64,000 nt of DNA from Streptosporangium sp. NBC_01495. Lineage in GTDB: Bacteria > Actinomycetota > Actinomycetes > Streptosporangiales > Streptosporangiaceae. This document shows, one piece after another, positions 1 to 64,000 of the stretch. Under the pieces are notes generated by a model. The model ran no database searches, was not told where the DNA came from, and was given only the letters and a program-made list of their open reading frames with translations. The translations under genes and the position numbers were made by a program. Each line of letters begins with the position of its first letter. Position 1 is the first letter of the stretch. The DNA lies in contig NZ_CP109430.1 of assembly GCF_036250735.1 (NCBI RefSeq), positions 2,480,001-2,544,000 on the forward strand, read 5' to 3'.

Positions 1-2
1 AT

Positions 3-1025
3 CTGGGCCACGCCTGCGTGATCATGTTCGACGCCGACCTCGGCGATCTGGTGCGCGACCGCGAGGTCACCCTCTGGTACCTGCGGAACGAGACCTTCAC
101 CGGCGCGATCATCACCGGAACCGGTGTGGACTCGCACGTGCTGAGCGTGAACTACGACCTCGGCGCGGGGGAGAGCGAGGCCGACTTCACCGAGGAACGC
201 TGCCGCGACCTCGTACGGGTCGCGACCGGCCTGCCCGCGCTCGACGTGCGCCTGCTCGACCGGACGAGCTACGGGATGGCTCACATCCTCGCCGCCCGCT
301 ACCGGCAGGGCCGGGTGTTCCTCGCCGGGGACGCGGCGCACACGATGCCGCCGACCGGAGGCCAGGGCGGCAGCGCGGCCCTCCAGGACGGCTGCGACCT
401 CGCCTGGCGGCTCTGGCTGGTGATCTCCGGGCAGGCCGGTGCGGGCTTCCTGGACAGCTACGACGCCGAGCGGCGCCCGATCGGCGAGCTGACGGCCGAC
501 GCCCAGCTCGCCAACCTCGGGGTCCGGATGCCCCCGGCGATGCGGGTCGGCTACCCGGAACCGCTTGACGACCCCATCGCCGCCATCATCGGTTACCGCT
601 ACCACTCGGCCGCGATCCTGGCCGAGACCGGCGACGACGGCTCGCTCCTGGAGGACCCCCGCGACCCGACCGGCCGCCCCGGCAGTCGCGCCCCGCACGT
701 CGTACTGCGCAGGGACGACCGGCCGGTCTCCACCGTCGACCTGTTCGGACCCGGTTTCGTGCTGCTCGCCGGACCGCGCGGGGAGGTCTGGGCGCGGGCC
801 GCCCAGGTGGCGGCGGACTGGCTGGGCGTGCGGCTCACGTCGTACCGGATCGGCGGGGAGCTGGAGGATCCGGCCGGGGCGTGGCAGCGACGGTACGGCG
901 TGGGCGACGACGGCGCGGTGCTCGTGCGCCCCGACGGCTACGTCGCCTGGCGGGCGTCCGAGGCCGTCGCCGATCCCGAGGACGTGCTCGACCGCGTACT
1001 CACCGCCGTGCTCGCCCGCTCGTGA
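3..1025 (+). CDS. FAD-dependent aromatic hydroxylase, 5' end outside window
   Basis: The frame is open from base 3, so the N-terminal FAD-binding Rossmann motif lies before the window. The visible 340 residues hold the second FAD motif of the para-hydroxybenzoate hydroxylase fold (GRVFLAGDAAHTMPPTGGQG) and a C-terminal thioredoxin-like domain (DLFGPGFVLLAG). This is typical of polyketide hydroxylases related to RdmE, PgaE and MtmOIV. Such enzymes use NAD(P)H and O2 to hydroxylate aromatic substrates. It ends about 50 bases before the Tn3-family insertion. The DrrAB-like exporter beyond the transposon would have been its neighbour before the insertion, so a role in aromatic natural-product tailoring or detoxification is plausible but inferred. 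Confidence 0.85.
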   Translation: MGHACVIMFDADLGDLVRDREVTLWYLRNETFTGAIITGTGVDSHVLSVNYDLGAGESEADFTEERCRDLVRVATGLPALDVRLLDRTSYGMAHILAARYRQGRVFLAGDAAHTMPPTGGQGGSAALQDGCDLAWRLWLVISGQAGAGFLDSYDAERRPIGELTADAQLANLGVRMPPAMRVGYPEPLDDPIAAIIGYRYHSAAILAETGDDGSLLEDPRDPTGRPGSRAPHVVLRRDDRPVSTVDLFGPGFVLLAGPRGEVWARAAQVAADWLGVRLTSYRIGGELEDPAGAWQRRYGVGDDGAVLVRPDGYVAWRASEAVADPEDVLDRVLTAVLARS

Positions 1026-1071
1026 AGGGAACCGCACGTCCGACACGTGACCGGCCTCGGGCGTGACGGTC

Positions 1072-1076
1072 CATCA
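1072..1076. repeat. Target site duplication, left copy (CATCA)
   Basis: CATCA lies directly outside the left terminal inverted repeat. The same five bases in the same orientation lie outside the right repeat. A 5-bp duplication is the normal signature of Tn3-family transposition. Confidence 0.85.
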
Positions 1077-1125
1077 GGGGGTCGGCCCGCATAAGCCCAA
1101 AACCCACATTGGGATGATCTTGAAG
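1077..1125 (+). repeat. Left terminal inverted repeat (IRL)
   Basis: The 49-bp repeat begins GGGGGTCGGCCCGC and ends GATCTTGAAG. It matches the reverse complement of 14719-14767 at 45 of 49 positions. Tn3-family repeats usually start with a run of G and are about 38 bp, so this one is slightly long. Confidence 0.9.
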
Positions 1126-1236
1126 GGTTGAATGGCGAGGTTGATGAAGCTGTGATCTTCTTCGCCTGTTGTGTACGTGTTCGTCTCGCTACGGTGTGTC
1201 CCATTCGTTGGCGGGGTGAGCCGGGAGGCGTGTGCG

Positions 1237-3616
1237 GTGACGTCGGTCGAACGGACCGCCTACCGGGTGTTCCCGCGGTTGGTGATGACGCGTGAGCTGT
1301 ACCTCTTCCACTCCCCTTCGGCCGAGGAGACAGCGTGGGCGCGGGAGAAGACCGACACCGATGAGCACCTGCTGGCGTTGACGCTCGCGCTGAAGTGTTT
1401 TCAGCGGCTGGGCCGTTTTGCCAAGACCCGTGAGGTGCCGCCGGTGGTGGTGGAGCACATGCGGCGGTGCCTGGAACTCGGCGAGGATGTCATGCCGGTG
1501 TATGCCTCGTCGCGTACGGCTGAGTCGCATCGGGTGCTGGTGCGCCGCCGGGAGGGGTGGGCTACGCGCCGGGTAAGGCGCGCAAGGTCGCGGCCAAGGC
1601 GATGACCCGGGCGGCGTGGGTGAAGAATCACCCGGCGGACCTGATCAACGTTGCGTTGGAGCGGCTGGCGCAGGCCCGGTTGGAGCCGCCGGCGTTTTCC
1701 ACGCTGGACAGCATGGAGTCGACGATCCGTGGCCAGGTCAACGGACAGATCTTCGAGACGATCTGGCGGCGGCTGAGCGCCGGGGATCGCGTGCGGCTCG
1801 CGGCGTTGCTGGTGGTCGGGCCGGGTGGCAAGAGCGATCTGGATCGGTTGAAGAAGCCGGCGCGGCGGGCGAGCTGGTCGAAGTTCAAGGAGCAGGCCGC
1901 GCACCTGGCCTGGGTGGAGGGATTGTGTGACACCGGGGCGGTGCTGGAGGGCATCGCCGCCTCGAAGATCGCCGACTTCGCCGGTGAAGCGGATGCGGCC
2001 GATGCCGATGTGCTGGCCCGTAGCTACAGCGTGGAGGCCAAGCGGATCGCGCTGCTGGTGTGCCTGGTGCACACCGCGCGGGCGCGGGCGCGCGACGACC
2101 TGGCCGCGATGATGTGCAAGCGGATGGCGGCCACCGCCAAGAAGGCCAAGGCCAAGCTGGAGGAGATCCATCAGCGGCAGCGGCAGGTGGTGGAGAACCT
2201 GATCGGAACCTACCGGGGCGTGCTGCAGGGCTTGGTGCCGGGCGGGCCGGTCGAGACGGCTGAGATCGCGGCCGCGCAGATGGTGATGATGGCGCTGGCC
2301 GCGCTGAGGGGCCCAGGCGGGGACACAGGAGTAGATCCCGAGATCGGCTCGGATGTCGCGGAGTCAGAGCAGCGGGACGGGCTCGGGGCTGATTTAGGGG
2401 TCGCGGTCGAAGTACTGGTCAAGGCGGTGCGGATGCAGGCCGCCGGGGTGGGTTCGGTCCGGCAGGTGGTGGAGCGGGCCGGTGGCGCGGCCGCGCAGCC
2501 GGCCGATATCGAGGAGGTGACGGCCTATCAGCATGACAACCACGAGCTGCTCATCCAGCAGTTCTTCAAGGCCGACCGCTCCATCATGCTCGCTTTGGCC
2601 GCGGTGCTGAGGTTCAAGGCGACCTCGGCCGATCGCAGCGTGCTGGACGCGCTGGAGCACGCTCTGACCTACTGGGGCAAGACCCGCGCCTTCGGTACGG
2701 AGGGTTCGGCGGGATCGCCTACCACTACGTCTCCGACAACTACATCGCCCTGTTCTCCCGGTTCGTGCCGTGCGGGGCGTGGGAGGCGATCTACATCATC
2801 GACGGGCTGCTGGCCAACGCCTCCGAAGTTCAGCCCAAGACCGTCCATGCTGACACGCAAGGCCAGTCGTTTCCTGTCTTCACGCTCGCGCATTTGTTCG
2901 GGTTCGATCTGATGCCGCGCATCCGCAACTGGAAGGGCCTGACCTTCTTCCAGCACAGCAACCAGGTGACCTACCGCCACATCGACTCCCTGTTCCGCGG
3001 GGAAGGTGGGAACCGCAATGTGATCGACTGGGAGCTGGTGGAGAAGATGTGGCCCGACCTCATGCGGGTGGCGATCTCCATCCGCGAGGGCCGCCTCAAC
3101 TCCGTCACCCTGCTGCGCCGGCTGGGCTCCCACTCCCGCAAGAACGAGATCTACCGGGCCTTTCGCGAGGTCGGGCGTAGCGTGCGCACCGTGGCGCTGC
3201 TGCGTTTTCTCGCCGACCCGGCACTGCGCAGGCGCATCACCGCGGTTACCAACAAGGTCGAGGGCTTCAACGGCTTTTCTGGCTGGCTGCGCTTCGGCAA
3301 CGACGGCGTCATCGCCGCCAACGACCCGGCCGAGCAGGAGAAGATGATCAAATTCAACTCTTTGCTGGCCAACTGCGTGATCTTTCACACCGCGCTGGAC
3401 ATGACCGACGTGCTGCGCCAACTGCTGGCCGAGGGCTGGCAGCCCGAGCAGGGCTCCGACATTACCGCCGCCGACATCGCGCAGCTGTCGCCCTACCTGA
3501 CCGCGCACATCAGCCGGTTCGGCCTGTATGCCACCGACGTGCTGCGCCTGCGCCCTGACGACTTCGACCCCGACCTACCCGCGATCGACTTCACCGCCTT
3601 GGCCGAGGCGGCGTAG
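1237..3616 (+). pseudogene. tnpA: Tn3-family transposase, frameshifted and internally deleted
   Basis: Three reading frames join into one Tn3 transposase. The N-terminal part starts at GTG 1237 (protein begins VTSVERTAYRVF). A G appears lost from a G run near 1552-1557, moving the frame by one base. The second segment runs to about 2690. There the frame and the homology jump directly to the C-terminal catalytic part (YGGFGGIAYHYVSD from base 2696). About 200 or more codons are missing compared with the usual length of about 1000. The second catalytic Asp (HADTQGQS, codon 2852-2854) and the Glu (NKVE, codon 3260-3262) remain. The segment that normally carries the first catalytic Asp is gone, so the protein cannot be an active DDE transposase. 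Confidence 0.9.
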
Positions 3617-3738
3617 ACGGCAAGTGGGCCAGAGACGAGAGCTGGGGATCGTAGTGAGGCGTTTCGGGCGGCAGGCCGAGGCTTGAACAAGGCACGGTGC
3701 TCTCGTCGATCTTGACACTCATTGATAGGTTTCCTACA

Positions 3739-3772
3739 GGTGCGCCGGGAAGTCTGGTCGGCAATTCTGCCG
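3739..3772 (+). promoter_or_regulatory. Leader element A, upstream of CBS/antiporter operon
   Basis: The core GCCGGGAAGTCTGGTCGGC (3744-3762), preceded by GGTGC, ends 33 bases before the ATG of the CBS-domain gene. Its last bases overlap a small hairpin, CGGCA-ATTC-TGCCG (3759-3772). The same core, with a single T/C difference, precedes two other cargo operons at 7151-7169 and 11086-11104. Position and conservation suggest a cis-acting leader RNA or regulator site; the class is not identified. Confidence 0.6.
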
Positions 3773-3795
3773 TCCATCCCGGAAAGGCGCCCGCC

Positions 3796-4239
3796 ATGCG
3801 CGCTCGCGACCTGCTCACCGCCTTCCCCACGGTCACCTTGGACACCGCGGTGATCGAAGCTGCTCGGCTGCTGGCCGACCAGGACCTGCCCGGCCTGATC
3901 GTCGTCGACGAGCGCGGGCTGCCCTCCAGCATCCTGCCCGGCACCCAGGTGCTGCGACTGGCCGTACCCGGCTACTGCCAAGACGATCCGGCCTTGGCAC
4001 GGGTGGTGGACGAAGCGCACGCCGACGCCCTGCTCACCTCCGTGACCGGCCGGACCGTACGCGAGGCACTGCTCGCCCAGCCCCGCGAACTGCCGGTCAC
4101 CGACCCGCAGGCCACCGCGCTGGAGCTGGCCGCGCTGATGGCACGCACGCACAGCCCGCTGGTCGCGGTGGTCGAGGGCGGCCGGTTGCTGGGGGCGGTC
4201 ACCCTGCAGGCGCTCATGGACGGGCTGCTGGGCCAGTGA
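3796..4239 (+). CDS. CBS-domain protein
   Basis: This 147-residue protein has two CBS repeats. The first, about residues 1-60, begins MRARDLLTAFPTVTLDTAV; the second, about 85-145, contains LALMARTHSP-like and GAVTLQALMDGLL segments. CBS pairs bind adenine nucleotides and often regulate transporters. ATG 3796 is chosen because GGAAAGG lies 8 bases upstream and the first CBS motif starts at once. The stop overlaps the GTG of the next gene (GTGA), implying translational coupling with the ArsB/NhaD-type transporter, which it probably regulates. It is transposon cargo and the first gene after leader element A. Confidence 0.8.
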   Translation: MRARDLLTAFPTVTLDTAVIEAARLLADQDLPGLIVVDERGLPSSILPGTQVLRLAVPGYCQDDPALARVVDEAHADALLTSVTGRTVREALLAQPRELPVTDPQATALELAALMARTHSPLVAVVEGGRLLGAVTLQALMDGLLGQ

Positions 4240-5528
4240 CAGCACTGGCTTGGCTGTCGGTGGCGGTCTTTCTCGGCGCCTACGCGCTGATCGCCACCGA
4301 ACGCATCCACCGGGTCGCCGCCGCGCTCGGCGGCGCCGGGATCATGCTGCTGATCCACGCCAGCGACGCCGGGGCGGCGTTCTTCAGTGAAGAGACCGGC
4401 ATCGACTGGAACGTCATCTTCCTGCTGCTGGGCATGATGGTGATCGTCGGCGTGCTCAAGCAGACCGGCGTGTTCGAGTACCTGGCGATCTGGGCGGCCA
4501 AACGAGCCCGCGGCCGGCCGTACCGGTTGATGGTGTTGCTGGTCGTCATCACCGCCTCGGCCTCGGCGCTGCTGGACAACGTGACCACGGTGCTGCTGAT
4601 CGCGCCGGTCACCTTCCTGGTGTGTGAACGGCTGACACTGCCGATTGTGCCGTACCTGATCGCCGAAGCGCTGGCCTCCAACATCGGCGGCACCGCCACC
4701 CTGGTCGGCGATCCGCCCAACATCATCATCGCGAGCCGCGGCGGATTGTCGTTCAACGACTTCCTCGTGCACATGGCACCGATGGTCATCGTGCTGATGG
4801 TGACCTTCGTCGGGCTGTGCCGCATCTTGTTCCGCAAGGCGTTCGTCTACGATCTCGAACGCGCCGCCGAGATCATGCGGCTGAACGAGCGCGAGGCGAT
4901 CGCCGACCCTCGGCTGCTGTGGCAGAGCCTGACCGTGCTGGGCCTGGTGATGGCGGCGTTCGTGCTGCATCCGGTGCTGCATTACGAGCCGTCGGTGGTG
5001 GCGATCCTGGGCGCCGGCCTGCTGGTCGCGGCCACCAAGGTGAGCACCGAGCAGGCCATCGCCGAGGTCGAATGGCCCACCCTGGTGTTCTTCATGGGCC
5101 TGTTCGTCATGGTCGGTGCCCTGGTCGAAACCGGCGTGATCGGCCAGATCTCCCGCCTGGCGGTCGAGGCCACCGCCGGCCAGCTCGGGTCGGCCACGAT
5201 GGTGTTGTTGTGGGCTTCGGCCGGGTTGTCGGCGATCGTGGACAACATCCCCTACGTGGCCACCATGAGTCCGATCGTGGCCGAGCTGGCGCAGGCGAGT
5301 GGCGGCAACGGTGCGGGGCAGGTGCTGTGGTGGGCGCTGGCCTTCGGCGCCGACCTGGGCGGCAACGCCACCGCCGTCGGCGCGGCGGCCAACGTGGTCG
5401 TCATCGGCATCGCCGCCCGCAACGGCACCCCGATCAGCTTTTGGACCTTCACCAAATACGGCTTGATCGTCGCCGTGGTCACCGTGGCGCTGGTCACCCC
5501 GTACCTGTGGCTGCGCTACCTCCTGTGA
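4236..5528 (+). CDS. ArsB/NhaD-family ion transporter
   Basis: A 430-residue polytopic membrane protein with about 11 to 12 hydrophobic segments. It carries the ion-transporter superfamily signatures ASALLDNVTTVLLIAPVTF and GGTATLVGDPPNIIIA in the first half, and the second-half repeat SAGLSAIVDNIPYVATMSPI. The family includes arsenite exporters, NhaD Na+/H+ antiporters and SLC13-type permeases. The sequence does not decide the substrate. No arsenic regulator or arsenate reductase lies nearby, so a cation or anion antiporter is as likely as ArsB. It is coupled by a 4-base overlap to the CBS-domain gene, which may gate it. Confidence 0.85.
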   Translation: MTALAWLSVAVFLGAYALIATERIHRVAAALGGAGIMLLIHASDAGAAFFSEETGIDWNVIFLLLGMMVIVGVLKQTGVFEYLAIWAAKRARGRPYRLMVLLVVITASASALLDNVTTVLLIAPVTFLVCERLTLPIVPYLIAEALASNIGGTATLVGDPPNIIIASRGGLSFNDFLVHMAPMVIVLMVTFVGLCRILFRKAFVYDLERAAEIMRLNEREAIADPRLLWQSLTVLGLVMAAFVLHPVLHYEPSVVAILGAGLLVAATKVSTEQAIAEVEWPTLVFFMGLFVMVGALVETGVIGQISRLAVEATAGQLGSATMVLLWASAGLSAIVDNIPYVATMSPIVAELAQASGGNGAGQVLWWALAFGADLGGNATAVGAAANVVVIGIAARNGTPISFWTFTKYGLIVAVVTVALVTPYLWLRYLL

Positions 5529-5530
5529 CG

Positions 5531-5644
5531 ATGAACAGGCCACGGTTCGCCGATGAGCGCACCCTGCCCGCCTTCGTCGTGGCTCAGCTGGCCGCCGCCG
5601 AGATGTCCATGAAAGCCCGCCACCCAGTGCGGACCAGGTCGTGA
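5531..5644 (+). CDS. Possible 37-residue ORF, unknown
   Basis: A short frame starts at ATG 5531, just after the antiporter stop, and encodes a charged peptide beginning MNRPRFADERTLPAF. No clear ribosome site is visible apart from translation read-on from the preceding gene. I do not recognise it. It may be the remnant of a gene broken when cargo modules were joined, or simply the spacer before the hydrolase. Confidence 0.25.
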   Translation: MNRPRFADERTLPAFVVAQLAAAEMSMKARHPVRTRS

Positions 5645-5670
5645 TCTGCTTTTCTCAGCATGGAGGTGCC

Positions 5671-6546
5671 ATGGTGTCCACATCCCGCGCGGCCTTTTCC
5701 GAGCGCGCTACCGCCATCGCGCGCACGCCGGCCGGCCCGGTGGAGTACCGGCAGGAGGGCGAGGGCCACAGGACGGTCCTGGTGTTCCACGGCGGACACA
5801 TGCGGGCAGGGCTGGCGCTGGGCGAGGAGGTCTTCACTGAGGCCGGTTTCACGGTACTGACACCCTCGCGCCCCGGTTACGGGCGTACGCCGCTGAGCAC
5901 AGGAACCACCCCGGCCGGTTTCGCCGACGCCACCGCCGAGCTGTGCCGGAGTTTGGGCATCGAACGCCTGGCCGCGGTCGTGGGCATCTCGGCCGGCGGC
6001 CGAACGACGCTGACCATGGCCGCCCGCCACCCGCAGCTGGTCGAGCGCGTCATCCTGCAAAGCGCGGTCGCCTTCCTGCCCTGGCCCGACCGGCTGACCC
6101 GACTGGGCGGCCGGGCGGTGTTCAACGCCCGGACCGAGGCCGGCACCTGGGCGATCATGCGGTCCCTGATCCGCCTGGCACCGCCGGTGGGGCTGCGCCT
6201 GCTGCTGCGTAGCCTGTCGGCCCTGCCCGCACGCCAGGTCCTGGCGGGCCTGTCCGCCGCCGAACGCGCCATGCTGGCGGGGCTGTTCACCAGGATGCGC
6301 TCGGGCCACGGCTTCGTTGCCGACATGCTCTCCGTGCCCGACTGCGCCGCCCAGGTCGGCCAGAGCGCGCTGGTCATCGCCACCCGCCACGACCGGTCGG
6401 TGCCCTTCGCCCACGCCGAGTCCCTGGCATCGGTCCTGCCGAACGCCGAACTGGTGGACAGCAGGGCCGACAGCCACATGATCTGGTTCGGCCCCGACTA
6501 CCCGCGCATCGCCACCAAGATCCGCGAATTCCTCGCCACGGACTGA
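5671..6546 (+). CDS. Alpha/beta hydrolase
   Basis: A 291-residue alpha/beta-hydrolase fold protein. The nucleophile elbow is GISAG (Ser107), the oxyanion region is VFHGGH, a likely acid is the Asp in RHDRSVP, and the catalytic His is in DSHMIW near the C-terminus. ATG 5671 is chosen because TGGAGGTG sits just upstream; GTG 5674 would give better spacing and remains possible. The protein is cytosolic, with no signal peptide. It is convergent with the GbsR/MarR regulator gene. The substrate is unknown; esterase, lactonase or epoxide hydrolase are all possible. Confidence 0.8.
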   Translation: MVSTSRAAFSERATAIARTPAGPVEYRQEGEGHRTVLVFHGGHMRAGLALGEEVFTEAGFTVLTPSRPGYGRTPLSTGTTPAGFADATAELCRSLGIERLAAVVGISAGGRTTLTMAARHPQLVERVILQSAVAFLPWPDRLTRLGGRAVFNARTEAGTWAIMRSLIRLAPPVGLRLLLRSLSALPARQVLAGLSAAERAMLAGLFTRMRSGHGFVADMLSVPDCAAQVGQSALVIATRHDRSVPFAHAESLASVLPNAELVDSRADSHMIWFGPDYPRIATKIREFLATD

Positions 6547-6580
6547 GCGCGGCGACCGCTTCCCGAGTCTCGGGCTGGGG

Positions 6581-7039
6581 TCAGCCGCTCTGCTGGTGCC
6601 AGCGGTGCAGTAGGGCGGGAAGCTCGCCGAGCAGGAATTCATAGAAGGCGTGCATCTGCGCCAGGCGCCGGTGGGCGGGGTCGCCGTTCTCGGTGGCGGC
6701 GATTCCGGCGGCCGCGGCCTGGAGCATGGCCTGGATGACGGTGTTCTGGCTGGTGAACAGGGTGGCCCAGGCATCGTCGCGGAGCCGGTAGTGCTCGCGG
6801 CGGCTGCCGGGGGCGGGCAGGCGTTCGATCAGGCCGACCGTGAGCAGGGATTTGATGGCGCCGGAGACCGAGCCGGCGCTGGCTTCCAGCCGGTCGGCGA
6901 TCTCGCCGGCGGTGACGCTTTCCTGGTCGGTGAACAGAAAGACCGCCAGGGTGCGCGCGGCCATGCGCTGCATGCCGCCCTCGATCAATGTGAGGGCCAG
7001 CCGTTCGGCCGCCTGCCACTGCTCATACCGATCGTCCAC
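6581..7039 (-). CDS. GbsR/MarR-type winged-helix repressor
   Basis: A 152-residue protein with a central winged-helix domain, about residues 40-100 (VTAGEIADRLEASAGSVSGAIKSL, then a wing ending SRREHYRLRDD), and a helical C-terminal part, as in GbsR-like members of the MarR superfamily. GTG 7039 has AAGGAGG 7 bases upstream. It is transcribed divergently from the CocE-epimerase-monooxygenase operon. The shared intergenic region has a perfect 16-bp palindrome placed over both -35 boxes, so it most likely represses that operon and itself, with an unknown ligand releasing it. Confidence 0.8.
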   Translation of the reverse strand: MDDRYEQWQAAERLALTLIEGGMQRMAARTLAVFLFTDQESVTAGEIADRLEASAGSVSGAIKSLLTVGLIERLPAPGSRREHYRLRDDAWATLFTSQNTVIQAMLQAAAAGIAATENGDPAHRRLAQMHAFYEFLLGELPALLHRWHQQSG

Positions 7040-7063
7040 GTGCTCGCCTCCTTGAGAAGAATC

Positions 7064-7114
7064 AGGATACCGAACACCCCGACTCTTCAGAAATTTCTGA
7101 AAAGTCGGTATAGT
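7064..7114. promoter_or_regulatory. Divergent overlapping promoters with MarR-type operator
   Basis: On the plus strand, -35 TTCAGA (7086-7091) and -10 TATAGT (7109-7114) are 17 bases apart. On the minus strand, -35 TTCTGA (7092-7087) and -10 TATCCT (7069-7064) are also 17 bases apart. Both -35 boxes lie inside the perfect palindrome TTCAGAAATTTCTGAA (7086-7101), which extends to a 28-bp near-palindrome at 7080-7107 with one mismatched pair. A dimeric repressor bound here would block both promoters. Confidence 0.65.
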
Positions 7115-7145
7115 CCTCGTATCGGCCTCTCGCGGGAGGTTCGAT

Positions 7146-7169
7146 GGTGTGCCGGGAAGCCTGGTCGGC
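7146..7169 (+). promoter_or_regulatory. Leader element B, upstream of CocE operon
   Basis: GGTGT followed by GCCGGGAAGCCTGGTCGGC, ending 43 bases before the ATG of the CocE-type hydrolase and about 30 bases downstream of the TATAGT -10 box. It would therefore lie in the 5' untranslated RNA. It is identical in its 19-base core to element C and differs from element A at one base. Confidence 0.6.
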
Positions 7170-7212
7170 GATGTGATCTCTCATCAGCCTCGACAGGAAG
7201 TAGATCCCGGTC

Positions 7213-8826
7213 ATGACCCTGCTCAGCCGTTTGTACGGCGTGCGGCCCGCCCTGCATCACCGGGTGCGCGTCCGGCGGAACGTGGAGATCCCGGCCGCCG
7301 ACGGTGTGCGGCTGCTGGCCACGCACTACTACCCGGCCGGTCAGCACCAGCCGCCGCTGGTGCTGCTGCGCAGCCCGTACGGCCGCGGCAACGCCCTGGA
7401 CCGGCTCCCGGCGCTGCTGGCCGAGCGCGGCTACCAGGTGCTGTACCAGAGCCTGCGCGGCACAGCCGGATCCGATGGCCGCTTCGACGGCTTCGTCATC
7501 GACCCGGCCGACGGCGACGGCACGCTGAGCTGGCTGCGCGCCCAGCCGTGGTTCGGCGGCGAGCTGGCCACCTGGGGCGCCAGCTATCTCGGCTACGTCC
7601 AGTGGGAGCTGGCCGCCCGCGACATCCCGGAATGGAAGATCGCACTGATTCAGGACGCGCCGTCCTCCTTCGCCGAAGGCTTCATGTACTCCGGAGGGGC
7701 CTTCGCCACCGGTAACGCGCTCGGCTGGGTGCAGCTGGTGGAGCGGATGGTCACCGGCGGATACGGCATCACCCGCCAGATGGCCGACTTGGTCGGCGCC
7801 GCGCGGCGGCTGTCGCGTGCCACGCTCGCCCTCCCGCTGCAGGAGGCCGATCAGGTGCTCACCGGTCACCCGGTGCCCTGGTTCCGAGACTGGGTCCGGC
7901 ACGGTCCCGGCGAGCCGTACTGGGAGAGCAGCGACCACCGCGCCAACGTCGCCCGCATGCCGCCGCTGGTGCACCTGCAGGGCGGCTGGCACGACTTCTT
8001 CCTGCCGGGGATGCTGGCGGACTACGCCGCCCTGCTCGCCGCCGGGCGTCAGGTGCGGCTGCTGGTCGGCCCGTGGAGCCACGGGCGCGGGCTCTACACC
8101 CGCGAAGGGCTGGCCGACGCGCTCACCATGCTGGATGCCGCGCTGCTCGGTCGGCAGGCGCCATCGGGCGTGCGGCTGTTCATCACCGGCGCCGGCCGCT
8201 GGATCGACGTGCCCGCCTGGCCGCCCGCGCACGAACCGGCCGCGTGGTTCCTGCGCCCGGACGGCGGTCTCAGCCGTACCCCGCACGACGGCCGGAGCTC
8301 TCCCAGCCGCTACCGCTACGACCCCGCCGACCCGACCCCTACCGTGGGCGGCACGCAGGTGGGCCTGTCGGCGGGGGCGAAGGACAACCGCGCCATCGAG
8401 GCCAGAGCCGACGTGCTCACCTTCACCACCGCACCCCTGGCCGAAGACATCGAGGCCGTCGGCCCGGTCCAGGTGCGGTTGCACACGCGCTCGGCCAACC
8501 CGCACGTCGACTACTTCGCCCGGCTGTGCGACGTGGACGCGCGCGGCCGGTCGATCAACGTGTGCGACGGCATCGTCCGCCTGCGCGACCCCGGTGACAT
8601 CCGGGTCGCCGACATCGCCCTGTGGCCGATGGCCCACCGATTCAAGCGTGGCCACCGGATCCGGGTGCAGGTCTCCAGCGGCGCTCACCCGCGCTTCGGC
8701 CGTAACCCCGGCACCGGCCAGCCGCTTGCGACCGGGACGGGCCTGCGCGTGTCCGAGCACGAGATCTTCCACGACCACAGCCACCCGTCAGCCCTCTGGC
8801 TACCCCTCACTCCAGGAGCGTCATGA
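7213..8826 (+). CDS. CocE/NonD-family (S15-type) hydrolase
   Basis: A 537-residue protein with an N-terminal alpha/beta-hydrolase domain and a C-terminal jelly-roll domain typical of the X-Pro dipeptidyl-peptidase S15/CocE family. Visible features are the oxyanion segment RSPYGRG, the nucleophile motif GASYLG (Ser124), the Asp region GGWHDFFLPG, the catalytic His in GPWSHGRG, and a C-terminal beta segment HRIRVQVSSGAHPRF. Family members hydrolyse esters or acyl bonds (cocaine esterase, glutaryl acylases, cephalosporin ester hydrolases). It is the first gene of a repressor-controlled operon, overlapping the epimerase gene by ATGA. The substrate is unknown. Confidence 0.85.
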   Translation: MTLLSRLYGVRPALHHRVRVRRNVEIPAADGVRLLATHYYPAGQHQPPLVLLRSPYGRGNALDRLPALLAERGYQVLYQSLRGTAGSDGRFDGFVIDPADGDGTLSWLRAQPWFGGELATWGASYLGYVQWELAARDIPEWKIALIQDAPSSFAEGFMYSGGAFATGNALGWVQLVERMVTGGYGITRQMADLVGAARRLSRATLALPLQEADQVLTGHPVPWFRDWVRHGPGEPYWESSDHRANVARMPPLVHLQGGWHDFFLPGMLADYAALLAAGRQVRLLVGPWSHGRGLYTREGLADALTMLDAALLGRQAPSGVRLFITGAGRWIDVPAWPPAHEPAAWFLRPDGGLSRTPHDGRSSPSRYRYDPADPTPTVGGTQVGLSAGAKDNRAIEARADVLTFTTAPLAEDIEAVGPVQVRLHTRSANPHVDYFARLCDVDARGRSINVCDGIVRLRDPGDIRVADIALWPMAHRFKRGHRIRVQVSSGAHPRFGRNPGTGQPLATGTGLRVSEHEIFHDHSHPSALWLPLTPGAS

Positions 8827-9827
8827 AACTGCTTGTTCTCGGCGGCACCCACCACGTGGGCCGCGCCATCGTGGAGACCGCGCTGCAGCGCGGCGATGAG
8901 GTGAGCACGCTCAACCGTGGCCTCAGCCGCGACCCAGCCCCCGGGGTGCGGGCGCTGATCGCCGACCGCACCGACCCCGAGTCCGTACGGCGGGCGCTGG
9001 GCTCAGCCGAATGGGACGCCGTCATCGACACCTGGGCCTGGGCGCCGCGGGTGGTGCGCGACAGCGCCCGCCTGCTGTCCGGCCGGGCCGGCCACTACGG
9101 CTACGTCTCCAGCCGCGGCGTGCACCGCTGGCCCTGGCCTGCGCACGCCGACGAGCGGGCGCCGCTGGTCGACGGCGACCCCGCCAGCGGGGAAGCCGCC
9201 GACTACGCCGCGGCCAAGCGCGGCGGAGAGCTCGCCGTTCTGGAGTCCTTCGCCGGCCGGGCGCTGCTGGCCAGGGCCGGGATGATCCTCGGCCCGTACG
9301 AGGACGTCGGCCGCATCCCGTGGTGGCTGCGCCGCCTGGAGAAGGGCGGCCGGGTCCTGGCCCCCGCCCCGGCCAACACGCCCCTGCAATACCTCGACGT
9401 CCGGGACCTGGCCACCTGGATACTCCAGGCAGCCGAACGCGGCCTGAGCGGTACGTTCACCACGACCGGCCCGCCTGGCGCGATCACCCTCGGTGACCTG
9501 CTCACCACGATGCTGGAGGTCACCGGCTTCGACACCGAGCTGGTGTGGGCGTCGCCAGAGCTGCTCTTGCGGCACGGCCTGCCGCTCGGCATGGAGTTCG
9601 GGCTGCGGCTGCCCGACGGCAGCGCGCCGAGCGGCATGCACGACGCCGACGTCAGCGCCGCCCGCGCCGAAGGTCTGACCGCGCGCCCGCTGCGCGACAC
9701 CCTCGCCGACACCTGGACCTGGCTGCAGGCCGAAGGCGACCCGGCACCCCGCGCAGACGCACCCTCACCCGACACCTGGCTCGACGCTGCTGCGGAACAG
9801 CGGCTGCTCGACCAGCTCTCCCACTAA
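8823..9827 (+). CDS. NAD-dependent epimerase/dehydratase (extended/atypical SDR)
   Basis: A 334-residue Rossmann protein with N-terminal nucleotide motif GGTHHVGRA (about residues 7-15) and the conserved segments DAVIDTWAW, GYVSSRGVH, YAAAKRGGE (Tyr and Lys of the SDR active site) and GMILGPYEDVGRIPWWLRR. It is a clear paralog of the chromosomal gene at 20106-21098, sharing for example LILGPYE-VGRLPWWL and VIDVRDLA. It overlaps the CocE gene by four bases and is followed after 17 bases by the monooxygenase. A redox or isomerase step in the same pathway is likely; the substrate is not evident. Confidence 0.85.
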   Translation: MKLLVLGGTHHVGRAIVETALQRGDEVSTLNRGLSRDPAPGVRALIADRTDPESVRRALGSAEWDAVIDTWAWAPRVVRDSARLLSGRAGHYGYVSSRGVHRWPWPAHADERAPLVDGDPASGEAADYAAAKRGGELAVLESFAGRALLARAGMILGPYEDVGRIPWWLRRLEKGGRVLAPAPANTPLQYLDVRDLATWILQAAERGLSGTFTTTGPPGAITLGDLLTTMLEVTGFDTELVWASPELLLRHGLPLGMEFGLRLPDGSAPSGMHDADVSAARAEGLTARPLRDTLADTWTWLQAEGDPAPRADAPSPDTWLDAAAEQRLLDQLSH

Positions 9828-9844
9828 AGAAGGCACCACCTGTT

Positions 9845-10990
9845 ATGCGCGCCATCATCATCGGAGCCGGCATCGCCGGCCTGGCCACCGCCCTGCGCCT
9901 GCACCAGATCGGCTGGGACACCCTCATCGTCGAACGCGCGCCCGCCCGCCGCGGCGGCGGCTACGCGGTCACCTTCGGCGGCATCGGCTACGACGCCGCC
10001 GAACACATGGGCATCCTGCCCGGCCTGCTCAAGAAGGGCTTCATCACCGACGAACTCGTCTACCACAAGGCCGACGGCTCCCGCCGTTTCTCCCTCGACC
10101 GCGCCACCATCGCCGCCACCACGGGCGCTCGCTCGATCACCATCCTGCGCGGCGACCTCGAAGCCGTCCTGTATGAGGAGGTCCGCGATCACACCGAGAT
10201 CCGCTTCGGCGCCACCCTCACCGCCGTCGACCAGGACGAGCACGCCGTCCGGGTGACCTTGACCGACGGCACCATCGAGGAGGCTGACCTGCTGATCGGC
10301 GCCGACGGCCTGCACTCGGCCACCCGCGCCCTGCTGTTCGGCCCGGAAGAGGGCTTCCTGCTCGACCTGGATCACAAGGTGGCCGTCTACATGCTCGACC
10401 GGCGGCCCGCCACCATCGCGCCCGGCGCCACCGGCACCCTGTCCTCCGGTGGTCGCACCGCCGCGGTCATCAGCATCCCCGACGGCCGCAACGTCGCCTT
10501 CTTCGGCTACCGCGCCAGCCACGCCCGGCCAGGCGAGGACGTGACCACCGAACTGCAGCGCGTCTACGGCGACCTCGGCTGGGTCATCCCCGAAGCCCTG
10601 GCCGGCCTGGCGCGGGCCGATTCGGTCTACTTCGACACCATCAGCCAGGTCGTCGCACCGTCCTGGAGTAAAGGCCGGGTGGTCCTGCTGGGCGATGCCG
10701 CCTGGTGCGTCACGCTGTTCGCCGGGTACGGCTCCTCACTGGCTGTCGGCGGCGCTGACCGTCTCGGCACCGAACTGGACGCCCACCCCGGCGACATCCC
10801 CGCCGCGCTGGCAGCCTGGGAGGCGGCCATCCGGCCCGAAGCCGAACGCAAACAGAAACTCGGCCGCCGAGTCAAAGGCGTCTACGCCCCCGCCAACCCG
10901 GTGTTGCTGTGGCTGAGCCTGCTACCGCTGCGCTTGGCCTCTCTGCCGCCGGTCCGCCGGTACATGACCCGCCGCTTCATCAAGGGCTAA
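9845..10990 (+). CDS. FAD-dependent monooxygenase
   Basis: A 381-residue group A flavin monooxygenase-like protein. The FAD Rossmann motif GAGIAGLATALRLHQ is at residues 8-22, the DG motif is LLIGADGLHSATR, and the second FAD motif is GRVVLLGDAAWCVTLFAGYGSS. The family uses NAD(P)H and O2 and includes TetX-like and Rox-like antibiotic-modifying enzymes as well as biosynthetic hydroxylases. ATG 9845 is preceded by AAGAAGG. The C-terminal tail is unusually basic and hydrophobic (WLSLLPLRLASLPPVRRY), possibly touching the membrane. It is the last gene of the CocE-epimerase operon. With the ABC exporter that follows, a detoxification role is plausible but unproven. Confidence 0.85.
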   Translation: MRAIIIGAGIAGLATALRLHQIGWDTLIVERAPARRGGGYAVTFGGIGYDAAEHMGILPGLLKKGFITDELVYHKADGSRRFSLDRATIAATTGARSITILRGDLEAVLYEEVRDHTEIRFGATLTAVDQDEHAVRVTLTDGTIEEADLLIGADGLHSATRALLFGPEEGFLLDLDHKVAVYMLDRRPATIAPGATGTLSSGGRTAAVISIPDGRNVAFFGYRASHARPGEDVTTELQRVYGDLGWVIPEALAGLARADSVYFDTISQVVAPSWSKGRVVLLGDAAWCVTLFAGYGSSLAVGGADRLGTELDAHPGDIPAALAAWEAAIRPEAERKQKLGRRVKGVYAPANPVLLWLSLLPLRLASLPPVRRYMTRRFIKG

Positions 10991-11052
10991 GGATTGTGGG
11001 GCACCTGTCCGGGCGGGCGGCCAGGTGTTACATTCTAGGCAACTGAAAAGGT

Positions 11053-11123
11053 CGCGCCCCTCCTGTGGGGCGCGGGTGTCGGTGAGCCGGGAAGCCTGGT
11101 CGGCCCGCGATCAACGATCGCGG
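11053..11123 (+). promoter_or_regulatory. Structured leader C, upstream of DUF998/ABC operon
   Basis: Three elements in a row: a perfect 8-bp hairpin CGCGCCCC-TCCTGT-GGGGCGCG (11053-11074), the conserved core GCCGGGAAGCCTGGTCGGC (11086-11104, preceded by GGTGA), and a second perfect 8-bp hairpin CCGCGATC-AAC-GATCGCGG (11105-11123). The DUF998 ATG follows 20 bases after the second hairpin. The first hairpin may instead terminate the upstream monooxygenase operon. This is the most structured of the three copies and looks like a cis-regulatory RNA. Confidence 0.6.
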
Positions 11124-11143
11124 AGCTAGGAGGCCACTGCCCG

Positions 11144-11809
11144 ATGCGCCCGACCACCATCCTGCTCACCTGCGGCGTCGCCGCCGGCGTGCTCGTCCCG
11201 GCCCTGATCCTCACCGACGGAGCCACCAGGCCCGGCTACAGCCTGTGGCACCACGGCGCCAGCCAACTCGGCACCGGCCAGCGCGGCTGGCTGCAGACGG
11301 TCAACTTCGTGATCGGCGGGCTGCTATTGCTCGCCTTCGCGGCCGGGCTACGCCGCGTGCTATGCCGCGCGCCGCAGCCCGGCCGCGCCGCCATATGGGG
11401 GCCGATCCTCCTCGCGGCGGCCGGCCTCGCGCTGGCCGTGGCCGGGATCGTGCCCACCGATCCCGCCCTCGGCTACCCGCCCGGCCGGCCCGAGGTGATC
11501 ACCGCCACCGGACGCGTCCACGGCCTGGCCGGCCTGGGGCTGTTCGCCACCCTGGCGGCCACGCCGTTCGTGCTGGCCAGGCCCCTGCGCGGCAGCAACC
11601 AAGGGTGGGTGGCCTACTCGCGGTGGTCGGGCGCCCTGGTCATCGCCTTCGCCATCGCCGCAGGGGTCGCCTTCCGCCTGGATGTGCAGGGCGTGCTCCG
11701 CCCTGCGCCCGCCGGGCTGCTCGAACACGCCGCCCTGCTGGTCGGCTTCGCCTGGATCATCGCCGCTGGCCTGCGCCTGCGCAGCCCCAACACCGTCGTG
11801 CAGGGGTGA
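11144..11809 (+). CDS. DUF998-family membrane protein
   Basis: A 221-residue integral membrane protein with about six hydrophobic segments and the features of the DUF998 family: an early G-Y-S-x-x-x-x-x-x-S-x-L-G segment (GYSLWHHGASQLGTG) and a GRVHGLAGLGLFATL segment. The biochemical function of the family is unknown. ATG 11144 has TAGGAGG about ten bases upstream. It is the first gene of the operon with the microprotein and the ABC exporter, downstream of leader element C. Confidence 0.8.
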   Translation: MRPTTILLTCGVAAGVLVPALILTDGATRPGYSLWHHGASQLGTGQRGWLQTVNFVIGGLLLLAFAAGLRRVLCRAPQPGRAAIWGPILLAAAGLALAVAGIVPTDPALGYPPGRPEVITATGRVHGLAGLGLFATLAATPFVLARPLRGSNQGWVAYSRWSGALVIAFAIAAGVAFRLDVQGVLRPAPAGLLEHAALLVGFAWIIAAGLRLRSPNTVVQG

Positions 11810-11812
11810 GCG

Positions 11813-11887
11813 ATGGAGGTCACACTGAAGATCCTGCTCGGCCTGTACATCCTGCAAGCGCTGATCAAGTTCGTCACCCAGCAATGA
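11813..11887 (+). CDS. 24-residue single-pass membrane microprotein
   Basis: This short frame starts three bases after the DUF998 stop and begins MEVTLKILLGLYILQALIKF. Nearly the whole peptide is one hydrophobic helix. GGGGTGA at the end of the DUF998 gene can serve as its ribosome site. Its TGA overlaps the ATG of the ABC ATPase gene, so it is translationally coupled on both sides. Tiny transmembrane peptides often act as subunits or regulators of transporters. The role here is inferred from position only, and chance remains possible at this length. Confidence 0.5.
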   Translation: MEVTLKILLGLYILQALIKFVTQQ

Positions 11888-12813
11888 TGCCGACGAACAG
11901 CGCACGGGTCCCGGTCATCGAGGTGGCCGGCCTGACCAAGCGCTATCCCGGCGCCCTGGCGGTCGACGACGTCGACCTGAGCGTGCACGCGGGCCAGATC
12001 TACGCCTTGCTCGGACTCAACGGGGCCGGCAAGACCACGCTGATCCGCATGCTGCTCGGCATGATCGCCCCCACTGGCGGATCAGCGAAGGTGCTCGGGG
12101 CAGCCGTCACGACCGGGCAGCGTTCGGCCTGGGCCCGCACCGGCTACCTGGTCGAAGCTCCGGCCGCCTACCCGGAACTGACCGTGCGCGAAAACCTGCA
12201 CCTGTACGCCCGCCTGCGCCGCCTCAAGCACCCCGGCCGGCACGTGGAAGACATCATCGAACGGCTGGCCCTGACCCCCTATGCCGCTCGGCGCGCTCGC
12301 ACCCTGTCGATGGGCAACCTGCAGCGCCTGGCCCTGGCCAAAGCCCTCATCCACACCCCGGACCTGCTCATCCTCGACGAGCCGGTCAATGGACTGGACC
12401 CCGTCGGCGTGGTGGAGATCCGCACCCTGCTGACCGATCTGGCTCACCAGCACGGCACCACCGTGCTGATCTCCAGCCACCTGCTGGCCGAAGTCGCCCG
12501 TCTGAACGGCCGCATCGCCATCCTGCACCAAGGCCGGCTGCTGGCCGAACACGACGCCACCAGCCTGGACCAACACCGGCGCCGCCACGTGAACATTTCC
12601 ACCCGCGACAACGCGACAGCCGACCGGATACTGCGCGATCACGGCTACCACCCCGGCCCCGGCCTGCTGCTGACCGACGAACGCGCCCTGGCACGGCCCG
12701 AGGAGGTGGCCACCATCCTGGTCGAAGCGGGCGTGCCGCCCACCGAACTCCGCCTGGTGGAAGAAGACCTGGAAGCCTACTTCCTGCGCATCGTCGGAGC
12801 CGACCATGCGTGA
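11884..12813 (+). CDS. ABC transporter ATP-binding protein (BcrA-like)
   Basis: A 309-residue ABC ATPase. Walker A is GLNGAGKT (about residues 44-51), a signature-like LSMGN replaces the usual LSGGQ, Walker B is LLILDEP, and the switch His lies in LISSHLL. The domain after residue 210 is the small regulatory tail common in BcrA/DrrA-type drug exporters. ATG 11884 overlaps the microprotein stop; ATG 11887 is an alternative. It overlaps the permease gene by 8 bases. Together they form a two-gene ABC-2 exporter, probably for a hydrophobic compound. Confidence 0.88.
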   Translation: MMPTNSARVPVIEVAGLTKRYPGALAVDDVDLSVHAGQIYALLGLNGAGKTTLIRMLLGMIAPTGGSAKVLGAAVTTGQRSAWARTGYLVEAPAAYPELTVRENLHLYARLRRLKHPGRHVEDIIERLALTPYAARRARTLSMGNLQRLALAKALIHTPDLLILDEPVNGLDPVGVVEIRTLLTDLAHQHGTTVLISSHLLAEVARLNGRIAILHQGRLLAEHDATSLDQHRRRHVNISTRDNATADRILRDHGYHPGPGLLLTDERALARPEEVATILVEAGVPPTELRLVEEDLEAYFLRIVGADHA

Positions 12814-13585
12814 GGCGCTGTGGAGCGAACTGCTCAAGGCCCGGCGCAGCCGCCTGCCCACCCTCACCGCGCTTGCCTTCACCCTCGTCACCCTCGTGTG
12901 CGGCCTGTTCATGTTCATCCTGGCCGACCCCGCCCGCGCCCGCGCGCTGGGACTGCTCGGCGACAAGGCCCAGCTGTCCGGCGCCGTCGCCGACTGGCCC
13001 GGCTACCTGACCCTGCTGGCCCAAGCGGTCGCCGTGGGCGGCCTGCTGATCTACAGCATGATCGCCATCTGGGTGTTCGGCCGCGAGTTCAGCGACCACA
13101 CCGCCAAGGACCTGTTCGCCCTGCCCACCTCCCGCACCATCATCGTGGCCGCCAAGTTCACCCTCACCGCTACCTGGGCCGTGCTGCTCGCCGCGGGCAC
13201 GATCGCTGGCGGCCTGCTGCTCGGCGCGCTGCTGGCCCTGCCCGGCTGGTCGGCGCAGGCCGTCGCGTCCGGTGTCGCGAAGATCCTGGTCGCCGCCGCG
13301 CTGTCGGCGGTGCTGACCTCACCGCTGGCGCTGGCCGCCAGCATCGGCCGCGGCTACCTGGCCGCGGTCGGTGTGCTGTTCGTGCTGGCGTTCGCCGCCC
13401 AGATCATCGCCGCGCTCGGCTTCGGCGCTTGGTTCCCCTACTCGGTACCCGGCCTGTACGCGGGCATCGCTGGGCCCGGCCACGACCCACCCGGACCCAT
13501 CAGCATCCTGCTCGTCCTGGCCACCGGCGCGGCCGGCGTGGCAGCAACCCTCGCGTGGTGGCGCAACGCCGACCACGACCGTTAA
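12806..13585 (+). CDS. ABC-2 type permease
   Basis: A 259-residue protein with six hydrophobic segments and a long N-terminal cytoplasmic start (MREALWSELLKARRSR) typical of ABC-2 permeases of the BcrB/NatB type. The conserved interface segment WVFGREFSDHTAKDLFALPTSR follows the second helix. It is the partner of the preceding ATPase (8-base overlap) and the last gene of the cargo. It is convergent with the recombinase gene. Confidence 0.85.
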   Translation: MREALWSELLKARRSRLPTLTALAFTLVTLVCGLFMFILADPARARALGLLGDKAQLSGAVADWPGYLTLLAQAVAVGGLLIYSMIAIWVFGREFSDHTAKDLFALPTSRTIIVAAKFTLTATWAVLLAAGTIAGGLLLGALLALPGWSAQAVASGVAKILVAAALSAVLTSPLALAASIGRGYLAAVGVLFVLAFAAQIIAALGFGAWFPYSVPGLYAGIAGPGHDPPGPISILLVLATGAAGVAATLAWWRNADHDR

Positions 13586-13596
13586 CCGAGCTGATG

Positions 13597-14571
13597 TCAG
13601 CGCCTGCTGTTGCCGGGCGCAAGCAAGCTGGTGAGTTCGGCGATCGCTTCTGGAGAGGGCTTGAAGTAGCGGCGCAGATTCTCCGGCTTCTTATGCCGCG
13701 ACTTGGCCATCAGCATCAACAGACTCGCTCCGGCCTGCCCAAGATGAGTCAGGGCCGAGTGCCGGAACTCGTGCAAGTCCCAGCCCGTGCCCGGCCCGCC
13801 GATGGCAGTGTGCTCATCCAGCAGAGCGCGGGCCTGTCCATACGACAGCCGGGCCAAGCCGGTGTCGGGGCACACGTCCCGGGCGCTGACCACTTTCCCG
13901 ACCCCGGGGCGGCGATGGGCGACGAACACCGGGCCGCGGGTGCGGCCCTTGAGCAGGCGGGGCAGTAGCCGGGCGGTGCCGGCGTCCCAGTAGAGGCTCT
14001 CCAGCACGAAGTCTTCACGCACCTGGCCCCGGCGGCGGGCCTTGGCCCGCGCACCTTTGGCCTTGACCTGACACCGGCGCCCCGCAAAATCCAGGTCCTC
14101 GACGTTCACGCCCAAGACCTCCTCCGCCTGCCCGGCGCTCTCATACAGCATCCGATACAGCGTCTTCTCCCGAAGGTGCACCTCCCGGCGGGCGATCAAT
14201 CGGTCGATGGCCGCACGCGAGCGGACCGGGGTGTCGGAGTTCGGCACCGCCAGCCGCTTGGTCCAGGCCGGAACCGCCGGCGCCTCGTGGCCGCGCTCGC
14301 GGCACCAGCCCAGCCAGGACAGCACCGACGCGCGACGGGCGTTCCAGGTGTTGACCGCCGAGGTGCCCCACAGCAGTTCCAGAGCCTCGCCGACCTCGTC
14401 GTCGGCGACCGAGGCCAACGGCCGGTCCTCGCCCAGCCGCATCGCGGTCTTGCCCACCCCGATCCCGTAGGTGCGGATCGTGTTCGGGTTGCCGAGCGAG
14501 TCGAGGAAGACGTCGGCCGCGGTCCGGACGGTGAGCGTCTTGCCGACCGGTAGGTGTACGACGGCGGGCAC
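13597..14571 (-). CDS. Tyrosine recombinase (TnpI-like), possible cointegrate resolvase
   Basis: A 324-residue phage-integrase-family protein with an N-terminal SAM-like DNA-binding domain (about residues 1-105) and a catalytic domain. Conserved residues are His267-Arg270 (HEFRH), His293 and nucleophile Tyr302 ([12 protein letters not shown]). The first catalytic Arg, expected in an A-R-x-E-E-hydrophobic-L motif, is Gln148 here (SAGQAEEVL), a possible inactivating change (CGG to CAG is one transition). The GTG start at 14571 faces the right end. The inverted-repeat recombination site lies 75-110 bases upstream, as expected for a Tn4430-type tnpI that binds its own promoter region. Confidence 0.85.
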
Positions 14572-14585
14572 CGCTTCCCCTTACC

Positions 14586-14680
14586 GCAGATAACAGGGCC
14601 GCTTCACGTAGCGGACGGGAGATGTCACCGCAGGTGGCGAATCCCGCTGGCACAGATAATAGGGCATTATCTGTGCCAGC
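14586..14680. other. Internal recombination site (irs-like)
   Basis: A perfect inverted repeat, GCTGGCACAGATAAT at 14646-14660 and ATTATCTGTGCCAGC at 14666-14680, is separated by AGGGC. A degenerate direct copy of one arm plus spacer, CAGATAACAGGGC, lies at 14587-14599 (12 of 13 match with 14653-14665). A tyrosine-recombinase core site with an accessory direct repeat, placed beside the recombinase gene, is the architecture of the Tn4430 internal recombination site. Confidence 0.7.
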
Positions 14681-14718
14681 ACTCGACCTCAACCAGCGTG
14701 AACGCCTGCCGCTCTCCG

Positions 14719-14767
14719 CTTCAAGATCATCCCAATGTGGGTTTTGGGCTTGTATGGGCTGACCCCC
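14719..14767 (-). repeat. Right terminal inverted repeat (IRR)
   Basis: The reverse complement begins GGGGGTCAGCCCAT and matches the left repeat at 45 of 49 positions. It is followed directly by the second copy of CATCA. Confidence 0.9.
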
Positions 14768-14772
14768 CATCA
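14768..14772. repeat. Target site duplication, right copy (CATCA)
   Basis: The same five bases as at 1072-1076, in the same orientation, directly outside the right inverted repeat. Confidence 0.85.
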
Positions 14773-14866
14773 GCGTGACCGCCCACGAACGGGACGCGCA
14801 CGGCAGGGACGCGCAAGGCAGGACGTACGAACGGGACGCGCTCGCCGGTGACCGGCGGCCGGGACG

Positions 14867-15628
14867 TCAGACGCCGCGGCGCATCGCCCTGGTGCCCGTC
14901 GCCAGGCCCACCGCGGCGACGGCGCAGGCGCAGAGCGTCCCGTACAGCACTGACATGTCCGTGAAGAGACCGGAGAACAGCGCCCGCTCCGCCTCGACGA
15001 CGTAGGAGACCGGATTCAGCGCGGCGGCCACCTGGAGCCATCCCGGCCCCGAGTCCATCGGCAGCAGCACCCCCGACAGCAGCATCAGCGGGAACATCAC
15101 CAGCTGGGTGACCCCGTAGAACAGGTCACCACCCGGACTGGACGCGATCGCGAGGGCGAAGGAGAGCGCGCCCAGGCCGATCCCGAACAGCGTCAGCACC
15201 GCCAGCCCGGCCAGCACGCCCGTGAGGTGCGGGCGGAAACCCAGTGGCACCGCGAGGACGATGATGAGCACGGCCTGGGCCAGCAGGATGGCGAACTCCT
15301 TCATCGCCCGGCCGACCAGCATCGCCGTGCGGTTCAGCGGGGTGACCAGCATGCGCTCCATCGAACCGCCGATCAGATCCACCAGCAGGGAGTATCCGGC
15401 CATCATCGGCCCGGACAGGCACATCATGATCAGGATGCCGGGCACGAACCACTGCCATGGCGAGCCCTCGCCCTCGAAACTCCCCGTTCCCCCGAGCAGC
15501 GGGCCGAACAGGAACAGGAAGAGCAGCGGCTGGCCCATGGTGAAGAGGAGGGCGAGGGGTTCGCGCAGCACGGGGGCGAACTCGCGGGAGAAGACGGTTC
15601 CGGTGTCACGGAAGAACTGCACGCTCAC
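14867..15628 (-). CDS. ABC-2 type permease (DrrB-like)
   Basis: A 253-residue membrane protein with six hydrophobic segments and the DrrB-type ABC-2 signature region (MVTPLNRTAMLVGRAMKEFA, then LMLLSGVLLPMDSGPGWLQ). It starts at GTG 15628, 47 bases after the ATPase gene stop, in one operon. Together they resemble daunorubicin/doxorubicin exporters, but drug specificity cannot be read from the sequence. The gene ends about 100 bases from the transposon's right end. Confidence 0.87.
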   Translation of the reverse strand: MSVQFFRDTGTVFSREFAPVLREPLALLFTMGQPLLFLFLFGPLLGGTGSFEGEGSPWQWFVPGILIMMCLSGPMMAGYSLLVDLIGGSMERMLVTPLNRTAMLVGRAMKEFAILLAQAVLIIVLAVPLGFRPHLTGVLAGLAVLTLFGIGLGALSFALAIASSPGGDLFYGVTQLVMFPLMLLSGVLLPMDSGPGWLQVAAALNPVSYVVEAERALFSGLFTDMSVLYGTLCACAVAAVGLATGTRAMRRGV

Positions 15629-15675
15629 GGTACGACCTTTCTGGCCTTTCCGGCCGGTGGGGGGGGCGGGGGTGG

Positions 15676-16674
15676 TCAGGCACCGTTCATGTCGTTCGAG
15701 GGCTCGCCGGCCCCGCCGGTCTCTTCGCTCTCGCGCAGGCTGCGGCCGGTCAGCGCGAGGAACACGTCGTCCAGCGTGGGACGGGCGGTCTCGGCGGTCT
15801 CGACCTTCACGCCGGACGACTCCAGCGACCGGAGATACTCCGGCAGTGCCGCGCCCGCGTGGGGCACCCGCAGCCGCACCGTCGTCCCGTCGACGGTGAC
15901 CGCGCCGGGACCGGCGAGCCGCTCGGCGATCCCGGCGGCCCTCGCCGCCCCCGGCTCGTCGTGGACGGTGACCGTGACGCGGTCACCGGCGAGGTCGCTC
16001 TTCAGCCGCTCGGCCGTTCCGTCGGCGATGATTCGGCCGTGGTCGATGATCACTACCCGCTCGGCCATGCTGTCGGCCTCCTCCAGGTAGTGGGTGGTGA
16101 GGAAGAGGGTCGTGCCGTGCAGCTCGCGCAGCCGCAGGATGTGCTCCCAGATGTTGGCGCGGCTCTGCGGGTCGAGGCCGGTCGAGGGCTCGTCCAGGAA
16201 CAGCAGCTCGGGCCGGTGGATGAGTCCCAGGGCGATGTCGAGGCGGCGGCGCTGGCCGCCCGACAGGGTGCCGGGCTTGCGGGTGGCCAGCGACTCCAGG
16301 TCCAGCAGGCCGAGGATCTCGTCGGCCCGCCGGCGCGCCTCGGCCCGGCGGAGGCCGTAGCAGCGCGCCTGGGTCACCAGCTCGTCGCGGACGCGGAAGT
16401 TCTCGCCCGAGCCGTTCTTCTGGCCGACGTACCCGATGCGGGCGCGGACCCCCGCCGGATCCGACACGATGTCGCGGCCCGCGACGATCGCGGTTCCCGA
16501 CGTCGGCGGAAGCAGGGAGGTCAGCATGCGCAGGCTGGTGGACTTCCCGGCACCGTTGGGGCCGAGGAAGGCCACCAACTGGCCCGCCTCCACATCGATG
16601 TCGAGGCCGCGTACGGCGTCGACGCTTCCCTTTCTCACCTTGAATCGCCGGGTCAGCCCTCGGGCATGGATCAT
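15676..16674 (-). CDS. ABC transporter ATP-binding protein (DrrA-like)
   Basis: A 332-residue ATPase with Walker A GPNGAGKS, Q-loop IGYVGQKNGSGENFRV, signature LSGGQRRRLD, Walker B LLFLDEPSTGLD and a DrrA-like C-terminal domain ending RPTLDDVFLALTGRSLRE. ATG 16674 is chosen over an upstream extension because GAGGAGGGG lies 6-7 bases before it and the protein starts directly with the ABC fold (MIHARGLTRRF). It forms an operon with the DrrB-like permease and probably exports a hydrophobic or anthracycline-like compound. Confidence 0.9.
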   Translation of the reverse strand: MIHARGLTRRFKVRKGSVDAVRGLDIDVEAGQLVAFLGPNGAGKSTSLRMLTSLLPPTSGTAIVAGRDIVSDPAGVRARIGYVGQKNGSGENFRVRDELVTQARCYGLRRAEARRRADEILGLLDLESLATRKPGTLSGGQRRRLDIALGLIHRPELLFLDEPSTGLDPQSRANIWEHILRLRELHGTTLFLTTHYLEEADSMAERVVIIDHGRIIADGTAERLKSDLAGDRVTVTVHDEPGAARAAGIAERLAGPGAVTVDGTTVRLRVPHAGAALPEYLRSLESSGVKVETAETARPTLDDVFLALTGRSLRESEETGGAGEPSNDMNGA

Positions 16675-16978
16675 CGTCCCCTCCTCGGGGTGGGCGTGGG
16701 CGGTTGGTGGCATGCCGAAGAAACCCCTGGTCGGGGGCTCGGTTGGAGATGGTTCATCTTTGACCACGTAATCCGGGTTTGGCAAACGTGAAACGTACAT
16801 TCATGTTTCGCCTGACCTGCGGAAACGTGCTCTCGCGCGCCGTGCCGTACGACCCCGTCGGCCTACGCCCGCAACCGGTCCACCCGCGCTGACGTGGGCT
16901 TTCCCCGGATCTTGTGGAAGGGATGGAAAAAGTGCGGATTTTCCGCCGTGAGCCCGCCGGGCCCGGGACGGCCGGTGG
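16675..16978. promoter_or_regulatory. Promoter region of the DrrAB-like operon
   Basis: These 304 bases hold no convincing gene. An interrupted inverted repeat, GAAAC-N10-GTTTC (16790-16809), could be an operator for a TetR-like repressor encoded elsewhere. I could not place a confident -10/-35 pair. The rest, next to the DoxX stop, shows nothing I recognise. Confidence 0.3.
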
Positions 16979-17434
16979 TCAGTTCCCCCCGGAACGCACG
17001 GGGACGTCGACGTGACCGGGCTCCCCGGAGGCGTCGCGACGGCGCTGGAGCAGGCTGTCGAGCGCCCACGGGCCCGCGCCCAGTACGGCGATGAGCAGGA
17101 ACGACCAGCAGAACATCGCCGACGGCTCGCCACCGTTGCGCAGCGGCAGGAGATCCTGCGGCAGGTGCACCACGAAGAACGCGTACGCCATCGAACCGGA
17201 CGCGAGGATCGCCGCGGGACGGGTGAGGAGCCCGGCGAGAACGAGACCGCCGCATAGCACCTGGACGAGCGAGGCCCACCAGCCGGGCCAGGCCGCGAAG
17301 TCGACGGCCTGGCCGGTGGCGGGGTTGCCACCGAACACACCGAACATCGACGCCACGCCGTGGCAGAGGAAGAGGAAACCCGTCACCATGCGGAAGAGCG
17401 AGAGCACCGGCCCGTCGAATCGGTCGATCTTCAT
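16979..17434 (-). CDS. DoxX-family membrane protein
   Basis: A 151-residue protein with four hydrophobic helices and the DoxX-like pattern: LFRMVTGFLFLCHG near the start, GLLTRPAAILASGSMAYAFF in the middle, and a positively charged end. DoxX proteins are small membrane proteins, some of which form complexes with thiol-redox or superoxide-detoxifying enzymes. The ATG at 17434 has GGGGGA upstream. It stands alone; the ABC ATPase gene is on the same strand but 304 bases downstream. Confidence 0.8.
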   Translation of the reverse strand: MKIDRFDGPVLSLFRMVTGFLFLCHGVASMFGVFGGNPATGQAVDFAAWPGWWASLVQVLCGGLVLAGLLTRPAAILASGSMAYAFFVVHLPQDLLPLRNGGEPSAMFCWSFLLIAVLGAGPWALDSLLQRRRDASGEPGHVDVPVRSGGN

Positions 17435-17783
17435 GGAATCCCCCTGGTTTCACGATGCGAGGCCGGGTCCCACCTCAGCCTCGCATCGCCCCGGCCCGTG
17501 AACGCGGCCCCGCGCGCCTCCTGGTGATCCCCTGTCAAGATTTGGCGTCGCGCGGGGCACCCGGCACGGGAGGGCGGAGGCTCTCCCGGACCGGGCGGGG
17601 GGTGACGCTCGGGCCGGAGGTTCTCCCGGAAGGACGGACGTGGGGTGGCGCTCGCGGGATCCGTCGGTCAGGGCTCTTTCCGGGGGGTTTCCGAGGTGGG
17701 GGGCGGTGCTTGCGGGATCCGTCGGTCAGAGGTCTTTCCGGGGGGTTTCCGAGGTGGGGGGCGGTGCTCGCGGGACCCGCCGG
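17435..17783. other. Gene-free region with tandem repeats
   Basis: These 349 bases separate the DoxX start from the methyltransferase stop. The right half is the 58-bp tandem array annotated separately. Farther left, 17555-17650 contains more degenerate copies of a similar G-rich unit (TCTCCCGGA, GGTTCTCCCGGAAGGACG). No gene is supported. Confidence 0.5.
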
Positions 17784-17806
17784 TCAGAGGTCTTTCCAGG
17801 ACAGCG
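17654..17806. repeat. 58-bp tandem repeat, about 2.6 copies
   Basis: The copies begin at 17654, 17712 and 17770 with GCGGGATCCGTCGGTCAG or a close variant. The first two full copies differ at only about three positions. The third copy contains the stop codon and last codons of the methyltransferase gene (stop at 17784-17786). The array therefore seems to have grown by duplication of that gene's 3' end and spacer. Confidence 0.8.
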
Positions 17807-18956
17807 CGAGCGTGGTGTGGCGCTTGCGGATGAGCAGGCCGCCGTCAGGCGGGTCACCCCGATAGGCGTCGATGCGGAGCCCCGTCGTCATGGGCCGGTC
17901 CGCCATGTCCCACGCCTGGATGTGGGCGACCATCTCGCGCGCCAGCCGTACCCTGTCCGGCCCGTGACCGCGCGCGATGAGCGTCCCGTCCGGTGACGGC
18001 TCCAGCAGGCAGAGGTTGTCGCGCTCGACGATGCCGACGGCCATCCTGAACCCCGTCATGTCGAGCGGGGGCGAGGCCAGCCACCCGGGCCGCGCCTCCG
18101 AGATCGTGCACCAGCGGGGCTCGTGCACCGCCAGCCACAGGCTCAACCCGTCGAGGAGCTGGGAGAGGCTGACGCTGATCTCGGTGGACAGCTCGATCAC
18201 CGGCCCGTCGAGCGCCCCCAGCACGTCGCCGATCTCGCTCGGCTCGGGCAGCGAGATCGCCAGATCGGACTCCCGGTCCAGCACCAGGGTCGTCTCCGGT
18301 CCCGCGAAGGGGCCGCGCATCCGCATGAACCCGCAGGGCAGCACCGAGCGGCTCGTCCAGTGCCCGTTGTCCCGTTCCATCGCCACCGAGCGTTGCACCC
18401 CCCGCAGGTCCAGCGGGGCGACGAGGCGCCCGCCGGGCGCGAGCTGCTCCAGCCACGCCGGGGCGAGATCCCACACGCCGACGGTGGCGATCACCCGGTC
18501 GTAGGGCGCCTCCGGTGAGAACCCCTCGGCGCCGTCGGCGCACACCAGCCTCACCTCGGGGTGACCCGCGACCGCCAGGTGCTCCCTGGCCGGTGCCATC
18601 AGGTCGGAGTCGATGTCGACGCTCACGACCAGGCCCCCGGGGCCCACCAGATGGGCGAGCAGGGCGGCGTTGTAGCCCGTCCCCGTCCCGATCTCCAGCA
18701 CCCGCTGTCCCGGCTCCACGCCGAGCTGGTCGAGCATCAGAGCCATGATGGCCGGCTGGGAGGAGGAGCTGATCGGACGGCCGTCCGCGTCGCGCTTGGT
18801 CACGATCGCGTCGTCCTGGTAGACGTCCTCCGCCGCCAGTTCCGGCAGGAACACGTGGCGCGGCACCGCCCGCATCGCGCCGGCCACGGCCTCGCTGATC
18901 CCCCTCGTGCGTACCTGCGAGACCAGCTCTTCCCGTAACGCGTGCCACTCAGTCAT
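17784..18956 (-). CDS. Protein-L-isoaspartate O-methyltransferase-like enzyme
   Basis: A 390-residue protein. The first 200 residues are a SAM-dependent methyltransferase of the PIMT family: AVPRHVFLPE, the substrate-loop segment SSSSQPAIMALML, and SAM motif I VLEIGTGTGYNAALLA. The remaining 190 residues are an extension not found in the housekeeping repair enzyme. ATG 18956 has GGAGGT 8 bases upstream. PIMT homologs with similar extensions occur in peptide natural-product loci, where they modify aspartates of a precursor. No precursor or maturase gene is seen here, so damaged-protein repair or an unknown protein methylation is equally possible. Confidence 0.8.
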   Translation of the reverse strand: MTEWHALREELVSQVRTRGISEAVAGAMRAVPRHVFLPELAAEDVYQDDAIVTKRDADGRPISSSSQPAIMALMLDQLGVEPGQRVLEIGTGTGYNAALLAHLVGPGGLVVSVDIDSDLMAPAREHLAVAGHPEVRLVCADGAEGFSPEAPYDRVIATVGVWDLAPAWLEQLAPGGRLVAPLDLRGVQRSVAMERDNGHWTSRSVLPCGFMRMRGPFAGPETTLVLDRESDLAISLPEPSEIGDVLGALDGPVIELSTEISVSLSQLLDGLSLWLAVHEPRWCTISEARPGWLASPPLDMTGFRMAVGIVERDNLCLLEPSPDGTLIARGHGPDRVRLAREMVAHIQAWDMADRPMTTGLRIDAYRGDPPDGGLLIRKRHTTLALSWKDL

Positions 18957-19192
18957 CGCCGACCTCCGCGCCGTATGCGTAGTGCCCTGAGTTATATGCC
19001 CCCGCACATGTCGAACGTCCCCGTGGCGCGCCCTCGCCCGACGCTCCGTGCCGGAATCGGGCGGGAAAGCGCGCGGGTCCCGGGGGCCGTGACGGTACCC
19101 CTCATACGAGTGTCGCGCAACGTCCGGCACGGCCCGGAATTCCCGGCCCCCACTGACAGAAGATGTCAGGGGGATGGCTCTAACCTGCCGGT

Positions 19193-19648
19193 ATGAACAG
19201 CGATTTCGACTTCCTGCACGGCAGCTGGGACGTGGTCAACCGCAGGCTCCTCAAGCCTCTGAGCGGGAGCGACGAGTGGGAGGAGTTTCCCGGCACGTCC
19301 GTCTGTCACGGTTTCTTCGGCGGGGCCGGCATCTTCGACGAGATCGTCTTCCCCACGAAGGGGTTCAGCGGGGCGACGCTGCGGATCTTCGACACCGAGC
19401 GCGAGCTGTGGGGGATCTACTGGGTCAACAGCAGGTTCGGCACGCTCCAGGAGCCCGTCTTCGGCGCGTTCGCCGACGGCAGGGGCGTGTTCTACGGCGA
19501 CGACACCCACGAGGGCGCGCCCATCAGGGTGCGGTACGTGTGGTCGCAGATCACGCCGGTATCGGCCCTGTGGGAGCAGGCCTTCTCCACCGACGGGGAG
19601 GAGACCTGGGAGACCAACTGGACGATGGCCCACACCCGCCGCGCCTGA
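19193..19648 (+). CDS. DUF1579-like small protein
   Basis: A 151-residue protein that starts NSDFDFLHGSWDVVNRRL and ends ETNWTMAHTRR. The FDFLxGxW opening and Trp-ended strands suggest a small beta-barrel of the DUF1579/lipocalin-like kind. It has no signal peptide and no catalytic motif I recognise. It is a single-gene unit, divergent from the methyltransferase and followed by a hairpin terminator. The function is unknown. Confidence 0.6.
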   Translation: MNSDFDFLHGSWDVVNRRLLKPLSGSDEWEEFPGTSVCHGFFGGAGIFDEIVFPTKGFSGATLRIFDTERELWGIYWVNSRFGTLQEPVFGAFADGRGVFYGDDTHEGAPIRVRYVWSQITPVSALWEQAFSTDGEETWETNWTMAHTRRA

Positions 19649-19955
19649 CAGGCCGGCCCCGCCGGGACCCGGCGGCGACGCGGCCGGAGTGCGCCGGAGA
19701 CGGACCTCCGTGAGGCGCCCCTGCGGGGGACCGAGGGCGGCAGCGGACCGGGCGGCGGGTTCCGGGAACGCGGGGCCGTGCCGCACCGCGTTTCCGGCGG
19801 GGGGATCGGCGGGTCCGGGTGGGTGGAGGGCGGAATCGGCCGCCCTCCACCTCCGGCCCTGGGAGCGTGGGCCGCCGTCCGGCATTCGGGGGACGGAGCC
19901 GGACAGCCATGAATCTATGGGTCCACCAGAACGATGTATGCGTAGAAATGCATGC
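19649..19955. other. Gene-free GC-rich spacer
   Basis: About 300 bases with no supportable gene on either strand. The only clear structure is the 12-bp hairpin at 19822-19851. Confidence 0.5.
19822..19851 (+). terminator. Hairpin terminator candidate
   Basis: Perfect arms GGTGGAGGGCGG and CCGCCCTCCACC around a 6-base loop, 175 bases after the DUF1579-like gene and facing the VOC remnant. There is no T-tract, which is common in high-GC actinomycetes. Confidence 0.5.
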
Positions 19956-20100
19956 TTACTGCAGGCAGAACTCGTTGCCCTCCGGGTCGGTCATGACGGT
20001 CCAGTACTCGCCGTTCTCCTCCGCCGTGCGGACCTCGACGGCGCCCAGGGCGGCGAGCGACGGCGGGTCGTTGGCGTCGAAAGTGATCTGATCTCCATGG
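19956..20100 (-). pseudogene. VOC/glyoxalase-family protein, internally deleted remnant
   Basis: One frame on the minus strand reads DQITFDANDPPSLAA and then directly LGAVEVRTAEENGEYW and MTDPEGNEFCLQ-stop. The first piece is the usual N-terminus and the second the usual C-terminus of a short VOC-superfamily (glyoxalase-like) protein. The middle half of about 60 residues is missing and no start codon lies in frame. It is a collapsed gene, not a functional enzyme. Confidence 0.7.
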
Positions 20101-20105
20101 AGCCC

Positions 20106-21098
20106 CTATGCCCACTCGGCGAGGATTCTGGCCTCCTTCTCGGGATCGATGCCGTGCCCGCGGAACGACCGCTCCGCCGGGGGGACGTCGCGGAGCCACG
20201 CCCAGGTGTCGCGTACGGTCTCGGCGACCGGGCGGCAGGTCAGCCCGGCCGCGAAGGCCTTCGCCGACGACGCCAGCCAGACACCGGCGAACTCGGGACC
20301 GTCCGGGGCCCAGATCGGGAACTCCGTCCACGGCTGCACCTCCCGGTCGAGCAGGAACCGGTCGTCGGCCCAGACGAACTCGGCGTCCGAGCCGGTCACC
20401 GCGCGGCACTCGGCGAGCCAGCCGCCGTAGGTGACGTTGCCCGGCACCCCGCCGGCGAGGAACCGGTCGGCCTTCTCCGCCTCGATGCGGTCGAGGACGA
20501 ACGCGGCGAGGTCGCGCACGTCGATGACCTGCATCGCGCGGTCCGGGTCGCCCGGTGCCAGGACCCGCCCGCCCCGGGAGATCCGGTCCAGCCACCACGG
20601 CAGGCGGCCCACGTTCTCGTACGGGCCGAGGATGAGACCCGGCTGGATGATCAGAGCCTCGCCCTCGAAGCCCTCCTCCACCGCCCGCTCGCACCCCGCC
20701 TTGAGCACGCCGTAGTCGCCGTCCTCCGGCCCCGCGTCCGGGGCGCACTCGTATCGTGGCGAGCTCTCGTCGCACTTCTTCACGGGGAAGTCGGCGAGCG
20801 CCGAGATGCTCGAGATGTACGTGTAGACGCCCGCCCGGCCGCTGAGCCGGCGCACCGACTCGCCGACCACCCTCGGGATCCTGCCGAAGACGTCGATGAC
20901 GGCGTCCCACTCCCGGCCCTCCGCCAGGCGGTCCAGGTCGGCCGGCACCTCGCGGTCGCCCCTGACCGCCTCCACGCCCGGCAGGTCCACCCCGCTGCGG
21001 CCCCGGTTGAACGTCGTGACCTCGTGCCCGCGCCGCAGCGCCTCTTGGGTGATCGCCCGGCCGACGAAGACCGAACCACCGATGATCAGGATTCTCAT
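20106..21098 (-). CDS. NAD-dependent epimerase/dehydratase
   Basis: A 330-residue SDR-type Rossmann protein with N-terminal GGSVFVGRA motif and the segments DAVIDVFGRIPRVV, YISSISALAD, GLILGPYENVGRLPWWLDR and VIDVRDLAAFVLDR. It is paralogous to the transposon gene at 8823-9827 over its whole length. ATG 21098 is chosen because the nucleotide-binding motif begins at residue 7. It lies alone, 68 bases from the SulP-carbonic anhydrase stop on the same strand. The substrate is unknown. Confidence 0.85.
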   Translation of the reverse strand: MRILIIGGSVFVGRAITQEALRRGHEVTTFNRGRSGVDLPGVEAVRGDREVPADLDRLAEGREWDAVIDVFGRIPRVVGESVRRLSGRAGVYTYISSISALADFPVKKCDESSPRYECAPDAGPEDGDYGVLKAGCERAVEEGFEGEALIIQPGLILGPYENVGRLPWWLDRISRGGRVLAPGDPDRAMQVIDVRDLAAFVLDRIEAEKADRFLAGGVPGNVTYGGWLAECRAVTGSDAEFVWADDRFLLDREVQPWTEFPIWAPDGPEFAGVWLASSAKAFAAGLTCRPVAETVRDTWAWLRDVPPAERSFRGHGIDPEKEARILAEWA

Positions 21099-21166
21099 AG
21101 CGCCCCATCCTCGGCACCGGGCCGGTGCGTGGCTACGGGCTTTCACCCGTGGCGCAAGTCATCCGC

Positions 21167-23416
21167 TCAGAGCGGACGGCTCGCGATCGGGGGATGCTCC
21201 AGCAGGTGCACCCGGGCGGTGCCGATGTCGAAGTACAGGCCGACCAGCTCCAGGTGCCCGGCGCGGAACAGCCGGTCCACCTGCGGGTAGGTCCGCAGGT
21301 TCTCCAGTTGCTGGATCACGTTGACCCGGCAGAGGCGGTCCAGCGGCCCGTCGTCCTCACCGGCGCTCTCACCCGCGATGAACCGCGCCAGGGTGTGGTT
21401 GCCGTGGCGCATCCAGCGCCCGAACGCGGGCAGGCCCGCCGCCTGCTCACCCCCGCTGAGCAACGCGGCCATCGCCCCGCAGCCCGAGTGCCCGCAGACC
21501 GTGATGGTGCGGACGTTGAGCGAGCCCGTCGCGTACTCGATCGCCGCCGCCACCGAGTCGTCCGCCGGTACCGAACCCAGCCGGGGCACCAGGTTGCCGA
21601 TGTTGCGGACGGTGAACAGGTCGCCGGGACCGCTGGCGGTGATCAGGTTCGGCACGATGCGGGAGTCGGCGCAGGTGATGAAGAGATGGGAGGGCTCCTG
21701 CCCGCGGGCCATGTCGTGCAGGAGGGGACGGACCAGCGGCGCCGTACGCCGGTGGAACTCCCGCGCCCCGGCCAGCAGGTCGGGCACGGCGGGACTGTCG
21801 TCGCGGGGCGCGTGCCGGGCGGTGACCAGCGGCCGGCGGCCCGCCCGCTGCCCGTTCCGCCGGTGGGACCAGGGCAGCCACCACCGGTCGGGAGCGCGGG
21901 GCGGGGTCTTGGCGGGGAACATCCGGACCCCGCTGGCCGCCATGGAGTACCACTCGTCGTGGATCTCGTCGATGTCCACGGTCCCGCCGGAGCGCTCGTG
22001 CTCGTTGCGCCAGTCGTGGATCGCCTCGAAGGCCGCGTTGTCCATGAAGTCGATGTTCAGGTCGAGGTCGACCGCGGCTCCGGCGGGGATGGCCCGCAGC
22101 TCCGAGGTGAGCGTGGGCACCCCCAGGAAGGTCAGCGAGCCGCCGATCACCACGTGCCAGCGGCCGTCGGGCTCGGCCATGGCCCGCACGGTCACCCGGG
22201 TGAGGCGGCGCAGCGCGAACACCGCGGCGAGGCCGAGACCGACCAACACGCCCTCGGCGAGGCCGAGCAGCACCACCCCGGCCATCGTGACGACGTACAC
22301 CGGGACCTCGCTGTGGCCGCGCAGGTTGCGCAGATGCCCCATGTTGACCATCTGCACGCCGATGAAGACCAGCAGCGCGGCCAGCGCCTCCATCGGGATC
22401 AGCGCGATCATCCACCCCAGCCCGACCGCGAACAGCAGGATCCAGATCCCGTGCAGGACCGTGGACCAGCGGCTGCGGGCCCCGGCGCGGACGTTGGTGG
22501 TGCTGCGGACGATGACCCCGGCCACCGGCAGCCCGCCCAGCGCGCCGGTCACCACGTTGGCCACGCCCTGGCCGGTGAGCTCCCTGTCGAGGTCGGAGCG
22601 CCTGCCGTCGTGCAGCTTGTCGACGGCCACCGAGCAGAGCAACGACTCCACCCCGGCCAGCAGGGCCACGAGCAGCACCGCCCCGATGATCCCGTGCCAG
22701 TCGCCCTGGGGCCAGACGGGGCCGGCCCAGGAGTCCAGGCTGGCCGACAGGTCGATCCGGGTGACCTCCCAGCCGAGCGCCCAGGCGGTCACCGAGGAGG
22801 CGAGCAGGGCCGCCAGCGGCGCGGGGATGGTCCGCAACTGCTGCGGCAGGCGGGTCCAGGCGACCAGGACCGCGATGGTCAGCAGGCCGACGAAGACCGC
22901 GTGCGTGTGGTTGTGGATGATCTGCTGGGGCAGCTCGACCAGGTTCTCTATCGCGGAGCGCTGCGGGCTCCCGCCGAGCACCACGTGCAGCTGTGCGAGG
23001 GCGATCACCACACCCACCCCGGCCAGCATGCCGTGGACCACGGCGGGGGAGACCGCGAGCGCCGAGCGGGCGACCCGGCAGACGCCCAGCAGTAGCTGCA
23101 GCACCCCCGCGAGCAAAGTGATCATGCAGGTGGCCCGCCAGCCGTACGTCACCACGAGGTCGGCCACCACCAGGGAGAGCCCCGCCGCCGGTCCGCTCAC
23201 CTGGACGACGGAGCCGCCCAGGAGGCCCGCCACCACGCCGCCCACCACGCCGGCGATGAGGCCCGCCGCCAGTGGCGCTCCCGAGGCGACCGCGATGCCC
23301 AGTGAGAGGGGCAGGGCCACCAGGAAGACCACCAGGGAGGCGGGCAGGTCATGCCGCAGCACGGGGGCAATGCCACCCGCTGTCAGAACACCGTCGCTCT
23401 TCGTGTCCGTCTCCAT
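21167..23416 (-). CDS. SulP anion transporter fused to STAS and beta-carbonic anhydrase
   Basis: A 749-residue three-part protein. Residues about 20-420 form a SulP membrane domain with many helices and the motif GQGVANVVTGALGGLPVAG. Residues about 430-520 form a STAS-like domain (VDLDLNIDFMDNAAFEAIHDW). Residues about 560-740 form a beta-carbonic anhydrase with the zinc ligands and Asp-Arg dyad visible in LFITCADSRIVPNL and CGHSGCGAM. SulP proteins related to BicA take up bicarbonate. The attached anhydrase interconverts CO2 and bicarbonate at the inner membrane face. The stand-alone gene could support anaplerotic carbon supply or pH balance. Confidence 0.92.
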   Translation of the reverse strand: METDTKSDGVLTAGGIAPVLRHDLPASLVVFLVALPLSLGIAVASGAPLAAGLIAGVVGGVVAGLLGGSVVQVSGPAAGLSLVVADLVVTYGWRATCMITLLAGVLQLLLGVCRVARSALAVSPAVVHGMLAGVGVVIALAQLHVVLGGSPQRSAIENLVELPQQIIHNHTHAVFVGLLTIAVLVAWTRLPQQLRTIPAPLAALLASSVTAWALGWEVTRIDLSASLDSWAGPVWPQGDWHGIIGAVLLVALLAGVESLLCSVAVDKLHDGRRSDLDRELTGQGVANVVTGALGGLPVAGVIVRSTTNVRAGARSRWSTVLHGIWILLFAVGLGWMIALIPMEALAALLVFIGVQMVNMGHLRNLRGHSEVPVYVVTMAGVVLLGLAEGVLVGLGLAAVFALRRLTRVTVRAMAEPDGRWHVVIGGSLTFLGVPTLTSELRAIPAGAAVDLDLNIDFMDNAAFEAIHDWRNEHERSGGTVDIDEIHDEWYSMAASGVRMFPAKTPPRAPDRWWLPWSHRRNGQRAGRRPLVTARHAPRDDSPAVPDLLAGAREFHRRTAPLVRPLLHDMARGQEPSHLFITCADSRIVPNLITASGPGDLFTVRNIGNLVPRLGSVPADDSVAAAIEYATGSLNVRTITVCGHSGCGAMAALLSGGEQAAGLPAFGRWMRHGNHTLARFIAGESAGEDDGPLDRLCRVNVIQQLENLRTYPQVDRLFRAGHLELVGLYFDIGTARVHLLEHPPIASRPL

Positions 23417-23488
23417 GGGGCAGACCCTACGGTGCTGCCCCTCGCCACCCGGGCGTTTACCGGAGGCTTTTACGGAGGACGGAAAGAA

Positions 23489-25069
23489 TCAGCGGTAATA
23501 GTCGGGGTAGTCGGGCTCCTGGGCCCGGTGGTGGTTGCCCCGGTTTTCCCGGCCCCGTGCCTCGGCGCCGGTGGCCGCGGTCTCGGGGGCCGCCGGTGCC
23601 GTGCCGTAGAGCTCGCCGTAGCTCGGCCAGCTCGTCGCGTCACTCCCGTTGGGAGTGCCGGGCTCGGGCCACGCGGCCGGGCTGGCCGGGCTGGCCTGCC
23701 GGGGCTCGTAGCCGTATCCGCCCGTCGCCGCCCCGCCCCGCGGGTCGGCGGGACGGTCCGGGGTGGGGGGGACGGTCCGGGAGGGGCCGGTCGAGGTGGA
23801 GACCGCCTGGCTCGGACCGGTGATCGCGTCGTCCTCGATGGTGGCCCAGCCCGAGCTGACCTCGTACGAGCCCGCGGGCGGAGCGCCGTAGACCGGTGTC
23901 TGGTACGAGGAGTAGGACGGGCCGGGGTCGTCGAGGATGTCGGCGGTGTTCGCCGCCGGCCAGCCCCCCGACGAAGGACTCGTGGCCTGGGCCCACGGGT
24001 TGTCCGCCGGGTTGCTGCCGACCTTGGGCGGCTGCTGCGGGTTGCGATGGGAGGCGGCGAGCGGGTCGGCCGCGGCGGGGAAGCCACCGCTGGTCGTGGG
24101 GCCCATGGGCGGCATCGGGGCCCCGCCGCCGCCGGGACGGCCGACGGCCGGGCCGGGGCGGGCGCCGGGGGTGCCGTTGCCGTTCGCCGGGGAACCGGCG
24201 CCGTTGGGCCGGGAGTTCGCGCCGTTCGGCGCGGAGCTCGCGCCGCGGCGGGGGTAGGAGCCGCCGAGCGGGTCGTTCAGCGGGTCGGGCCGGGACGGGC
24301 CGCCCTGGGCGGGCCTGGGTGAGCCGCCGCCCTGGGCGGACTGGGCCGCCGGCTGCGAGGACGCCCTGTTGCCGCCGCGACGGGAACTCGCCCGGGAGGG
24401 GCGGGACTCACCGAAGGCGCCGGGAGTGGGGGCCGCGAACGTCACGGTCTTCTGGTCGGCGAGCGAGGCGGCCGTGGGAGCCGGGTTCGGCTGGACCGGG
24501 GCGACCAGGTCGGAGAGACCGGAGGGTAGCGAGGCGGAGGCGATGGCCGGTTCGGGAGCGGGCCTGGCCGGCGGGGCCGGGGGCCGCTGTGGGGTGTTGC
24601 GGGAGGGCTGGGGTCTGGTCGGCAGCGGGGCCTGCACGGTCACCGCGTCGGCGTCGGCCTTCTGGCCTTCCTGCTCGACGGGACGGCTCGCGCCCATCCG
24701 AGCCGCCAAGGACCCTCCGAAACCGCCCTCGTCGGCCTGGAGCCGCGTCCAGTAGTCGTCGTCGTAGTCGTCCACCTGGCCGAACTCGTTCAGCCCGCGC
24801 TTGCCCCGGGAACTCGGCGGGCGCGGCTGGCGTGGTGGCTTCGGCTCGTCGAACGGGGTCAGATCGGGGGTGAAATGGTTCATCTTCGGTTCTCTGGTGG
24901 CGAAGTCGTCGCTGGACATGGTCGGAGTCAGCGCCTCCTTCTCCGCCATCTCCCGCAGACGTTCCGCGGGGAGCGCGCTCTCCCTGCGGTTCATCGACCG
25001 CATTCCCAGTGCCACGACGACGAGCACGAGGAGCACGACGGCGACCAGGCTTACTACGACCGCGATCAT
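23489..25069 (-). CDS. Proline/glycine-rich membrane-anchored protein, unknown
   Basis: A 526-residue protein with one N-terminal membrane helix (MIAVVVSLVAVVLLVLVVVA), then a charged stretch (LPAERLREMAEKEALTPTM) and about 400 residues rich in Pro, Gly, Ala and Ser that look disordered. Short acidic and aromatic patches (DDYDDDYWTRL) break the low complexity. There is no enzymatic domain. The topology suggests a short outside end and a long cytoplasmic or extracellular tail. Codon use stays actinomycete-like throughout, and the antisense frames are compositional shadows. The function is not recognised. Confidence 0.65.
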   Translation of the reverse strand: MIAVVVSLVAVVLLVLVVVALGMRSMNRRESALPAERLREMAEKEALTPTMSSDDFATREPKMNHFTPDLTPFDEPKPPRQPRPPSSRGKRGLNEFGQVDDYDDDYWTRLQADEGGFGGSLAARMGASRPVEQEGQKADADAVTVQAPLPTRPQPSRNTPQRPPAPPARPAPEPAIASASLPSGLSDLVAPVQPNPAPTAASLADQKTVTFAAPTPGAFGESRPSRASSRRGGNRASSQPAAQSAQGGGSPRPAQGGPSRPDPLNDPLGGSYPRRGASSAPNGANSRPNGAGSPANGNGTPGARPGPAVGRPGGGGAPMPPMGPTTSGGFPAAADPLAASHRNPQQPPKVGSNPADNPWAQATSPSSGGWPAANTADILDDPGPSYSSYQTPVYGAPPAGSYEVSSGWATIEDDAITGPSQAVSTSTGPSRTVPPTPDRPADPRGGAATGGYGYEPRQASPASPAAWPEPGTPNGSDATSWPSYGELYGTAPAAPETAATGAEARGRENRGNHHRAQEPDYPDYYR

Positions 25070-25186
25070 TGCACCACCCTCAAGGCCATGGCCTTACAGC
25101 GGCGCCGGTGAGATCGCGCGGCCATCGACGCGACCTGCCCCCATGCATCACCTGCGCTTGGACATTGGATCTGATTGTGTCGGACC

Positions 25187-25215
25187 ACTATGAGCGTTGT
25201 CACACCCTAAGTGAA
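25187..25215 (-). promoter_or_regulatory. Candidate promoter of the proline-rich membrane protein
   Basis: On the minus strand, -35 TTCACT (25215-25210) and -10 CATAGT (25192-25187) are 17 bases apart. They lie about 120 bases before the ATG at 25069. Each box matches the vegetative consensus at four of six positions. Confidence 0.35.
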
Positions 25216-25252
25216 GAATTGGTAACCATTACTACCTCCGGTGTTTGGCCAG

Positions 25253-25819
25253 TCACTCGATGTGCGCCGCGGTGAGCCGTCCCCAGGCGATCGTCTTGTC
25301 CGCGATGCTCTTCAAGGTCTCGTTAAGGAGGGATCCCTTAGGCAGATCGACCTTGCCGCCGAGCGCGTAGACAGTGAAACGATAGTTCTCCTGGGCGTCG
25401 CACGGAGGGCTATAGCCCACCTTGCCGTTCGTCGTGCTTCCTTCGACGGCTCCCACCGGAACGCTACCCTCCGGTAGCTCGTTGGTGCGCGGATCGATGT
25501 CGAAAACGACCCAGTTCACCTCGCCGCCCGTCCGGGAGTTGTTGTCCACCACGATCGCGACGGACTTCGTGCCCTCCGGCACGCGAGACCAGCGCAGCGA
25601 CGGGTTACCGGCCGAACCCTTGCATGAATAGTCGGACGGCAGGGGGCCGCCGTCTCTGACCCGGGGGCTGGAGACGCTGATCGGCTCCAGCTGCAACCGT
25701 TCCGTCGAGGCCATGCCGTTCGCCATGCCGCAGCCTGAGGACATGACGACAAGCGCCGCGGCCACCGCCATTTTTGAGGTGTGCCGCGGGCGGCGCGTAG
25801 ACGTTTTCGGCTGCCCCAT
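25253..25819 (-). CDS. YbhB/YbcL-type PEBP lipoprotein
   Basis: A 188-residue protein. A basic start (KTSTRRPRHTSK) is followed by a hydrophobic stretch ending VVMSSGC, a plausible lipobox, so it is probably a membrane-anchored lipoprotein. The mature part is a phosphatidylethanolamine-binding-protein fold with LPSDYSCKG, NPSLRWSRVPEGTKS, VNWVVFDIDP and YSPPCDAQENYRFTVYAL, the family's ligand-pocket motifs. The bacterial members' physiological role is poorly known. It is a single-gene unit; ATG 25819 is the start that gives a sensible signal peptide. Confidence 0.85.
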   Translation of the reverse strand: MGQPKTSTRRPRHTSKMAVAAALVVMSSGCGMANGMASTERLQLEPISVSSPRVRDGGPLPSDYSCKGSAGNPSLRWSRVPEGTKSVAIVVDNNSRTGGEVNWVVFDIDPRTNELPEGSVPVGAVEGSTTNGKVGYSPPCDAQENYRFTVYALGGKVDLPKGSLLNETLKSIADKTIAWGRLTAAHIE

Positions 25820-25982
25820 GCCCGATGATGCTACGCGTGTCTGGAAGATGCGCAGACCGGATCGCGAGGTTCCGCAGTGGGAAAAAAGCCGGAAATCAGG
25901 GGAAATCGAGGGGCGGAAGGGGCTGGAGTGACTTTCAAAACGAGTTTCGCCGGACCGTGCGGGGACCGGCGGATCCGAGGGC

Positions 25983-26231
25983 TCAGTCGCCGCCCAGCTC
26001 CCGGTAGGGCTTCCTGAGCAGGTCGACCAGCGGGATGTGCCGCACCTTGACCGCGGGCGGCTCAAGGGCCCGCAGTAGCAGGTCGGCGGGGGCTCCGGTG
26101 ACGTCGGGCCGGGGCCGCAGGCGGTTCAGGGAGACGGCGGGGGAGTAGAAGTCCCCGATTCGCTCGTCGAAGGTCCGCTCCTCAAGGCCTCGCCCCTCGG
26201 ACGGCCTGTCGCCGGATCCGGTGTCGTCCAT
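25983..26231 (-). CDS. 82-residue ORF, possible remnant of a SWIM zinc-finger protein
   Basis: It starts one base after the SNF2 helicase stop, as an operon partner would. Its second half (LRPRPDVTGAPADLLLRAL, then HIPLVDLLRKPYREL) resembles, from memory, the C-terminal end of the SWIM zinc-finger proteins that commonly follow SNF2 helicases in actinomycetes. The SWIM zinc-binding region itself is absent. It may therefore be a short derivative left by a large in-frame loss, or an unrelated small protein. A homology search is needed to decide. Confidence 0.45.
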   Translation of the reverse strand: MDDTGSGDRPSEGRGLEERTFDERIGDFYSPAVSLNRLRPRPDVTGAPADLLLRALEPPAVKVRHIPLVDLLRKPYRELGGD

Positions 26232-26232
26232 G

Positions 26233-29200
26233 TCAGCTCACCGCCCCGGGACCGAGCCGGAACAGCTCGCGCAGTTGGTCGGTGGACAGGTTGGTGATCC
26301 AGTCCTCGCCGGTGCCGACCACGCTCTGGGCGAGGGTCTTCTTGCGTTCGATCATCTCGTCGATCCGCTCCTCCAGCGTGTCAAGGCAGATGAATTTTCT
26401 GACCTGGACGTTTCTGGTCTGGCCGATTCGGAAGGCCCGGTCGGTGGCCTGGTCTTCGACGGCGGGGTTCCACCAGCGGTCCACGTGGACGACGTGGGTG
26501 GCGGCGGTCAGGTTCAGGCCGGTGCCGGCCGCTTTGAGGGAGAGCAGGAACAGCATGGGTTCGTCGTCGCTTTGGAAGCGCTCGACGAGTTCGTCGCGTT
26601 TGCGTTTGGGGAGTCCGCCGTGCAGCCAGAGGACCGGCCGGTCGAGGTGGGCGGCGAGGTAGGGCTGCAGCAGGGTGCCGAACGCGGTGTACTGGGTGAA
26701 GACCAGGGCCTTGTCGCCCTCTGCGACGATCTCCTCGGCGAGTTCCTCCAGCCGGGCGAGTTTCCCCGACCGGCCCGCCAGTCGTGAGCCGTCTTTGAGC
26801 AGCTGGGCGGGGTGGTTGCAGACCTGTTTGAGCTTCGTCATGGTCGCGAGCACGTTGCCACGCCGCTCGATGCCCGTGGAGGCGTCGATCCTGCCCAGCA
26901 TCTCGGCGGTCACCGCCCTGTACAGCTCCGCCTGCTCCGGGGTGAGCGTGCACCAGACCTTCATCTCCTGCTTGTCCGGCAGGTCGGAGATGATCGAGCG
27001 GTCGGTCTTGAGCCGCCGCAGCACGAACGGGCCGGTGGCCCGCTTCAGCGCCGCGGTGGCGTCAGGGTCGCGCCGCGTCTCGATCGGCTCCTGGTAGCGG
27101 GTCCTGAACCGCTTGGCCGGGCCGAGCAGGCCGGGGTTGCAGAACTCCATGATCGACCAGAGCTCCGCCAGATGGTTCTCCACCGGCGTGCCGGTCAGCG
27201 CCAGCCGGGTGCGGGCGGGAATGGACCGCACCGCCCTGGACTGCTGCGCCGAGCTGTTCTTGATCGCCTGCGCCTCGTCGCAGACCACCCGCTCCCACCG
27301 GAGTCCCGCGAGCGCCCCCAGGTCCCGCAGCGCGGTGCCGTACGTGGTGACGACCAGGTCGGCCTCCCGCACGGCGGCGGCCAGCTCCTCGTCGCGCCTG
27401 CGCGTGCCGCCGTGGTGGACGTGGACGCGGAGCGACGGGGCGAATCTGGACGCCTCCTTCTGCCAGTTGCCGATCAGCGACATCGGGCAGACCAGCAGCG
27501 TCGGGGCGGGCGTGCCGGTCTCGCGCTCGGACAGCAGGAGCGAGAGGGTCGAGATGGTCTTTCCGAGCCCCATGTCGTCGGCCAGGACGCCCCCCAGGCC
27601 GAGCCCGGACAGGAAGCTCAGCCAGGACAGGCCGCGCTCCTGGTAGGGGCGGAGAGACCCGCGCAGCGCCCGGGGCGTGGCGACCGGGGTGAGACGGCGG
27701 TCGGCCTCGCCGGAGAGGAGGTCGCCCAGCAGGCCGTCGGCGTCGACCGCGATCAGCGGCAGCCTCTCGTCACCGCCCTCCACGACCTCGCGGATCACCT
27801 CGCCGACGGTCCTCTCGCCGTCGCCGCGCTGCTCGATCACCTTCAGGGCCGCCTTGACCTGCTGGTCGTCCAGCTCGACCCACCGGCCCTTGACCCGCAC
27901 CAGGGGGATGCGGAGCCCGGCCAGCCCGGCCAGCTCCTCCGCGCTGATCGTGTGGTCGCCGACGGCGACGTCCAGCCGGACGCTCACCCGCCCGCCGAGG
28001 CCGAACCCCCCGCCCCTGGCCTCGCCCCCGTCCTCGCCGCCGGGGAGCGCGCGGGTGGTCAGCCTCAGGCCCAGCCCCTGGCGTCCGGCCCAGGCCGGCA
28101 GCAGCACGCCGTATCCCGCCGCCCTGAGCATGGGCGCGCCGTTGCGGAGGAACGAGAACGCCCACGCCGTCTCGACCGTCAGGGCGACCGGCTCGGGGGC
28201 GCGCAGCGCGACGTAGAGGTCGGGATGGAGGCGTACGGCCCGGCCGAGGTCGGCGCGGATCAGCTCCTCGGGCCGCTCGGGCAGCCACGGCGCCCGCTCA
28301 CCGGCCCGGATCCGCTCGGCCGACAGGTAGCGGGCGGGCTCGCGGTCCCCGCGCTCCCGCACGTCCTCGCCGTCCTTGTCCCTCCCGCCGCCTTCGTGCC
28401 CCCGGTCTTCCCGGTGCTCCCCGTCGTCTTCGTGTCCACCGCCGGAGACGCCGTTCAGGTCGTCCGCCGGGGCGAGGCCGAACTCGACCCTCCAGGAGTC
28501 GCCGTCGCCGGCGGGCTCGATCAGCCGGAAGCAGACCCTGACCGGCCCGCCCAGCTCGTGTGCCGCGTCGAACCAGCCGGTCAGGGCCTCGCCGAGCGCC
28601 GCCGCCTCGTCCGGTCTCGCGCCGGGGAGCGAGGCTTCCTCGCCGGTCAGCGCGTACAGCCAGCGGTCGGGCAGGGCGGTCTTGGGGCCGGGGCGGTTGC
28701 CGAGGATCAGCCGGTCGGGCAGTGAGAGCCGCGCCGCGCCGTCGACCAGGCCGTCCAGCGCCTCGCCCAGCACCTCCCCCGGTGGTCTCTCGTGCGTCAC
28801 CGCCCTGCACACCGGCGGCATCGCGCCGGCGAGGCCGGGCAGCGCGGCGAGGTCGGCGCCGGTCAGCACCGGGCGCCACCGGGCCGTGTGGACGCCACCC
28901 TCCAGGACGAGCTGGGGCAGGATCCGGCCGCGCCTGACCAGGCCGCGAGCGTGCTCGGCGACCACGGCGAGGTAGCGGAGGGAGAGGGCGGGCTCCCACG
29001 TGAGGTCCTCCGCGCCGTGTCCGCTCCCGGCGGTGAGACCGGGAGGGACGGGTCCGAGATCCGACAGCGAGCCGAGCAGGCGGAGCGCACCGGTCGGACG
29101 GAACAGCAGGGCCGGGACCCGCCAGGCGGAGATCCTCGGGCTCCGCGCCCGGCTCGCCAGGCCGGACTCGGGGGAGGGCAGCGGGCCCGAGGCCGAGCCG

Positions 29201-29595
29201 GGGAGCAGGACGACCAGCTCTCCCTCGACGGCTGTGGTGTTCGGCAGGGTCGCGACGGTCCCGGTGCTCGTGACGCCCGGGACATGTGCGACGGCGGGGA
29301 CGCCCGCGACGGCCGGGATACCCGGGACGGCCCCCTGAGGGGTCGCCCCGGGCTCGCGGGTCCCGCCCGCATCTCGGGGGAGGGTCCCACCCGAAACTTC
29401 GCTCAGCATCTGTTTTAGGGCTTCTCTGGGAGAATCATCAAAAATTCCGCCCAGCGCGGCGCCCAGCGCGGCCGTGGACGCCGCGAAGGGGTGCGGGCGG
29501 AGGGCGGCGCGGGAAACGGACGGGGGGACCCGGGCGGTGTCCTCCGCCCAGACCCCCACGAATCCATCCACCCAAGCGCCATGGACCACGAGCAC
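26233..29595 (-). CDS. SNF2/RapA-like helicase
   Basis: A 1120-residue protein. The first 550 residues form the variable N-terminal region of bacterial SNF2 proteins. The ATPase core follows: Walker A DDMGLGKTIS, motif Ia LLVCPMSLIGNWQ, DEAQ box, motif III ALTGTPVENHLAELWSI, and the C-terminal helicase half with LVFTQYTAFG, LHGGLPKRKRDELV, SLKAAGTGLNLTAA and DRAFRIGQTRNVQV. It is a DNA-translocating ATPase probably involved in nucleoprotein remodelling or repair. GTG 29595 follows a G-rich ribosome site. A low-complexity acidic/Gly stretch near residues 385-415 is unusual. Confidence 0.92.
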   Translation of the reverse strand: MLVVHGAWVDGFVGVWAEDTARVPPSVSRAALRPHPFAASTAALGAALGGIFDDSPREALKQMLSEVSGGTLPRDAGGTREPGATPQGAVPGIPAVAGVPAVAHVPGVTSTGTVATLPNTTAVEGELVVLLPGSASGPLPSPESGLASRARSPRISAWRVPALLFRPTGALRLLGSLSDLGPVPPGLTAGSGHGAEDLTWEPALSLRYLAVVAEHARGLVRRGRILPQLVLEGGVHTARWRPVLTGADLAALPGLAGAMPPVCRAVTHERPPGEVLGEALDGLVDGAARLSLPDRLILGNRPGPKTALPDRWLYALTGEEASLPGARPDEAAALGEALTGWFDAAHELGGPVRVCFRLIEPAGDGDSWRVEFGLAPADDLNGVSGGGHEDDGEHREDRGHEGGGRDKDGEDVRERGDREPARYLSAERIRAGERAPWLPERPEELIRADLGRAVRLHPDLYVALRAPEPVALTVETAWAFSFLRNGAPMLRAAGYGVLLPAWAGRQGLGLRLTTRALPGGEDGGEARGGGFGLGGRVSVRLDVAVGDHTISAEELAGLAGLRIPLVRVKGRWVELDDQQVKAALKVIEQRGDGERTVGEVIREVVEGGDERLPLIAVDADGLLGDLLSGEADRRLTPVATPRALRGSLRPYQERGLSWLSFLSGLGLGGVLADDMGLGKTISTLSLLLSERETGTPAPTLLVCPMSLIGNWQKEASRFAPSLRVHVHHGGTRRRDEELAAAVREADLVVTTYGTALRDLGALAGLRWERVVCDEAQAIKNSSAQQSRAVRSIPARTRLALTGTPVENHLAELWSIMEFCNPGLLGPAKRFRTRYQEPIETRRDPDATAALKRATGPFVLRRLKTDRSIISDLPDKQEMKVWCTLTPEQAELYRAVTAEMLGRIDASTGIERRGNVLATMTKLKQVCNHPAQLLKDGSRLAGRSGKLARLEELAEEIVAEGDKALVFTQYTAFGTLLQPYLAAHLDRPVLWLHGGLPKRKRDELVERFQSDDEPMLFLLSLKAAGTGLNLTAATHVVHVDRWWNPAVEDQATDRAFRIGQTRNVQVRKFICLDTLEERIDEMIERKKTLAQSVVGTGEDWITNLSTDQLRELFRLGPGAVS

Positions 29596-29659
29596 CTGAC
29601 CACCCCCGCGTTCTTCGTCATGTGGCGGGCGCCGCCCCTGGGCCCGGCCTGCCGACAGA

Positions 29660-30469
29660 CTAGACGTGGCTGCGGAATGCGCGGATCGCCAGAGGGGCGA
29701 AGACCACGGCGAAACCCACGGCCCAGAGCAGCGAGAAGAAGGTGGCCTGGCCGACGTCGCCGCCGATGAGAAGGCCGCGGATGGCGTCCGCCAGGTGAGT
29801 GACGGGGTTGATGTCCGACCAGGTCTTCAGCCAGGGCGGGAAGGTGGCGGAGGGCACCAGCGCGCTGCTGGTGAAGGTCAGCGGCATCATCGTGGAGAAG
29901 GAGATCATCTGTACCTTCTCGGGACTGGAGGCCTTCAGACCGATCAGCACCGACATCCAGGACATGGCCAGGGCGACCACGACCAGCAGGGCGAGGGCAC
30001 CCAGCAGGCCGAAGACGCTGGTGGTCACCCGGAAGCCCAGCACCATGCCGAAACCGATCAGCAGGGCGAACGCCCACACCTGCTTGACGGTGTCGGCGAT
30101 GATGCGCCCCGACAGGGGCGCGGTGCGGGCGATGGGCAGGCTGCGCAGCCGGTCGAAGACGCCCTTGGTGATGTCGGTGTTGAGGCCGATGGCGGTGGAC
30201 AGCGTGTAGAACAGGGCGTTCTGCACGAGCAGGCCGGGCAGGGCGAACTGCAGGTAGTCGCCGGTCGATCCGGAGATCGCGCCGCCGAAGACGTAGGTGA
30301 ACAGCAGCAGGAACATGATGGGCTGGATGCTCAGATCCAGCAGCTCCCACGGGTTGTGCTTGATCTGCACCAGACTGCGCCAGGCCAGTGTCATGGTCTG
30401 CTGCAGCGTGGCCAGGGGGGTGACGCGCTTGGCGGCCACCTGCGGGATGGTCGTCGTCAGCGTGGTCAT
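29660..30469 (-). CDS. ABC-2 type permease (DrrB-like)
   Basis: A 269-residue protein with six hydrophobic segments. It starts with a 40-residue cytoplasmic end (TLAWRSLVQIKHNPWELLD) and contains the DrrB-type motif FDRLRSLPIARTAPLSGRII. ATG 30469 overlaps the ATPase gene stop (ATGA), so the pair is coupled. It forms a DrrAB-type exporter with the preceding gene, probably for a hydrophobic drug or metabolite. Confidence 0.9.
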   Translation of the reverse strand: MTTLTTTIPQVAAKRVTPLATLQQTMTLAWRSLVQIKHNPWELLDLSIQPIMFLLLFTYVFGGAISGSTGDYLQFALPGLLVQNALFYTLSTAIGLNTDITKGVFDRLRSLPIARTAPLSGRIIADTVKQVWAFALLIGFGMVLGFRVTTSVFGLLGALALLVVVALAMSWMSVLIGLKASSPEKVQMISFSTMMPLTFTSSALVPSATFPPWLKTWSDINPVTHLADAIRGLLIGGDVGQATFFSLLWAVGFAVVFAPLAIRAFRSHV

Positions 30470-31452
30470 GCGAAGGCCTCTTCTTTCCGGGGGGTGCCCT
30501 CGTTGTCGGGGGCGCCCTCGTCGTCCGGCAGGCGGCCGGTGAGGGACAGGAACACCTCGTCGAGGCTGGACTTGCGCAGCGCGAGCTCCGAGGCGATGAC
30601 GCCCTGGTCGTCGAGGAGGCGCACGATCGCGGGGACGACGGCGGGGTCGTGGACGGAGGCGGTGGCCCTGCCCCCGTTGAGGTCGGGCGTCTCGCCCAGC
30701 ACGTCGGCCATGATCTTGCCGACCAGCTCGAGGTGCTCGGCCCGCAGGGGGCGCACCTCCAGGACCTGGGCGCCGGTGGTCGCCTTGAGCTGGTCGGAGG
30801 TGCCGGAGGCGATGACCTTGCCGTGGTCGAAGACGACGATGTCGTCGGCGAGCTGGTCGGCCTCCTCCAGATACTGGGTGGTGAGCAGCACCGTGACGCC
30901 GTCGGCCATCAGGCCGCGCACCACGCTCCACAGCTCGGTGCGGCTGCGCGGGTCGAGCCCGGTGGTGGGCTCGTCGAGGAAGAGCACCTGGGGACGGCCG
31001 ACCAGGCTGGCGGCCAGGTCAAGGCGGCGGCGCATGCCGCCGGAGTAGGTCTTGGTGGCACGCCCGCCCGCGTCGGACAGGTCGAAGCGCTTCAGCAGCT
31101 CGCCCGCGCGTGCCCGGGAGTCGGCACGCGTCATGCCCAGCAGGCGGCCGATCATCATCAGGTTCTCGACACCGGTGAGCATCTCGTCGACGGCGGCGTA
31201 CTGCCCCGTCAGGCCGATCAGCGAGCGCACCTGGTGGGCCTGGCGCGTCACGTCGTAGCCGCCGACGCTGGCGGTGCCCGCGTCGGGGCGCAGCAACGTC
31301 GCCAGGACGCGCACCGCGGTGGTCTTGCCCGCCCCGTTGGGGCCGAGCACGCCCAGCAGCCGCCCCTGCGGCACGACGAGATCCACCCCGTCCAGCGCGC
31401 GGGTCTCCCCGTAGCGCTTCACCAGACCCTCGGCCTGGATCGCATACGTCAT
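30466..31452 (-). CDS. ABC transporter ATP-binding protein (DrrA-like)
   Basis: A 328-residue daunorubicin-resistance-type ATPase: Walker A GPNGAGKT, Q-loop IGLTGQYAAVDEMLTGVENL, signature YSGGMRRRLDLA, Walker B VLFLDEPTTGLDPRSR, and a C-terminal domain ending KSSLDEVFLSLTGRLPDDEG. The Q-loop and the C-terminal pattern are typical of DrrA subfamily exporters. The gene is preceded by a possible 11-codon leader peptide. It is the second DrrAB-like system in the window and is not a recent copy of the first, since the two ATPases differ across their length. Confidence 0.92.
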   Translation of the reverse strand: MTYAIQAEGLVKRYGETRALDGVDLVVPQGRLLGVLGPNGAGKTTAVRVLATLLRPDAGTASVGGYDVTRQAHQVRSLIGLTGQYAAVDEMLTGVENLMMIGRLLGMTRADSRARAGELLKRFDLSDAGGRATKTYSGGMRRRLDLAASLVGRPQVLFLDEPTTGLDPRSRTELWSVVRGLMADGVTVLLTTQYLEEADQLADDIVVFDHGKVIASGTSDQLKATTGAQVLEVRPLRAEHLELVGKIMADVLGETPDLNGGRATASVHDPAVVPAIVRLLDDQGVIASELALRKSSLDEVFLSLTGRLPDDEGAPDNEGTPRKEEAFA

Positions 31453-31471
31453 CGTTCACGCCTTTCCGTAA

Positions 31472-31507
31472 TCATCGGATCTCCAGCATGTACTGCGCCA
31501 CCGACAT
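31472..31507 (-). CDS. Possible 11-codon leader peptide before DrrA-like gene
   Basis: A complete tiny frame encodes MSVAQYMLEIR. It has a strong ribosome site (GGAGG, 8 bases before ATG) and stops 19 bases before the ABC ATPase ATG. Its position and good translation signals suggest an upstream ORF through which ribosome stalling or coupling could tune exporter expression. No alternative hairpins are obvious, so the regulatory idea is inference. Confidence 0.4.
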   Translation of the reverse strand: MSVAQYMLEIR

Positions 31508-31708
31508 TTTTTCGACCTCCAGCTGGGGCGTAGGTGAAGAATCGCGGCTGACTCGGCCCGCGCGGGGCCGTGCCGTCGAGGCGCCCGCCCGGAGCGCCCG
31601 TCTCCGGGCCCGCCGCGCCGCCGCCCCCGGTGCCCCCGGTGCCCGGAGGAGTCCCTTCCGTGACGAGGCCGGAGCGCCCGCCGGGACAAGAGCGTTTAGG
31701 CTGACAGC

Positions 31709-32317
31709 GTGAGCGACCGAGCCGATGAGCACAGCGCAGCCCCCGATGAGGCCGGGGCGGCCGGTCTGCCGGGTGGACGCCGCGCAGACGTTCCCGGGCG
31801 CGCCGGTGTCTCCCTGCGCGCCCCCGCCAACCCGGTCTCCCGCAAGGCCATCACGTTGTGGCTGCTGGAGGGGCTGTTCTGGTCCGTTCTCCTGGCCGGG
31901 GGCTCCTTCTTCCTCGCCAGGTGGATCGACGAGGACCGGTGGTCCTGGTTGCCCGGCTGGGCGCTCGACAACATCTGGTGGCTGCCGTGGCTGATGGTGC
32001 TGCTCCTGATTCCGGGCACGCTCATCGAGCCGTTCTGGCGGTACGCCGTGCATCGCTGGGAGTTCAGCGGGGACGTCGTCTACGCCCGTTCCGGGTGGCT
32101 CAGCAGGGAATGGGTGTTCGTCCCCGTCAGCAGGATCCAGACGGTCGACAAGGCGCAGGGCTGGTTCGAGCGCATGCTGGGCCTGGCCACGGTCGAGATC
32201 CGCACCGCCTCCCACGCGGGTTCGTCCACGATCAAGGGTCTTGAGTACGAGGTCGCCGCCGAGCTGGCCGAGGGCCTCGCCCGCCGCGCGGAAGAGCTCA
32301 GGGACGACGCGACGTGA
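31709..32317 (+). CDS. Bacterial PH-domain (DUF304) membrane protein, short
   Basis: A 202-residue protein with a disordered start, two membrane helices (about residues 48-70 and 85-105) and a C-terminal bPH2 domain with GDVVYARSGWLSREWVFVPVSRIQTVDKAQGWFERMLGLATVEIRT split over its length. It is related to YdbS of Bacillus. It overlaps the next gene by GTGA. YdbS/YdbT-type pairs help resist certain bacteriocins, and a role in envelope defence is possible. Confidence 0.85.
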   Translation: MSDRADEHSAAPDEAGAAGLPGGRRADVPGRAGVSLRAPANPVSRKAITLWLLEGLFWSVLLAGGSFFLARWIDEDRWSWLPGWALDNIWWLPWLMVLLLIPGTLIEPFWRYAVHRWEFSGDVVYARSGWLSREWVFVPVSRIQTVDKAQGWFERMLGLATVEIRTASHAGSSTIKGLEYEVAAELAEGLARRAEELRDDAT

Positions 32318-34470
32318 CCGAATCCTCCCCCGACCGTCCATCGACCGGCCAACCGCCGACCGGCCAACCGCCGACCGACCGGCCGTCCGCCGATCTTCCG
32401 CCGACCGGTCGGCCGTCCGCCGATCCTCCACCTGTCGGCCAGCCGCCGGTCGGCCGTCCAGCGGCCGGACACATATCCGACGAGCACCCCCCGGCCGGAT
32501 CCGATCCGCAGGCCGGGCCGGGCGGCTTCGAGGGGGGCGCCTGGGCCGCGCCCGACGGAGGCACGCCGGACTCGCCGCGCGCCCAGGCCGGTGGCGGATC
32601 GGATGCCCCGCACGGCCAGGTCGGTGACGGATCATCGGGTCCTCCGCGCGTGCCCGACGGTGGCGGACCGGGCGCCTCGCACGGCCAGGCCGGTGGCGGG
32701 CCGGTCCTCCCGTACGTCCAAGGTGGTGCCGGGCCCGGGTTCCCGCGCGTGCCGGGCGATGACGTGGCCGGTGCGGGAGCCGTACCGGGAGGGGGCCTGC
32801 CGGGTGCGCGGGGGCTGGAAGGCGCACCCGTCGAGAGGACGCCGACGGAGAGGCCCCTGAGGCTCAGCCCGAAGGTGCTGCTGACCGATCCGATCCGGAT
32901 GCTGCCCTCACTCCTCCTGCCGCTGGCCGGTGTCCTGTTCCTCGGTGGCTTCTCCCCCGGATCGTTCGTGTGGGCGGCGACGGCCGTCGCCGGCTCCGTC
33001 GTGTTCGCGGCCGTGCGCTGGCTCACCTTCACCTACCAGATCGTCGGCGACCGGCTGGAACTCACCCGGTCGCTGATCAGCAGGTCCGTGCGGACGATCC
33101 CGCTGGAGCGGATCCGCGGCGTCGACATCAGCGCGCCGCCGCTGCACCGCCTGCTCGGCATCGCCGTCCTGCGGATCGACACCGGCGCGGGCGGCGACGA
33201 AAAGCAGGAGGGCGAGCTCGACGGGGTCACCGTCGAGGAGGGGGAGCGGCTCAAGGCCGTGCTGCTCTGGCACGCCCGCGCCCGGACGGCGAGACGTGTC
33301 CAGGCGCGCGGCGCGGTTTCGGCGGCCGGGGTCGCCTCCGGTTCCGATGAGCTCGTGTCCGGCGCGTCCGGTGTGCCCGCCGGGGCGCGGGAGGAGGCCG
33401 CCGGATCCTCCACCCGCCACGAGGTGGGCGACACGACCCCCGAGCGGGTGTTCTTCGTGATGCCGAGGAAGTGGCTCGCGTACGGCCCCCTCTCCGGCGC
33501 CTACCTGCTGACCCCGTTCGCGCTGGTGGCCGGTGCCGTGGGCCTGGCGTTCCAGTGGGGCAGCGAGTTCAGGATCGACAGGCGGGTCGTGGTGGGCGCG
33601 GGGGAGTGGATCTGGGAGCATCCGCCCCTGCTCGTCGCGGCCCTGATCCTGCTGGTCCTGGCCATGCCGGTGATCGCTGTGATCATGTACGCGGTGTTCA
33701 ACTGGGACTTCACCCTCCGCGCCAGCGAGGGATACCTGATCGCCGGGCGCGGTCTGATCACGCGCAGGAGCGTGTCGCTGGAGCGGCGCAGGGTGCGGGG
33801 GTTCGAGTTCGTCGAGGGACCGGCGGAGCGCCGGGCGGGGCTCGGCCGCGCCTGGGCGATCGTGACCGGTCTCGGCGACTCGGAGACTCGGGGCCAGCTG
33901 ATGCCCGTGGCCCCGAGGGACATCGTGCTCGACGTGGTGGGCGAGGCGATCGGCCCGATCGCCGCCGGGCTGCGGCCACACCCTCCGGCGGCGCGCAGGC
34001 GCAGGCTGTTCCGGGCGATCTTCCCGTGGCTGGTGATCGCCGCCTGCGCGGTGACGGCCGCCCTGCTGTGGTCCGGGTTCTGGTGGGTGCTCGCGGCGCC
34101 CGCCCTGCTCCTCGCGCTGCTGGGCGTCCCGCTCGGCCTCGACCGCTACCGCTCCCTCGGTCACACGTACGACGGGAGCCGCCTGTCGGTCAGGTCGGGG
34201 TCGCTGCGGCGCTCCCAGGCGGTGGTGGAGCAGCGGGCCGTGGTCGGCTGGACCCTGAGCCAGACCTGGTTCCAGCGTCGCGCCGGTTTGCTGACCGTGA
34301 CCGCGGGCGTGGGCGCGGGCACCGGCGGGTACGCCGCCCTCGATGTCGGCGAGGCGGAGGGTCCGGCCTTCGCCGCCGAGGTCACCCCCGTCTGGCTCAC
34401 CCCGTTCCTCGTCCCGGACACCTCCGGAACCCGGGAGACCCCCACGTCCGGCGGGCCGCTCCCGCTCTGA
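32314..34470 (+). CDS. Bacterial PH-domain (DUF304) membrane protein, long (YdbT-like)
   Basis: A 718-residue protein. The first 165 residues are low complexity, starting with repeats of a T-G-Q-P-P-like unit and then Gly-rich segments. Membrane helices and three bPH2 repeats follow: RLELTRSLISRSVRTIPLERIRGVDI, YLIAGRGLITRRSVSLERRRV and RLSVRSGSLRRSQAVVEQRAV. The pattern is that of YdbT. It is coupled to the short PH protein by a four-base overlap, so they probably form one membrane complex. The repetitive N-terminus is not part of the family core. Confidence 0.85.
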   Translation: MTESSPDRPSTGQPPTGQPPTDRPSADLPPTGRPSADPPPVGQPPVGRPAAGHISDEHPPAGSDPQAGPGGFEGGAWAAPDGGTPDSPRAQAGGGSDAPHGQVGDGSSGPPRVPDGGGPGASHGQAGGGPVLPYVQGGAGPGFPRVPGDDVAGAGAVPGGGLPGARGLEGAPVERTPTERPLRLSPKVLLTDPIRMLPSLLLPLAGVLFLGGFSPGSFVWAATAVAGSVVFAAVRWLTFTYQIVGDRLELTRSLISRSVRTIPLERIRGVDISAPPLHRLLGIAVLRIDTGAGGDEKQEGELDGVTVEEGERLKAVLLWHARARTARRVQARGAVSAAGVASGSDELVSGASGVPAGAREEAAGSSTRHEVGDTTPERVFFVMPRKWLAYGPLSGAYLLTPFALVAGAVGLAFQWGSEFRIDRRVVVGAGEWIWEHPPLLVAALILLVLAMPVIAVIMYAVFNWDFTLRASEGYLIAGRGLITRRSVSLERRRVRGFEFVEGPAERRAGLGRAWAIVTGLGDSETRGQLMPVAPRDIVLDVVGEAIGPIAAGLRPHPPAARRRRLFRAIFPWLVIAACAVTAALLWSGFWWVLAAPALLLALLGVPLGLDRYRSLGHTYDGSRLSVRSGSLRRSQAVVEQRAVVGWTLSQTWFQRRAGLLTVTAGVGAGTGGYAALDVGEAEGPAFAAEVTPVWLTPFLVPDTSGTRETPTSGGPLPL

Positions 34471-34588
34471 CGGCCGTCCGCGCGCGAGCCGTCCCGGTGG
34501 GGCGGGTCGCACGCGGGCGGGGAGCGGTCGGCATGCGACGAGGCGGGGACGGCCGGTGTCCCGGTCACCCCCGCCTGGCGCGGTGCGG

Positions 34589-36541
34589 TCAGTCCTGGCG
34601 GCGAGCGCCGAACATGATCTCGTCCCAGGTGGGCACGGACGCGCGCCGTCCCCGGGACTTCTTGGCAGGCCGGGCCGGAGCCGGTGCCGGCTTCGGCGGC
34701 TCCGCGGGCTTCTCCGCCGCGGGCTTGTCGACCTTGGTCTCCTGCATTGCCCCCGTGTCCCCCTGTGTCTCTTGCCTGCCCGGCTCGGCCTTGGCCCGCT
34801 CGTCCACGCTGACGCGCGCCGCCGGTACAGCTATCGAACCCTCCTGGGCCGCTCCGGTCTCCGGCGCGGGTTCGGAGGCGGGGGTCTCCTTCGTCGCGAC
34901 GGTCTTCTCCGCCCCAGCGGAAGCCTGCTCGGTGGCCTTTCCAGCCGCGGGGGACCGCTGGTCGGCGGGGTCGGACAGGACGGCTGCCGGAGCGGCCGCG
35001 GCCGGCTCCGGTGTGGTCGTGGCGGGAGGCGGCGAGGGCGGCGAGGGCAGAGAAGGCTCTGTGCTCTCGGCGACCTCCGGAACCTTCACGATCTCCTCGG
35101 CCTTCACGACCTCCGGAGCCTTCACGACCTCCGGGATCTTTGCTGCCTCCGGAGCCTTCCCGGTCTCCGGGGCACTCACCACGGCGGGCTCGGCCAAGGT
35201 CTCCGGCTCGGTGACCGCTCCCTCGGGGGGAGTGGCCGGTCCGTGCGCGGGAGACGGCCCGCGCGGCAGGAGCTCCTCCCGGGCGGTGGCGGATTCCCGC
35301 GCGGCGGGTGCCGGCTCCGGCGTGGTCACCGCGGGCGGCTCGGCCGCCGTCGCGGCGGGCTGCGGTGCGGGGACGGGCCGTGGCGCGACGGGTGCCGGGG
35401 GCTCCGGCTCCGGGGAGGGAGGCGGCTCGTACGCGGCCGGTGTGACCGGTTCGTACGCGGCCGGCTCATACGTGACGGGCTCGTGCGCCGCCGGTGTGAC
35501 CGGCTCGTACGGGGGCGGGTACGGAGCGAGGGGCTCGGGCAGCACGGGCTCGGGAGGCCTGACCCGCGTGACGGGATCGTAGCCCTGGGCCGCGGGGGCG
35601 ACGGGCTCCGGCGCCCTTTCCTGCTGGTAACCGGCGGGGTCGGGAGCGCGCAGCGGCGGCACCGACACCCTCGGCGCCTCGTATCCGGCGGGGAGCGGGG
35701 GCATGGGCGGCTGCTGATAAGCGGCCGGGGGCGCCGGGGGCATCGAGGGCATCGAGGGCGCCGAGGGCACGGTCGGTGCCGGGGGCGCGGCGGGCTCGGC
35801 CTGCGCGTAGGCGGGCCGGGGCTGCGCCGGGGTCTCATGCCGCAGGACCGAGGGGAAGGCCACCGGAGGCTGGTTCAGCGGCTCGGGTGCCAGCGGCGGC
35901 ACCGGCGCGAGCTTGGCCACGCGCGGCACGAACGGCGTGACCGTGGTGTCCTCGAACGGCTCGACGTCCTCGCCGCTGGACAGTCGCAGGGCCTCGTCGT
36001 CGTGGGGCGTGATGTGGCGCCGGCGCGGGTCGAAGAGCCACTCGGCGTTGCGCGTGTGACCGTTCCACACGAACCCGAGCTTGATGCGCCACATGTTGTC
36101 GTCCCGCTTGGCGGAGTCCCACTCGATCTCGTCGGCGGGGACGCCACGGCGGGTCAGCCGCTCGGCGACCAGGTCGCCGAGGGTGGGACCGGGAGCGGAG
36201 TCGCCGGGCAGGCGTACGGCACAGCGCTGCGCCTGCTGTGCCATGTACTCACGTTCCTGGAGCACGGGGCCCTCGAACCACCGCACGCGCTCGACCGGGA
36301 TTCCCGCCGTGTTGGCGATCTCCTCCGCGGTCTCGCCGGCACGGATCCGGGCCTGGATCTCCTTGGGGCGCAACGGACTCTCCACTTCGATCTCGTACTG
36401 GCCGAGACGGGAGAAGTTGCCGCGGACGGCAGCACGGAGCCGGTCGTCGACGGGCAGCGTGAACCGGGTACCCCGGCCGGCTGTCGCCAGCACGAGATAG
36501 GTCCCGTCCTCACTCACCGCGACGAGTCGGAGCTCCTGCAT
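34589..36541 (-). CDS. sepH: Septation protein SepH (DUF3071)
   Basis: A 650-residue protein. Residues 1-170 are the conserved DUF3071 domain (MQELRLVAVSEDGTYLVL, with a helix-turn-helix-like EIQARIRAGETAEEIANTAG). Residues 170-620 are a Pro/Ala/Glu-rich linker. The last 25 residues carry the conserved tail RGRRASVPTWDEIMFG. SepH binds FtsZ and promotes Z-ring assembly in actinomycetes. Its linker is much longer than in Streptomyces proteins of about 340 residues. ATG 36541 starts exactly at the conserved domain; an upstream extension is unsupported. Confidence 0.92.
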   Translation of the reverse strand: MQELRLVAVSEDGTYLVLATAGRGTRFTLPVDDRLRAAVRGNFSRLGQYEIEVESPLRPKEIQARIRAGETAEEIANTAGIPVERVRWFEGPVLQEREYMAQQAQRCAVRLPGDSAPGPTLGDLVAERLTRRGVPADEIEWDSAKRDDNMWRIKLGFVWNGHTRNAEWLFDPRRRHITPHDDEALRLSSGEDVEPFEDTTVTPFVPRVAKLAPVPPLAPEPLNQPPVAFPSVLRHETPAQPRPAYAQAEPAAPPAPTVPSAPSMPSMPPAPPAAYQQPPMPPLPAGYEAPRVSVPPLRAPDPAGYQQERAPEPVAPAAQGYDPVTRVRPPEPVLPEPLAPYPPPYEPVTPAAHEPVTYEPAAYEPVTPAAYEPPPSPEPEPPAPVAPRPVPAPQPAATAAEPPAVTTPEPAPAARESATAREELLPRGPSPAHGPATPPEGAVTEPETLAEPAVVSAPETGKAPEAAKIPEVVKAPEVVKAEEIVKVPEVAESTEPSLPSPPSPPPATTTPEPAAAAPAAVLSDPADQRSPAAGKATEQASAGAEKTVATKETPASEPAPETGAAQEGSIAVPAARVSVDERAKAEPGRQETQGDTGAMQETKVDKPAAEKPAEPPKPAPAPARPAKKSRGRRASVPTWDEIMFGARRQD

Positions 36542-37120
36542 GCGAGTCCCTTCGTCGTCGTGCTCAATCTTCCCCCGGACCCTTGAGTCTCTCGCGTGTG
36601 CCGGTTGCCTGCCAGCACCGTACCCGGCATGTCCGAACATCGCCTTCCTGGATGGGGCTCGCAGCGATGTGACGCCGGTCACATTTGCTCCATTCATCTA
36701 ATTACAGGGCACCGGGCTGGAGCAGCAACTTCGGGGTCCTCAAGGGATTCTCACGGATAACTCCGGGAACCGCTGCGGACTTCCACCAAGAACCGGGAGA
36801 TGGCGGTGAGGCCGGTCCGCCGGTCCGGGGAGGATATGCCGCGATCGCGGCGTTGTGCGGGGGCCGGTCGTCGCGGTCCGTGACGACGGGGCGCGGTGGC
36901 GGCTGGCATGGACGGCGGGAGAAGGTCATCTCCAGCGGACTCCCTCGGGGTCGAGCGGCGCGGGCGTCTGCGAATCTGCCCCTCGTACGCGCCCGGGGAA
37001 CGACGGGACACGCGGACGCGTCACTCTTCGAGCGAGCCTTTGCGCCACCCTTTACCGAAAGCTGGTGAGAAGCGGCCGATTCGGGGGAACGGGGCGCGCG
37101 CGGCAGGGGGGCGCCGTCCC
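36542..37120. other. 579-base gene-free region upstream of sepH
   Basis: No frame here looks like a protein gene; the open frames are compositional. It contains a CRP-type palindrome at 36668-36683 and, nearer the oxidase stop, unstructured GC-rich DNA. The sepH promoter presumably lies between 36545 and 36700, but I could not fix its boxes. Confidence 0.5.
36668..36683. promoter_or_regulatory. CRP/FNR-type palindrome
   Basis: TGTGACGCCGGTCACA fits the cAMP-receptor-protein consensus TGTGA-N6-TCACA exactly and also the Streptomyces Crp pattern GTG-N6-GNCAC. It lies about 130 bases upstream of the sepH start. Confidence 0.5.
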
Positions 37121-38440
37121 TCAGCCCAGGACCGTGTCGAGATGGTCGTTGGCGAAGGCGCGCCCCGGGTCGAGGGCGTCCCGTACCGCCAGGAAGTCCT
37201 CGAAACGGGGATAGACCCTCGCCAGGTAGGACGCGTCGCGGGTGTGCAGCTTGCCCCAGTGCGGCCGGCCGCCGAGTCTCGTCATGATCTCTTCGACGCC
37301 CTCGAAGTAGGCGGGGTTCGGGGTCGGCCGGTAGACGTGGCAGGCGAGATAGGCCGAGTCCCTGCCGTAGGCGGTGGACAGCCAGGCGTCCGAGGCCGGG
37401 GTGACCCGCACCTCGACCGGGAAACTGATCTTCCAGTCTCGCCGCTCCAGCAGGTCGCGGACCTCGCGGAGGGCCTGGCCGAGGTGCTCGCGCGGGATGG
37501 CGTACTCCATCTCCAGGAAGCGCACCTCCCGCACGCTCGTGAAGATCCGGTACGAGGCGTCGGTGCGGGCCGAGGCCGACAGCGTCGCGGCCGAGAGCGC
37601 GTTGAGCCGGGGGATGGCGCCCGGGTGGCGTCCGCCGACGCCGCACAGCGCGCCGAACAGGGTGTTCTCCATGAAGTGGTTGTCGAGCCAGTACTTCAGC
37701 GCGCTCCCGGGCCGGGCCGGTCCCGGGCTGCGGTTGTTGCGCTTGGTCAGGCAGGTGTCGGTGTGCGGCAGCCAGAAGAAGTCGAGGTGCTCGTTGCCGG
37801 TGACGAGCGTGTCGAGGGAGCCGAGGATCGCGGTCAGCGTCATCGGCCGCCGGACGCTGTGCAGCAGGAAGGCCGGCTCCACCCGGAAGGTCACCGCGGT
37901 CACCACGCCGAGCGCGCCCAGGCTCACCCTGGCGGCGTCGAACAGGTCCCGCTCGGCCACCCCGCGGATCTTGCCCTCGCCGTCGCCGCGGACCGTGACG
38001 ATCTCGCCGTCGGCGAGCACCATCTCCAGCGCCAGCACCTGGTCGGCCATCCCGCCGACGTCCCTGCCGGTGCCGTGGGTGCCGGTCTGGATGGCCCCGG
38101 CCACGGTCTGGGCGTCGATGTCGCCCATGTTGGCCAGGGCCAGGCCCATCCGGTGCAGCTCCCGGTTGAGCGCGCCGATCGTCGTACCGGCCTCGGCCGT
38201 CACCCAGCCGTCCCCGGCCTCGCGGATTCCGGTCAGCGCGTCGGGCCGCAGCAGGAGGCCGTCGGTCAGCGCCACCGCGGTGAACGAGTGGCCGGTGCCG
38301 GTCATGCGGACCCGGCGGCCCGCCGCGACGGCGTCCCGCACGGCCCGGGAGACCTCCTCGGCGGAGGAGGGCGCGCGGACCTCCGCCGGGGTGGCGGACT
38401 GGTTCCGGGCCCAGTTGCGGAAGGTCTCGCCCATGTTCAC
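37121..38440 (-). CDS. D-arabinono-1,4-lactone oxidase family FAD enzyme
   Basis: A 439-residue vanillyl-alcohol-oxidase-fold flavoprotein. The FAD domain has VRMTGTGHSFTA, with His51 at the position used for covalent flavin attachment in several relatives, and AGAIQTGTHGTGRDVGGM. The C-terminal ALO domain contains HWGKLH and ends RFEDFLAVRDALDPGRAFAN. Relatives oxidise sugar-1,4-lactones (L-gulono-, D-arabinono-lactone) or alditols with O2. A second Met at residue 3 is an alternative start. It is a single-gene unit beside a truncated MFS gene. Confidence 0.88.
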   Translation of the reverse strand: MNMGETFRNWARNQSATPAEVRAPSSAEEVSRAVRDAVAAGRRVRMTGTGHSFTAVALTDGLLLRPDALTGIREAGDGWVTAEAGTTIGALNRELHRMGLALANMGDIDAQTVAGAIQTGTHGTGRDVGGMADQVLALEMVLADGEIVTVRGDGEGKIRGVAERDLFDAARVSLGALGVVTAVTFRVEPAFLLHSVRRPMTLTAILGSLDTLVTGNEHLDFFWLPHTDTCLTKRNNRSPGPARPGSALKYWLDNHFMENTLFGALCGVGGRHPGAIPRLNALSAATLSASARTDASYRIFTSVREVRFLEMEYAIPREHLGQALREVRDLLERRDWKISFPVEVRVTPASDAWLSTAYGRDSAYLACHVYRPTPNPAYFEGVEEIMTRLGGRPHWGKLHTRDASYLARVYPRFEDFLAVRDALDPGRAFANDHLDTVLG

Positions 38441-38570
38441 TCCTGCCCCGCGGGCGGCACCCGGCCGTCCGGGGGCGCCGACGTCCCGCTCGCGGGGGAG
38501 TCCCGCCCACGGTCAGGTGGGCCACCGCCGGTTCGCGTTCGCGTGCCTGGCCAGCGAATATGAACGATAC

Positions 38571-38936
38571 TCACGATTGCTGCCGGGCAACAGGGGGCTG
38601 CGGCCAGGCGGAGCCGCCGACGCCGATCGCCACGGCGAGCAGGGCGCTGAGCATCGGGCCGGTCAGCGTGGCGCCGTGCGCCGGCGTGAGCGGGATGACT
38701 ATTCTGGCCTGGCCGAACCTGTCCACCAGGCGTCCCGACAGCGGGGCCGCGACGGCGTAGGAGACGCCGACGGTGGCCGCGACCGCGCCCGCCGTCGCGT
38801 AGGAGCCGGTGAGTTCTTTGACGAGCACCACGACGCCGATGCCGAGCATCGACACGGGCATCCGCCCGAAGAACCCCGCGATGACGAAACCCCTGACGCC
38901 GGGCGTGCCGAACAGCCCCCGGTACGGCCCGACCAC
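38571..38936 (-). pseudogene. Truncated MFS transporter
   Basis: A 121-residue frame starting at GTG 38936 covers only the first three to four helices of an MFS transporter (RGFVIAGFFGRMPVSMLGIG, and the loop motif SGRLVDRFGQARIVIPLT). It then runs into QPPVARQQS and stops. MFS proteins have about 400 residues and 12 helices. No continuation is seen in any frame before the oxidase gene, so this is a 3'-deleted remnant. Confidence 0.7.
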
Positions 38937-39052
38937 CGATGATCCCCTTGCCGCTCCGCGCGGGTGGAACGCGCCGACGATTTCGCACAGAACCGCCGAT
39001 CGGCAAGTGATTTTCCAGCCAACGGCTCACGGCGCGGTCCGTTGGAGCTAAC

Positions 39053-40381
39053 GTGAGCGCGGTGTCACGTCTTCCCGGGTTGCGGTTGTTCGTCCCAGTG
39101 ATGGTTGCCCTGACCGCTCTCCTCGCCCTCGGCGGCGTCGCCCTCGCGATGATCAACGCCGGCCGCCCCGCCGCTCCCGCGGCCCCCGGCGGGAGCGCCG
39201 TCGTGGAGTCCCGGATCCGGGACCTGTCGGCGATCGCGCCGGTGGCCAGCCCTCCCGCGGTCCCGGTGGGCTCGGCGAACCCCGACCCGAACCCGGACGC
39301 CCCGGCCGGAGACGCCCAGGTCCCGCAGGATTCGGGTTCGCACGACCCCGCCTCCCAGGGGCCGACCCCCGGGCCGGGGGCGACGGGCACTCCCGGGCTC
39401 ACCTCCACCCCGCCCCGGCTGCTGGTCATCTCCCCCTCGACGCTGACCGAGCAGACCAAGGAGGACATCTCCCGGCTCAAGTACGTCCAGAAGATCGACT
39501 CCTTCGACGGCGGGGCGGTCAAGGTGTCCGGGGTCGGGCTCAACCTCATCGCGGTCGACCCGGATCGCTTCCGCGCGTGGGCCCCCAGGGCCGTCGCCGA
39601 CCAGCAGAGAATCTGGGACGCCCTCGACAGGGGGGAGTTCGTCGCCGACAACTCGGCGGCACGCCGCCTCGGGCTGGTTCTCGGCTCGGAGTACCAGGTG
39701 GACGGCGGCCCCCGGCTGCGGGCCGCGGCCTCCGCCGCGTTCGGCCTGCCCGGCGTGGACGGCGTCGTGGGGGAGGAGACCGGCCGCAGGCTGGGCCTGC
39801 TGCCGGGGGTGGCGCTGCTCGTGCACAGCCCGGAGAAGGCCGCCACGGTCCTCCGGACACGGGTGGGCAGGCTGCTGAGCCCGGGTTCCCAGGTGGTCGC
39901 CGTCGGTGCCCGTACGGCGAAGCCCACCCTGAAGCCCACGGTGAAGGCCACCACCGGCGGGACGACGGGGACCGGCCGGGTGCGGCGGGTCACGGTCGGC
40001 AGGCCCGGCAGCTATCTGGAGCTCTACCGAAAGGCGGCCGAGGTCTGCCCGGGGCTCTCCTGGACGGTCCTGGCCGCGATCGGCCAGGTGGAGAGCTCGC
40101 ACGGGCGCAACAACGGCCCGTCCTCCGCGGGAGCGCTGGGACCGATGCAGTTCATGCCCGCCACCTGGAAGGCCTACGGCGTGGACGGCGACGGCGACGG
40201 CGTCGCCGACATCTGGAACCCGTACGACGCGGTCCCCGGCGCGGCCAACTACCTGTGCGCCAACGGGGCGGGCCGGGGCGGCAAGAAGCTGGAGAAGGCC
40301 ATCTGGTTCTACAACCACTCCTGGTCGTACGTCGCCAAGGTCATGGGCATCTCCCGCGGCTACGCCGCCACCTACCCCTGA
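39053..40381 (+). CDS. Secreted lytic transglycosylase (SLT domain)
   Basis: A 442-residue protein with an N-terminal membrane anchor (residues 12-34), a Pro-rich segment to about residue 120, and a middle domain that resembles the extracytoplasmic domain of MacB/FtsX-type permeases (LKYVQKIDSFDGGAVKVSG). The C-terminal transglycosylase domain (about 320-440) has catalytic Glu347 in AAIGQVESSHGRNN and the downstream motif ALGPMQFMPATWKAYG. It cleaves peptidoglycan strands outside the membrane. An Asp-rich loop (DGDGDGVAD) may bind calcium. The middle domain is an unusual partner. Confidence 0.88.
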   Translation: MSAVSRLPGLRLFVPVMVALTALLALGGVALAMINAGRPAAPAAPGGSAVVESRIRDLSAIAPVASPPAVPVGSANPDPNPDAPAGDAQVPQDSGSHDPASQGPTPGPGATGTPGLTSTPPRLLVISPSTLTEQTKEDISRLKYVQKIDSFDGGAVKVSGVGLNLIAVDPDRFRAWAPRAVADQQRIWDALDRGEFVADNSAARRLGLVLGSEYQVDGGPRLRAAASAAFGLPGVDGVVGEETGRRLGLLPGVALLVHSPEKAATVLRTRVGRLLSPGSQVVAVGARTAKPTLKPTVKATTGGTTGTGRVRRVTVGRPGSYLELYRKAAEVCPGLSWTVLAAIGQVESSHGRNNGPSSAGALGPMQFMPATWKAYGVDGDGDGVADIWNPYDAVPGAANYLCANGAGRGGKKLEKAIWFYNHSWSYVAKVMGISRGYAATYP

Positions 40382-40454
40382 GGCACCCGTGATCCCCCGA
40401 GGCCGCCCGCACCTGTGATCACCCGTGACCTCGCGGCCGGTCGCGGACCCGTGA

Positions 40455-41423
40455 TCACCCGCGACGGCGCGGCGGTGCCGGGCAGCAGGTGGCCGCGCAC
40501 GCGACGGGCTCCGGCTCGGCGAGCAGCTCCCCGACCATCGAGACGAACCGCGGGTGGGTCCCGGCCGTGGCGGCCCTGACCAGCGGCAGGCCGATCTTCT
40601 TAGCCGTCTCCGCGGCCTCCACGTCGAGGTCGTAGACGACCTCCATGTGGTCGGAGACGAAGCCGATCGGCACCAGGACCACCGCCGGGGCGTCGACCTC
40701 GAGCAGGTGGTCGCAGACGTCGGGCTCCAGCCAAGGGATGTGCGGGGCGCCGCTCCGGCTCTGCCAGACCAGGTCCCACGCCCTGTCGCCGTCGCCACCC
40801 ACCTCGGCGGTGACCAGCGCCGCCGCCCGGCGCAGCTGCGCCTCGTACGCGCCGCCGCCGGGGCCGGCCGTCGCGGCCATCGAGGTCGGGATGCTGTGAG
40901 CGGTGAAGACCAGCCGCGCGGAGTCTCCGAGCCCGGCGGGCAGCCGGCCCAGGGCCTCGCGGGTGTGGTCGGCCATCGCCGCGACGAACCCGGGGTGGTC
41001 GAAGTAGTGCCGGAGCTTGACGACCTCCGGGGCACCCTCGACCGCGGCCCTGGCGAACGCGATGTCGTCGATGTACTGGCGGCAGGCCGAGTACGAGCTG
41101 TAGGCGGAGGTGACGAAGGCGGCGGCCCTGCGCACGCCGTCCGACGCCATCCGGTGGAGCGTGTCCTCCAGGTAGGGGTGCCAGTTGCGGTTGCCCCAGT
41201 AGACCGGGAGGTCGATGGTCGGCTCCACGGCCGCGATCAGGTCGCGGCACTGCCGGTTGATCGGGCTGGCCCCGCCGAAGCGCTGGTAGTGCGCCTCGAC
41301 CTCCAGCAGCCGCTCGCGCGGGATCCCCCTGCCCCGGACCACGTTCTCCAGGAACGGCATCACGTCGTCTGGTTTCTCCGGTCCCCCGAACGAGACGACG
41401 AGAAGTGCGTCGTAATTCCCCAT
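40455..41423 (-). CDS. hemH: Coproporphyrin ferrochelatase
   Basis: A 322-residue ferrochelatase with MGNYDALLVVSFGGPE at the start, the active-site His in FTAHSIPTSM and the Glu segment near SDHMEVVYDLDVEA. Actinobacterial enzymes insert iron into coproporphyrin III (CpfC activity). The cysteines used for a [2Fe-2S] cluster are visible: one in SAYSSYSACRQY and three in the C-terminal VACAATCCP. ATG 41423 is chosen because the family sequence begins there; an upstream GTG would add 15 residues. It is divergent from the S9 peptidase gene. Confidence 0.92.
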   Translation of the reverse strand: MGNYDALLVVSFGGPEKPDDVMPFLENVVRGRGIPRERLLEVEAHYQRFGGASPINRQCRDLIAAVEPTIDLPVYWGNRNWHPYLEDTLHRMASDGVRRAAAFVTSAYSSYSACRQYIDDIAFARAAVEGAPEVVKLRHYFDHPGFVAAMADHTREALGRLPAGLGDSARLVFTAHSIPTSMAATAGPGGGAYEAQLRRAAALVTAEVGGDGDRAWDLVWQSRSGAPHIPWLEPDVCDHLLEVDAPAVVLVPIGFVSDHMEVVYDLDVEAAETAKKIGLPLVRAATAGTHPRFVSMVGELLAEPEPVACAATCCPAPPRRRG

Positions 41424-41552
41424 GACATTTATCAAACCGCATGCCCGGGTGTCCTCTCGCACGGCCACCTTGAGTAGTTCGTTATCAACAAGGTTTGTGG
41501 ATGCATGTTCGGATGCATGTTCGGAGACGATCGCCGGGGTAAGTTCGAAACC

Positions 41553-43538
41553 GTGACCCCATTTAACGACATCCGCGATTATGTCGGCGTGCCGCGGGTG
41601 GCATCCCTGCGGCTATCCCCCGATGGAGCGCGCCTGGTCAGCGTGGTGCAGGCGCTTAATCCCGACGGAAGATCCTACGGGACCTCCCTGTGGGAGATCC
41701 CTCTCGACGGCCGCCGGCCGTACCGGCTGACCAGATCCGTCAAGGGCGAGGCCGGGGCCGAGTTCACGCAAGACGGCGACCTGCTCTTCGGCTCGCGCCG
41801 CCCCGACCCGACCGTCAAGGAGGCGGACGAGGAGGTTCCCGCGCTCTGGCTGCTGCCCGCGACGGGAGGCGAGGCCCGGCAGATCGCCTCCAGACCGGGG
41901 GGCATCGCCGGATTCGTGACCGGCGGCAGGACCGTGGTCTTCTGCTCCGACGTGCTCCCCGGCGACGAGGCGGGCGAGGCCGAGCGGCGCAGGACGCGCA
42001 AGGACGCGGGGATCAGCGCGATCCTGCACGAGAGTTACCCGGTGCGCTACTGGGATCACGACCTCGGTCCCGGAGAGCCCCGGCTGTTCGCGGGCACCCT
42101 GGGCGACGGCGAGCGGCTGACCGAGGTCAGGGATCTCACCCCGCAGCCGGGCAAGGCGCTGTCGAGCCACAGCGCGTGCGACGTGACGCCGGACGGCTCC
42201 ACGGTCGTGACCACCTGGGGTGTGTCGATGCCGCAGGGCGAGCTCCGCTTCGAGCTGGTCGCCATCGACACGGCCGACGGCGGCGCCCGGCGCGTCCTGG
42301 CCGCCGCCGACGATCACGACTTCGACGGGCCGGTCAGGATCTCCCCCGACGGGCGCCTGGTCGCGTGCGTCAGGAACAACCACGCCGACATCGACCTGAT
42401 CCCCGAGAGCACCCTGTGGATCGTCGACCTGGACACCGGAGCGGGCCACCCGGCGGGCGGCGGGCTCTGGCCGTCCGACATCGTCTGGGCGCCCGACTCC
42501 CGCTCGCTGTTCGTGGTCGCCGACGACCACGGCCGCCGCCCGATCTTCCGGGTCCCGGCCGACGGGTCCGCGCCGGAGCGGCTCACCCCCGACGACGCCG
42601 CGTACGGCTCGCTCAACGTCGCGCCCGACGGCGCCGTCTACGCGCTGCGCAGCGCCGTGGACGCGCCCGCGGCCCCGGTCAGGGTGGCACCGGACGGTAC
42701 GGTGGAGAAGCTGATCTCTCCCGTCCCCGACCTGGAACTGCCAGGCACGCTCACCGAGGTCACCGTGACCGCCGACGACGGCGCGGAGATCAGGGCCTGG
42801 CTGGCGCTGCCGGAGGGGGCCTCCGCGGCGAACCCCGCCCCGCTCCTGCTGTGGATCCACGGCGGCCCGCTGTCCAGCTGGAACGACTGGTCCTGGCGCT
42901 GGAACCCGTGGATCATGGCCCAGCACGGTTACGCCGTGCTGCTGCCGGATCCGTGCATGTCCACCGGTTACGGGCCGGACATGATCCGGCGCGGCTGGGC
43001 CGACTGGGGCCCGCGTACCCACGCCGACCTGATGGCGATCACCGACGCCGCCCTGGAGCTACCCGAGGTCGACCCCGCCAGGACCGCCGCCATGGGCGGC
43101 TCGTTCGGCGGCTACATGGCCAACTGGGTCGCCGGGCACACCGGCAGGTTCAGGGCGATCGTCACCCATGCCTCGCTCTGGAACCTCGACCAGTTCGCCG
43201 GGACCACCGACGCGTCCATGTACTGGCAGCGCGAGTTCGGCTCCCCGGGCACCGTCCTGTACTCGAAGCTCTCCCCGCACCTGTCGCTGGAGAACATCTC
43301 CACCCCGATGCTGGTCGTCCACGGCGACAAGGACTACCGGGTCCCCATCGGGGAGGCGCTGCGCCTGTGGTGGGACCTGCAGCGCTCGGAGGTGGAGTCG
43401 AAGTTCCTGTACTTCCCCGACGAGAACCACTGGGTGCTCAAGCCGGGCAACGCGGTCGTCTGGTACGAGACCGTTCTGGCCTTCCTCGACCAGCATGTCC
43501 TCGGGCGCGAGTGGAAGCGTCCGGAGTCGCTGTCGTGA
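41553..43538 (+). CDS. S9-family prolyl-oligopeptidase-like peptidase
   Basis: A 661-residue protein with an N-terminal beta-propeller (repeats such as LRLSPDGARLVSV, VRISPDGRLVACV, DIVWAPDSRSLFVV) and a C-terminal alpha/beta-hydrolase domain. Ser517 lies in GGSFGGYM, the Asp in VVHGDKDYRVP and the His in DENHWVLKP. It resembles acylaminoacyl-peptidases and dipeptidyl peptidases that act on short peptides in the cytoplasm. GTG 41553 (protein VTPFNDIRDYV) is preferred over an in-frame upstream ATG because GGGGTAAG precedes it and the extension is not conserved-looking. Confidence 0.9.
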   Translation: MTPFNDIRDYVGVPRVASLRLSPDGARLVSVVQALNPDGRSYGTSLWEIPLDGRRPYRLTRSVKGEAGAEFTQDGDLLFGSRRPDPTVKEADEEVPALWLLPATGGEARQIASRPGGIAGFVTGGRTVVFCSDVLPGDEAGEAERRRTRKDAGISAILHESYPVRYWDHDLGPGEPRLFAGTLGDGERLTEVRDLTPQPGKALSSHSACDVTPDGSTVVTTWGVSMPQGELRFELVAIDTADGGARRVLAAADDHDFDGPVRISPDGRLVACVRNNHADIDLIPESTLWIVDLDTGAGHPAGGGLWPSDIVWAPDSRSLFVVADDHGRRPIFRVPADGSAPERLTPDDAAYGSLNVAPDGAVYALRSAVDAPAAPVRVAPDGTVEKLISPVPDLELPGTLTEVTVTADDGAEIRAWLALPEGASAANPAPLLLWIHGGPLSSWNDWSWRWNPWIMAQHGYAVLLPDPCMSTGYGPDMIRRGWADWGPRTHADLMAITDAALELPEVDPARTAAMGGSFGGYMANWVAGHTGRFRAIVTHASLWNLDQFAGTTDASMYWQREFGSPGTVLYSKLSPHLSLENISTPMLVVHGDKDYRVPIGEALRLWWDLQRSEVESKFLYFPDENHWVLKPGNAVVWYETVLAFLDQHVLGREWKRPESLS

Positions 43539-43698
43539 GCCCGGCGCGGCGAGCGGGAATCGCCGTGGGCCGGGAGCGGAGAGGAAGGACCCGGGGGCCG
43601 GTGGGACGGGCGGGGACCGCCGTACGTCCGGCCGGGCATGGGGGAGGGCGGGCGCCGTCGTGGGCCCGCCGGAACGAGCGAGGAGTGGTGAGGGGATC

Positions 43699-44493
43699 GT
43701 GGACAGCGCCGTGACCTTCGGGCGGCTGGCGGAGGAGATCGCCAGGGAGGCCGGTGAGATGCTGCTTGCCAAGCGGCCGGCCCGGCCCGAGGTGCTGGTC
43801 ACCAAGTCCAGCCCCACCGACGTGGTGACCGCCCTCGACCGGGCCTCGGAGGAGCTCATCCGCGACAGGATCAAGGCGGTCAGGCCCGACGACGCGATCC
43901 TCGGCGAGGAGGGCGGCTCCACCGGCGAGGGCAGGGTCCGCTGGATCGTCGACCCGATCGACGGGACGGTCAACTTCCTGTACGGGGTGCCCGAGTGGGC
44001 GGTCAGCATCGCGGTCGAGGTGGACGGCGAGGTGATCGCGGGAGTGGTCAACGTCGTGCCTCGCGGCGAGGTGTTCACCGCGGTCAGGGGCGGGGGAGCG
44101 TGGCTGGCCGGGGAGCGGCTGAGCTGCAACACCGGCGTACCGCTGGAGCGGGCACTGATCGCCACCGGGTTCGGCTACGAGAGCGGGCGGCGCGCGGTAC
44201 AGGCGGAGGTGCTCCGCCATGTGCTGCCGCGCGTGCGCGACATCCGCAGGGGCGGCTCGGCGGCCTCCGACCTGTGCGCGGTGGCGGCGGGGCGGGTGGA
44301 CGGCTACTACGAGCGCGGTCCCCAGTACTGGGACTACGGGGCCGGTGGCCTCGTCGCCGCGGAGGCCGGGGCCAGGGTCGGCGGGCTGGAGGGCAGGCCG
44401 GCCAATCCGGGCCTCGTCCTGTGCGCGGCCCCCGGCCTGTTCGAGGAGCTGCACGACCTGCTGCTCCCGCTCGACCCGGAACGCGACGCCTGA
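43699..44493 (+). CDS. Inositol monophosphatase-family phosphatase
   Basis: A 264-residue magnesium-dependent phosphatase with the metal-binding motifs GEEGG, DPIDGTVNF and WDYGAGGLVAAEAG. Actinobacterial members act on myo-inositol-1-phosphate, histidinol phosphate, 3'-phosphoadenylates or fructose-1,6-bisphosphate, so the exact substrate is open. GTG 43699 has GGTGAGGGG upstream; a much longer reading of the same frame back into the peptidase gene is not a real start. Two hairpin terminators follow it. Confidence 0.88.
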   Translation: MDSAVTFGRLAEEIAREAGEMLLAKRPARPEVLVTKSSPTDVVTALDRASEELIRDRIKAVRPDDAILGEEGGSTGEGRVRWIVDPIDGTVNFLYGVPEWAVSIAVEVDGEVIAGVVNVVPRGEVFTAVRGGGAWLAGERLSCNTGVPLERALIATGFGYESGRRAVQAEVLRHVLPRVRDIRRGGSAASDLCAVAAGRVDGYYERGPQYWDYGAGGLVAAEAGARVGGLEGRPANPGLVLCAAPGLFEELHDLLLPLDPERDA

Positions 44494-44513
44494 CCTTCGC
44501 GGAGCCCGTCCCT

Positions 44514-44553
44514 CGCGCCCCCGTCCCCCTCGTGCGAGGGGGACGGGGGCGCG
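44514..44553 (+). terminator. Strong hairpin terminator
   Basis: Perfect 18-bp arms CGCGCCCCCGTCCCCCTC and their complement around loop GTGC, 20 bases after the phosphatase stop. It has no T-tract. The very stable stem suggests a transcription stop or mRNA 3' end. Confidence 0.7.
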
Positions 44554-44609
44554 GGCACGAAGGAGCCGGGGGCCGCGCCACGCGTTCGGCCGTGCGTGGC
44601 CCCGGCACG

Positions 44610-44644
44610 AAGGAGCCCCCCGGCGGTCGGCCGGGGGGCTCCTT
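44610..44644. terminator. Bidirectional hairpin terminator
   Basis: Perfect 15-bp arms AAGGAGCCCCCCGGC and GCCGGGGGGCTCCTT around GGTCG. It lies between the phosphatase (plus) and the 54-residue gene (minus), ending 4 bases from the latter's stop, and probably serves both strands. Confidence 0.75.
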
Positions 44645-44648
44645 CCCA

Positions 44649-44813
44649 TCAGCGCTGAATGGGAACGCCGTTGTCTGTGGCTAGACGGTGGAGATCCTCG
44701 ATCTCGGCGGTGAAGGTGTCGGCGAGGTAGTCGTCGCCGGAGGACCTGGCCTCCTGCAAGTTCCGGTATGCCTGGTCGAGGCGGTGTTCGATTGTGGCGG
44801 TGAACTCGCCCAT
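44649..44813 (-). CDS. 54-residue conserved-looking protein, unknown
   Basis: A small helical, charged cytosolic protein (GEFTATIEHRLDQAYRNLQE, then DDYLADTFTAEIEDLHRLA). The second of two adjacent ATG codons (44813) is chosen because GAAGG lies a few bases upstream. The alternating Leu/charged pattern predicts a helical hairpin. It faces its own terminator and is divergent from the two-component operon. I do not recognise a function. Confidence 0.6.
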   Translation of the reverse strand: MGEFTATIEHRLDQAYRNLQEARSSGDDYLADTFTAEIEDLHRLATDNGVPIQR

Positions 44814-45036
44814 CATCACCTTCTTTCTCACGGGCTCGTGGGGACGGAAGATACCGCGATAGAGACTGGAACCGGCTGTACCCAGGGTGAACCAGGAGCT
44901 AAACCTGTGTGTTTCCGACATCACACGGAGTGCCCGCTCTCGTGAGGGCCTTACCGTGTGCTTACAGGTGGTGAGGGGAGAATGGGGAGCCGTCCAAGCG
45001 GCTGCTCAGAGAATGTGACGGGAGGTGCCATAGGCC

Positions 45037-45690
45037 GTGCGAGTGCTTGTGGTTGAGGATGAGCGGGTGCTCGCCGACGCGATCGCGACCGGGCTCCGGC
45101 GCGAGGCGATGGCCGTGGACGTGGCCTACGACGGCGCGGGGGCGCTGGAGCGGACGGGTTACATCGACTACGACGTGATCGTTCTGGACCGGGACCTGCC
45201 CAAGGTCCACGGCGACGAGGTCTGCCGCCGCCTGGTGGCCTCCCGCACCGCGTCCAGGATCCTCATGCTGACCGCGTCCGGCGACGTCGACGACAAGGTG
45301 GAGGGGCTCGGGCTGGGCGCCGACGACTACCTGGCCAAACCCTTCGTGTTCATCGAGCTGGTGGCGCGGGTCCGGGCGCTCGGCCGCCGGTCCGCCCCGG
45401 CGCTGCCGCCGGTGCTGGAGCGCTCTGGGGTCCGTCTCGATCCGGGCAAGCGGCTGGTGACCAGGGACGGCGGGGAGATCGCGCTCACCAAGAAGGAGTT
45501 CGCGGTCCTGGAGGAGCTGATGCGCGCCGAGGGCGCGGTCGTCAGCCAGGAGGACCTGCTGGACAAGGCGTGGGACGAGAACATCGACCCGTTCACCAAC
45601 GTGGTGCGCGTCACCATGATGACGCTGAGGAAGAAACTGGGCGAGCCTCAGGTGATCGAGACGGTGCCAGGGGTCGGGTACAAGTTGTGA
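45037..45690 (+). CDS. OmpR-family response regulator
   Basis: A 217-residue protein. The receiver domain (residues 1-115) has the acidic pocket VVEDE, phospho-acceptor Asp51 in VIVLDRDLP, the Thr in LMLTASG and Lys in YLAKPF. A winged-helix DNA-binding domain (about 125-217) ends TVPGVGYKL. It is followed at once by its sensor kinase (GTGA overlap). The signal and targets are not evident. Confidence 0.92.
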   Translation: MRVLVVEDERVLADAIATGLRREAMAVDVAYDGAGALERTGYIDYDVIVLDRDLPKVHGDEVCRRLVASRTASRILMLTASGDVDDKVEGLGLGADDYLAKPFVFIELVARVRALGRRSAPALPPVLERSGVRLDPGKRLVTRDGGEIALTKKEFAVLEELMRAEGAVVSQEDLLDKAWDENIDPFTNVVRVTMMTLRKKLGEPQVIETVPGVGYKL

Positions 45691-47093
45691 GCAGTCCGGC
45701 AGGCGGGGGGGAGGAACGCCCGACGTTCGTCCCGGTGGGGGAGAACCGCGAGTCCGTGCCGACCCACCCGATGATCAGCCCCCACTCCGAGCGGGGCGCC
45801 TGGAAGAGCGAGCGGCTGGAGTCCGGGCCCGCCGATGAGGGGAAACCGGGCGAGCGGCCCCCGCCGCCGACCGGCCCGCCCGCGTGGGACGGCCCGCCTC
45901 CGGTGGGCGCCGCCCCGGTCCCGCGGACCCCGCTGGACCGGCTGCGGGCGATCATGGACCGGCTCAGCATCCGGTGGCGGCTGACCATCACCTACGCCGT
46001 GCTGTTCTTCATGGCCGGTGCCCTGCTGATGGCCGTGATCTACCTGATGGTGGGCTGGGCGCTCTACGCGGCGTGGCCGCCTTTCCCGTACGACGAGCTG
46101 AGGGAGCTCGTGGGGCCCGAGGCGGCGGCCATCTTCAAGCAGCAGTGGTACTGGCAGCAGCACACCGCGATCTCCGGTGCGCAGCGGGAACTGCTGGCCC
46201 GCGCCCTGCTGGCCCTGCTGGGGGTCGGCATCCTGGCCGTCATCATCGGCTACATCGTCGCCGACCGGGCGCTCAAGCCGATCCAGCAGATGACCGCCAC
46301 GGCCCGCAAGCTGTCGGGCACCACGCTCGCCCACGAGCGGATCGACCTCAAGGGGCCCGACGACGAGCTGAAGGAGCTGGCCGACACCTTCGACGCGATG
46401 CTCACCAGGCTCAATGTGGCCTTCGACACACAACGAAGATTCGTGGCCAACGCCTCGCACGAGCTCCGCACCCCCCTGACGATCAACCGGACGGTCCTGG
46501 AGATCGCCCTGGGCGATCCGGAGGCGTCGGGTGACCTGAAGGCGCTGGGCCGCACGCTCCTGGAGGTCAACGCCCGCAACGAGCGTCTGATCGAGGGCCT
46601 GCTGCTGCTGGCCCGCAGCGAGCGCGAGCTGAGCGTGCGCAAGCCGGTGGACATGAAGGACGTGGCCGAGACCGTCGTCGACCAGCTCGCCGCACGGGCC
46701 GAGGAGGCCGGGGTCACCGTGATTCCCGAGCTCCGCGGTGCCGAGACCGTCGGCGATCCGGTGCTGCTCGAGCGGTGCGTGGCCAACCTGGTGGAGAACG
46801 CTATAAAACACAATCTCTCCGATTCCGGACGTCTATGGGTCAGGACGGGAATGGTGGAGGGTGCGTTGGTTGTTCAGGTGGCCAACACGGGGCCGCATGT
46901 GCCCGCGTACGAGGTGAACAGTCTTTTCGAGCCGTTCCGGCGGCTCAACGCCGACCGGGTCGACTCCGACAAGGGGGCGGGGCTCGGCCTGTCCATCGTC
47001 CGCGCGGTCGTGCGTGCCCACGGGGGCAACGTGACCGCCATACCCAGGGACGGAGGAGGTCTGGTGGTCACCGTGCGACTTCAGTCACGCTGA
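45687..47093 (+). CDS. Sensor histidine kinase
   Basis: A 468-residue protein with a Pro-rich cytoplasmic N-terminus (about 85 residues), two membrane helices (about 100-122 and 170-192) around a short extracellular loop of roughly 50 residues, a HAMP domain, a HisKA domain with His258 in ANASHELRTPL, and an HATPase domain (LVENAIKHN, GAGLGLSIVRAV). It partners the preceding response regulator. The small sensor loop, rich in Trp and Gln, suggests sensing at or in the membrane. GTG 45687 overlaps the regulator stop. Confidence 0.92.
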   Translation: MSSPAGGGEERPTFVPVGENRESVPTHPMISPHSERGAWKSERLESGPADEGKPGERPPPPTGPPAWDGPPPVGAAPVPRTPLDRLRAIMDRLSIRWRLTITYAVLFFMAGALLMAVIYLMVGWALYAAWPPFPYDELRELVGPEAAAIFKQQWYWQQHTAISGAQRELLARALLALLGVGILAVIIGYIVADRALKPIQQMTATARKLSGTTLAHERIDLKGPDDELKELADTFDAMLTRLNVAFDTQRRFVANASHELRTPLTINRTVLEIALGDPEASGDLKALGRTLLEVNARNERLIEGLLLLARSERELSVRKPVDMKDVAETVVDQLAARAEEAGVTVIPELRGAETVGDPVLLERCVANLVENAIKHNLSDSGRLWVRTGMVEGALVVQVANTGPHVPAYEVNSLFEPFRRLNADRVDSDKGAGLGLSIVRAVVRAHGGNVTAIPRDGGGLVVTVRLQSR

Positions 47094-47365
47094 TCCGGCG
47101 GGGGGCGTCTCGTTCACGCCGTACATGTGGTTGGATGTGCCGTCGAACACGGTGGTGCATGCCGCCGATGCTGTGGTTTACGCCATATTTGGCTAACCGT
47201 GGCCATTGGCAGTACGTCCCTCACGTGTAGGGAGGTTCAGTGACCATTCCGGCGGGGTACCGAAGCAGGAATCTCTCTGGCGGATCGGGCACAAGTCGTG
47301 CCTCTCGAACGTTACACACGCGCAAGTTAGCGCAGACAGATAGATGAGGGGGATGGAGCAGACCG

Positions 47366-47665
47366 ATGGCTACCGATTACGACAGCCCACGCAAGACCGA
47401 CGACGACCTCAGCGAGGACAGTCTTCAGGAACTGCAGGCCCGCCGTACCGACAAGTCCTCGGGCAGCATCGACATCGACGAGACGGATCTCGCCGAGTCG
47501 CTCGAACTGCCGGGCGCGGACCTGTCAAATGAGGAGCTCTCGCTCCGGGTGATTCCTCGTCAGGCCGACGAGTTCACCTGTGCGCGCTGCTTCCTGGTGC
47601 ACCACCGCAGTCAACTCGCCGTTGAGAAGAACGGCCAGCAGATCTGCCGGGAATGCGCGGCTTGA
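47366..47665 (+). CDS. DUF4193 protein
   Basis: A 99-residue conserved actinobacterial protein: MATDYDSPRKTDDD, a middle ending ELPGADLSNEELSLRVIPRQ, and a C-terminal zinc-ribbon-like segment CARCFLVHHRSQL and ICRECAA (four cysteines). The family has no assigned function; the CxxC pairs predict a bound zinc ion. ATG 47366 starts at the conserved N-terminus. Its place between a two-component system and the dut-valS core is typical of actinomycete genomes. Confidence 0.9.
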   Translation: MATDYDSPRKTDDDLSEDSLQELQARRTDKSSGSIDIDETDLAESLELPGADLSNEELSLRVIPRQADEFTCARCFLVHHRSQLAVEKNGQQICRECAA

Positions 47666-47746
47666 GATGATTCCGATGGCCTGTCCGAGGTGTGCTCTTC
47701 CAGGTATGGGTAGGGCCTCAGGACAGCCTTGAGGAGGTTCCGAGAC

Positions 47747-48730
47747 ATGACGTCAGAGAACAGGCGGACCGGTGCCGCGCCGGACGACTCCACGGCCGAG
47801 GAGTCGGACGGCGCGCCTGATCACAAGGTGGCCGCCGACGGCGGGTCCGGCCGGGAGACGGCCGCGGGCGGCGGCTCCGATCGCGTGGTGGCCCCGGACG
47901 GTGGTCTTGATCACAAGGTGGCCCCGGGGGGTGGCTCCGATCACGGAGCGGCCGTGGACGGCGGCTCCGGCCGGGAGGTGGCCGCGAGCGGGTCCGATCG
48001 GGAAGTGGCCGAGATCGTCGGCAGGCTCGCCGAGCCGGGCGACATGGACGGGGCCGAGCGGCGACGGCTGCTCGGCCGTCTCACGCGGTCACTGGCGCGA
48101 GGGGCGAAGAGGGCCAGGGCGTCGGGAGAGAACCGGGGCCGCTGGCTGACCGACGTGTTCATGGCCGTGGCGCCCCGCATCCCCATCCGCGACCTGCGGA
48201 CCCTTTCCGAGCATCACCACGGCCTCACCTCCGAGGCGCTCGCCGACGATCTGGTGCGCACCGCGACCAAGGCGACCATGGCGGTCGGGGCCATCGGCGG
48301 GGCCGTCGCCGCCGCCGAGTTCGCCGCTCCCCCTCTCCTGCTCTCCGCCCCCGCCCAGCTCGTGGCCGAGACCCTCGTCGTGGCCGCGATCGAGGTCAAG
48401 CTCATCGCCGAGCTCCACGAGGTGTACGGGATCCAGGTGCCGGGCACCGGCTCCCAGCGGGCCATGGCCTTCGCGATGGCCTGGTCCAAGCAGCGCGGTG
48501 TCGACCCCATGGCCCCCGGGACGATGACCGTCGCCCTGGGCACCGCGGCCAAGACCGCCCTGCGCAACAGGCTGATGCGCACCCTCGGGCGCCACCTCAC
48601 CACCTTCGGCCCGTTCCTCACGGGCGCCGTGGCCGGAGGGTTCCTCAACCGGGTCGCCACGAAGAAGCTTGGCGAGGTCGTACGGGCCGATCTGAGGGTC
48701 CACCGTGCCCTCCCGCCTGGTAAGTCATAG
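47747..48730 (+). CDS. Conserved actinobacterial protein with repeat N-terminus, unknown
   Basis: A 327-residue protein. ATG 47747 has GAGGAGG about 10 bases upstream. Residues about 25-85 are a degenerate tandem repeat of a 10-residue unit with the theme D-H-K-V-A-x-x-G-G-S. Residues 95-327 are a mostly alpha-helical domain with hydrophobic stretches (MAVGAIGGAVAAAEFAAPPL, LVVAAIEVKLIAELHEVYG, GPFLTGAVAGGFLNRVAT). It may be a membrane-associated EcsC-like protein. The function is not recognised. Confidence 0.65.
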   Translation: MTSENRRTGAAPDDSTAEESDGAPDHKVAADGGSGRETAAGGGSDRVVAPDGGLDHKVAPGGGSDHGAAVDGGSGREVAASGSDREVAEIVGRLAEPGDMDGAERRRLLGRLTRSLARGAKRARASGENRGRWLTDVFMAVAPRIPIRDLRTLSEHHHGLTSEALADDLVRTATKATMAVGAIGGAVAAAEFAAPPLLLSAPAQLVAETLVVAAIEVKLIAELHEVYGIQVPGTGSQRAMAFAMAWSKQRGVDPMAPGTMTVALGTAAKTALRNRLMRTLGRHLTTFGPFLTGAVAGGFLNRVATKKLGEVVRADLRVHRALPPGKS

Positions 48731-48785
48731 AAACCTCTCAAACGGGTAGTTAATTCAGTAAGCCCCCGACTACCTGGAGGAATCT

Positions 48786-50243
48786 GTGCTGGGCCGCAGC
48801 GCATTTGTGATCGTCGCCAACCGTCTCCCCGTCGACCGAGTCGGGGAGGACATGTGGCGGCGTAGCCCCGGCGGCCTCGTCACCGCGATCGCCCCCGTCC
48901 TGCAGCGCAGGGAGGGAGCCTGGATCGGCTGGCACGGCGCCCCCGGCGAGAGCCTCGAACCCTTCGAACACGACGGGATGCAGCTCGTCCCCGTCCCGCT
49001 GTCCGAATCCGAGGTCGAGCTCTACTACGAGGGCTTCTCCAACGCCACCCTCTGGCCTCTTTACCATGACGTGGTCGCCGCTCCCGCCTACTCCCGCGTC
49101 ACCTGGGAGGCCTACCGCACCGTCAACGAGCGCTTCGCCGAGGCCGCCGCGGAGGAGGCCGCGGAGAACGCCGTCGTGTGGATCCAGGACTACCAGCTCC
49201 AGCTGGTCCCGGCCATGCTGCGCAAGCTCCGCCCCGACCTGCGCATCGGCTTCTTCCTGCACATCCCCTTCCCGCCGGTCGAGCTGTTCTCCCAGTTGCC
49301 GTGGCGGCGCGAGATCGTCGAGGGCCTGCTCGGCGCGGACATGGTGGGGTTCCAGCGTCCCGGTGGCGCGTCCAACTTCATCCGGCTCTGCCGCCGCCTG
49401 CTCGGCCTCCAGCACCACAAGCACGAGATCCACGTGGGGGACCGGGTGGTGCGCGCCGGGGCGTTCCCCATCTCCGTCGACTTCGGTGAGCTCGACTCCC
49501 TGGTCAGGGAGCCGCACATCATCTCCAGGGCCAGGGAGATCCGCGCGGAGCTGGGTGACCCGGAGTGCCTGCTGCTCGGCGTCGACAGGCTCGACTACAC
49601 CAAGGGCATCGGCCAGCGCCTGAAGGCGTTCGGCGAGCTGCTCTCCGAGGGGGCGATCAAGCCGGGCGAGGCGGCGTTCGTACAGATCGCCACGCCGAGC
49701 AGGGAACGCGTCGAGGAGTACATGCGGCTGCGCGACTCGATCGAGCTCCAGGTCGGCCGGATCAACGGCGAGCAGGGGGAACTCGGCCAGCAACCCGTGC
49801 AGTACATGCACCAGTCGTACGGCAGGGACGAGCTCGCCGCGCTCTATCTCGCGGCGGACGTGATGGTGGTGACGCCGCTGCGCGACGGGATGAACCTGGT
49901 CGCCAAGGAGTACATCGCCTGCCGCAACGACCTGCGCGGCGCGCTGGTGCTCAGCGAGTTCGCCGGGGCGGCCGACGAGCTGCGCCAGGCGTTCATGGTC
50001 AACCCCTACGACGTCGACGGCCTCAAACGGGCGATGCTCACCGCGATGCGGGCCACCCCGCACGACCTGTCGCGCCGGATGCGGTCGCTGCGCCGCAGGG
50101 TGTCCACCTACGACGTGGACCGCTGGGCCAAGGAGTTCCTCACCTCGCTGGAGTCCTCGGGGTCCCAAATGTCCCAAATGTCCCAGAGTTCTCAGGAATC
50201 TCAGGAATCCCTGGAGGCTCCCGGTTCCTCAGGGTCCTCCTGA
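48786..50243 (+). CDS. otsA: Trehalose-6-phosphate synthase
   Basis: A 485-residue GT20 glycosyltransferase joining a nucleotide-sugar glucose unit to glucose-6-phosphate. Visible motifs are the N-terminal loop [58 protein letters not shown] and [22 protein letters not shown] 48786 has GGAGG 4 bases upstream. The last 25 residues are an atypical Ser/Gln repeat ([16 protein letters not shown]). Trehalose serves as stress protectant and reserve. No trehalose-phosphate phosphatase lies beside it. Confidence 0.93.
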
Positions 50244-50260
50244 CACCGGCATCCCCGGTG
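50244..50260. terminator. Weak hairpin terminator between otsA and DUF4235
   Basis: CACCGG-N5-CCGGTG begins at the otsA stop, between convergent genes. The short stem makes it a weak candidate. Confidence 0.35.
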
Positions 50261-50383
50261 CCGCCCGTCAGGGGCGGTCCCGGGGGAGCCCCGCCGGACA
50301 TCGTCTTCCGCGCCACCCGTGCGACCGGGACCACCGTGCGGACGTGACGCGGGGGTTCCGGCGGCGGGGCGCGACCCTCGCCG

Positions 50384-50680
50384 TCAGGTGGTGGCGTCCC
50401 TGGCCGCGTCCTTCACGGCCTTCCACGCGTTGTAGCGCTTCTTGGCGGTGCGGGCGACCACGATCTGCGTCACCTGCATGCCGACCCCCATCACCACGGC
50501 GTAGCCGATCGCCTCGCCGAGGCTGATCTCCAGGGACTCGTTGTCGACGGGCGGCTTCCTGCCGGTGGTCTTCTCCCAGGCGAACCCGATGGCCTTCTTC
50601 GCCCCCCACGCGGTGACGAGGCCCAGGAGGCCGCCGATGGCCCTCCACGCCATGTCCTGCTTCTCGGTCTTGTCGGCCAT
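50384..50680 (-). CDS. DUF4235 membrane protein
   Basis: A 98-residue protein with two hydrophobic segments (AIGGLLGLVTAWGAKKAIGF and LGEAIGYAVVMGVGMQVTQI) and the family pattern W-x-x-x-T-G-x-x-P-P between them. The function of DUF4235 is unknown. ATG 50680 has GGGAGGA upstream. It is divergent from valS. Confidence 0.85.
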   Translation of the reverse strand: MADKTEKQDMAWRAIGGLLGLVTAWGAKKAIGFAWEKTTGRKPPVDNESLEISLGEAIGYAVVMGVGMQVTQIVVARTAKKRYNAWKAVKDAARDATT

Positions 50681-50762
50681 GTGGTCCTCCCGTTTGCGGT
50701 TCGCCCCAAGAACACTAGTCTCCCCGAGCGTCGCATCGCGTGAAGCCATACCATAGGGAGGC

Positions 50763-53339
50763 ATGACACAACAGCGACCGCGCCCTGCGCCCATGCCCGA
50801 GAAACCGACTCTCGATGGCCTGGAAGCCGTATGGTCGGGCCGCTGGGAGACCGAGGGGACCTACCGTTTCGACAGGTCGCGCACGCGCGAGGAGATCTAC
50901 TCGATCGACACCCCGCCGCCGACCGTCTCCGGTTCCCTCCACGTCGGCCACGTCTTCTCCTATACCCACACCGACACCGTCGCCCGCTTCCAGCGCATGC
51001 GCGGGCGCGAGGTCTTCTACCCCATGGGCTGGGACGACAACGGCCTGCCCACCGAGCGCCGGGTGCAGAACCACTTCGGCGTGCGCTGCGACCCCTCCAT
51101 CGCCTACGACCCCTCGTTCGAGCCCCCGGCCAGGCCCGACCCCAAGCGGCAGATCCCGATCTCGCGCGGAAACTTCATCGAGCTGTGCGAGCGGCTCACC
51201 GTCGAGGACGAGAAGGTGTTCGAGGAGCTCTGGCGCCGCCTGGGCCTGTCGGTCGACTGGTCGCTGACGTACGCCACCATCGGCGACGCCGCGCGGGCCG
51301 CCTCCCAGCGCGCCTTCCTGCGCAACCTGGCCAGGGGGGAGGCGTACGTGGCACAGGCGCCCACGCTGTGGGACGTCACCTTCCGCACCGCCGTCGCCCA
51401 GGCCGAGCTGGAGGACCGCGAGTGGCCCGGCGCCTTCCACCGGCTGGGCTTCGGCCTGTCGGAGGAGCAGCGGGCCAGGGGGTTCGGCGACCGGGTCTGG
51501 ATCGAGACGACCCGCCCCGAGCTGCTGCCCGCCTGCGTCGCGCTCGTCGCCCACCCCGACGACGAGCGTTACCGGCCACTGTTCGGCACCACGGTCAGGA
51601 CGCCGCTGTTCGGCGTCGAGGTGCCGGTGCTGGCCCACCACCTGGCCGAGCCCGACAAGGGCTCGGGCATCGCGATGATCTGCACCTTCGGCGACGTCAC
51701 CGACGTCGTCTGGTGGCGCGAGCTCGACCTGCCCACCCGCGCCGTCATCGGCTGGGACGGCAGGCTGCTGCCGGACGCCCCCGAGGGCGTGCCGTGGGAG
51801 CCGTACGCGGAGCTGGCGGGCAGGACCGTGCACGGCGCCCGCGAGCGGATCGTGGAGCTGCTGCGTGCGTCGGGGGGCATGGAGGGCGAGCCGCGGGCGG
51901 TGAGGCGCGCGGTGAAGTTCTACGAGAAGGGCGACCGGCCCCTGGAGATCGTCACCACCCGCCAGTGGTACATCCGCAACGGCGGGCGCGACCTCGCCCT
52001 GCGCGACGCGCTCCTGACGCGCGGCGCGGAGCTGTCCTGGCACCCGCCGCACATGCGGGTCCGCTACGACAGCTGGGTGCAGGGCCTGGCGGGCGACTGG
52101 CTGATCTCCCGGCAGAGGTTCTTCGGCGTGCCCATCCCGGTGTGGTACCCGCTGGACGACGAGGGCGAGCCCGACCGCTCCGCGCCGATCGCGCCGCCGG
52201 AGTCCGCGCTGCCGATCGACCCGTCCGCCGACGTCCCGCCCGGCTACACCGAGGACCAGCGCGGCAAGCCTGGCGGTTTCATCGGAGACCAGGACGTCAT
52301 GGACACCTGGGCGACCTCCTCGCTGACGCCGCAGATCGCCGGGGGCTGGGAGCGCGACCGGGACCTGTTCGAGCGGGTCTTCCCGATGAACCTGCGCCCG
52401 CAGGCCCACGAGATCATCCGGACCTGGCTGTTCTCCACCGTGGTCCGCGCCCACCTGGAGGGGGGCACCCTGCCCTGGAGCGACGTCGCGATCTCCGGGT
52501 GGATCCTCGACCCCGACCGCAAGAAGATGTCCAAGTCCCAGGGCAACGTGGTCACCCCGCTCGGCCTGCTGGAGCAGTACGGCTCCGACGCGGTCCGCTA
52601 CTGGGCGGCCAACGGCCGTCCCGGCACCGACACGGCGTTCGACACCGGCCAGATCAAGGTCGGCCGCCGGCTGGCCATCAAGATCCTGAACGCCTCCAGG
52701 TTCGTCCTGGGTCTGGGCGAGGGCGGCGGGGAGGTCACCGAGCCGATCGACCTGTCGATGCTGGCCCGGCTGTCGGAGGTGGTCCACGAGGCCACCGAGG
52801 CGTTCGAGGGCTACGACTACACCCGCGCGCTGGAGCGGACCGAGCGGTTCTTCTGGGAGTTCTGCGACGACTACCTGGAGCTGGTCAAGGCCAGGGCCTA
52901 CGACGACGCGAACGCCGCGAACGGAGGCGGCGGGAACGACGAGAGCACGGCGGCGGCGCGTTCGGCGCACGCGGCGCTGCGCGAGGCGCTCGACGTCATG
53001 CTCCGGCTGTTCGCCCCCTTCCTGCCCTTCGTCACCGAGGAGGTCTGGTCCTGGTGGCGTGAGGGTTCGGTGCACCGGGCCGCCTGGCCCCAGGCGCGCG
53101 AGCGCGGCGGCGATCCCGAGCTGCTGCCCGTGGTGGCCGCCGTCCTCGGCCGGGTCCGCAAGGCCAAGTCCGACGCCCGCCTCTCCATGCGCGCGGAGGT
53201 CGCCCGGCTCACCGTCACCGGGGCTCGGGCCGCCCTCGTGCGCCGGGCGCAGGACGACCTGTGCGGCGCGGGCGTCATCGACGAGTTCGTGCTCCACGAG
53301 GGCGAGGGAGACCTGCTCGTGGAGGTCGCCCTCATCTGA
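50763..53339 (+). CDS. valS: Valyl-tRNA synthetase
   Basis: An 858-residue class I synthetase that charges tRNA-Val. Visible are the HIGH-type motif [13 protein letters not shown], the editing domain in the middle, [10 protein letters not shown], the KMSKS motif KKMSKSQGN and the anticodon-binding domain. The protein ends without the C-terminal coiled coil of most bacterial ValRS, consistent with the shorter actinobacterial type. A Gly/Asn-rich insert (about residues 718-728) interrupts the anticodon domain. It forms a single-gene unit. Confidence 0.95.
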
Positions 53340-53423
53340 CTCCGGGCGCGCACGCGAATCTGTCCTTCCCGTCGGGGGATCCTGCCGTACGGTCGAGGCA
53401 GTACAGGTGAGAGGAGGACAGGC

Positions 53424-53498
53424 ATGCCGCCAGGATGTGGCAACTGCAGCTGCTACCTCGAAGACAGGGTGATCTCCCGCCCGCCGGACGAGCGCTGA
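53424..53498 (+). CDS. 24-residue cysteine-rich peptide
   Basis: A tiny frame starting MPPGCGNCSCYLEDR, with three cysteines in six residues (C-G-N-C-S-C). It has one of the best ribosome sites in the window (GAGGAGGA, 5 bases before ATG) and lies in the otherwise empty 370 bases after valS. The C-x2-C-x-C cluster could bind zinc or copper or act as a redox peptide. A chance frame cannot be excluded without comparative data. Confidence 0.45.
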   Translation: MPPGCGNCSCYLEDRVISRPPDER

Positions 53499-53710
53499 CC
53501 TCGGCCGGGTGAGAGCCGGCCCGTGACCGGGCGGGCGCCGATTCCCGGCGGGGCGAACGCTCGTACCGGTGGGTGGGCGACCGCCTCCAAGTAGTGGGCG
53601 CCGGCCCTCGAGGCACGCCGGGTGGCCCGGCCGTACGACCGGGCCACCGCTTTCCGTGTCCCGTCGACAACCCCCGCGCATTTCCTTTCCCGGCGTGACA
53701 GTCTGAATAT

Positions 53711-54985
53711 GTGATCTCCGACCGGGAACGCCTGACCAGCCTGGTGCCTCGCACGTTGCTGCGCATCGCGATGTGGAGCCTCTGCCTGATCATCATCGGC
53801 TGGGCGGTCTTCTACTTCGCCCAGTTCATCGCGACGTTGCGCATCGTGGTGCTGCCGGTGGCCATCGCGCTCCTGCTGACCGCGCTGCTGTTCCCGCTCA
53901 CCCGGCGGTTCGGCAAGATGGGTATGCGGCCCATCTACGCGACCTGGCTCACGATGATCATCGCGCTCGCCGTGCTCGGCGGCACCGGCTGGATCATCGG
54001 GGTGCGTGCCAACGACGAGTTCCCCGGTCTCGTCGACCAGGTGCGCGCGACGGCCAAGACCGTCGAGAACTGGCTCTACACCGGGCCCCTGCACCTGAAG
54101 CCGACCCAGATCACCAGCTGGGTCGACGAGATCGGCCGGCAGATCACCACCCAGCGCAACCAGATCACCCAGACGGTCCTCACCGGCGCCACGGTGGCGC
54201 TGGAGGTGCTGGCCTCCATCGTGTTGCTGCTGTTCGTGACGTTCTTCCTGCTCAAGGACGGCGACCGGATCTGGTCGTGGTTCCTGAAGGGCTTCGGCGG
54301 GGTCGCGCCCCGCGTCGACAGGGCCGGCCGGGCCGCCTGGGTGACGCTCTCGCACTACGTGCAGGGCACGGTCGCGGTGGCCGCCGTGCACGGCGTGATC
54401 ATGGGCATCGTGCTCGCGGGGATGGGCGTGCCGCTCTGGGCGCCGCTCGCGGTGCTGATCTTCCTGGCCAGCTTCATCCCCATCGTCGGTATCTTCTTCG
54501 CCGGTGCGGTGGCCATCCTGGTCACCCTCGGCGCCAAGGGCCCGATCTACGCGCTGATCTTCCTCGGCATCCTGCTGGTGGAGCAGCAGCTGGAGAACCA
54601 CGTGCTCCAGCCGCTGATCGTCGGCAGGGTGCTGCACTTCCACCCGCTGGCGATCATCCTGGTGCTGGCGGTGGGCGGCATCCTGGCGGGCATCGCCGGG
54701 GCCGCCGTGGCGGTGCCGGTGGCCGCGGTGATCTACCGTGCGCTGCCGGAGCTCAGGGGTGACGTCCATCCGGCCCTGCCACCGGCTCCACCGCACCCCG
54801 GCCCAGGTGGTCCCGATCCCGGTGAGCCTCCCGACCCCGGCGGGCCTCCCGGTCCCGGTGGTCCGGGCCCCGATCCCGGTGAGCCGCCTGGTCCCGGTGG
54901 TCCGGGCGCCGGTCCCGGCGGGCCGGAGCCGGCCGGTGCGGCGGGAAAGCCGGTGAATGAGGAATCACCGCAGCCCAGGGGGTAA
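53711..54985 (+). CDS. AI-2E-family (PerM/UPF0118) transporter
   Basis: A 424-residue membrane protein with about eight helices and the family motifs SIVLLLFVTFFLLKDGDRIW, HGVIMGIVLAGMGVPLW, FIPIVGIFFAGAVAIL and VEQQLENHVLQPLIVGR. Members include the proposed AI-2 exporter TqsA and Na+/H+-type antiporters, so the substrate is open. The last 70 residues are a Pro/Gly repeat tail outside the family core. GTG 53711 starts the frame. Confidence 0.88.
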   Translation: MISDRERLTSLVPRTLLRIAMWSLCLIIIGWAVFYFAQFIATLRIVVLPVAIALLLTALLFPLTRRFGKMGMRPIYATWLTMIIALAVLGGTGWIIGVRANDEFPGLVDQVRATAKTVENWLYTGPLHLKPTQITSWVDEIGRQITTQRNQITQTVLTGATVALEVLASIVLLLFVTFFLLKDGDRIWSWFLKGFGGVAPRVDRAGRAAWVTLSHYVQGTVAVAAVHGVIMGIVLAGMGVPLWAPLAVLIFLASFIPIVGIFFAGAVAILVTLGAKGPIYALIFLGILLVEQQLENHVLQPLIVGRVLHFHPLAIILVLAVGGILAGIAGAAVAVPVAAVIYRALPELRGDVHPALPPAPPHPGPGGPDPGEPPDPGGPPGPGGPGPDPGEPPGPGGPGAGPGGPEPAGAAGKPVNEESPQPRG

Positions 54986-54996
54986 CGTTCTGCCCC

Positions 54997-55551
54997 GTGA
55001 CCCGTTCCGCCCTGACCACCCCCCCGCCGGACGCGACCCGCCCGGGACCGCTTCCCGGCGCGCCCGCGCCCGGCACCCCGCTCGGCCCCCACTACAGCCG
55101 CTGCTTCGGCTGCGGTGACGAACACCCGACCGGCCTGCGCCTGACCGCCCTCACCCCCGACGGGATCACGGTGGTCGCCGAGTTCACCGTGGAGGAGACC
55201 CACCAGGGAGCGCCGGGCCTGGCGCACGGTGGCGTGCTCGCCGCGGCGATGGACGAGGTCATCGGCATGTCCGTGTGGCTCTTCCAGCGCCCCTACGTCA
55301 CCGGCCGGCTGGAGACCGACTATCTCGCGCCGGTTCCGGTCGGCACCGTCCTGCACCTGCGCGCCTGGTGCAACGGCATGTCCGGCAGGAAGGCGTACCT
55401 TGAGGCTGAGGGCCGGATCGGTTCCCCGGACGGCCCGGTCGCCGTGCGGGCCGCAGCGCTCTTCGTCGAGGTGGGCATGGAGCATTTCGCCAGGCACGGC
55501 GACATCCAGAAGATCGCCGACGAGCACCACGAGTACGAGGTGAACCCGTGA
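54997..55551 (+). CDS. Hotdog-fold thioesterase (PaaI-like)
   Basis: A 184-residue protein with a disordered Pro-rich start, a CFGCGDEHPTGLRL segment and the hotdog active-site helix GAPGLAHGGVLAAAMDEVIG. It probably hydrolyses an acyl-CoA thioester. Overlap with dut by GTGA shows co-translation; this pair is common in actinomycetes. Confidence 0.85.
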   Translation: MTRSALTTPPPDATRPGPLPGAPAPGTPLGPHYSRCFGCGDEHPTGLRLTALTPDGITVVAEFTVEETHQGAPGLAHGGVLAAAMDEVIGMSVWLFQRPYVTGRLETDYLAPVPVGTVLHLRAWCNGMSGRKAYLEAEGRIGSPDGPVAVRAAALFVEVGMEHFARHGDIQKIADEHHEYEVNP

Positions 55552-55991
55552 CCCACACCGTCGAGGTGTTGATCCACCGGCTCGACGCCGACCTGCCGCC
55601 GCCTTCGTACGCCCACCCGGGCGACGCGGGCGCGGATCTCCACGCCGCCGAGGACGTCGAGCTCCTCCCCGGAGAGCGGGCCGTGGTCGGCACCGGGCTG
55701 GCGATCGCCCTGCCCGACGGGTACGCCGCGTTCGTCCACCCGCGCTCGGGCCTGGCCGTCAGGCACGGCGTGACGCTCGTCAACGCGCCCGGCACCGTCG
55801 ACGCGGGATACCGGGGCGAGATCAAGGTGACGCTGATCAACACCGACACCAAGAGCGCCGTACGGTTGCGCAGGGGAGACCGCATCGCGCAGCTGGTGAT
55901 CCAGAAGGTGGAGAAGGCGGCGTTCCACGAGGTGGACCGGTTGCCGGGTTCGGCGCGGGGCGCCGGCGGGTTCGGGTCCACCGGCCGCTGA
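55548..55991 (+). CDS. dut: dUTP pyrophosphatase
   Basis: A 147-residue trimeric dUTPase with all five motifs: HPGDAGADLHA, HPRSGLAVRHG, NAPGTVDAGYRGEI, RRGDRIAQLVI and the C-terminal arm GSARGAGGFGSTG. It hydrolyses dUTP to dUMP, keeping uracil out of DNA and supplying dTMP synthesis. It starts within the thioesterase stop and leads the conserved DUF3710-OB-DUF3159 series. Confidence 0.96.
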   Translation: MTHTVEVLIHRLDADLPPPSYAHPGDAGADLHAAEDVELLPGERAVVGTGLAIALPDGYAAFVHPRSGLAVRHGVTLVNAPGTVDAGYRGEIKVTLINTDTKSAVRLRRGDRIAQLVIQKVEKAAFHEVDRLPGSARGAGGFGSTGR

Positions 55992-56127
55992 CAGGAAGTG
56001 ACCCCGGCGAGGTGGACGGGGTGGCCGGCGGTGACCCGGGACCGGAGCGCGCCTCCGGCCCCACGGCCCGCCCGCCCCGCCCGGTGGGGAACGAGTGACC
56101 AGTGAATCTTCAAGGAGCGTGAGGAAA

Positions 56128-56802
56128 GTGTTCGGACGTAGCCGTCGTGAGAAGTCCCCGGCCGCCAAGGCCGTGGTGGAAGAGGTCGAGCGGGTCCCGT
56201 CCCGGGAGTCGGGCCCGTGGGACGCGGACGAGCCCCACCCCGAGCGGGAGCGGGTCGACCTCGGAGGCATGCGCCTGCCGGTCGACGCCGGTTTCGAGGT
56301 GCAGCTCAACCTGGCCGGCGACCAGATCGTCGGCGCCGTGATCCTGTTGGACGGGAGCGCCCTGCAGATGCACGCCTTCGCGGCGCCCAAGCGGAGCGGG
56401 ATCTGGGACGAGGTCAGGGCCGAGCTGGCCGAGGGGGTCAAGAGCGCCGGGGGCACCGCCGAGGAGCGGGAGGGGACGTTCGGCGTCGAGCTGGCCGCCA
56501 GGATCCCGGCCGAGGGCGGCGAGCAGCCGGTCCGCTACATCGGGGTGGACGGGCCGCGCTGGTTCCTGCGCGCGGTGATCAGCGGCAAGGCCGCGGAGGA
56601 CGCCGAGGTCGCCGCGACGCTGGAGGGTGTCGTCCGGGACATAGTCGTGGTACGCGGCGACGAGCCGATGGCCCCCAAGGAGGCGATCGAACTCCGGCTG
56701 CCGCCCGAGGCCAAGCAGGCCGCGGAGCAGCAGGCCGCCGGGGGCGAGGTGCCCGATCTCAACCCGTTCGACCGGGGTCCGGAGATCGCCGAGATTCGCT
56801 GA
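56128..56802 (+). CDS. DUF3710 protein
   Basis: A 224-residue conserved actinobacterial protein (VDLGGMRLPVDAGFEVQL, DGSALQMHAFAAPKRSGIW, DGPRWFLRAVISG). It is always found near dut and the OB-fold protein; the function is unknown. GTG 56128 gives the usual FGRSRR start, with AAGGAG 10 bases upstream. Confidence 0.88.
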   Translation: MFGRSRREKSPAAKAVVEEVERVPSRESGPWDADEPHPERERVDLGGMRLPVDAGFEVQLNLAGDQIVGAVILLDGSALQMHAFAAPKRSGIWDEVRAELAEGVKSAGGTAEEREGTFGVELAARIPAEGGEQPVRYIGVDGPRWFLRAVISGKAAEDAEVAATLEGVVRDIVVVRGDEPMAPKEAIELRLPPEAKQAAEQQAAGGEVPDLNPFDRGPEIAEIR

Positions 56803-56851
56803 CGGACCGGATCGCGTACGCTGGTTCGACTCGGGTGTGAAGGAGAGGTCC

Positions 56852-57244
56852 GTGGGTTCTCAGGAGCCGCATAAACAAGGCGGTTTGCGGGGATTCTTCC
56901 GCCGGCTGACCGCCGGTCAGGCCGAGCTGGAGGCCGACGAGCTCCAACAGGATCTCGATCGTCACGGCGCCACGCCCATCGTCTCGTGTGGCGCGCGTCG
57001 TCGCTTCTGCGTGACCGGCACCCTGCGGACGGTGACGCTGCGTCCTCGCGGGGGCGCTCCGGCGCTGGAGGCGGAGCTTTACGATGGTTCCGATGTGATC
57101 GACCTGATATGGCTGGGCCGCAGGAAGATCGCGGGTATCGAGCCGGGGCGCCTGGTGCTGGCGGAAGGGCTCGTCAGCGTGCAGGATGGCCGCAAAGTCA
57201 TGTTCAATCCGCGCTACGAACTGCGCCCAGCGGGCGGTGCGTGA
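56852..57244 (+). CDS. OB-fold nucleic-acid-binding protein
   Basis: A 130-residue protein with an OB-fold (tRNA-anti-like) domain at about 45-125: GTLRTVTLRPRGGAPALEAE, DVIDLIWLGRRKIAGIEPGR and KVMFNPRYEL. It probably binds single-stranded nucleic acid. GTG 56852 is chosen because AGGAG lies 6 bases upstream. The next gene starts at the base after its stop. Confidence 0.85.
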   Translation: MGSQEPHKQGGLRGFFRRLTAGQAELEADELQQDLDRHGATPIVSCGARRRFCVTGTLRTVTLRPRGGAPALEAELYDGSDVIDLIWLGRRKIAGIEPGRLVLAEGLVSVQDGRKVMFNPRYELRPAGGA

Positions 57245-57940
57245 GTGATTGACGATCCCGAGACGGTGAGCGAGAAGATGACCACCACCGGCGAGACCGC
57301 CGCGCACGACACGGTCGAGGCCGCGATCCGCAGCCAGCTTGCCAAGGCCTTCGGCGGAGTGCGGGGCGTCATTGAGGCCGCCGTGCCCACCATCGCCTTC
57401 ACCGGCATGTGGATCACCACCTCGGACCTGAAGCAGTCCCTGATCGTCAGCATCTCGGCCGCGGTGCTGCTGCTCGTCGTGCGGCTGCTGCAGCGCTCGA
57501 CGCCACAGTTCGTGATCAACAGCCTGATCGGCATCGGCATCGGCGCGTTCTTCGCCTCCCGTACCGGCCAGGCGGAGGACGTCTTCCTGCCGGGCATCCT
57601 CTACAACGCCGGCTACTCCGTGGTGATGCTGCTGTCGATCGTCACCCGATGGCCGGTGGTGGGCTTCCTCATCGGATCCGTCACCGGCGACCCGACCGCG
57701 TGGCGCGCGGATCCGGCCGTGGTGAGGCTGTGCACCAGGCTCACCTGGCTGCTGATGATCCCGTGCGTGGTCCGGGTGGTGGTGCAGCTCCCCGTCTACC
57801 TGATCGGCCGGGACGACGCGGTCGCCGAGCTGGGCATCCTCAAGATCGCGATGGGCTGGCCGCTCCAGGTCGCGGCACTCGCCGCCATGGTGTGGCTCCT
57901 GGCCCGCGGTAGAACCCCGGTGCGGCCCGCGGTCTCCTGA
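57245..57940 (+). CDS. DUF3159 membrane protein
   Basis: A 231-residue membrane protein with six helices in a DUF3159 pattern (AFGGVRGVIEAAVPTIAF, NSLIGIGIGAFFASRTG, GDPTAWRADPAVVRLCTRLTW). The family is conserved in actinomycetes next to dut and the OB-fold gene; its role is unknown. GTG 57245 directly follows the OB-fold stop. Confidence 0.87.
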   Translation: MIDDPETVSEKMTTTGETAAHDTVEAAIRSQLAKAFGGVRGVIEAAVPTIAFTGMWITTSDLKQSLIVSISAAVLLLVVRLLQRSTPQFVINSLIGIGIGAFFASRTGQAEDVFLPGILYNAGYSVVMLLSIVTRWPVVGFLIGSVTGDPTAWRADPAVVRLCTRLTWLLMIPCVVRVVVQLPVYLIGRDDAVAELGILKIAMGWPLQVAALAAMVWLLARGRTPVRPAVS

Positions 57941-57977
57941 CCGGCGGGCCCGGCCCCGGGTCCCCGCCCATCCCCGC

Positions 57978-58003
57978 AGCCCTCCGCGCCTTCGCGGAGG
58001 GCT
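57978..58003. terminator. Bidirectional hairpin terminator
   Basis: Perfect 11-bp arms AGCCCTCCGCG and CGCGGAGGGCT around CCTT, followed by TTCC. It separates the convergent DUF3159 and TrkA genes. Confidence 0.75.
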
Positions 58004-58071
58004 TTCCGTTCACCCGGAGGCCGGTCCGTCCGGAAGCCGGCCCACCGGGCGCGCGGTGCGGGAGAACCGGC

Positions 58072-58743
58072 TCAGCGGGGCGTGCGGTGCGGGGACAGGA
58101 GCTCGGCCAGCTCCTCCTCGACCTCCTGGCTGGCCACGAACATCAGCTCGTCACCGGCCTCCAGCGGGTCGTCGGCGGTGGGCACCAGCACCCGGCCCTC
58201 GCGCAGGATCGCGACCAGGGCGGTGTCGTTGGGCCACGGCACCGAGCCGGCGCGCTGGCCGACGACCGGCGCGTCCTCGGGCAGGGTGAGCTCGACCAGG
58301 TTGGCCTGGCCCTGACGGAAGGTCATCAGCCGCACCAGGTCGCCGACGCTGACCGCCTCCTCGACCAGCGCGCTCAGCAGGCGCGGGGTCGAGACGGCCA
58401 CGTCGACGCCCCACGACTCGTTGAACAGCCACTCGTTCTTGGGGTGGTTGATCCTGGCGACCACGCGCGGCACGCCGTACTCCGTCTTGGCGAGCAGCGA
58501 CACCACGAGGTTGACCTTGTCGTCGCCGCTGGCGGCGACGACCACGTGGCACTCGGCCAGGCCGGCCTCGTCCAGCGAGGAGATCTCGCAGGCGTCGGCG
58601 AGCAGCCACTCCGCCCGCGGCACGGTATCGATCTTGATGGCCTTGGGGTCGATGTCGACGAGCAGGACCTCGTGGCCGTTCTCCAGGAGCTCGGCGGCGA
58701 TCGACCGGCCGACCGCTCCCGCGCCCGCGATGGTGACGCGCAT
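58072..58743 (-). CDS. TrkA/RCK potassium-transport regulator 2
   Basis: A 223-residue RCK protein with an NAD-binding RCK_N domain (IAGAGAVGRSIAAELLENGH at the start, DIDP at the end of strand 2) and an RCK_C domain at about 140-215. Such proteins gate Trk/Ktr K+ uptake and bind NAD(H) or ATP. Start ATG 58743 overlaps the stop of the paralog upstream by one base (TGATG). It is likely a partner of the paralog, resembling the CeoB/CeoC pair of mycobacteria. Confidence 0.9.
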   Translation of the reverse strand: MRVTIAGAGAVGRSIAAELLENGHEVLLVDIDPKAIKIDTVPRAEWLLADACEISSLDEAGLAECHVVVAASGDDKVNLVVSLLAKTEYGVPRVVARINHPKNEWLFNESWGVDVAVSTPRLLSALVEEAVSVGDLVRLMTFRQGQANLVELTLPEDAPVVGQRAGSVPWPNDTALVAILREGRVLVPTADDPLEAGDELMFVASQEVEEELAELLSPHRTPR

Positions 58744-59408
58744 CAGTGCTCCTCCCTCGGCGCCCCGGACAGCACCTTGTTGATGCGGTCCATGTCGGCC
58801 TCGACCGCCATGACGTGCAGCACGTCGCCCTCCTGCACCACCGAGTCGTTCCTGGGCAGCAGGGTGTCGCCGATACGGTTGATGAACGCCAGGCGGGTGC
58901 CCGCCGCGGCCTCCAGGTCCCTCGTCGGGGTGCCGACCCAGCCGGGGTGGTAGGCCACCTCGGCCAGCACCACGCACCCGCTGGGGTCGCGCCAGAGCGG
59001 CTCGGCGCCCTCGGGCAGGACGCGGCGCAGGATCTGGTCGGCGGTCCAGCGGACCGTGGCCACGGTGGGGATGCCCAGCCGCTGGTAGACCTCGGCACGC
59101 CGGGAGTCGTAGATTCTGGCCACGACGTTGTCCACGCCGAATGTCTCGCGGGCGACCCTGGCGGAGATGATGTTCGAGTTGTCGCCGCTGCTCACCGCCA
59201 CGTAGGCGCCCGCGGCCTCGATGCCGGCCTCCTCCAGGACATCCCGGTCGAAGCCGATCCCGGTCACCCTGCGACCCCTGAAACCCGCCCGCAGACGGCG
59301 GAACGCCTGCGGGTCACGGTCGATGATCGCGACCGAGTGGCCGCTGTCCTCAAGGATGTGCGCCAGGGTCGAACCGACCCGGCCACACCCCATGATCACG
59401 ATATGCAT
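58743..59408 (-). CDS. TrkA/RCK potassium-transport regulator 1
   Basis: A 221-residue RCK protein with NAD motif MGCGRVGSTLAHILEDSGH and a C-terminal RCK_C domain. It is the first of two tandem trkA-type genes. No Trk or Ktr channel gene is adjacent; the divergent neighbour is the APC-type permease, which could be their target. The ATG at 59408 lies 116 bases from that gene's start. Confidence 0.9.
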   Translation of the reverse strand: MHIVIMGCGRVGSTLAHILEDSGHSVAIIDRDPQAFRRLRAGFRGRRVTGIGFDRDVLEEAGIEAAGAYVAVSSGDNSNIISARVARETFGVDNVVARIYDSRRAEVYQRLGIPTVATVRWTADQILRRVLPEGAEPLWRDPSGCVVLAEVAYHPGWVGTPTRDLEAAAGTRLAFINRIGDTLLPRNDSVVQEGDVLHVMAVEADMDRINKVLSGAPREEH

Positions 59409-59524
59409 GCTCCCCCGCCGGTCGCTGTGAGGCGGATCTTGTTCCCGATGTATTCAGCCAGTATGGACCGCCCCAGGAGTGCCGCGTGAGTGGGGCCGAG
59501 TAATAACGACTAGCATCTGCAGAC

Positions 59525-61567
59525 GTGTCGAAGGTGACGGACCTTGTCAAACGCCTGTTCATCGGGCGGGCGCTGCGCAGCACGCAGCTGCACGAGCAGC
59601 TGCTCCCCAAGCGCATCGCGCTGCCCGTTTTCGCGAGTGACGCCCTCTCCTCCGTGGCCTACGCCCCGCAGGAGATCCTGGTCATCCTCTCGCTCGCGGG
59701 AGTCTCCTTCTACCACTTCAGCCCCTGGGTCGCCCTCGCCGTCGTCGTGGTGATGCTCACCGTCGTGGCGTCGTACCGGCAGAACGTGCACGCCTACCCC
59801 AGCGGGGGCGGCGACTACGAGGTCGCCACCGTCAACCTCGGCCCGAACGCCGGTCTGACCGTCGCCAGCGCCCTGATGGTCGACTACGTGCTGACCGTCG
59901 CGGTGTCGGTCGCCAACGGCGTCGACTACGTGGGTGCCACCATCCCGTACGTCGCCGAGCACAAGCCGCTGGTCGCGATCGTCATCGTCGTGCTGCTCAC
60001 CCTGGTGAACCTGCGCGGCATCCGCGAGTCGGGCGCGGCCTTCGCGATCCCCACCTACGCCTTCATGTTCGCCGTCCTCGGCCTGGTCGCGTGGGGCGGC
60101 TTCCGCGTCCTCGTCCTCGGCGACGAGCTGCACGCCCCCACCTCCGGATACCAGATCGTCGCCGAGCAGTCCAACCTGACCTCCTTCGCGGCGGCCTTCC
60201 TGATCCTGCGCGCCTTCTCCTCCGGCTGCGCCGCGCTCACCGGCGTCGAGGCGATCAGCAACGGCGTGCCCGCCTTCCGCAAGCCCAAGAGCAAGAACGC
60301 CGCGAACACCCTGCTGATGATGGGCCTGGTCTCGGTGACCATGTTCGTCGGCATCATCACCCTCGGCCTGGCCTCGGGCGTCAAGGTCGCCGACCCCGCC
60401 GTCGCCCACCGCGACGTCCTCATCAACGGCAGTCCGGCGGGCCCCGGCTACTACCAGCAGCCGATCATCGCCCAGGTGGCCGACGCGGTCTTCGGGAACA
60501 ACTCGCTCCCCTTCTTCTTCATCGCCGCCGTCACCGCGCTGATCCTGTTCCTGGCCGCCAACACCGCCTTCAACGGCTTTCCGGTGCTCGGCTCGATCCT
60601 GGCCCAGGACCGCTACCTGCCCCGCCAGCTGCACACCCGGGGCGACCGGCTCGCCTTCTCCAACGGCATCGTGATCCTCGCCGCCGCGGCCTGCCTGCTG
60701 CTGTGGGGCTTCGACGCCGACGTCAGCCGCCTGCTCAACCTTTACATCGTGGGCGTCTTCGTGTCGTTCACGCTGAGCCAGATCGGCATGGTCCGGCACT
60801 GGACCCGGCACCTGAGAACCGAGAGCGACCCGAAGGTCCGGCACCAGATGTACCGCTCGCGGACCATCAACTTCTTCGGCGGCGTCATGACAGGCGTGGT
60901 GCTGGTGGTGGTGCTGCTCACCAAGTTCACCCACGGGGCGTGGATCGTCTGCGTGGCCATGCCGGTGCTGTTCCTGATGATGAAGGGCATCCACCGCCAC
61001 TACGAGAACGTGGCGGCCGAGCTCGCCGTCGCCGAGGACTCCCAGGTGGACGAGTCGATGCTGCCCGCGCGCAACCACGCCATCGTCCTGGTCTCCAAGA
61101 TCCACAAGCCGACCCTGCGCGCCCTCGCCTACGCCCGCGCCACCCGCCCCTCCACGCTGGAGGCGATCACTGTGGGGGTGGAGGGCCCGGAGGCCAGGGC
61201 GCTGCAGGAGGAGTGGGAGCGGCGCGGCATCCCGGTGCCGCTGAAGATGCTCGACTCGCCCTACCGCGAGATCACCCGGCCGATCCTGGAGTACGTCAAG
61301 TCGCTGCGCCGCCGTTCCCCCCGGGACGTGGTGAGCGTCTACATTCCCGAATATGTCGTCGGCCACTGGTGGGAGCACATCCTGCACAACCAGAGCGCGC
61401 TGCGCCTGAAGGGCCGCCTACTGTTCCAGCCAGGCGTGATGGTCATCAGCGTGCCCTGGCAGCTGCACTCCTCCGACCGGCTCAAGGGCCGCCCCGAGCC
61501 CTTCGCGCCGGGCGCCGTACGCCGTCCGCGCCAGGAGGCGGCACGGAACGAGGACGTCAAGGCATAA
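59525..61567 (+). CDS. APC-family permease, KimA-like
   Basis: A 680-residue protein with about 12 membrane helices in the first 480 residues (FASDALSSVAYAPQEIL, PSGGGDYEVATVNLG, SGCAALTGVEAISNGVPAF) and a 200-residue cytoplasmic C-terminal domain resembling a universal-stress-protein fold (HAIVLVSKIHKPTLRALAYA). This architecture fits KimA-type potassium importers. The neighbouring RCK genes support a K+ link, but amino-acid transport is not excluded. GTG 59525 is the start. Confidence 0.85.
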   Translation: MSKVTDLVKRLFIGRALRSTQLHEQLLPKRIALPVFASDALSSVAYAPQEILVILSLAGVSFYHFSPWVALAVVVVMLTVVASYRQNVHAYPSGGGDYEVATVNLGPNAGLTVASALMVDYVLTVAVSVANGVDYVGATIPYVAEHKPLVAIVIVVLLTLVNLRGIRESGAAFAIPTYAFMFAVLGLVAWGGFRVLVLGDELHAPTSGYQIVAEQSNLTSFAAAFLILRAFSSGCAALTGVEAISNGVPAFRKPKSKNAANTLLMMGLVSVTMFVGIITLGLASGVKVADPAVAHRDVLINGSPAGPGYYQQPIIAQVADAVFGNNSLPFFFIAAVTALILFLAANTAFNGFPVLGSILAQDRYLPRQLHTRGDRLAFSNGIVILAAAACLLLWGFDADVSRLLNLYIVGVFVSFTLSQIGMVRHWTRHLRTESDPKVRHQMYRSRTINFFGGVMTGVVLVVVLLTKFTHGAWIVCVAMPVLFLMMKGIHRHYENVAAELAVAEDSQVDESMLPARNHAIVLVSKIHKPTLRALAYARATRPSTLEAITVGVEGPEARALQEEWERRGIPVPLKMLDSPYREITRPILEYVKSLRRRSPRDVVSVYIPEYVVGHWWEHILHNQSALRLKGRLLFQPGVMVISVPWQLHSSDRLKGRPEPFAPGAVRRPRQEAARNEDVKA

Positions 61568-61635
61568 CCTTTCGTATGCGCTCCTGACGCGAGGAGGCTC
61601 GACCGACGACGGAATTTCCCTTGGGGGCAACGACC

Positions 61636-62883
61636 ATGGCCATCGAACTGACGGTAGGACCGGTTGCACACGGTGGCTGGTGCGTCGCCCGCCATGACGG
61701 CCGGGTCGTCTTCGTGCGGCACGCGCTGCCCGGCGAGCGCGTCGTCGCCGAGATCACCGAGGAGACCACCCGGTTCCTGCGGGCCGACGCGGTCGAGATC
61801 CTGGAGCCCTCCGCCGACCGGGTGACCCCGCCGTGCCCGTTCGCGGGCCCCGGCCGCTGCGGCGGCTGCGACTGGCAGCACGCCTCCCTCGACGCCCAGC
61901 GCCGCCTGAAGGCCGACGTGGTGGCCGAGCAGCTCAAGCGCCTGGCCTCGATCGACTGGAAGGGCACCGTCGAGGAGGTCCCCGGAGCCCCGGACGGGCT
62001 CGGCTGGCGCACCCGCGTCCAGTTCGCCGTCGACCGCGAGGGCGGCCTGGGCCTGCGCCGCCACCGCTCCCACGACGTCGAGCCGGTGGACGCCTGCCTG
62101 ATCGCCCACCCCGAGGTGGAGAACGTCGGCGCCGAGGTCATGAACTGGCGCAACGCCTCCTCGGTGGAGGTCATCGCCTCCAGCACCGGTGACCAGGCGG
62201 TCGTGGTCGCTCCCAAGCCCCGGCGCACGGTGGCCGTACCCGACCTGGACGCGAGCGTGGCCGTCTTCGTCGACGAGGGCAAGGGCCGCAGCCGCGTCGT
62301 CCACGGCCGCAACCATCTCGTCGAGCGCGTCGCCGACCGTGACTTCCAGGTCACCGGAAGCGGCTTCTGGCAGGTGCACCCCGGCGCCGCCGCGACCCTG
62401 CTGGACGCCGTCCTGGAGTTCGCCGCCCCGCAGCCGGGCGAGTGGGCCCTCGACCTCTACTGCGGCGTCGGCCTGTTCGCCGCCGGGCTGGCCGAGGCGG
62501 TCGGTCCCGAGGGAGCCGTGTTCGGCGTCGAGTCCGAGTCCGTGGCGGTCAGGGACGCGGAGCGCAACCTCCGCGACCTGCCCCAGGCCCGTTTCGCCAG
62601 GGGGCGCGTGGAGAACGCCCTCGACCGCTTCGGCATCGAGCGCGCGGACCTGGTCGTCGTCGACCCGCCCAGGGCGGGCCTGGGCCGCGACGTCGTCGAC
62701 AAGGTGGCCACTCTCCAGGCGACCCGGATCGTGTACGTCTCCTGCGACCCGGCGACCCTCGCCCGGGACCTGGCCTGGTTCGCCGAGCGGGGCTACCGCC
62801 TCGCCGACCTGCGCGCCTTCGACGCCTTCCCGATGACCCACCATGTGGAGTGCGTGGCTCACCTGGTCAGTGAGACGGTCTAG
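61636..62883 (+). CDS. TRAM-domain RNA uracil-5 methyltransferase (TrmA/RumA type)
   Basis: A 415-residue enzyme. It has an N-terminal TRAM domain, cysteines for a 4Fe-4S cluster (CPFAGPGRCGGC plus one later), SAM motifs ALDLYCGVGLFAAGL and GVESES, the DPPRAG motif and the catalytic Cys in YVSCDPATLARD. It methylates a uracil in rRNA or tRNA. ATG 61636 is preferred over an upstream TTG because GGGGG precedes it by about 8 bases and the TRAM domain starts at once. Confidence 0.9.
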   Translation: MAIELTVGPVAHGGWCVARHDGRVVFVRHALPGERVVAEITEETTRFLRADAVEILEPSADRVTPPCPFAGPGRCGGCDWQHASLDAQRRLKADVVAEQLKRLASIDWKGTVEEVPGAPDGLGWRTRVQFAVDREGGLGLRRHRSHDVEPVDACLIAHPEVENVGAEVMNWRNASSVEVIASSTGDQAVVVAPKPRRTVAVPDLDASVAVFVDEGKGRSRVVHGRNHLVERVADRDFQVTGSGFWQVHPGAAATLLDAVLEFAAPQPGEWALDLYCGVGLFAAGLAEAVGPEGAVFGVESESVAVRDAERNLRDLPQARFARGRVENALDRFGIERADLVVVDPPRAGLGRDVVDKVATLQATRIVYVSCDPATLARDLAWFAERGYRLADLRAFDAFPMTHHVECVAHLVSETV

Positions 62884-62974
62884 GCGTCTACCTGGGAAAA
62901 CGCGGCAGGTGGTGTTTCGTCGAAACCCATGATCACCCCTGTTAAACCGAGATCATGACGCATGATCCCGGAAG

Positions 62975-63003
62975 CGTCCCGCGATCGATTCGGTCGCGGG
63001 ACG
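62975..63003. terminator. Bidirectional hairpin terminator
   Basis: Perfect 10-bp arms CGTCCCGCGA and TCGCGGGACG around a 9-base loop, between the convergent RNA methyltransferase gene and the small secreted protein gene. Confidence 0.65.
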
Positions 63004-63021
63004 TAGCCGTCCTGTTGAGGT

Positions 63022-63315
63022 TCAGGGGATGTACACCTCGTAGTAGAAGCCCGGCAGCCAAGGGCCACCCCCGCGGAACCAGTGACAGTAGACGAGCCCG
63101 GTGTAGTAACCGGTCTGCGCAGCGTCCTCGTAGGCGAGGTCGCAGGCGGCCAGGGTCTGGTAGGGGCCCTGCAGGTACCAGTCCTGTGCCGGCCACATCC
63201 CGGCGGCCACGGCCGCGCTGGTCTGGGTGGCGGCGAAGGCGGGTGCGGTACCGGCCAGGACACCGGCGCCCAGCGCCATGGCGAGTACAGCGGAATGTAA
63301 TCGGCGGATCTTCAT
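63022..63315 (-). CDS. Small secreted protein, unknown
   Basis: A 97-residue protein with a classical signal peptide (MKIRRLHSAVLAMALGAGVL, cleavage near APAFA-AT). The mature part has about 65 residues and is rich in Trp, Tyr and Gly, with two cysteines (LAACDLAYEDAAQ and LVYCHWFRGG) that could form one disulfide. The ATG has GGAGT 9 bases upstream. No family is recognised; it could be an inhibitor, a bacteriocin-like peptide or a cell-wall-associated protein. The neighbour on the same strand is a nuclease gene. Confidence 0.7.
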   Translation of the reverse strand: MKIRRLHSAVLAMALGAGVLAGTAPAFAATQTSAAVAAGMWPAQDWYLQGPYQTLAACDLAYEDAAQTGYYTGLVYCHWFRGGGPWLPGFYYEVYIP

Positions 63316-63472
63316 CGTGGGTGACTCCTCACATTCGGGAAGGAGAACACCTTCAGATGAGCATCGGCTACCGGGCTTGAGGAGATACCGGTTCTCCATA
63401 TTTCGGCCGGATGGTGCGTTTGTCGGGGCTATTTCGCCCGGCCTGAACACGTGAGCGCCCGCTCGACGGTTG

Positions 63473-64000
63473 TCAGAGGGCGAGCTGGCGGGGGCGGGTG
63501 ATCTCCCGGGCCGTGGTGGCCGCCGCCTCCATACGGGCCAGGGGGTCGGCGTCGGCGAGGGTGCCGAACGACAGTCGGGTGAGGTCTTCGATGCGCCGGA
63601 TCGGGACCTGGTAGGTCTTGTAGGCGCCGTAGGAGAACTCGGCGGGGGCGGCCTCCAGGCCGTCGATGAGGTGGTCTTGACTGAGCAGGTAGCCGGTGGC
63701 CGACAGCTCACCGTTCTGTTTGGTCATCGCCACGACTTTCCAGTACTGGCGGGGCAACTGGACGCCGCGGTAGGGGTCGTCGTCGTCGGCCAGGACCGGG
63801 CCGGTGAAGACGGTGGCTTTCAGGTCGCGAGTGTCGGCGTTGTCCAGGATGTAGTCCTCCAGCCCGGCCCAGGTGGTCTGGTTCTGGTTGAAGTCCTTGT
63901 GCTGCGGGGTGCAGTTGGTGAAGTGGAAGGTGTCGTCGTTACCGGCCTTGGCCACCGCCTGACCGGCCCCCCACGCCGGATCCAGGCGGCGCACCAGGTG
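63473..64000 (-). CDS. DNA/RNA non-specific endonuclease (NUC1 type), N-terminus outside window
   Basis: The frame is open to the right edge. The first visible codons read HLVRRLDPAWG, matching the end of the D-R-G-H catalytic motif (the His is the first codon inside the window) and the following conserved Arg. TFHFTNCTPQHKDFNQ carries the conserved metal-binding Asn. Then come TGPVLADDDDPY and PRQYWKVVA. These are ordered as in NucA/EndoG-type magnesium-dependent nucleases. The 175 visible residues are the C-terminal part; whether a signal or toxin-delivery domain precedes them cannot be seen. Confidence 0.85.
   Translation of the reverse strand, partial: HLVRRLDPAWGAGQAVAKAGNDDTFHFTNCTPQHKDFNQNQTTWAGLEDYILDNADTRDLKATVFTGPVLADDDDPYRGVQLPRQYWKVVAMTKQNGELSATGYLLSQDHLIDGLEAAPAEFSYGAYKTYQVPIRRIEDLTRLSFGTLADADPLARMEAAATTAREITRPRQLAL

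Follow-up and report, generated by a model that had tools for sequence, protein, structure and literature searches.

An apparently undescribed hairpin leader of Actinomycetota, a possible RNA switch in sodium or pH stress

Three operons of Streptosporangium sp. NBC_01495 carry the same 25-nt leader element, which we take, with a probability of roughly 70%, to be the 5' domain of an RNA switch that acts in cis and is proposed to turn antiporter genes ON. It would represent a riboswitch-like class not described before, probably for Na+ or a linked signal, and we infer both its ligand and its polarity.

Results

The window, which is the whole 64,000-nt stretch of DNA analysed, contains GCCGGGAAGYCTGGTCGGC as an exact match on the + strand at 3744-3762, 7151-7169 and 11086-11104; the chance expectation for this sequence with up to three mismatches is 0.21, and three copies were reached in 0 of 100 shuffles. 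Counted from the 5' GGTGN, the elements begin at 3739, 7146 and 11081, and the first codons (3796, 7213 and 11144) follow after gaps of 33, 43 and 39 nt. This confirms the three coding-strand copies of GGTGN-GCCGGGAAGYCTGGTCGGC and the distances given by the sequence-only reading, and nt 25, one position beyond the 24-letter motif of that reading, is part of the unit, as shown by its covariation with nt 5. The leaders contain the following features.

3739..3763, + strand: leader element 1 (nt 1-25), GGUGC followed by the P1 hairpin (3744-3748 with 3758-3762) and A25; variant positions, pair 5.25 = C.A and U15 type
3777..3782, + strand: UCCCGG, complement of element 1 nt 7-12 (CCGGGA) in the predicted MFE fold
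3783..3787, + strand: AAAGG, likely ribosome site behind element 1, directly 3' of UCCCGG
7146..7170, + strand: leader element 2; pair 5.25 = U.G, C15 type
7205..7210, + strand: UCCCGG, complement of element 2 nt 7-12 in the predicted MFE fold, 2 nt 5' of the start codon
11081..11105, + strand: leader element 3; nt 5/25 = A/C, C15 type
11105..11123, + strand: hairpin CCGCGAUC/GAUCGCGG, predicted to stack on P1 if P1 is forced

From these folds we infer a function for both UCCCGG segments, of which the one behind element 1 may form an alternative helix that excludes P1. TAGGTT stands at -13 relative to nt 1 of element 1, and the TA...T boxes of elements 2 and 3 are found only 37 and 52 nt upstream. 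The weaker match noted earlier at 1215 indeed agrees with the motif in 19 of 24 letters, but we reject it as a member of the family because its 3' stem strand is broken and both A13 and C16, invariant in 76 of 76 relaxed matches, are altered.

The sequences show RNA bases 6-10 paired with 20-24 in a hairpin, P1 (GCCGG/UCGGC), capped by the conserved loop GAAGYCUGG and closed at its base by the wobble-type pair 5.25, either U.G or C.A. When nt 9-17 were left unconstrained in a search of 148 genomes, all 76 matches read GGGAAG(U/C/A)CU, with A13 and C16 constant, and the reversed control gave one match; loop nt 18-19 were fixed in both relaxed patterns, which therefore give no independent evidence of their invariance. 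With the stem unconstrained in 148 genomes there were 82 matches (control, 0), four of them with a compensated C-G to U-A change, the remaining stem variants being one one-sided change and one other. Two stem variants are excluded as support, L225 (GC) because the -10 box and a clear gene are missing, and L310 because its change is uncompensated.

The base of the hairpin covaries between U.G and C.A and shuns Watson-Crick pairs beyond a phylogeny-aware null. Among 229 copies, nt 5/25 are U.G in 107 (68 expected) and C.A in 56 (24 expected), with C-G in 1 (31 expected) and U-A in 16 (53 expected; p = 8e-27), and their mutual information of 0.42 exceeds the highest null value, 0.175, of 2000 simulations along a tree built from 127 NhaA proteins (those of at least 300 aa among 139 cluster members). 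Coincident changes at the two positions on branches of the tree (16 versus 11.3 expected, p = 0.046) give a weak signal, which we rank below the null simulation. Pair counting, which gives no credit to C.A, was applied to 60 of 287 copies in an alignment that used 60 of the 150 references drawn, with a mixed outcome; the covariation score was equalled by 10 of 500 shuffles and the percent paired by 39, while two pairs had two-sided changes (reached by 72 of 500 shuffles) and further pair types were reached by 496. By its compensated stem variants and the covariation of nt 5 and 25, the leader holds a conserved 5' RNA structure, a feature by which riboswitches are recognised.

Pairing between the motif and the downstream 5' UTR was analysed in 150 of 168 leaders, those with no ORF or with a gap of at least 80 nt being dropped; L034, L035 and L043 were dropped from both the UTR complementarity and the pairing analyses. 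The pairing z was -0.81, whereas the UTR alone gave 0.03 and a reversed motif -0.12, and the signal was lost when GGUCGGC was blanked (z 0.04). Strong complements of GGUCGGC occur in 98 of 163 UTRs, but also in 53 of 163 coding controls. Forcing P1 costs 8.6 kcal/mol versus 4.6 with a shuffled UTR (194 of 229 leaders). Accessibility of the SD with P1 rises from 0.40 to 0.47, an increase no larger than in shuffled controls. Complementarity to GCCGGG was discarded as a general actinobacterial platform, there being no enrichment in actinobacterial UTRs. The leader sequences show that the downstream region is selected for pairing with the 3' strand of the hairpin; because this pairing uses up one P1 strand, P1 and the alternative fold exclude each other.

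Computed folds of 11 of the 16 Chloroflexota matches show a terminator-like hairpin with element bases as its 5' strand, and for the majority of the Chloroflexota leaders inspected, the alternative fold consists of a GC-rich hairpin with a U-rich tract behind it. The 3' strand of this hairpin tracks nt 5 (C5 with ..GCGU, U5 with ..GUAU) and, in L298, A15. A terminator scan with a 3-8 nt loop limit, which excludes this hairpin, found none in L299 (1450-1800), and over 3600-11250 of the window it found one site only, on the minus strand. An expression platform exclusive with the aptamer is predicted, from computed folds only. The organisation of the leader is that of a riboswitch, and the compensated stem variants, the non-canonical covarying pair, the selected alternative pairing and the terminator-like hairpins of Chloroflexota establish that the element works as RNA, which bears out the earlier suggestion of a shared leader RNA.

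The element is neither local nor tied to a transposon, and many soil bacteria carry it ahead of Na+/H+ antiporter genes. Five copies are present in the home genome, one of them preceding nhaA; the core occurs in 254 of 394 sampled genomes of the class (one match in the reversed control) and the element in 12 of 201 Chloroflexota genomes, with Streptomyces and Mycobacterium species among the named hosts. Absence of the motif upstream of genes in other genomes had been named as grounds for dropping the idea, and it is present in hundreds. Two viral matches, L034 and L035, are taken as chance because GGNG is missing. Only 106 of 167 copies (182 of 287 in a larger set) have a TANNNT spaced so that transcription would begin at G1.

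The first gene behind the element (n = 128) encodes NhaA in 71 cases, Na_H_Exchanger in 12 and a CBS protein in 8, and elsewhere the element also precedes MrpA-like, TrkH, Na/Ca exchanger, Ion_trans and P-type ATPase genes. Some copies precede genes for DrrA-like ABC ATPases, an FAD monooxygenase, a CocE hydrolase, a glycosyltransferase or a PEP-utilising kinase. At the top NhaA loci examined, only 12 of 30 have the element. Nucleotide 15 is T in 64 and C in 7 copies before NhaA versus 34 T and 20 C otherwise (genome-contig set); this is a tendency, and we rejected Y15 as a ligand-specificity switch, the families other than NhaA being mixed. The genes behind the window copies are as follows.

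3796..4239, + strand: CBS-domain protein (Pfam PF00571), first gene after element 1
4236..5528, + strand: CitMHS/ArsB/NhaB-like ion antiporter (Pfam PF03600, 2.2e-94)
7213..8826, + strand: CocE/NonD-family hydrolase (profile matches), first gene after element 2
8823-9827, + strand: epimerase, in an operon with CocE
9845-10990, + strand: FAD monooxygenase behind the epimerase, in an operon with CocE
11144..11809, + strand: DUF998 membrane protein (profile matches), first gene after element 3
ending at 12813, + strand: ABC ATPase after the DUF998 gene
12806-13585, + strand: ABC-2 permease after the ABC ATPase

NhaD/NhaB and other NCBIfam matches of the antiporter are all under their cut-offs, and a Na+/H+ antiporter link is visible at only one of the three window copies. 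Genes with no obvious cation link lie behind some copies, including two of the three in the window. The CocE/epimerase/monooxygenase set is found again with the element in one further genome (G131), and in another (G315) epimerase/monooxygenase and DUF998 genes again accompany it. Given this recurrence, and with the home nhaA copy far away, the label of "cargo" operons is doubtful. The earlier proposal of a leader that joins unrelated genes holds for the shared leader and fails for "unrelated", since across genomes the genes are mainly a Na+/H+ antiporter set.

The sequence-only reading had matched the leader to no class; likewise, Rfam 15 at gathering score placed no family on the element in the window and only a tRNA at 18 element loci, and matches at the three window sites to E 10 included no Na+ or Li+ family. 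The best sub-gathering match, mir-320 (E 0.024), lies on a palindrome at 7079-7108 outside the element, and Burkholderiales-2 (cis-reg) over element 3 scores 13.1 bits against a cut-off of 67.9 (E 7.7); we take both as chance. The element sequence was not found in print in the literature searched.

According to the portion of its description available (PMC9337991), the Na+-I riboswitch (DUF1646 motif) is a leader RNA of Na+ transport genes, including napA-like antiporters, that activates expression and has a two-stem aptamer (P1 and P2). Our element is likewise associated with Na+ transport genes, but is a single hairpin and is set apart by that description. Li+-I and Li+-II riboswitches (nhaA-I, nhaA-II) are, in the sections available, ON switches with nhaA as their most common gene (PMC9646797), as it is behind the element. 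The Li+-I model RF03057 matched in 0 of 8 element-bearing genomes and in the Caulobacter control, and the Li+-II model RF03038 in 0 of 8 and not in its control either (150 candidates scored per genome in each case). The dauA motif of Streptomyces, in the passages available (PMC11109978), is a three-stem junction around the SD with 57 representatives and a STAS gene downstream; it too is an actinobacterial leader and some element copies precede STAS genes, the two being told apart here by that description. A locus with a STAS copy (L121) has no Rfam match at gathering score. The rifamycin-associated element was rejected on protein scores, L072 and L139 being far under the Rph and Rgt cut-offs; the available passages of its paper do not print the sequence.

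Discussion

In the proposed mechanism, the loop together with the GGNG 5' end would bind Na+ at high intracellular levels, or else a cation or pH signal linked to it, and this binding would stabilise P1 and turn Na+/H+ antiporter genes ON. P1 would act as an antiterminator against the GC-rich hairpin and U-rich tract in Chloroflexota, whereas in actinobacteria the alternative helix lies just 5' of the ribosome site and P1 would keep translation open. One switch would thereby front the CBS and antiporter pair, the CocE/epimerase/monooxygenase operon and the DUF998/ABC exporter operon of the window.

More tentatively, at odds somewhat below even, this may be a new alkali-cation riboswitch class (Na+ or Na+/H+ state) with one of the smallest aptamers known. 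The aptamer would be a hairpin of 25 nt, often at the very 5' end, whose loop is invariant and whose closing pair is an isosteric wobble, U.G or C.A+. In Actinomycetota no other riboswitch for Na+ homeostasis would be as common, and it would probably have been overlooked for lack of variation in its stem. The near-invariant stem suggests that covariation-based searches miss such elements, and structural work could start from the U.G/C.A pair. If the switch is real, about two thirds of the sampled class genomes would have one leader RNA in common before their Na+/H+ antiporter genes, and actinobacterial sodium/alkaline stress sensing could be tested with a 60-nt RNA.

The switch might be real and its sensor a protein, with some RNA-binding protein stabilising or masking P1. 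The extreme loop invariance (76 of 76) would fit a protein-binding site too, and ligand binding by the RNA is itself putative; yet the element is kept in two phyla with different alternative folds, and we regard a protein sensor as unlikely. We are similarly doubtful that a true riboswitch here binds, in place of a cation, some toxic small molecule or stress metabolite, with antiporters as part of the response: the DrrA-like ATPase and the enzyme genes behind some copies speak for it, but the first genes are dominated by antiporters and other ion transporters. With a cation switch, some lineages may have wired the element to ABC exporters and detoxification enzymes, Na+ entry via ionophores or membrane damage serving as the alarm.

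mRNAs can be protected by 5'-terminal hairpins, and P1 could be a constitutive stability or translation-enhancing hairpin without sensing; a switch better fits UTRs selected for P1 destabilisation and the overlap with the Chloroflexota terminator-like hairpins, which makes this very improbable. At the DNA level, an operator or a promoter element within the initially transcribed region, with a repressor bound at +1 to +25, would suit the imperfect dyad GCCG...CGGC and the fact that 106 of 167 copies directly follow TANNNT, but it is hardly credible given that the compensatory stem changes, the U.G/C.A covariation and the UTR complementarity are signatures of RNA and that window elements 2 and 3 sit farther from their TA...T boxes.

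The leader element in the window and the home genome

The sequence-only reading had reported three near-identical leader elements with gaps of 33, 43 and 39 nt between the element end (with GGTGN in front) and the ATG; these gaps are correct, and the GCCGGGAAGYCTGGTCGGC copies at 3744, 7151 and 11086 on the + strand are exact matches. A shuffled window holds 0.21 GCCGGGAAGYCTGGTCGGC matches at up to three mismatches, and three were never reached. Each copy belongs to a 25-nt element comprising a GGNG-type 5' end (nt 1-5), a hairpin, P1 (nt 6-24), and nt 25:

3739-3763, + strand: element 1, before CBS and CitMHS antiporter genes
7146-7170, + strand: element 2, before the CocE/epimerase/FAD-monooxygenase operon
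11081-11105, + strand: element 3, before DUF998 and an ABC exporter

The 11.1 Mb home genome has five copies, the fourth (L001) upstream of nhaA (PF06965) and the fifth (L002) upstream of a second epimerase/monooxygenase operon. At up to three mismatches it yields one extra match with two and 15 with three (reversed-motif control, 10), and the element is present there either completely or not at all; copies include C.A, U.G and A/C versions of nt 5/25. Clusters of 3-4 copies within 4-17 kb, like that of the window, were also seen in five other genomes chosen for high copy number (L245-L249).

Associated genes and distribution

Among 128 first genes called by an in-house ORF caller from 130 genome-contig copies, Pfam assignments include NhaA (71), Na_H_Exchanger (12, at least one also counted as NhaA), CBS (8), ABC (4) and CitMHS (2), and conversely 12 of the best 30 NhaA loci fetched carry the element. 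Further loci encode an MrpA-like antiporter, TrkH, a Na/Ca exchanger, an ion channel, a P-type ATPase, NfeD, STAS and DUF2254. The NfeD (L227) and TrkH (L174, L054) genes behind some copies hint that the set extends more broadly to membrane or ion stress. Window genes recur with their own elements in two sampled genomes: CocE, epimerase, monooxygenase and MarR in G131 (88-93% protein identity), and epimerase, monooxygenase, MarR and DUF998 in G315 (79-89%).

Of 394 Actinomycetes genomes, 254 contain the core GCCGGGAANNCTGGTCGGC (reversed control, one match), and the element occurs in 42 of 149 from a phylum-wide draw that includes 12 Actinomycetes genomes, the home genome among them (control, 0). 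In Chloroflexota 12 of 201 genomes carry it (control, 0), and the ten genes scanned there encode eight Na+/H+ exchangers, one CitMHS and one PP2C. Phylum sampling covered Actinomycetota and Chloroflexota, and other phyla were sampled only through a species-genome scan, in which at least 119 stretches have the element; the matches listed are 117 from Actinomycetota and two from Chloroflexota (L043 and L122, the latter Ktedonobacteraceae). Two matches came from viral contigs, neither with a 5' GGNG.

No Rfam 15 family reached gathering score in the window, and only tRNA did so at 18 element loci. The nhaA-I motif has no match in eight element-bearing genomes, nor has nhaA-II, for which the control gave no match either. 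Literature searches found no paper containing the element by sequence letters and no comparable actinobacterial antiporter leader; coverage was partial (no preprints, few subscription papers), so it may have been described elsewhere. Most likely the element is a new riboswitch-like class of a sodium/proton antiporter set.

Conservation of the 5' end and P1

Nt 1, 2 and 4 are each G in 165 of 167 copies, under a search pattern that left these positions unspecified. In 106 of the 167 (and 182 of the final 287) the first base of a TANNNT box lies 13 or 14 nt 5' of G1, so the RNA of these copies most likely starts at G1. Element 1 fits this spacing (TAGGTT at -13); for elements 2 and 3, TATAGT lies 37 nt and TACATT 52 nt upstream, and their RNAs may start further upstream.

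In P1, nt 6-10 (GCCGG) form a stem with nt 20-24 (UCGGC), closed by the loop GAAGYCUGG. Both relaxed search patterns kept nt 18-19 fixed. Freeing nt 9-17 in 148 genomes retained GGGAAG[U/C/A]CU in all 76 matches (control, 1), and freeing the stem gave 82 matches (control, 0); the six odd stem variants are four double changes (GUC/GAC twice, GCU/AGC twice), an uncompensated change in L159 and U20G in L160. U15 is enriched before NhaA and C15 before other genes, and several copies outside the class have A15.

Covariation links nucleotides 5 and 25, whose favoured combinations, U.G and C.A, are wobble isosteres. The 287 copies comprise U.G 131, C.A 74, A.A 24, U-A 17, A.G 12, U.C 9, A.C 8 and others 12 (C-G 2); there is avoidance of C-G (1 of 229 copies; expected, 31) and of U-A (16; expected, 53). 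On the NhaA tree the two positions underwent at least 42 and 40 changes, and their mutual information (0.42) exceeds that of all 2000 independent simulations (maximum 0.175). Pair counting on 60 of the 287 copies, which gives C.A no credit, found two-sided changes at pairs 7-23 and 8-22; of 500 shuffles, 10 reached the covariation score, 39 the percentage paired, 72 the number of two-sided pairs and 496 that of further pair types.

Alternative folds

The element is a genuine cis-regulatory RNA, very highly conserved and built like a switch, and we put the probability that it switches at the RNA level at about 90%. A cation or pH is somewhat favoured as ligand, and Na+ itself is a tentative candidate.

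In Chloroflexota the computed alternative fold is mostly a terminator-like hairpin (11 of 16 matches, L298-L305 and L307-L309; none in L295-L297, L306 and L310), as in L307, where GCGCCGGG...CCCGGCGU precedes a U run. Tails range from seven U (L307) to four (L305), and the 3' strand tracks nt 5 (C5 or U5), plus A15 in L298. Because several of the leaders are closely related, the 11 do not count as independent cases. A consensus terminator scan of L299 gave no match because it permits loops of 3-8 only.

For 150 leaders, folding against dinucleotide-shuffled UTRs gave z values of -0.81 with the motif, 0.03 for the UTR alone and -0.12 with the motif reversed; in these models the motif is required for leaders to fold better than shuffled ones. 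Against simple shuffles, the native z of -0.57 became 0.04 when GGUCGGC was blanked. Its complement CGACC occurs in 67 of 163 UTRs versus 21 coding controls, and 38 of 70 occurrences end 11-16 nt 5' of the start codon. In computed folds of 194 leaders, the median cost of imposing P1 is 8.6 kcal/mol versus 4.6 after shuffling, which shows selection on the UTRs against unaided P1. Computed accessibility of the ribosome site went from 0.403 to 0.469 with P1, no gain beyond the control (0.402 to 0.471); the gain exceeds the control only for the stretch just 5' of it, from 0.372 to 0.484 (control, 0.413 to 0.450).

Neighbouring features

Just upstream of element 1, a Tn3-type transposase at 1557-3616 lies in two overlapping frames (weak DUF4158 and DDE_Tnp_Tn3 pieces) and is apparently degenerate. 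A strong hairpin, CGCGCCCC/GGGGCGCG (11053-11074), is directly 5' of element 3, within the putative longer leader. The perfect palindrome TTCAGAAATTTCTGAA (7086-7101), located between element 2 and the divergently oriented MarR gene, overlaps a promoter-like site, TTCAGA-17-TATAGT; the palindrome is probably the MarR operator, and CocE may thus be under double control. A sequence similar to TTCAGAAATTTCTGAA is present at L002.
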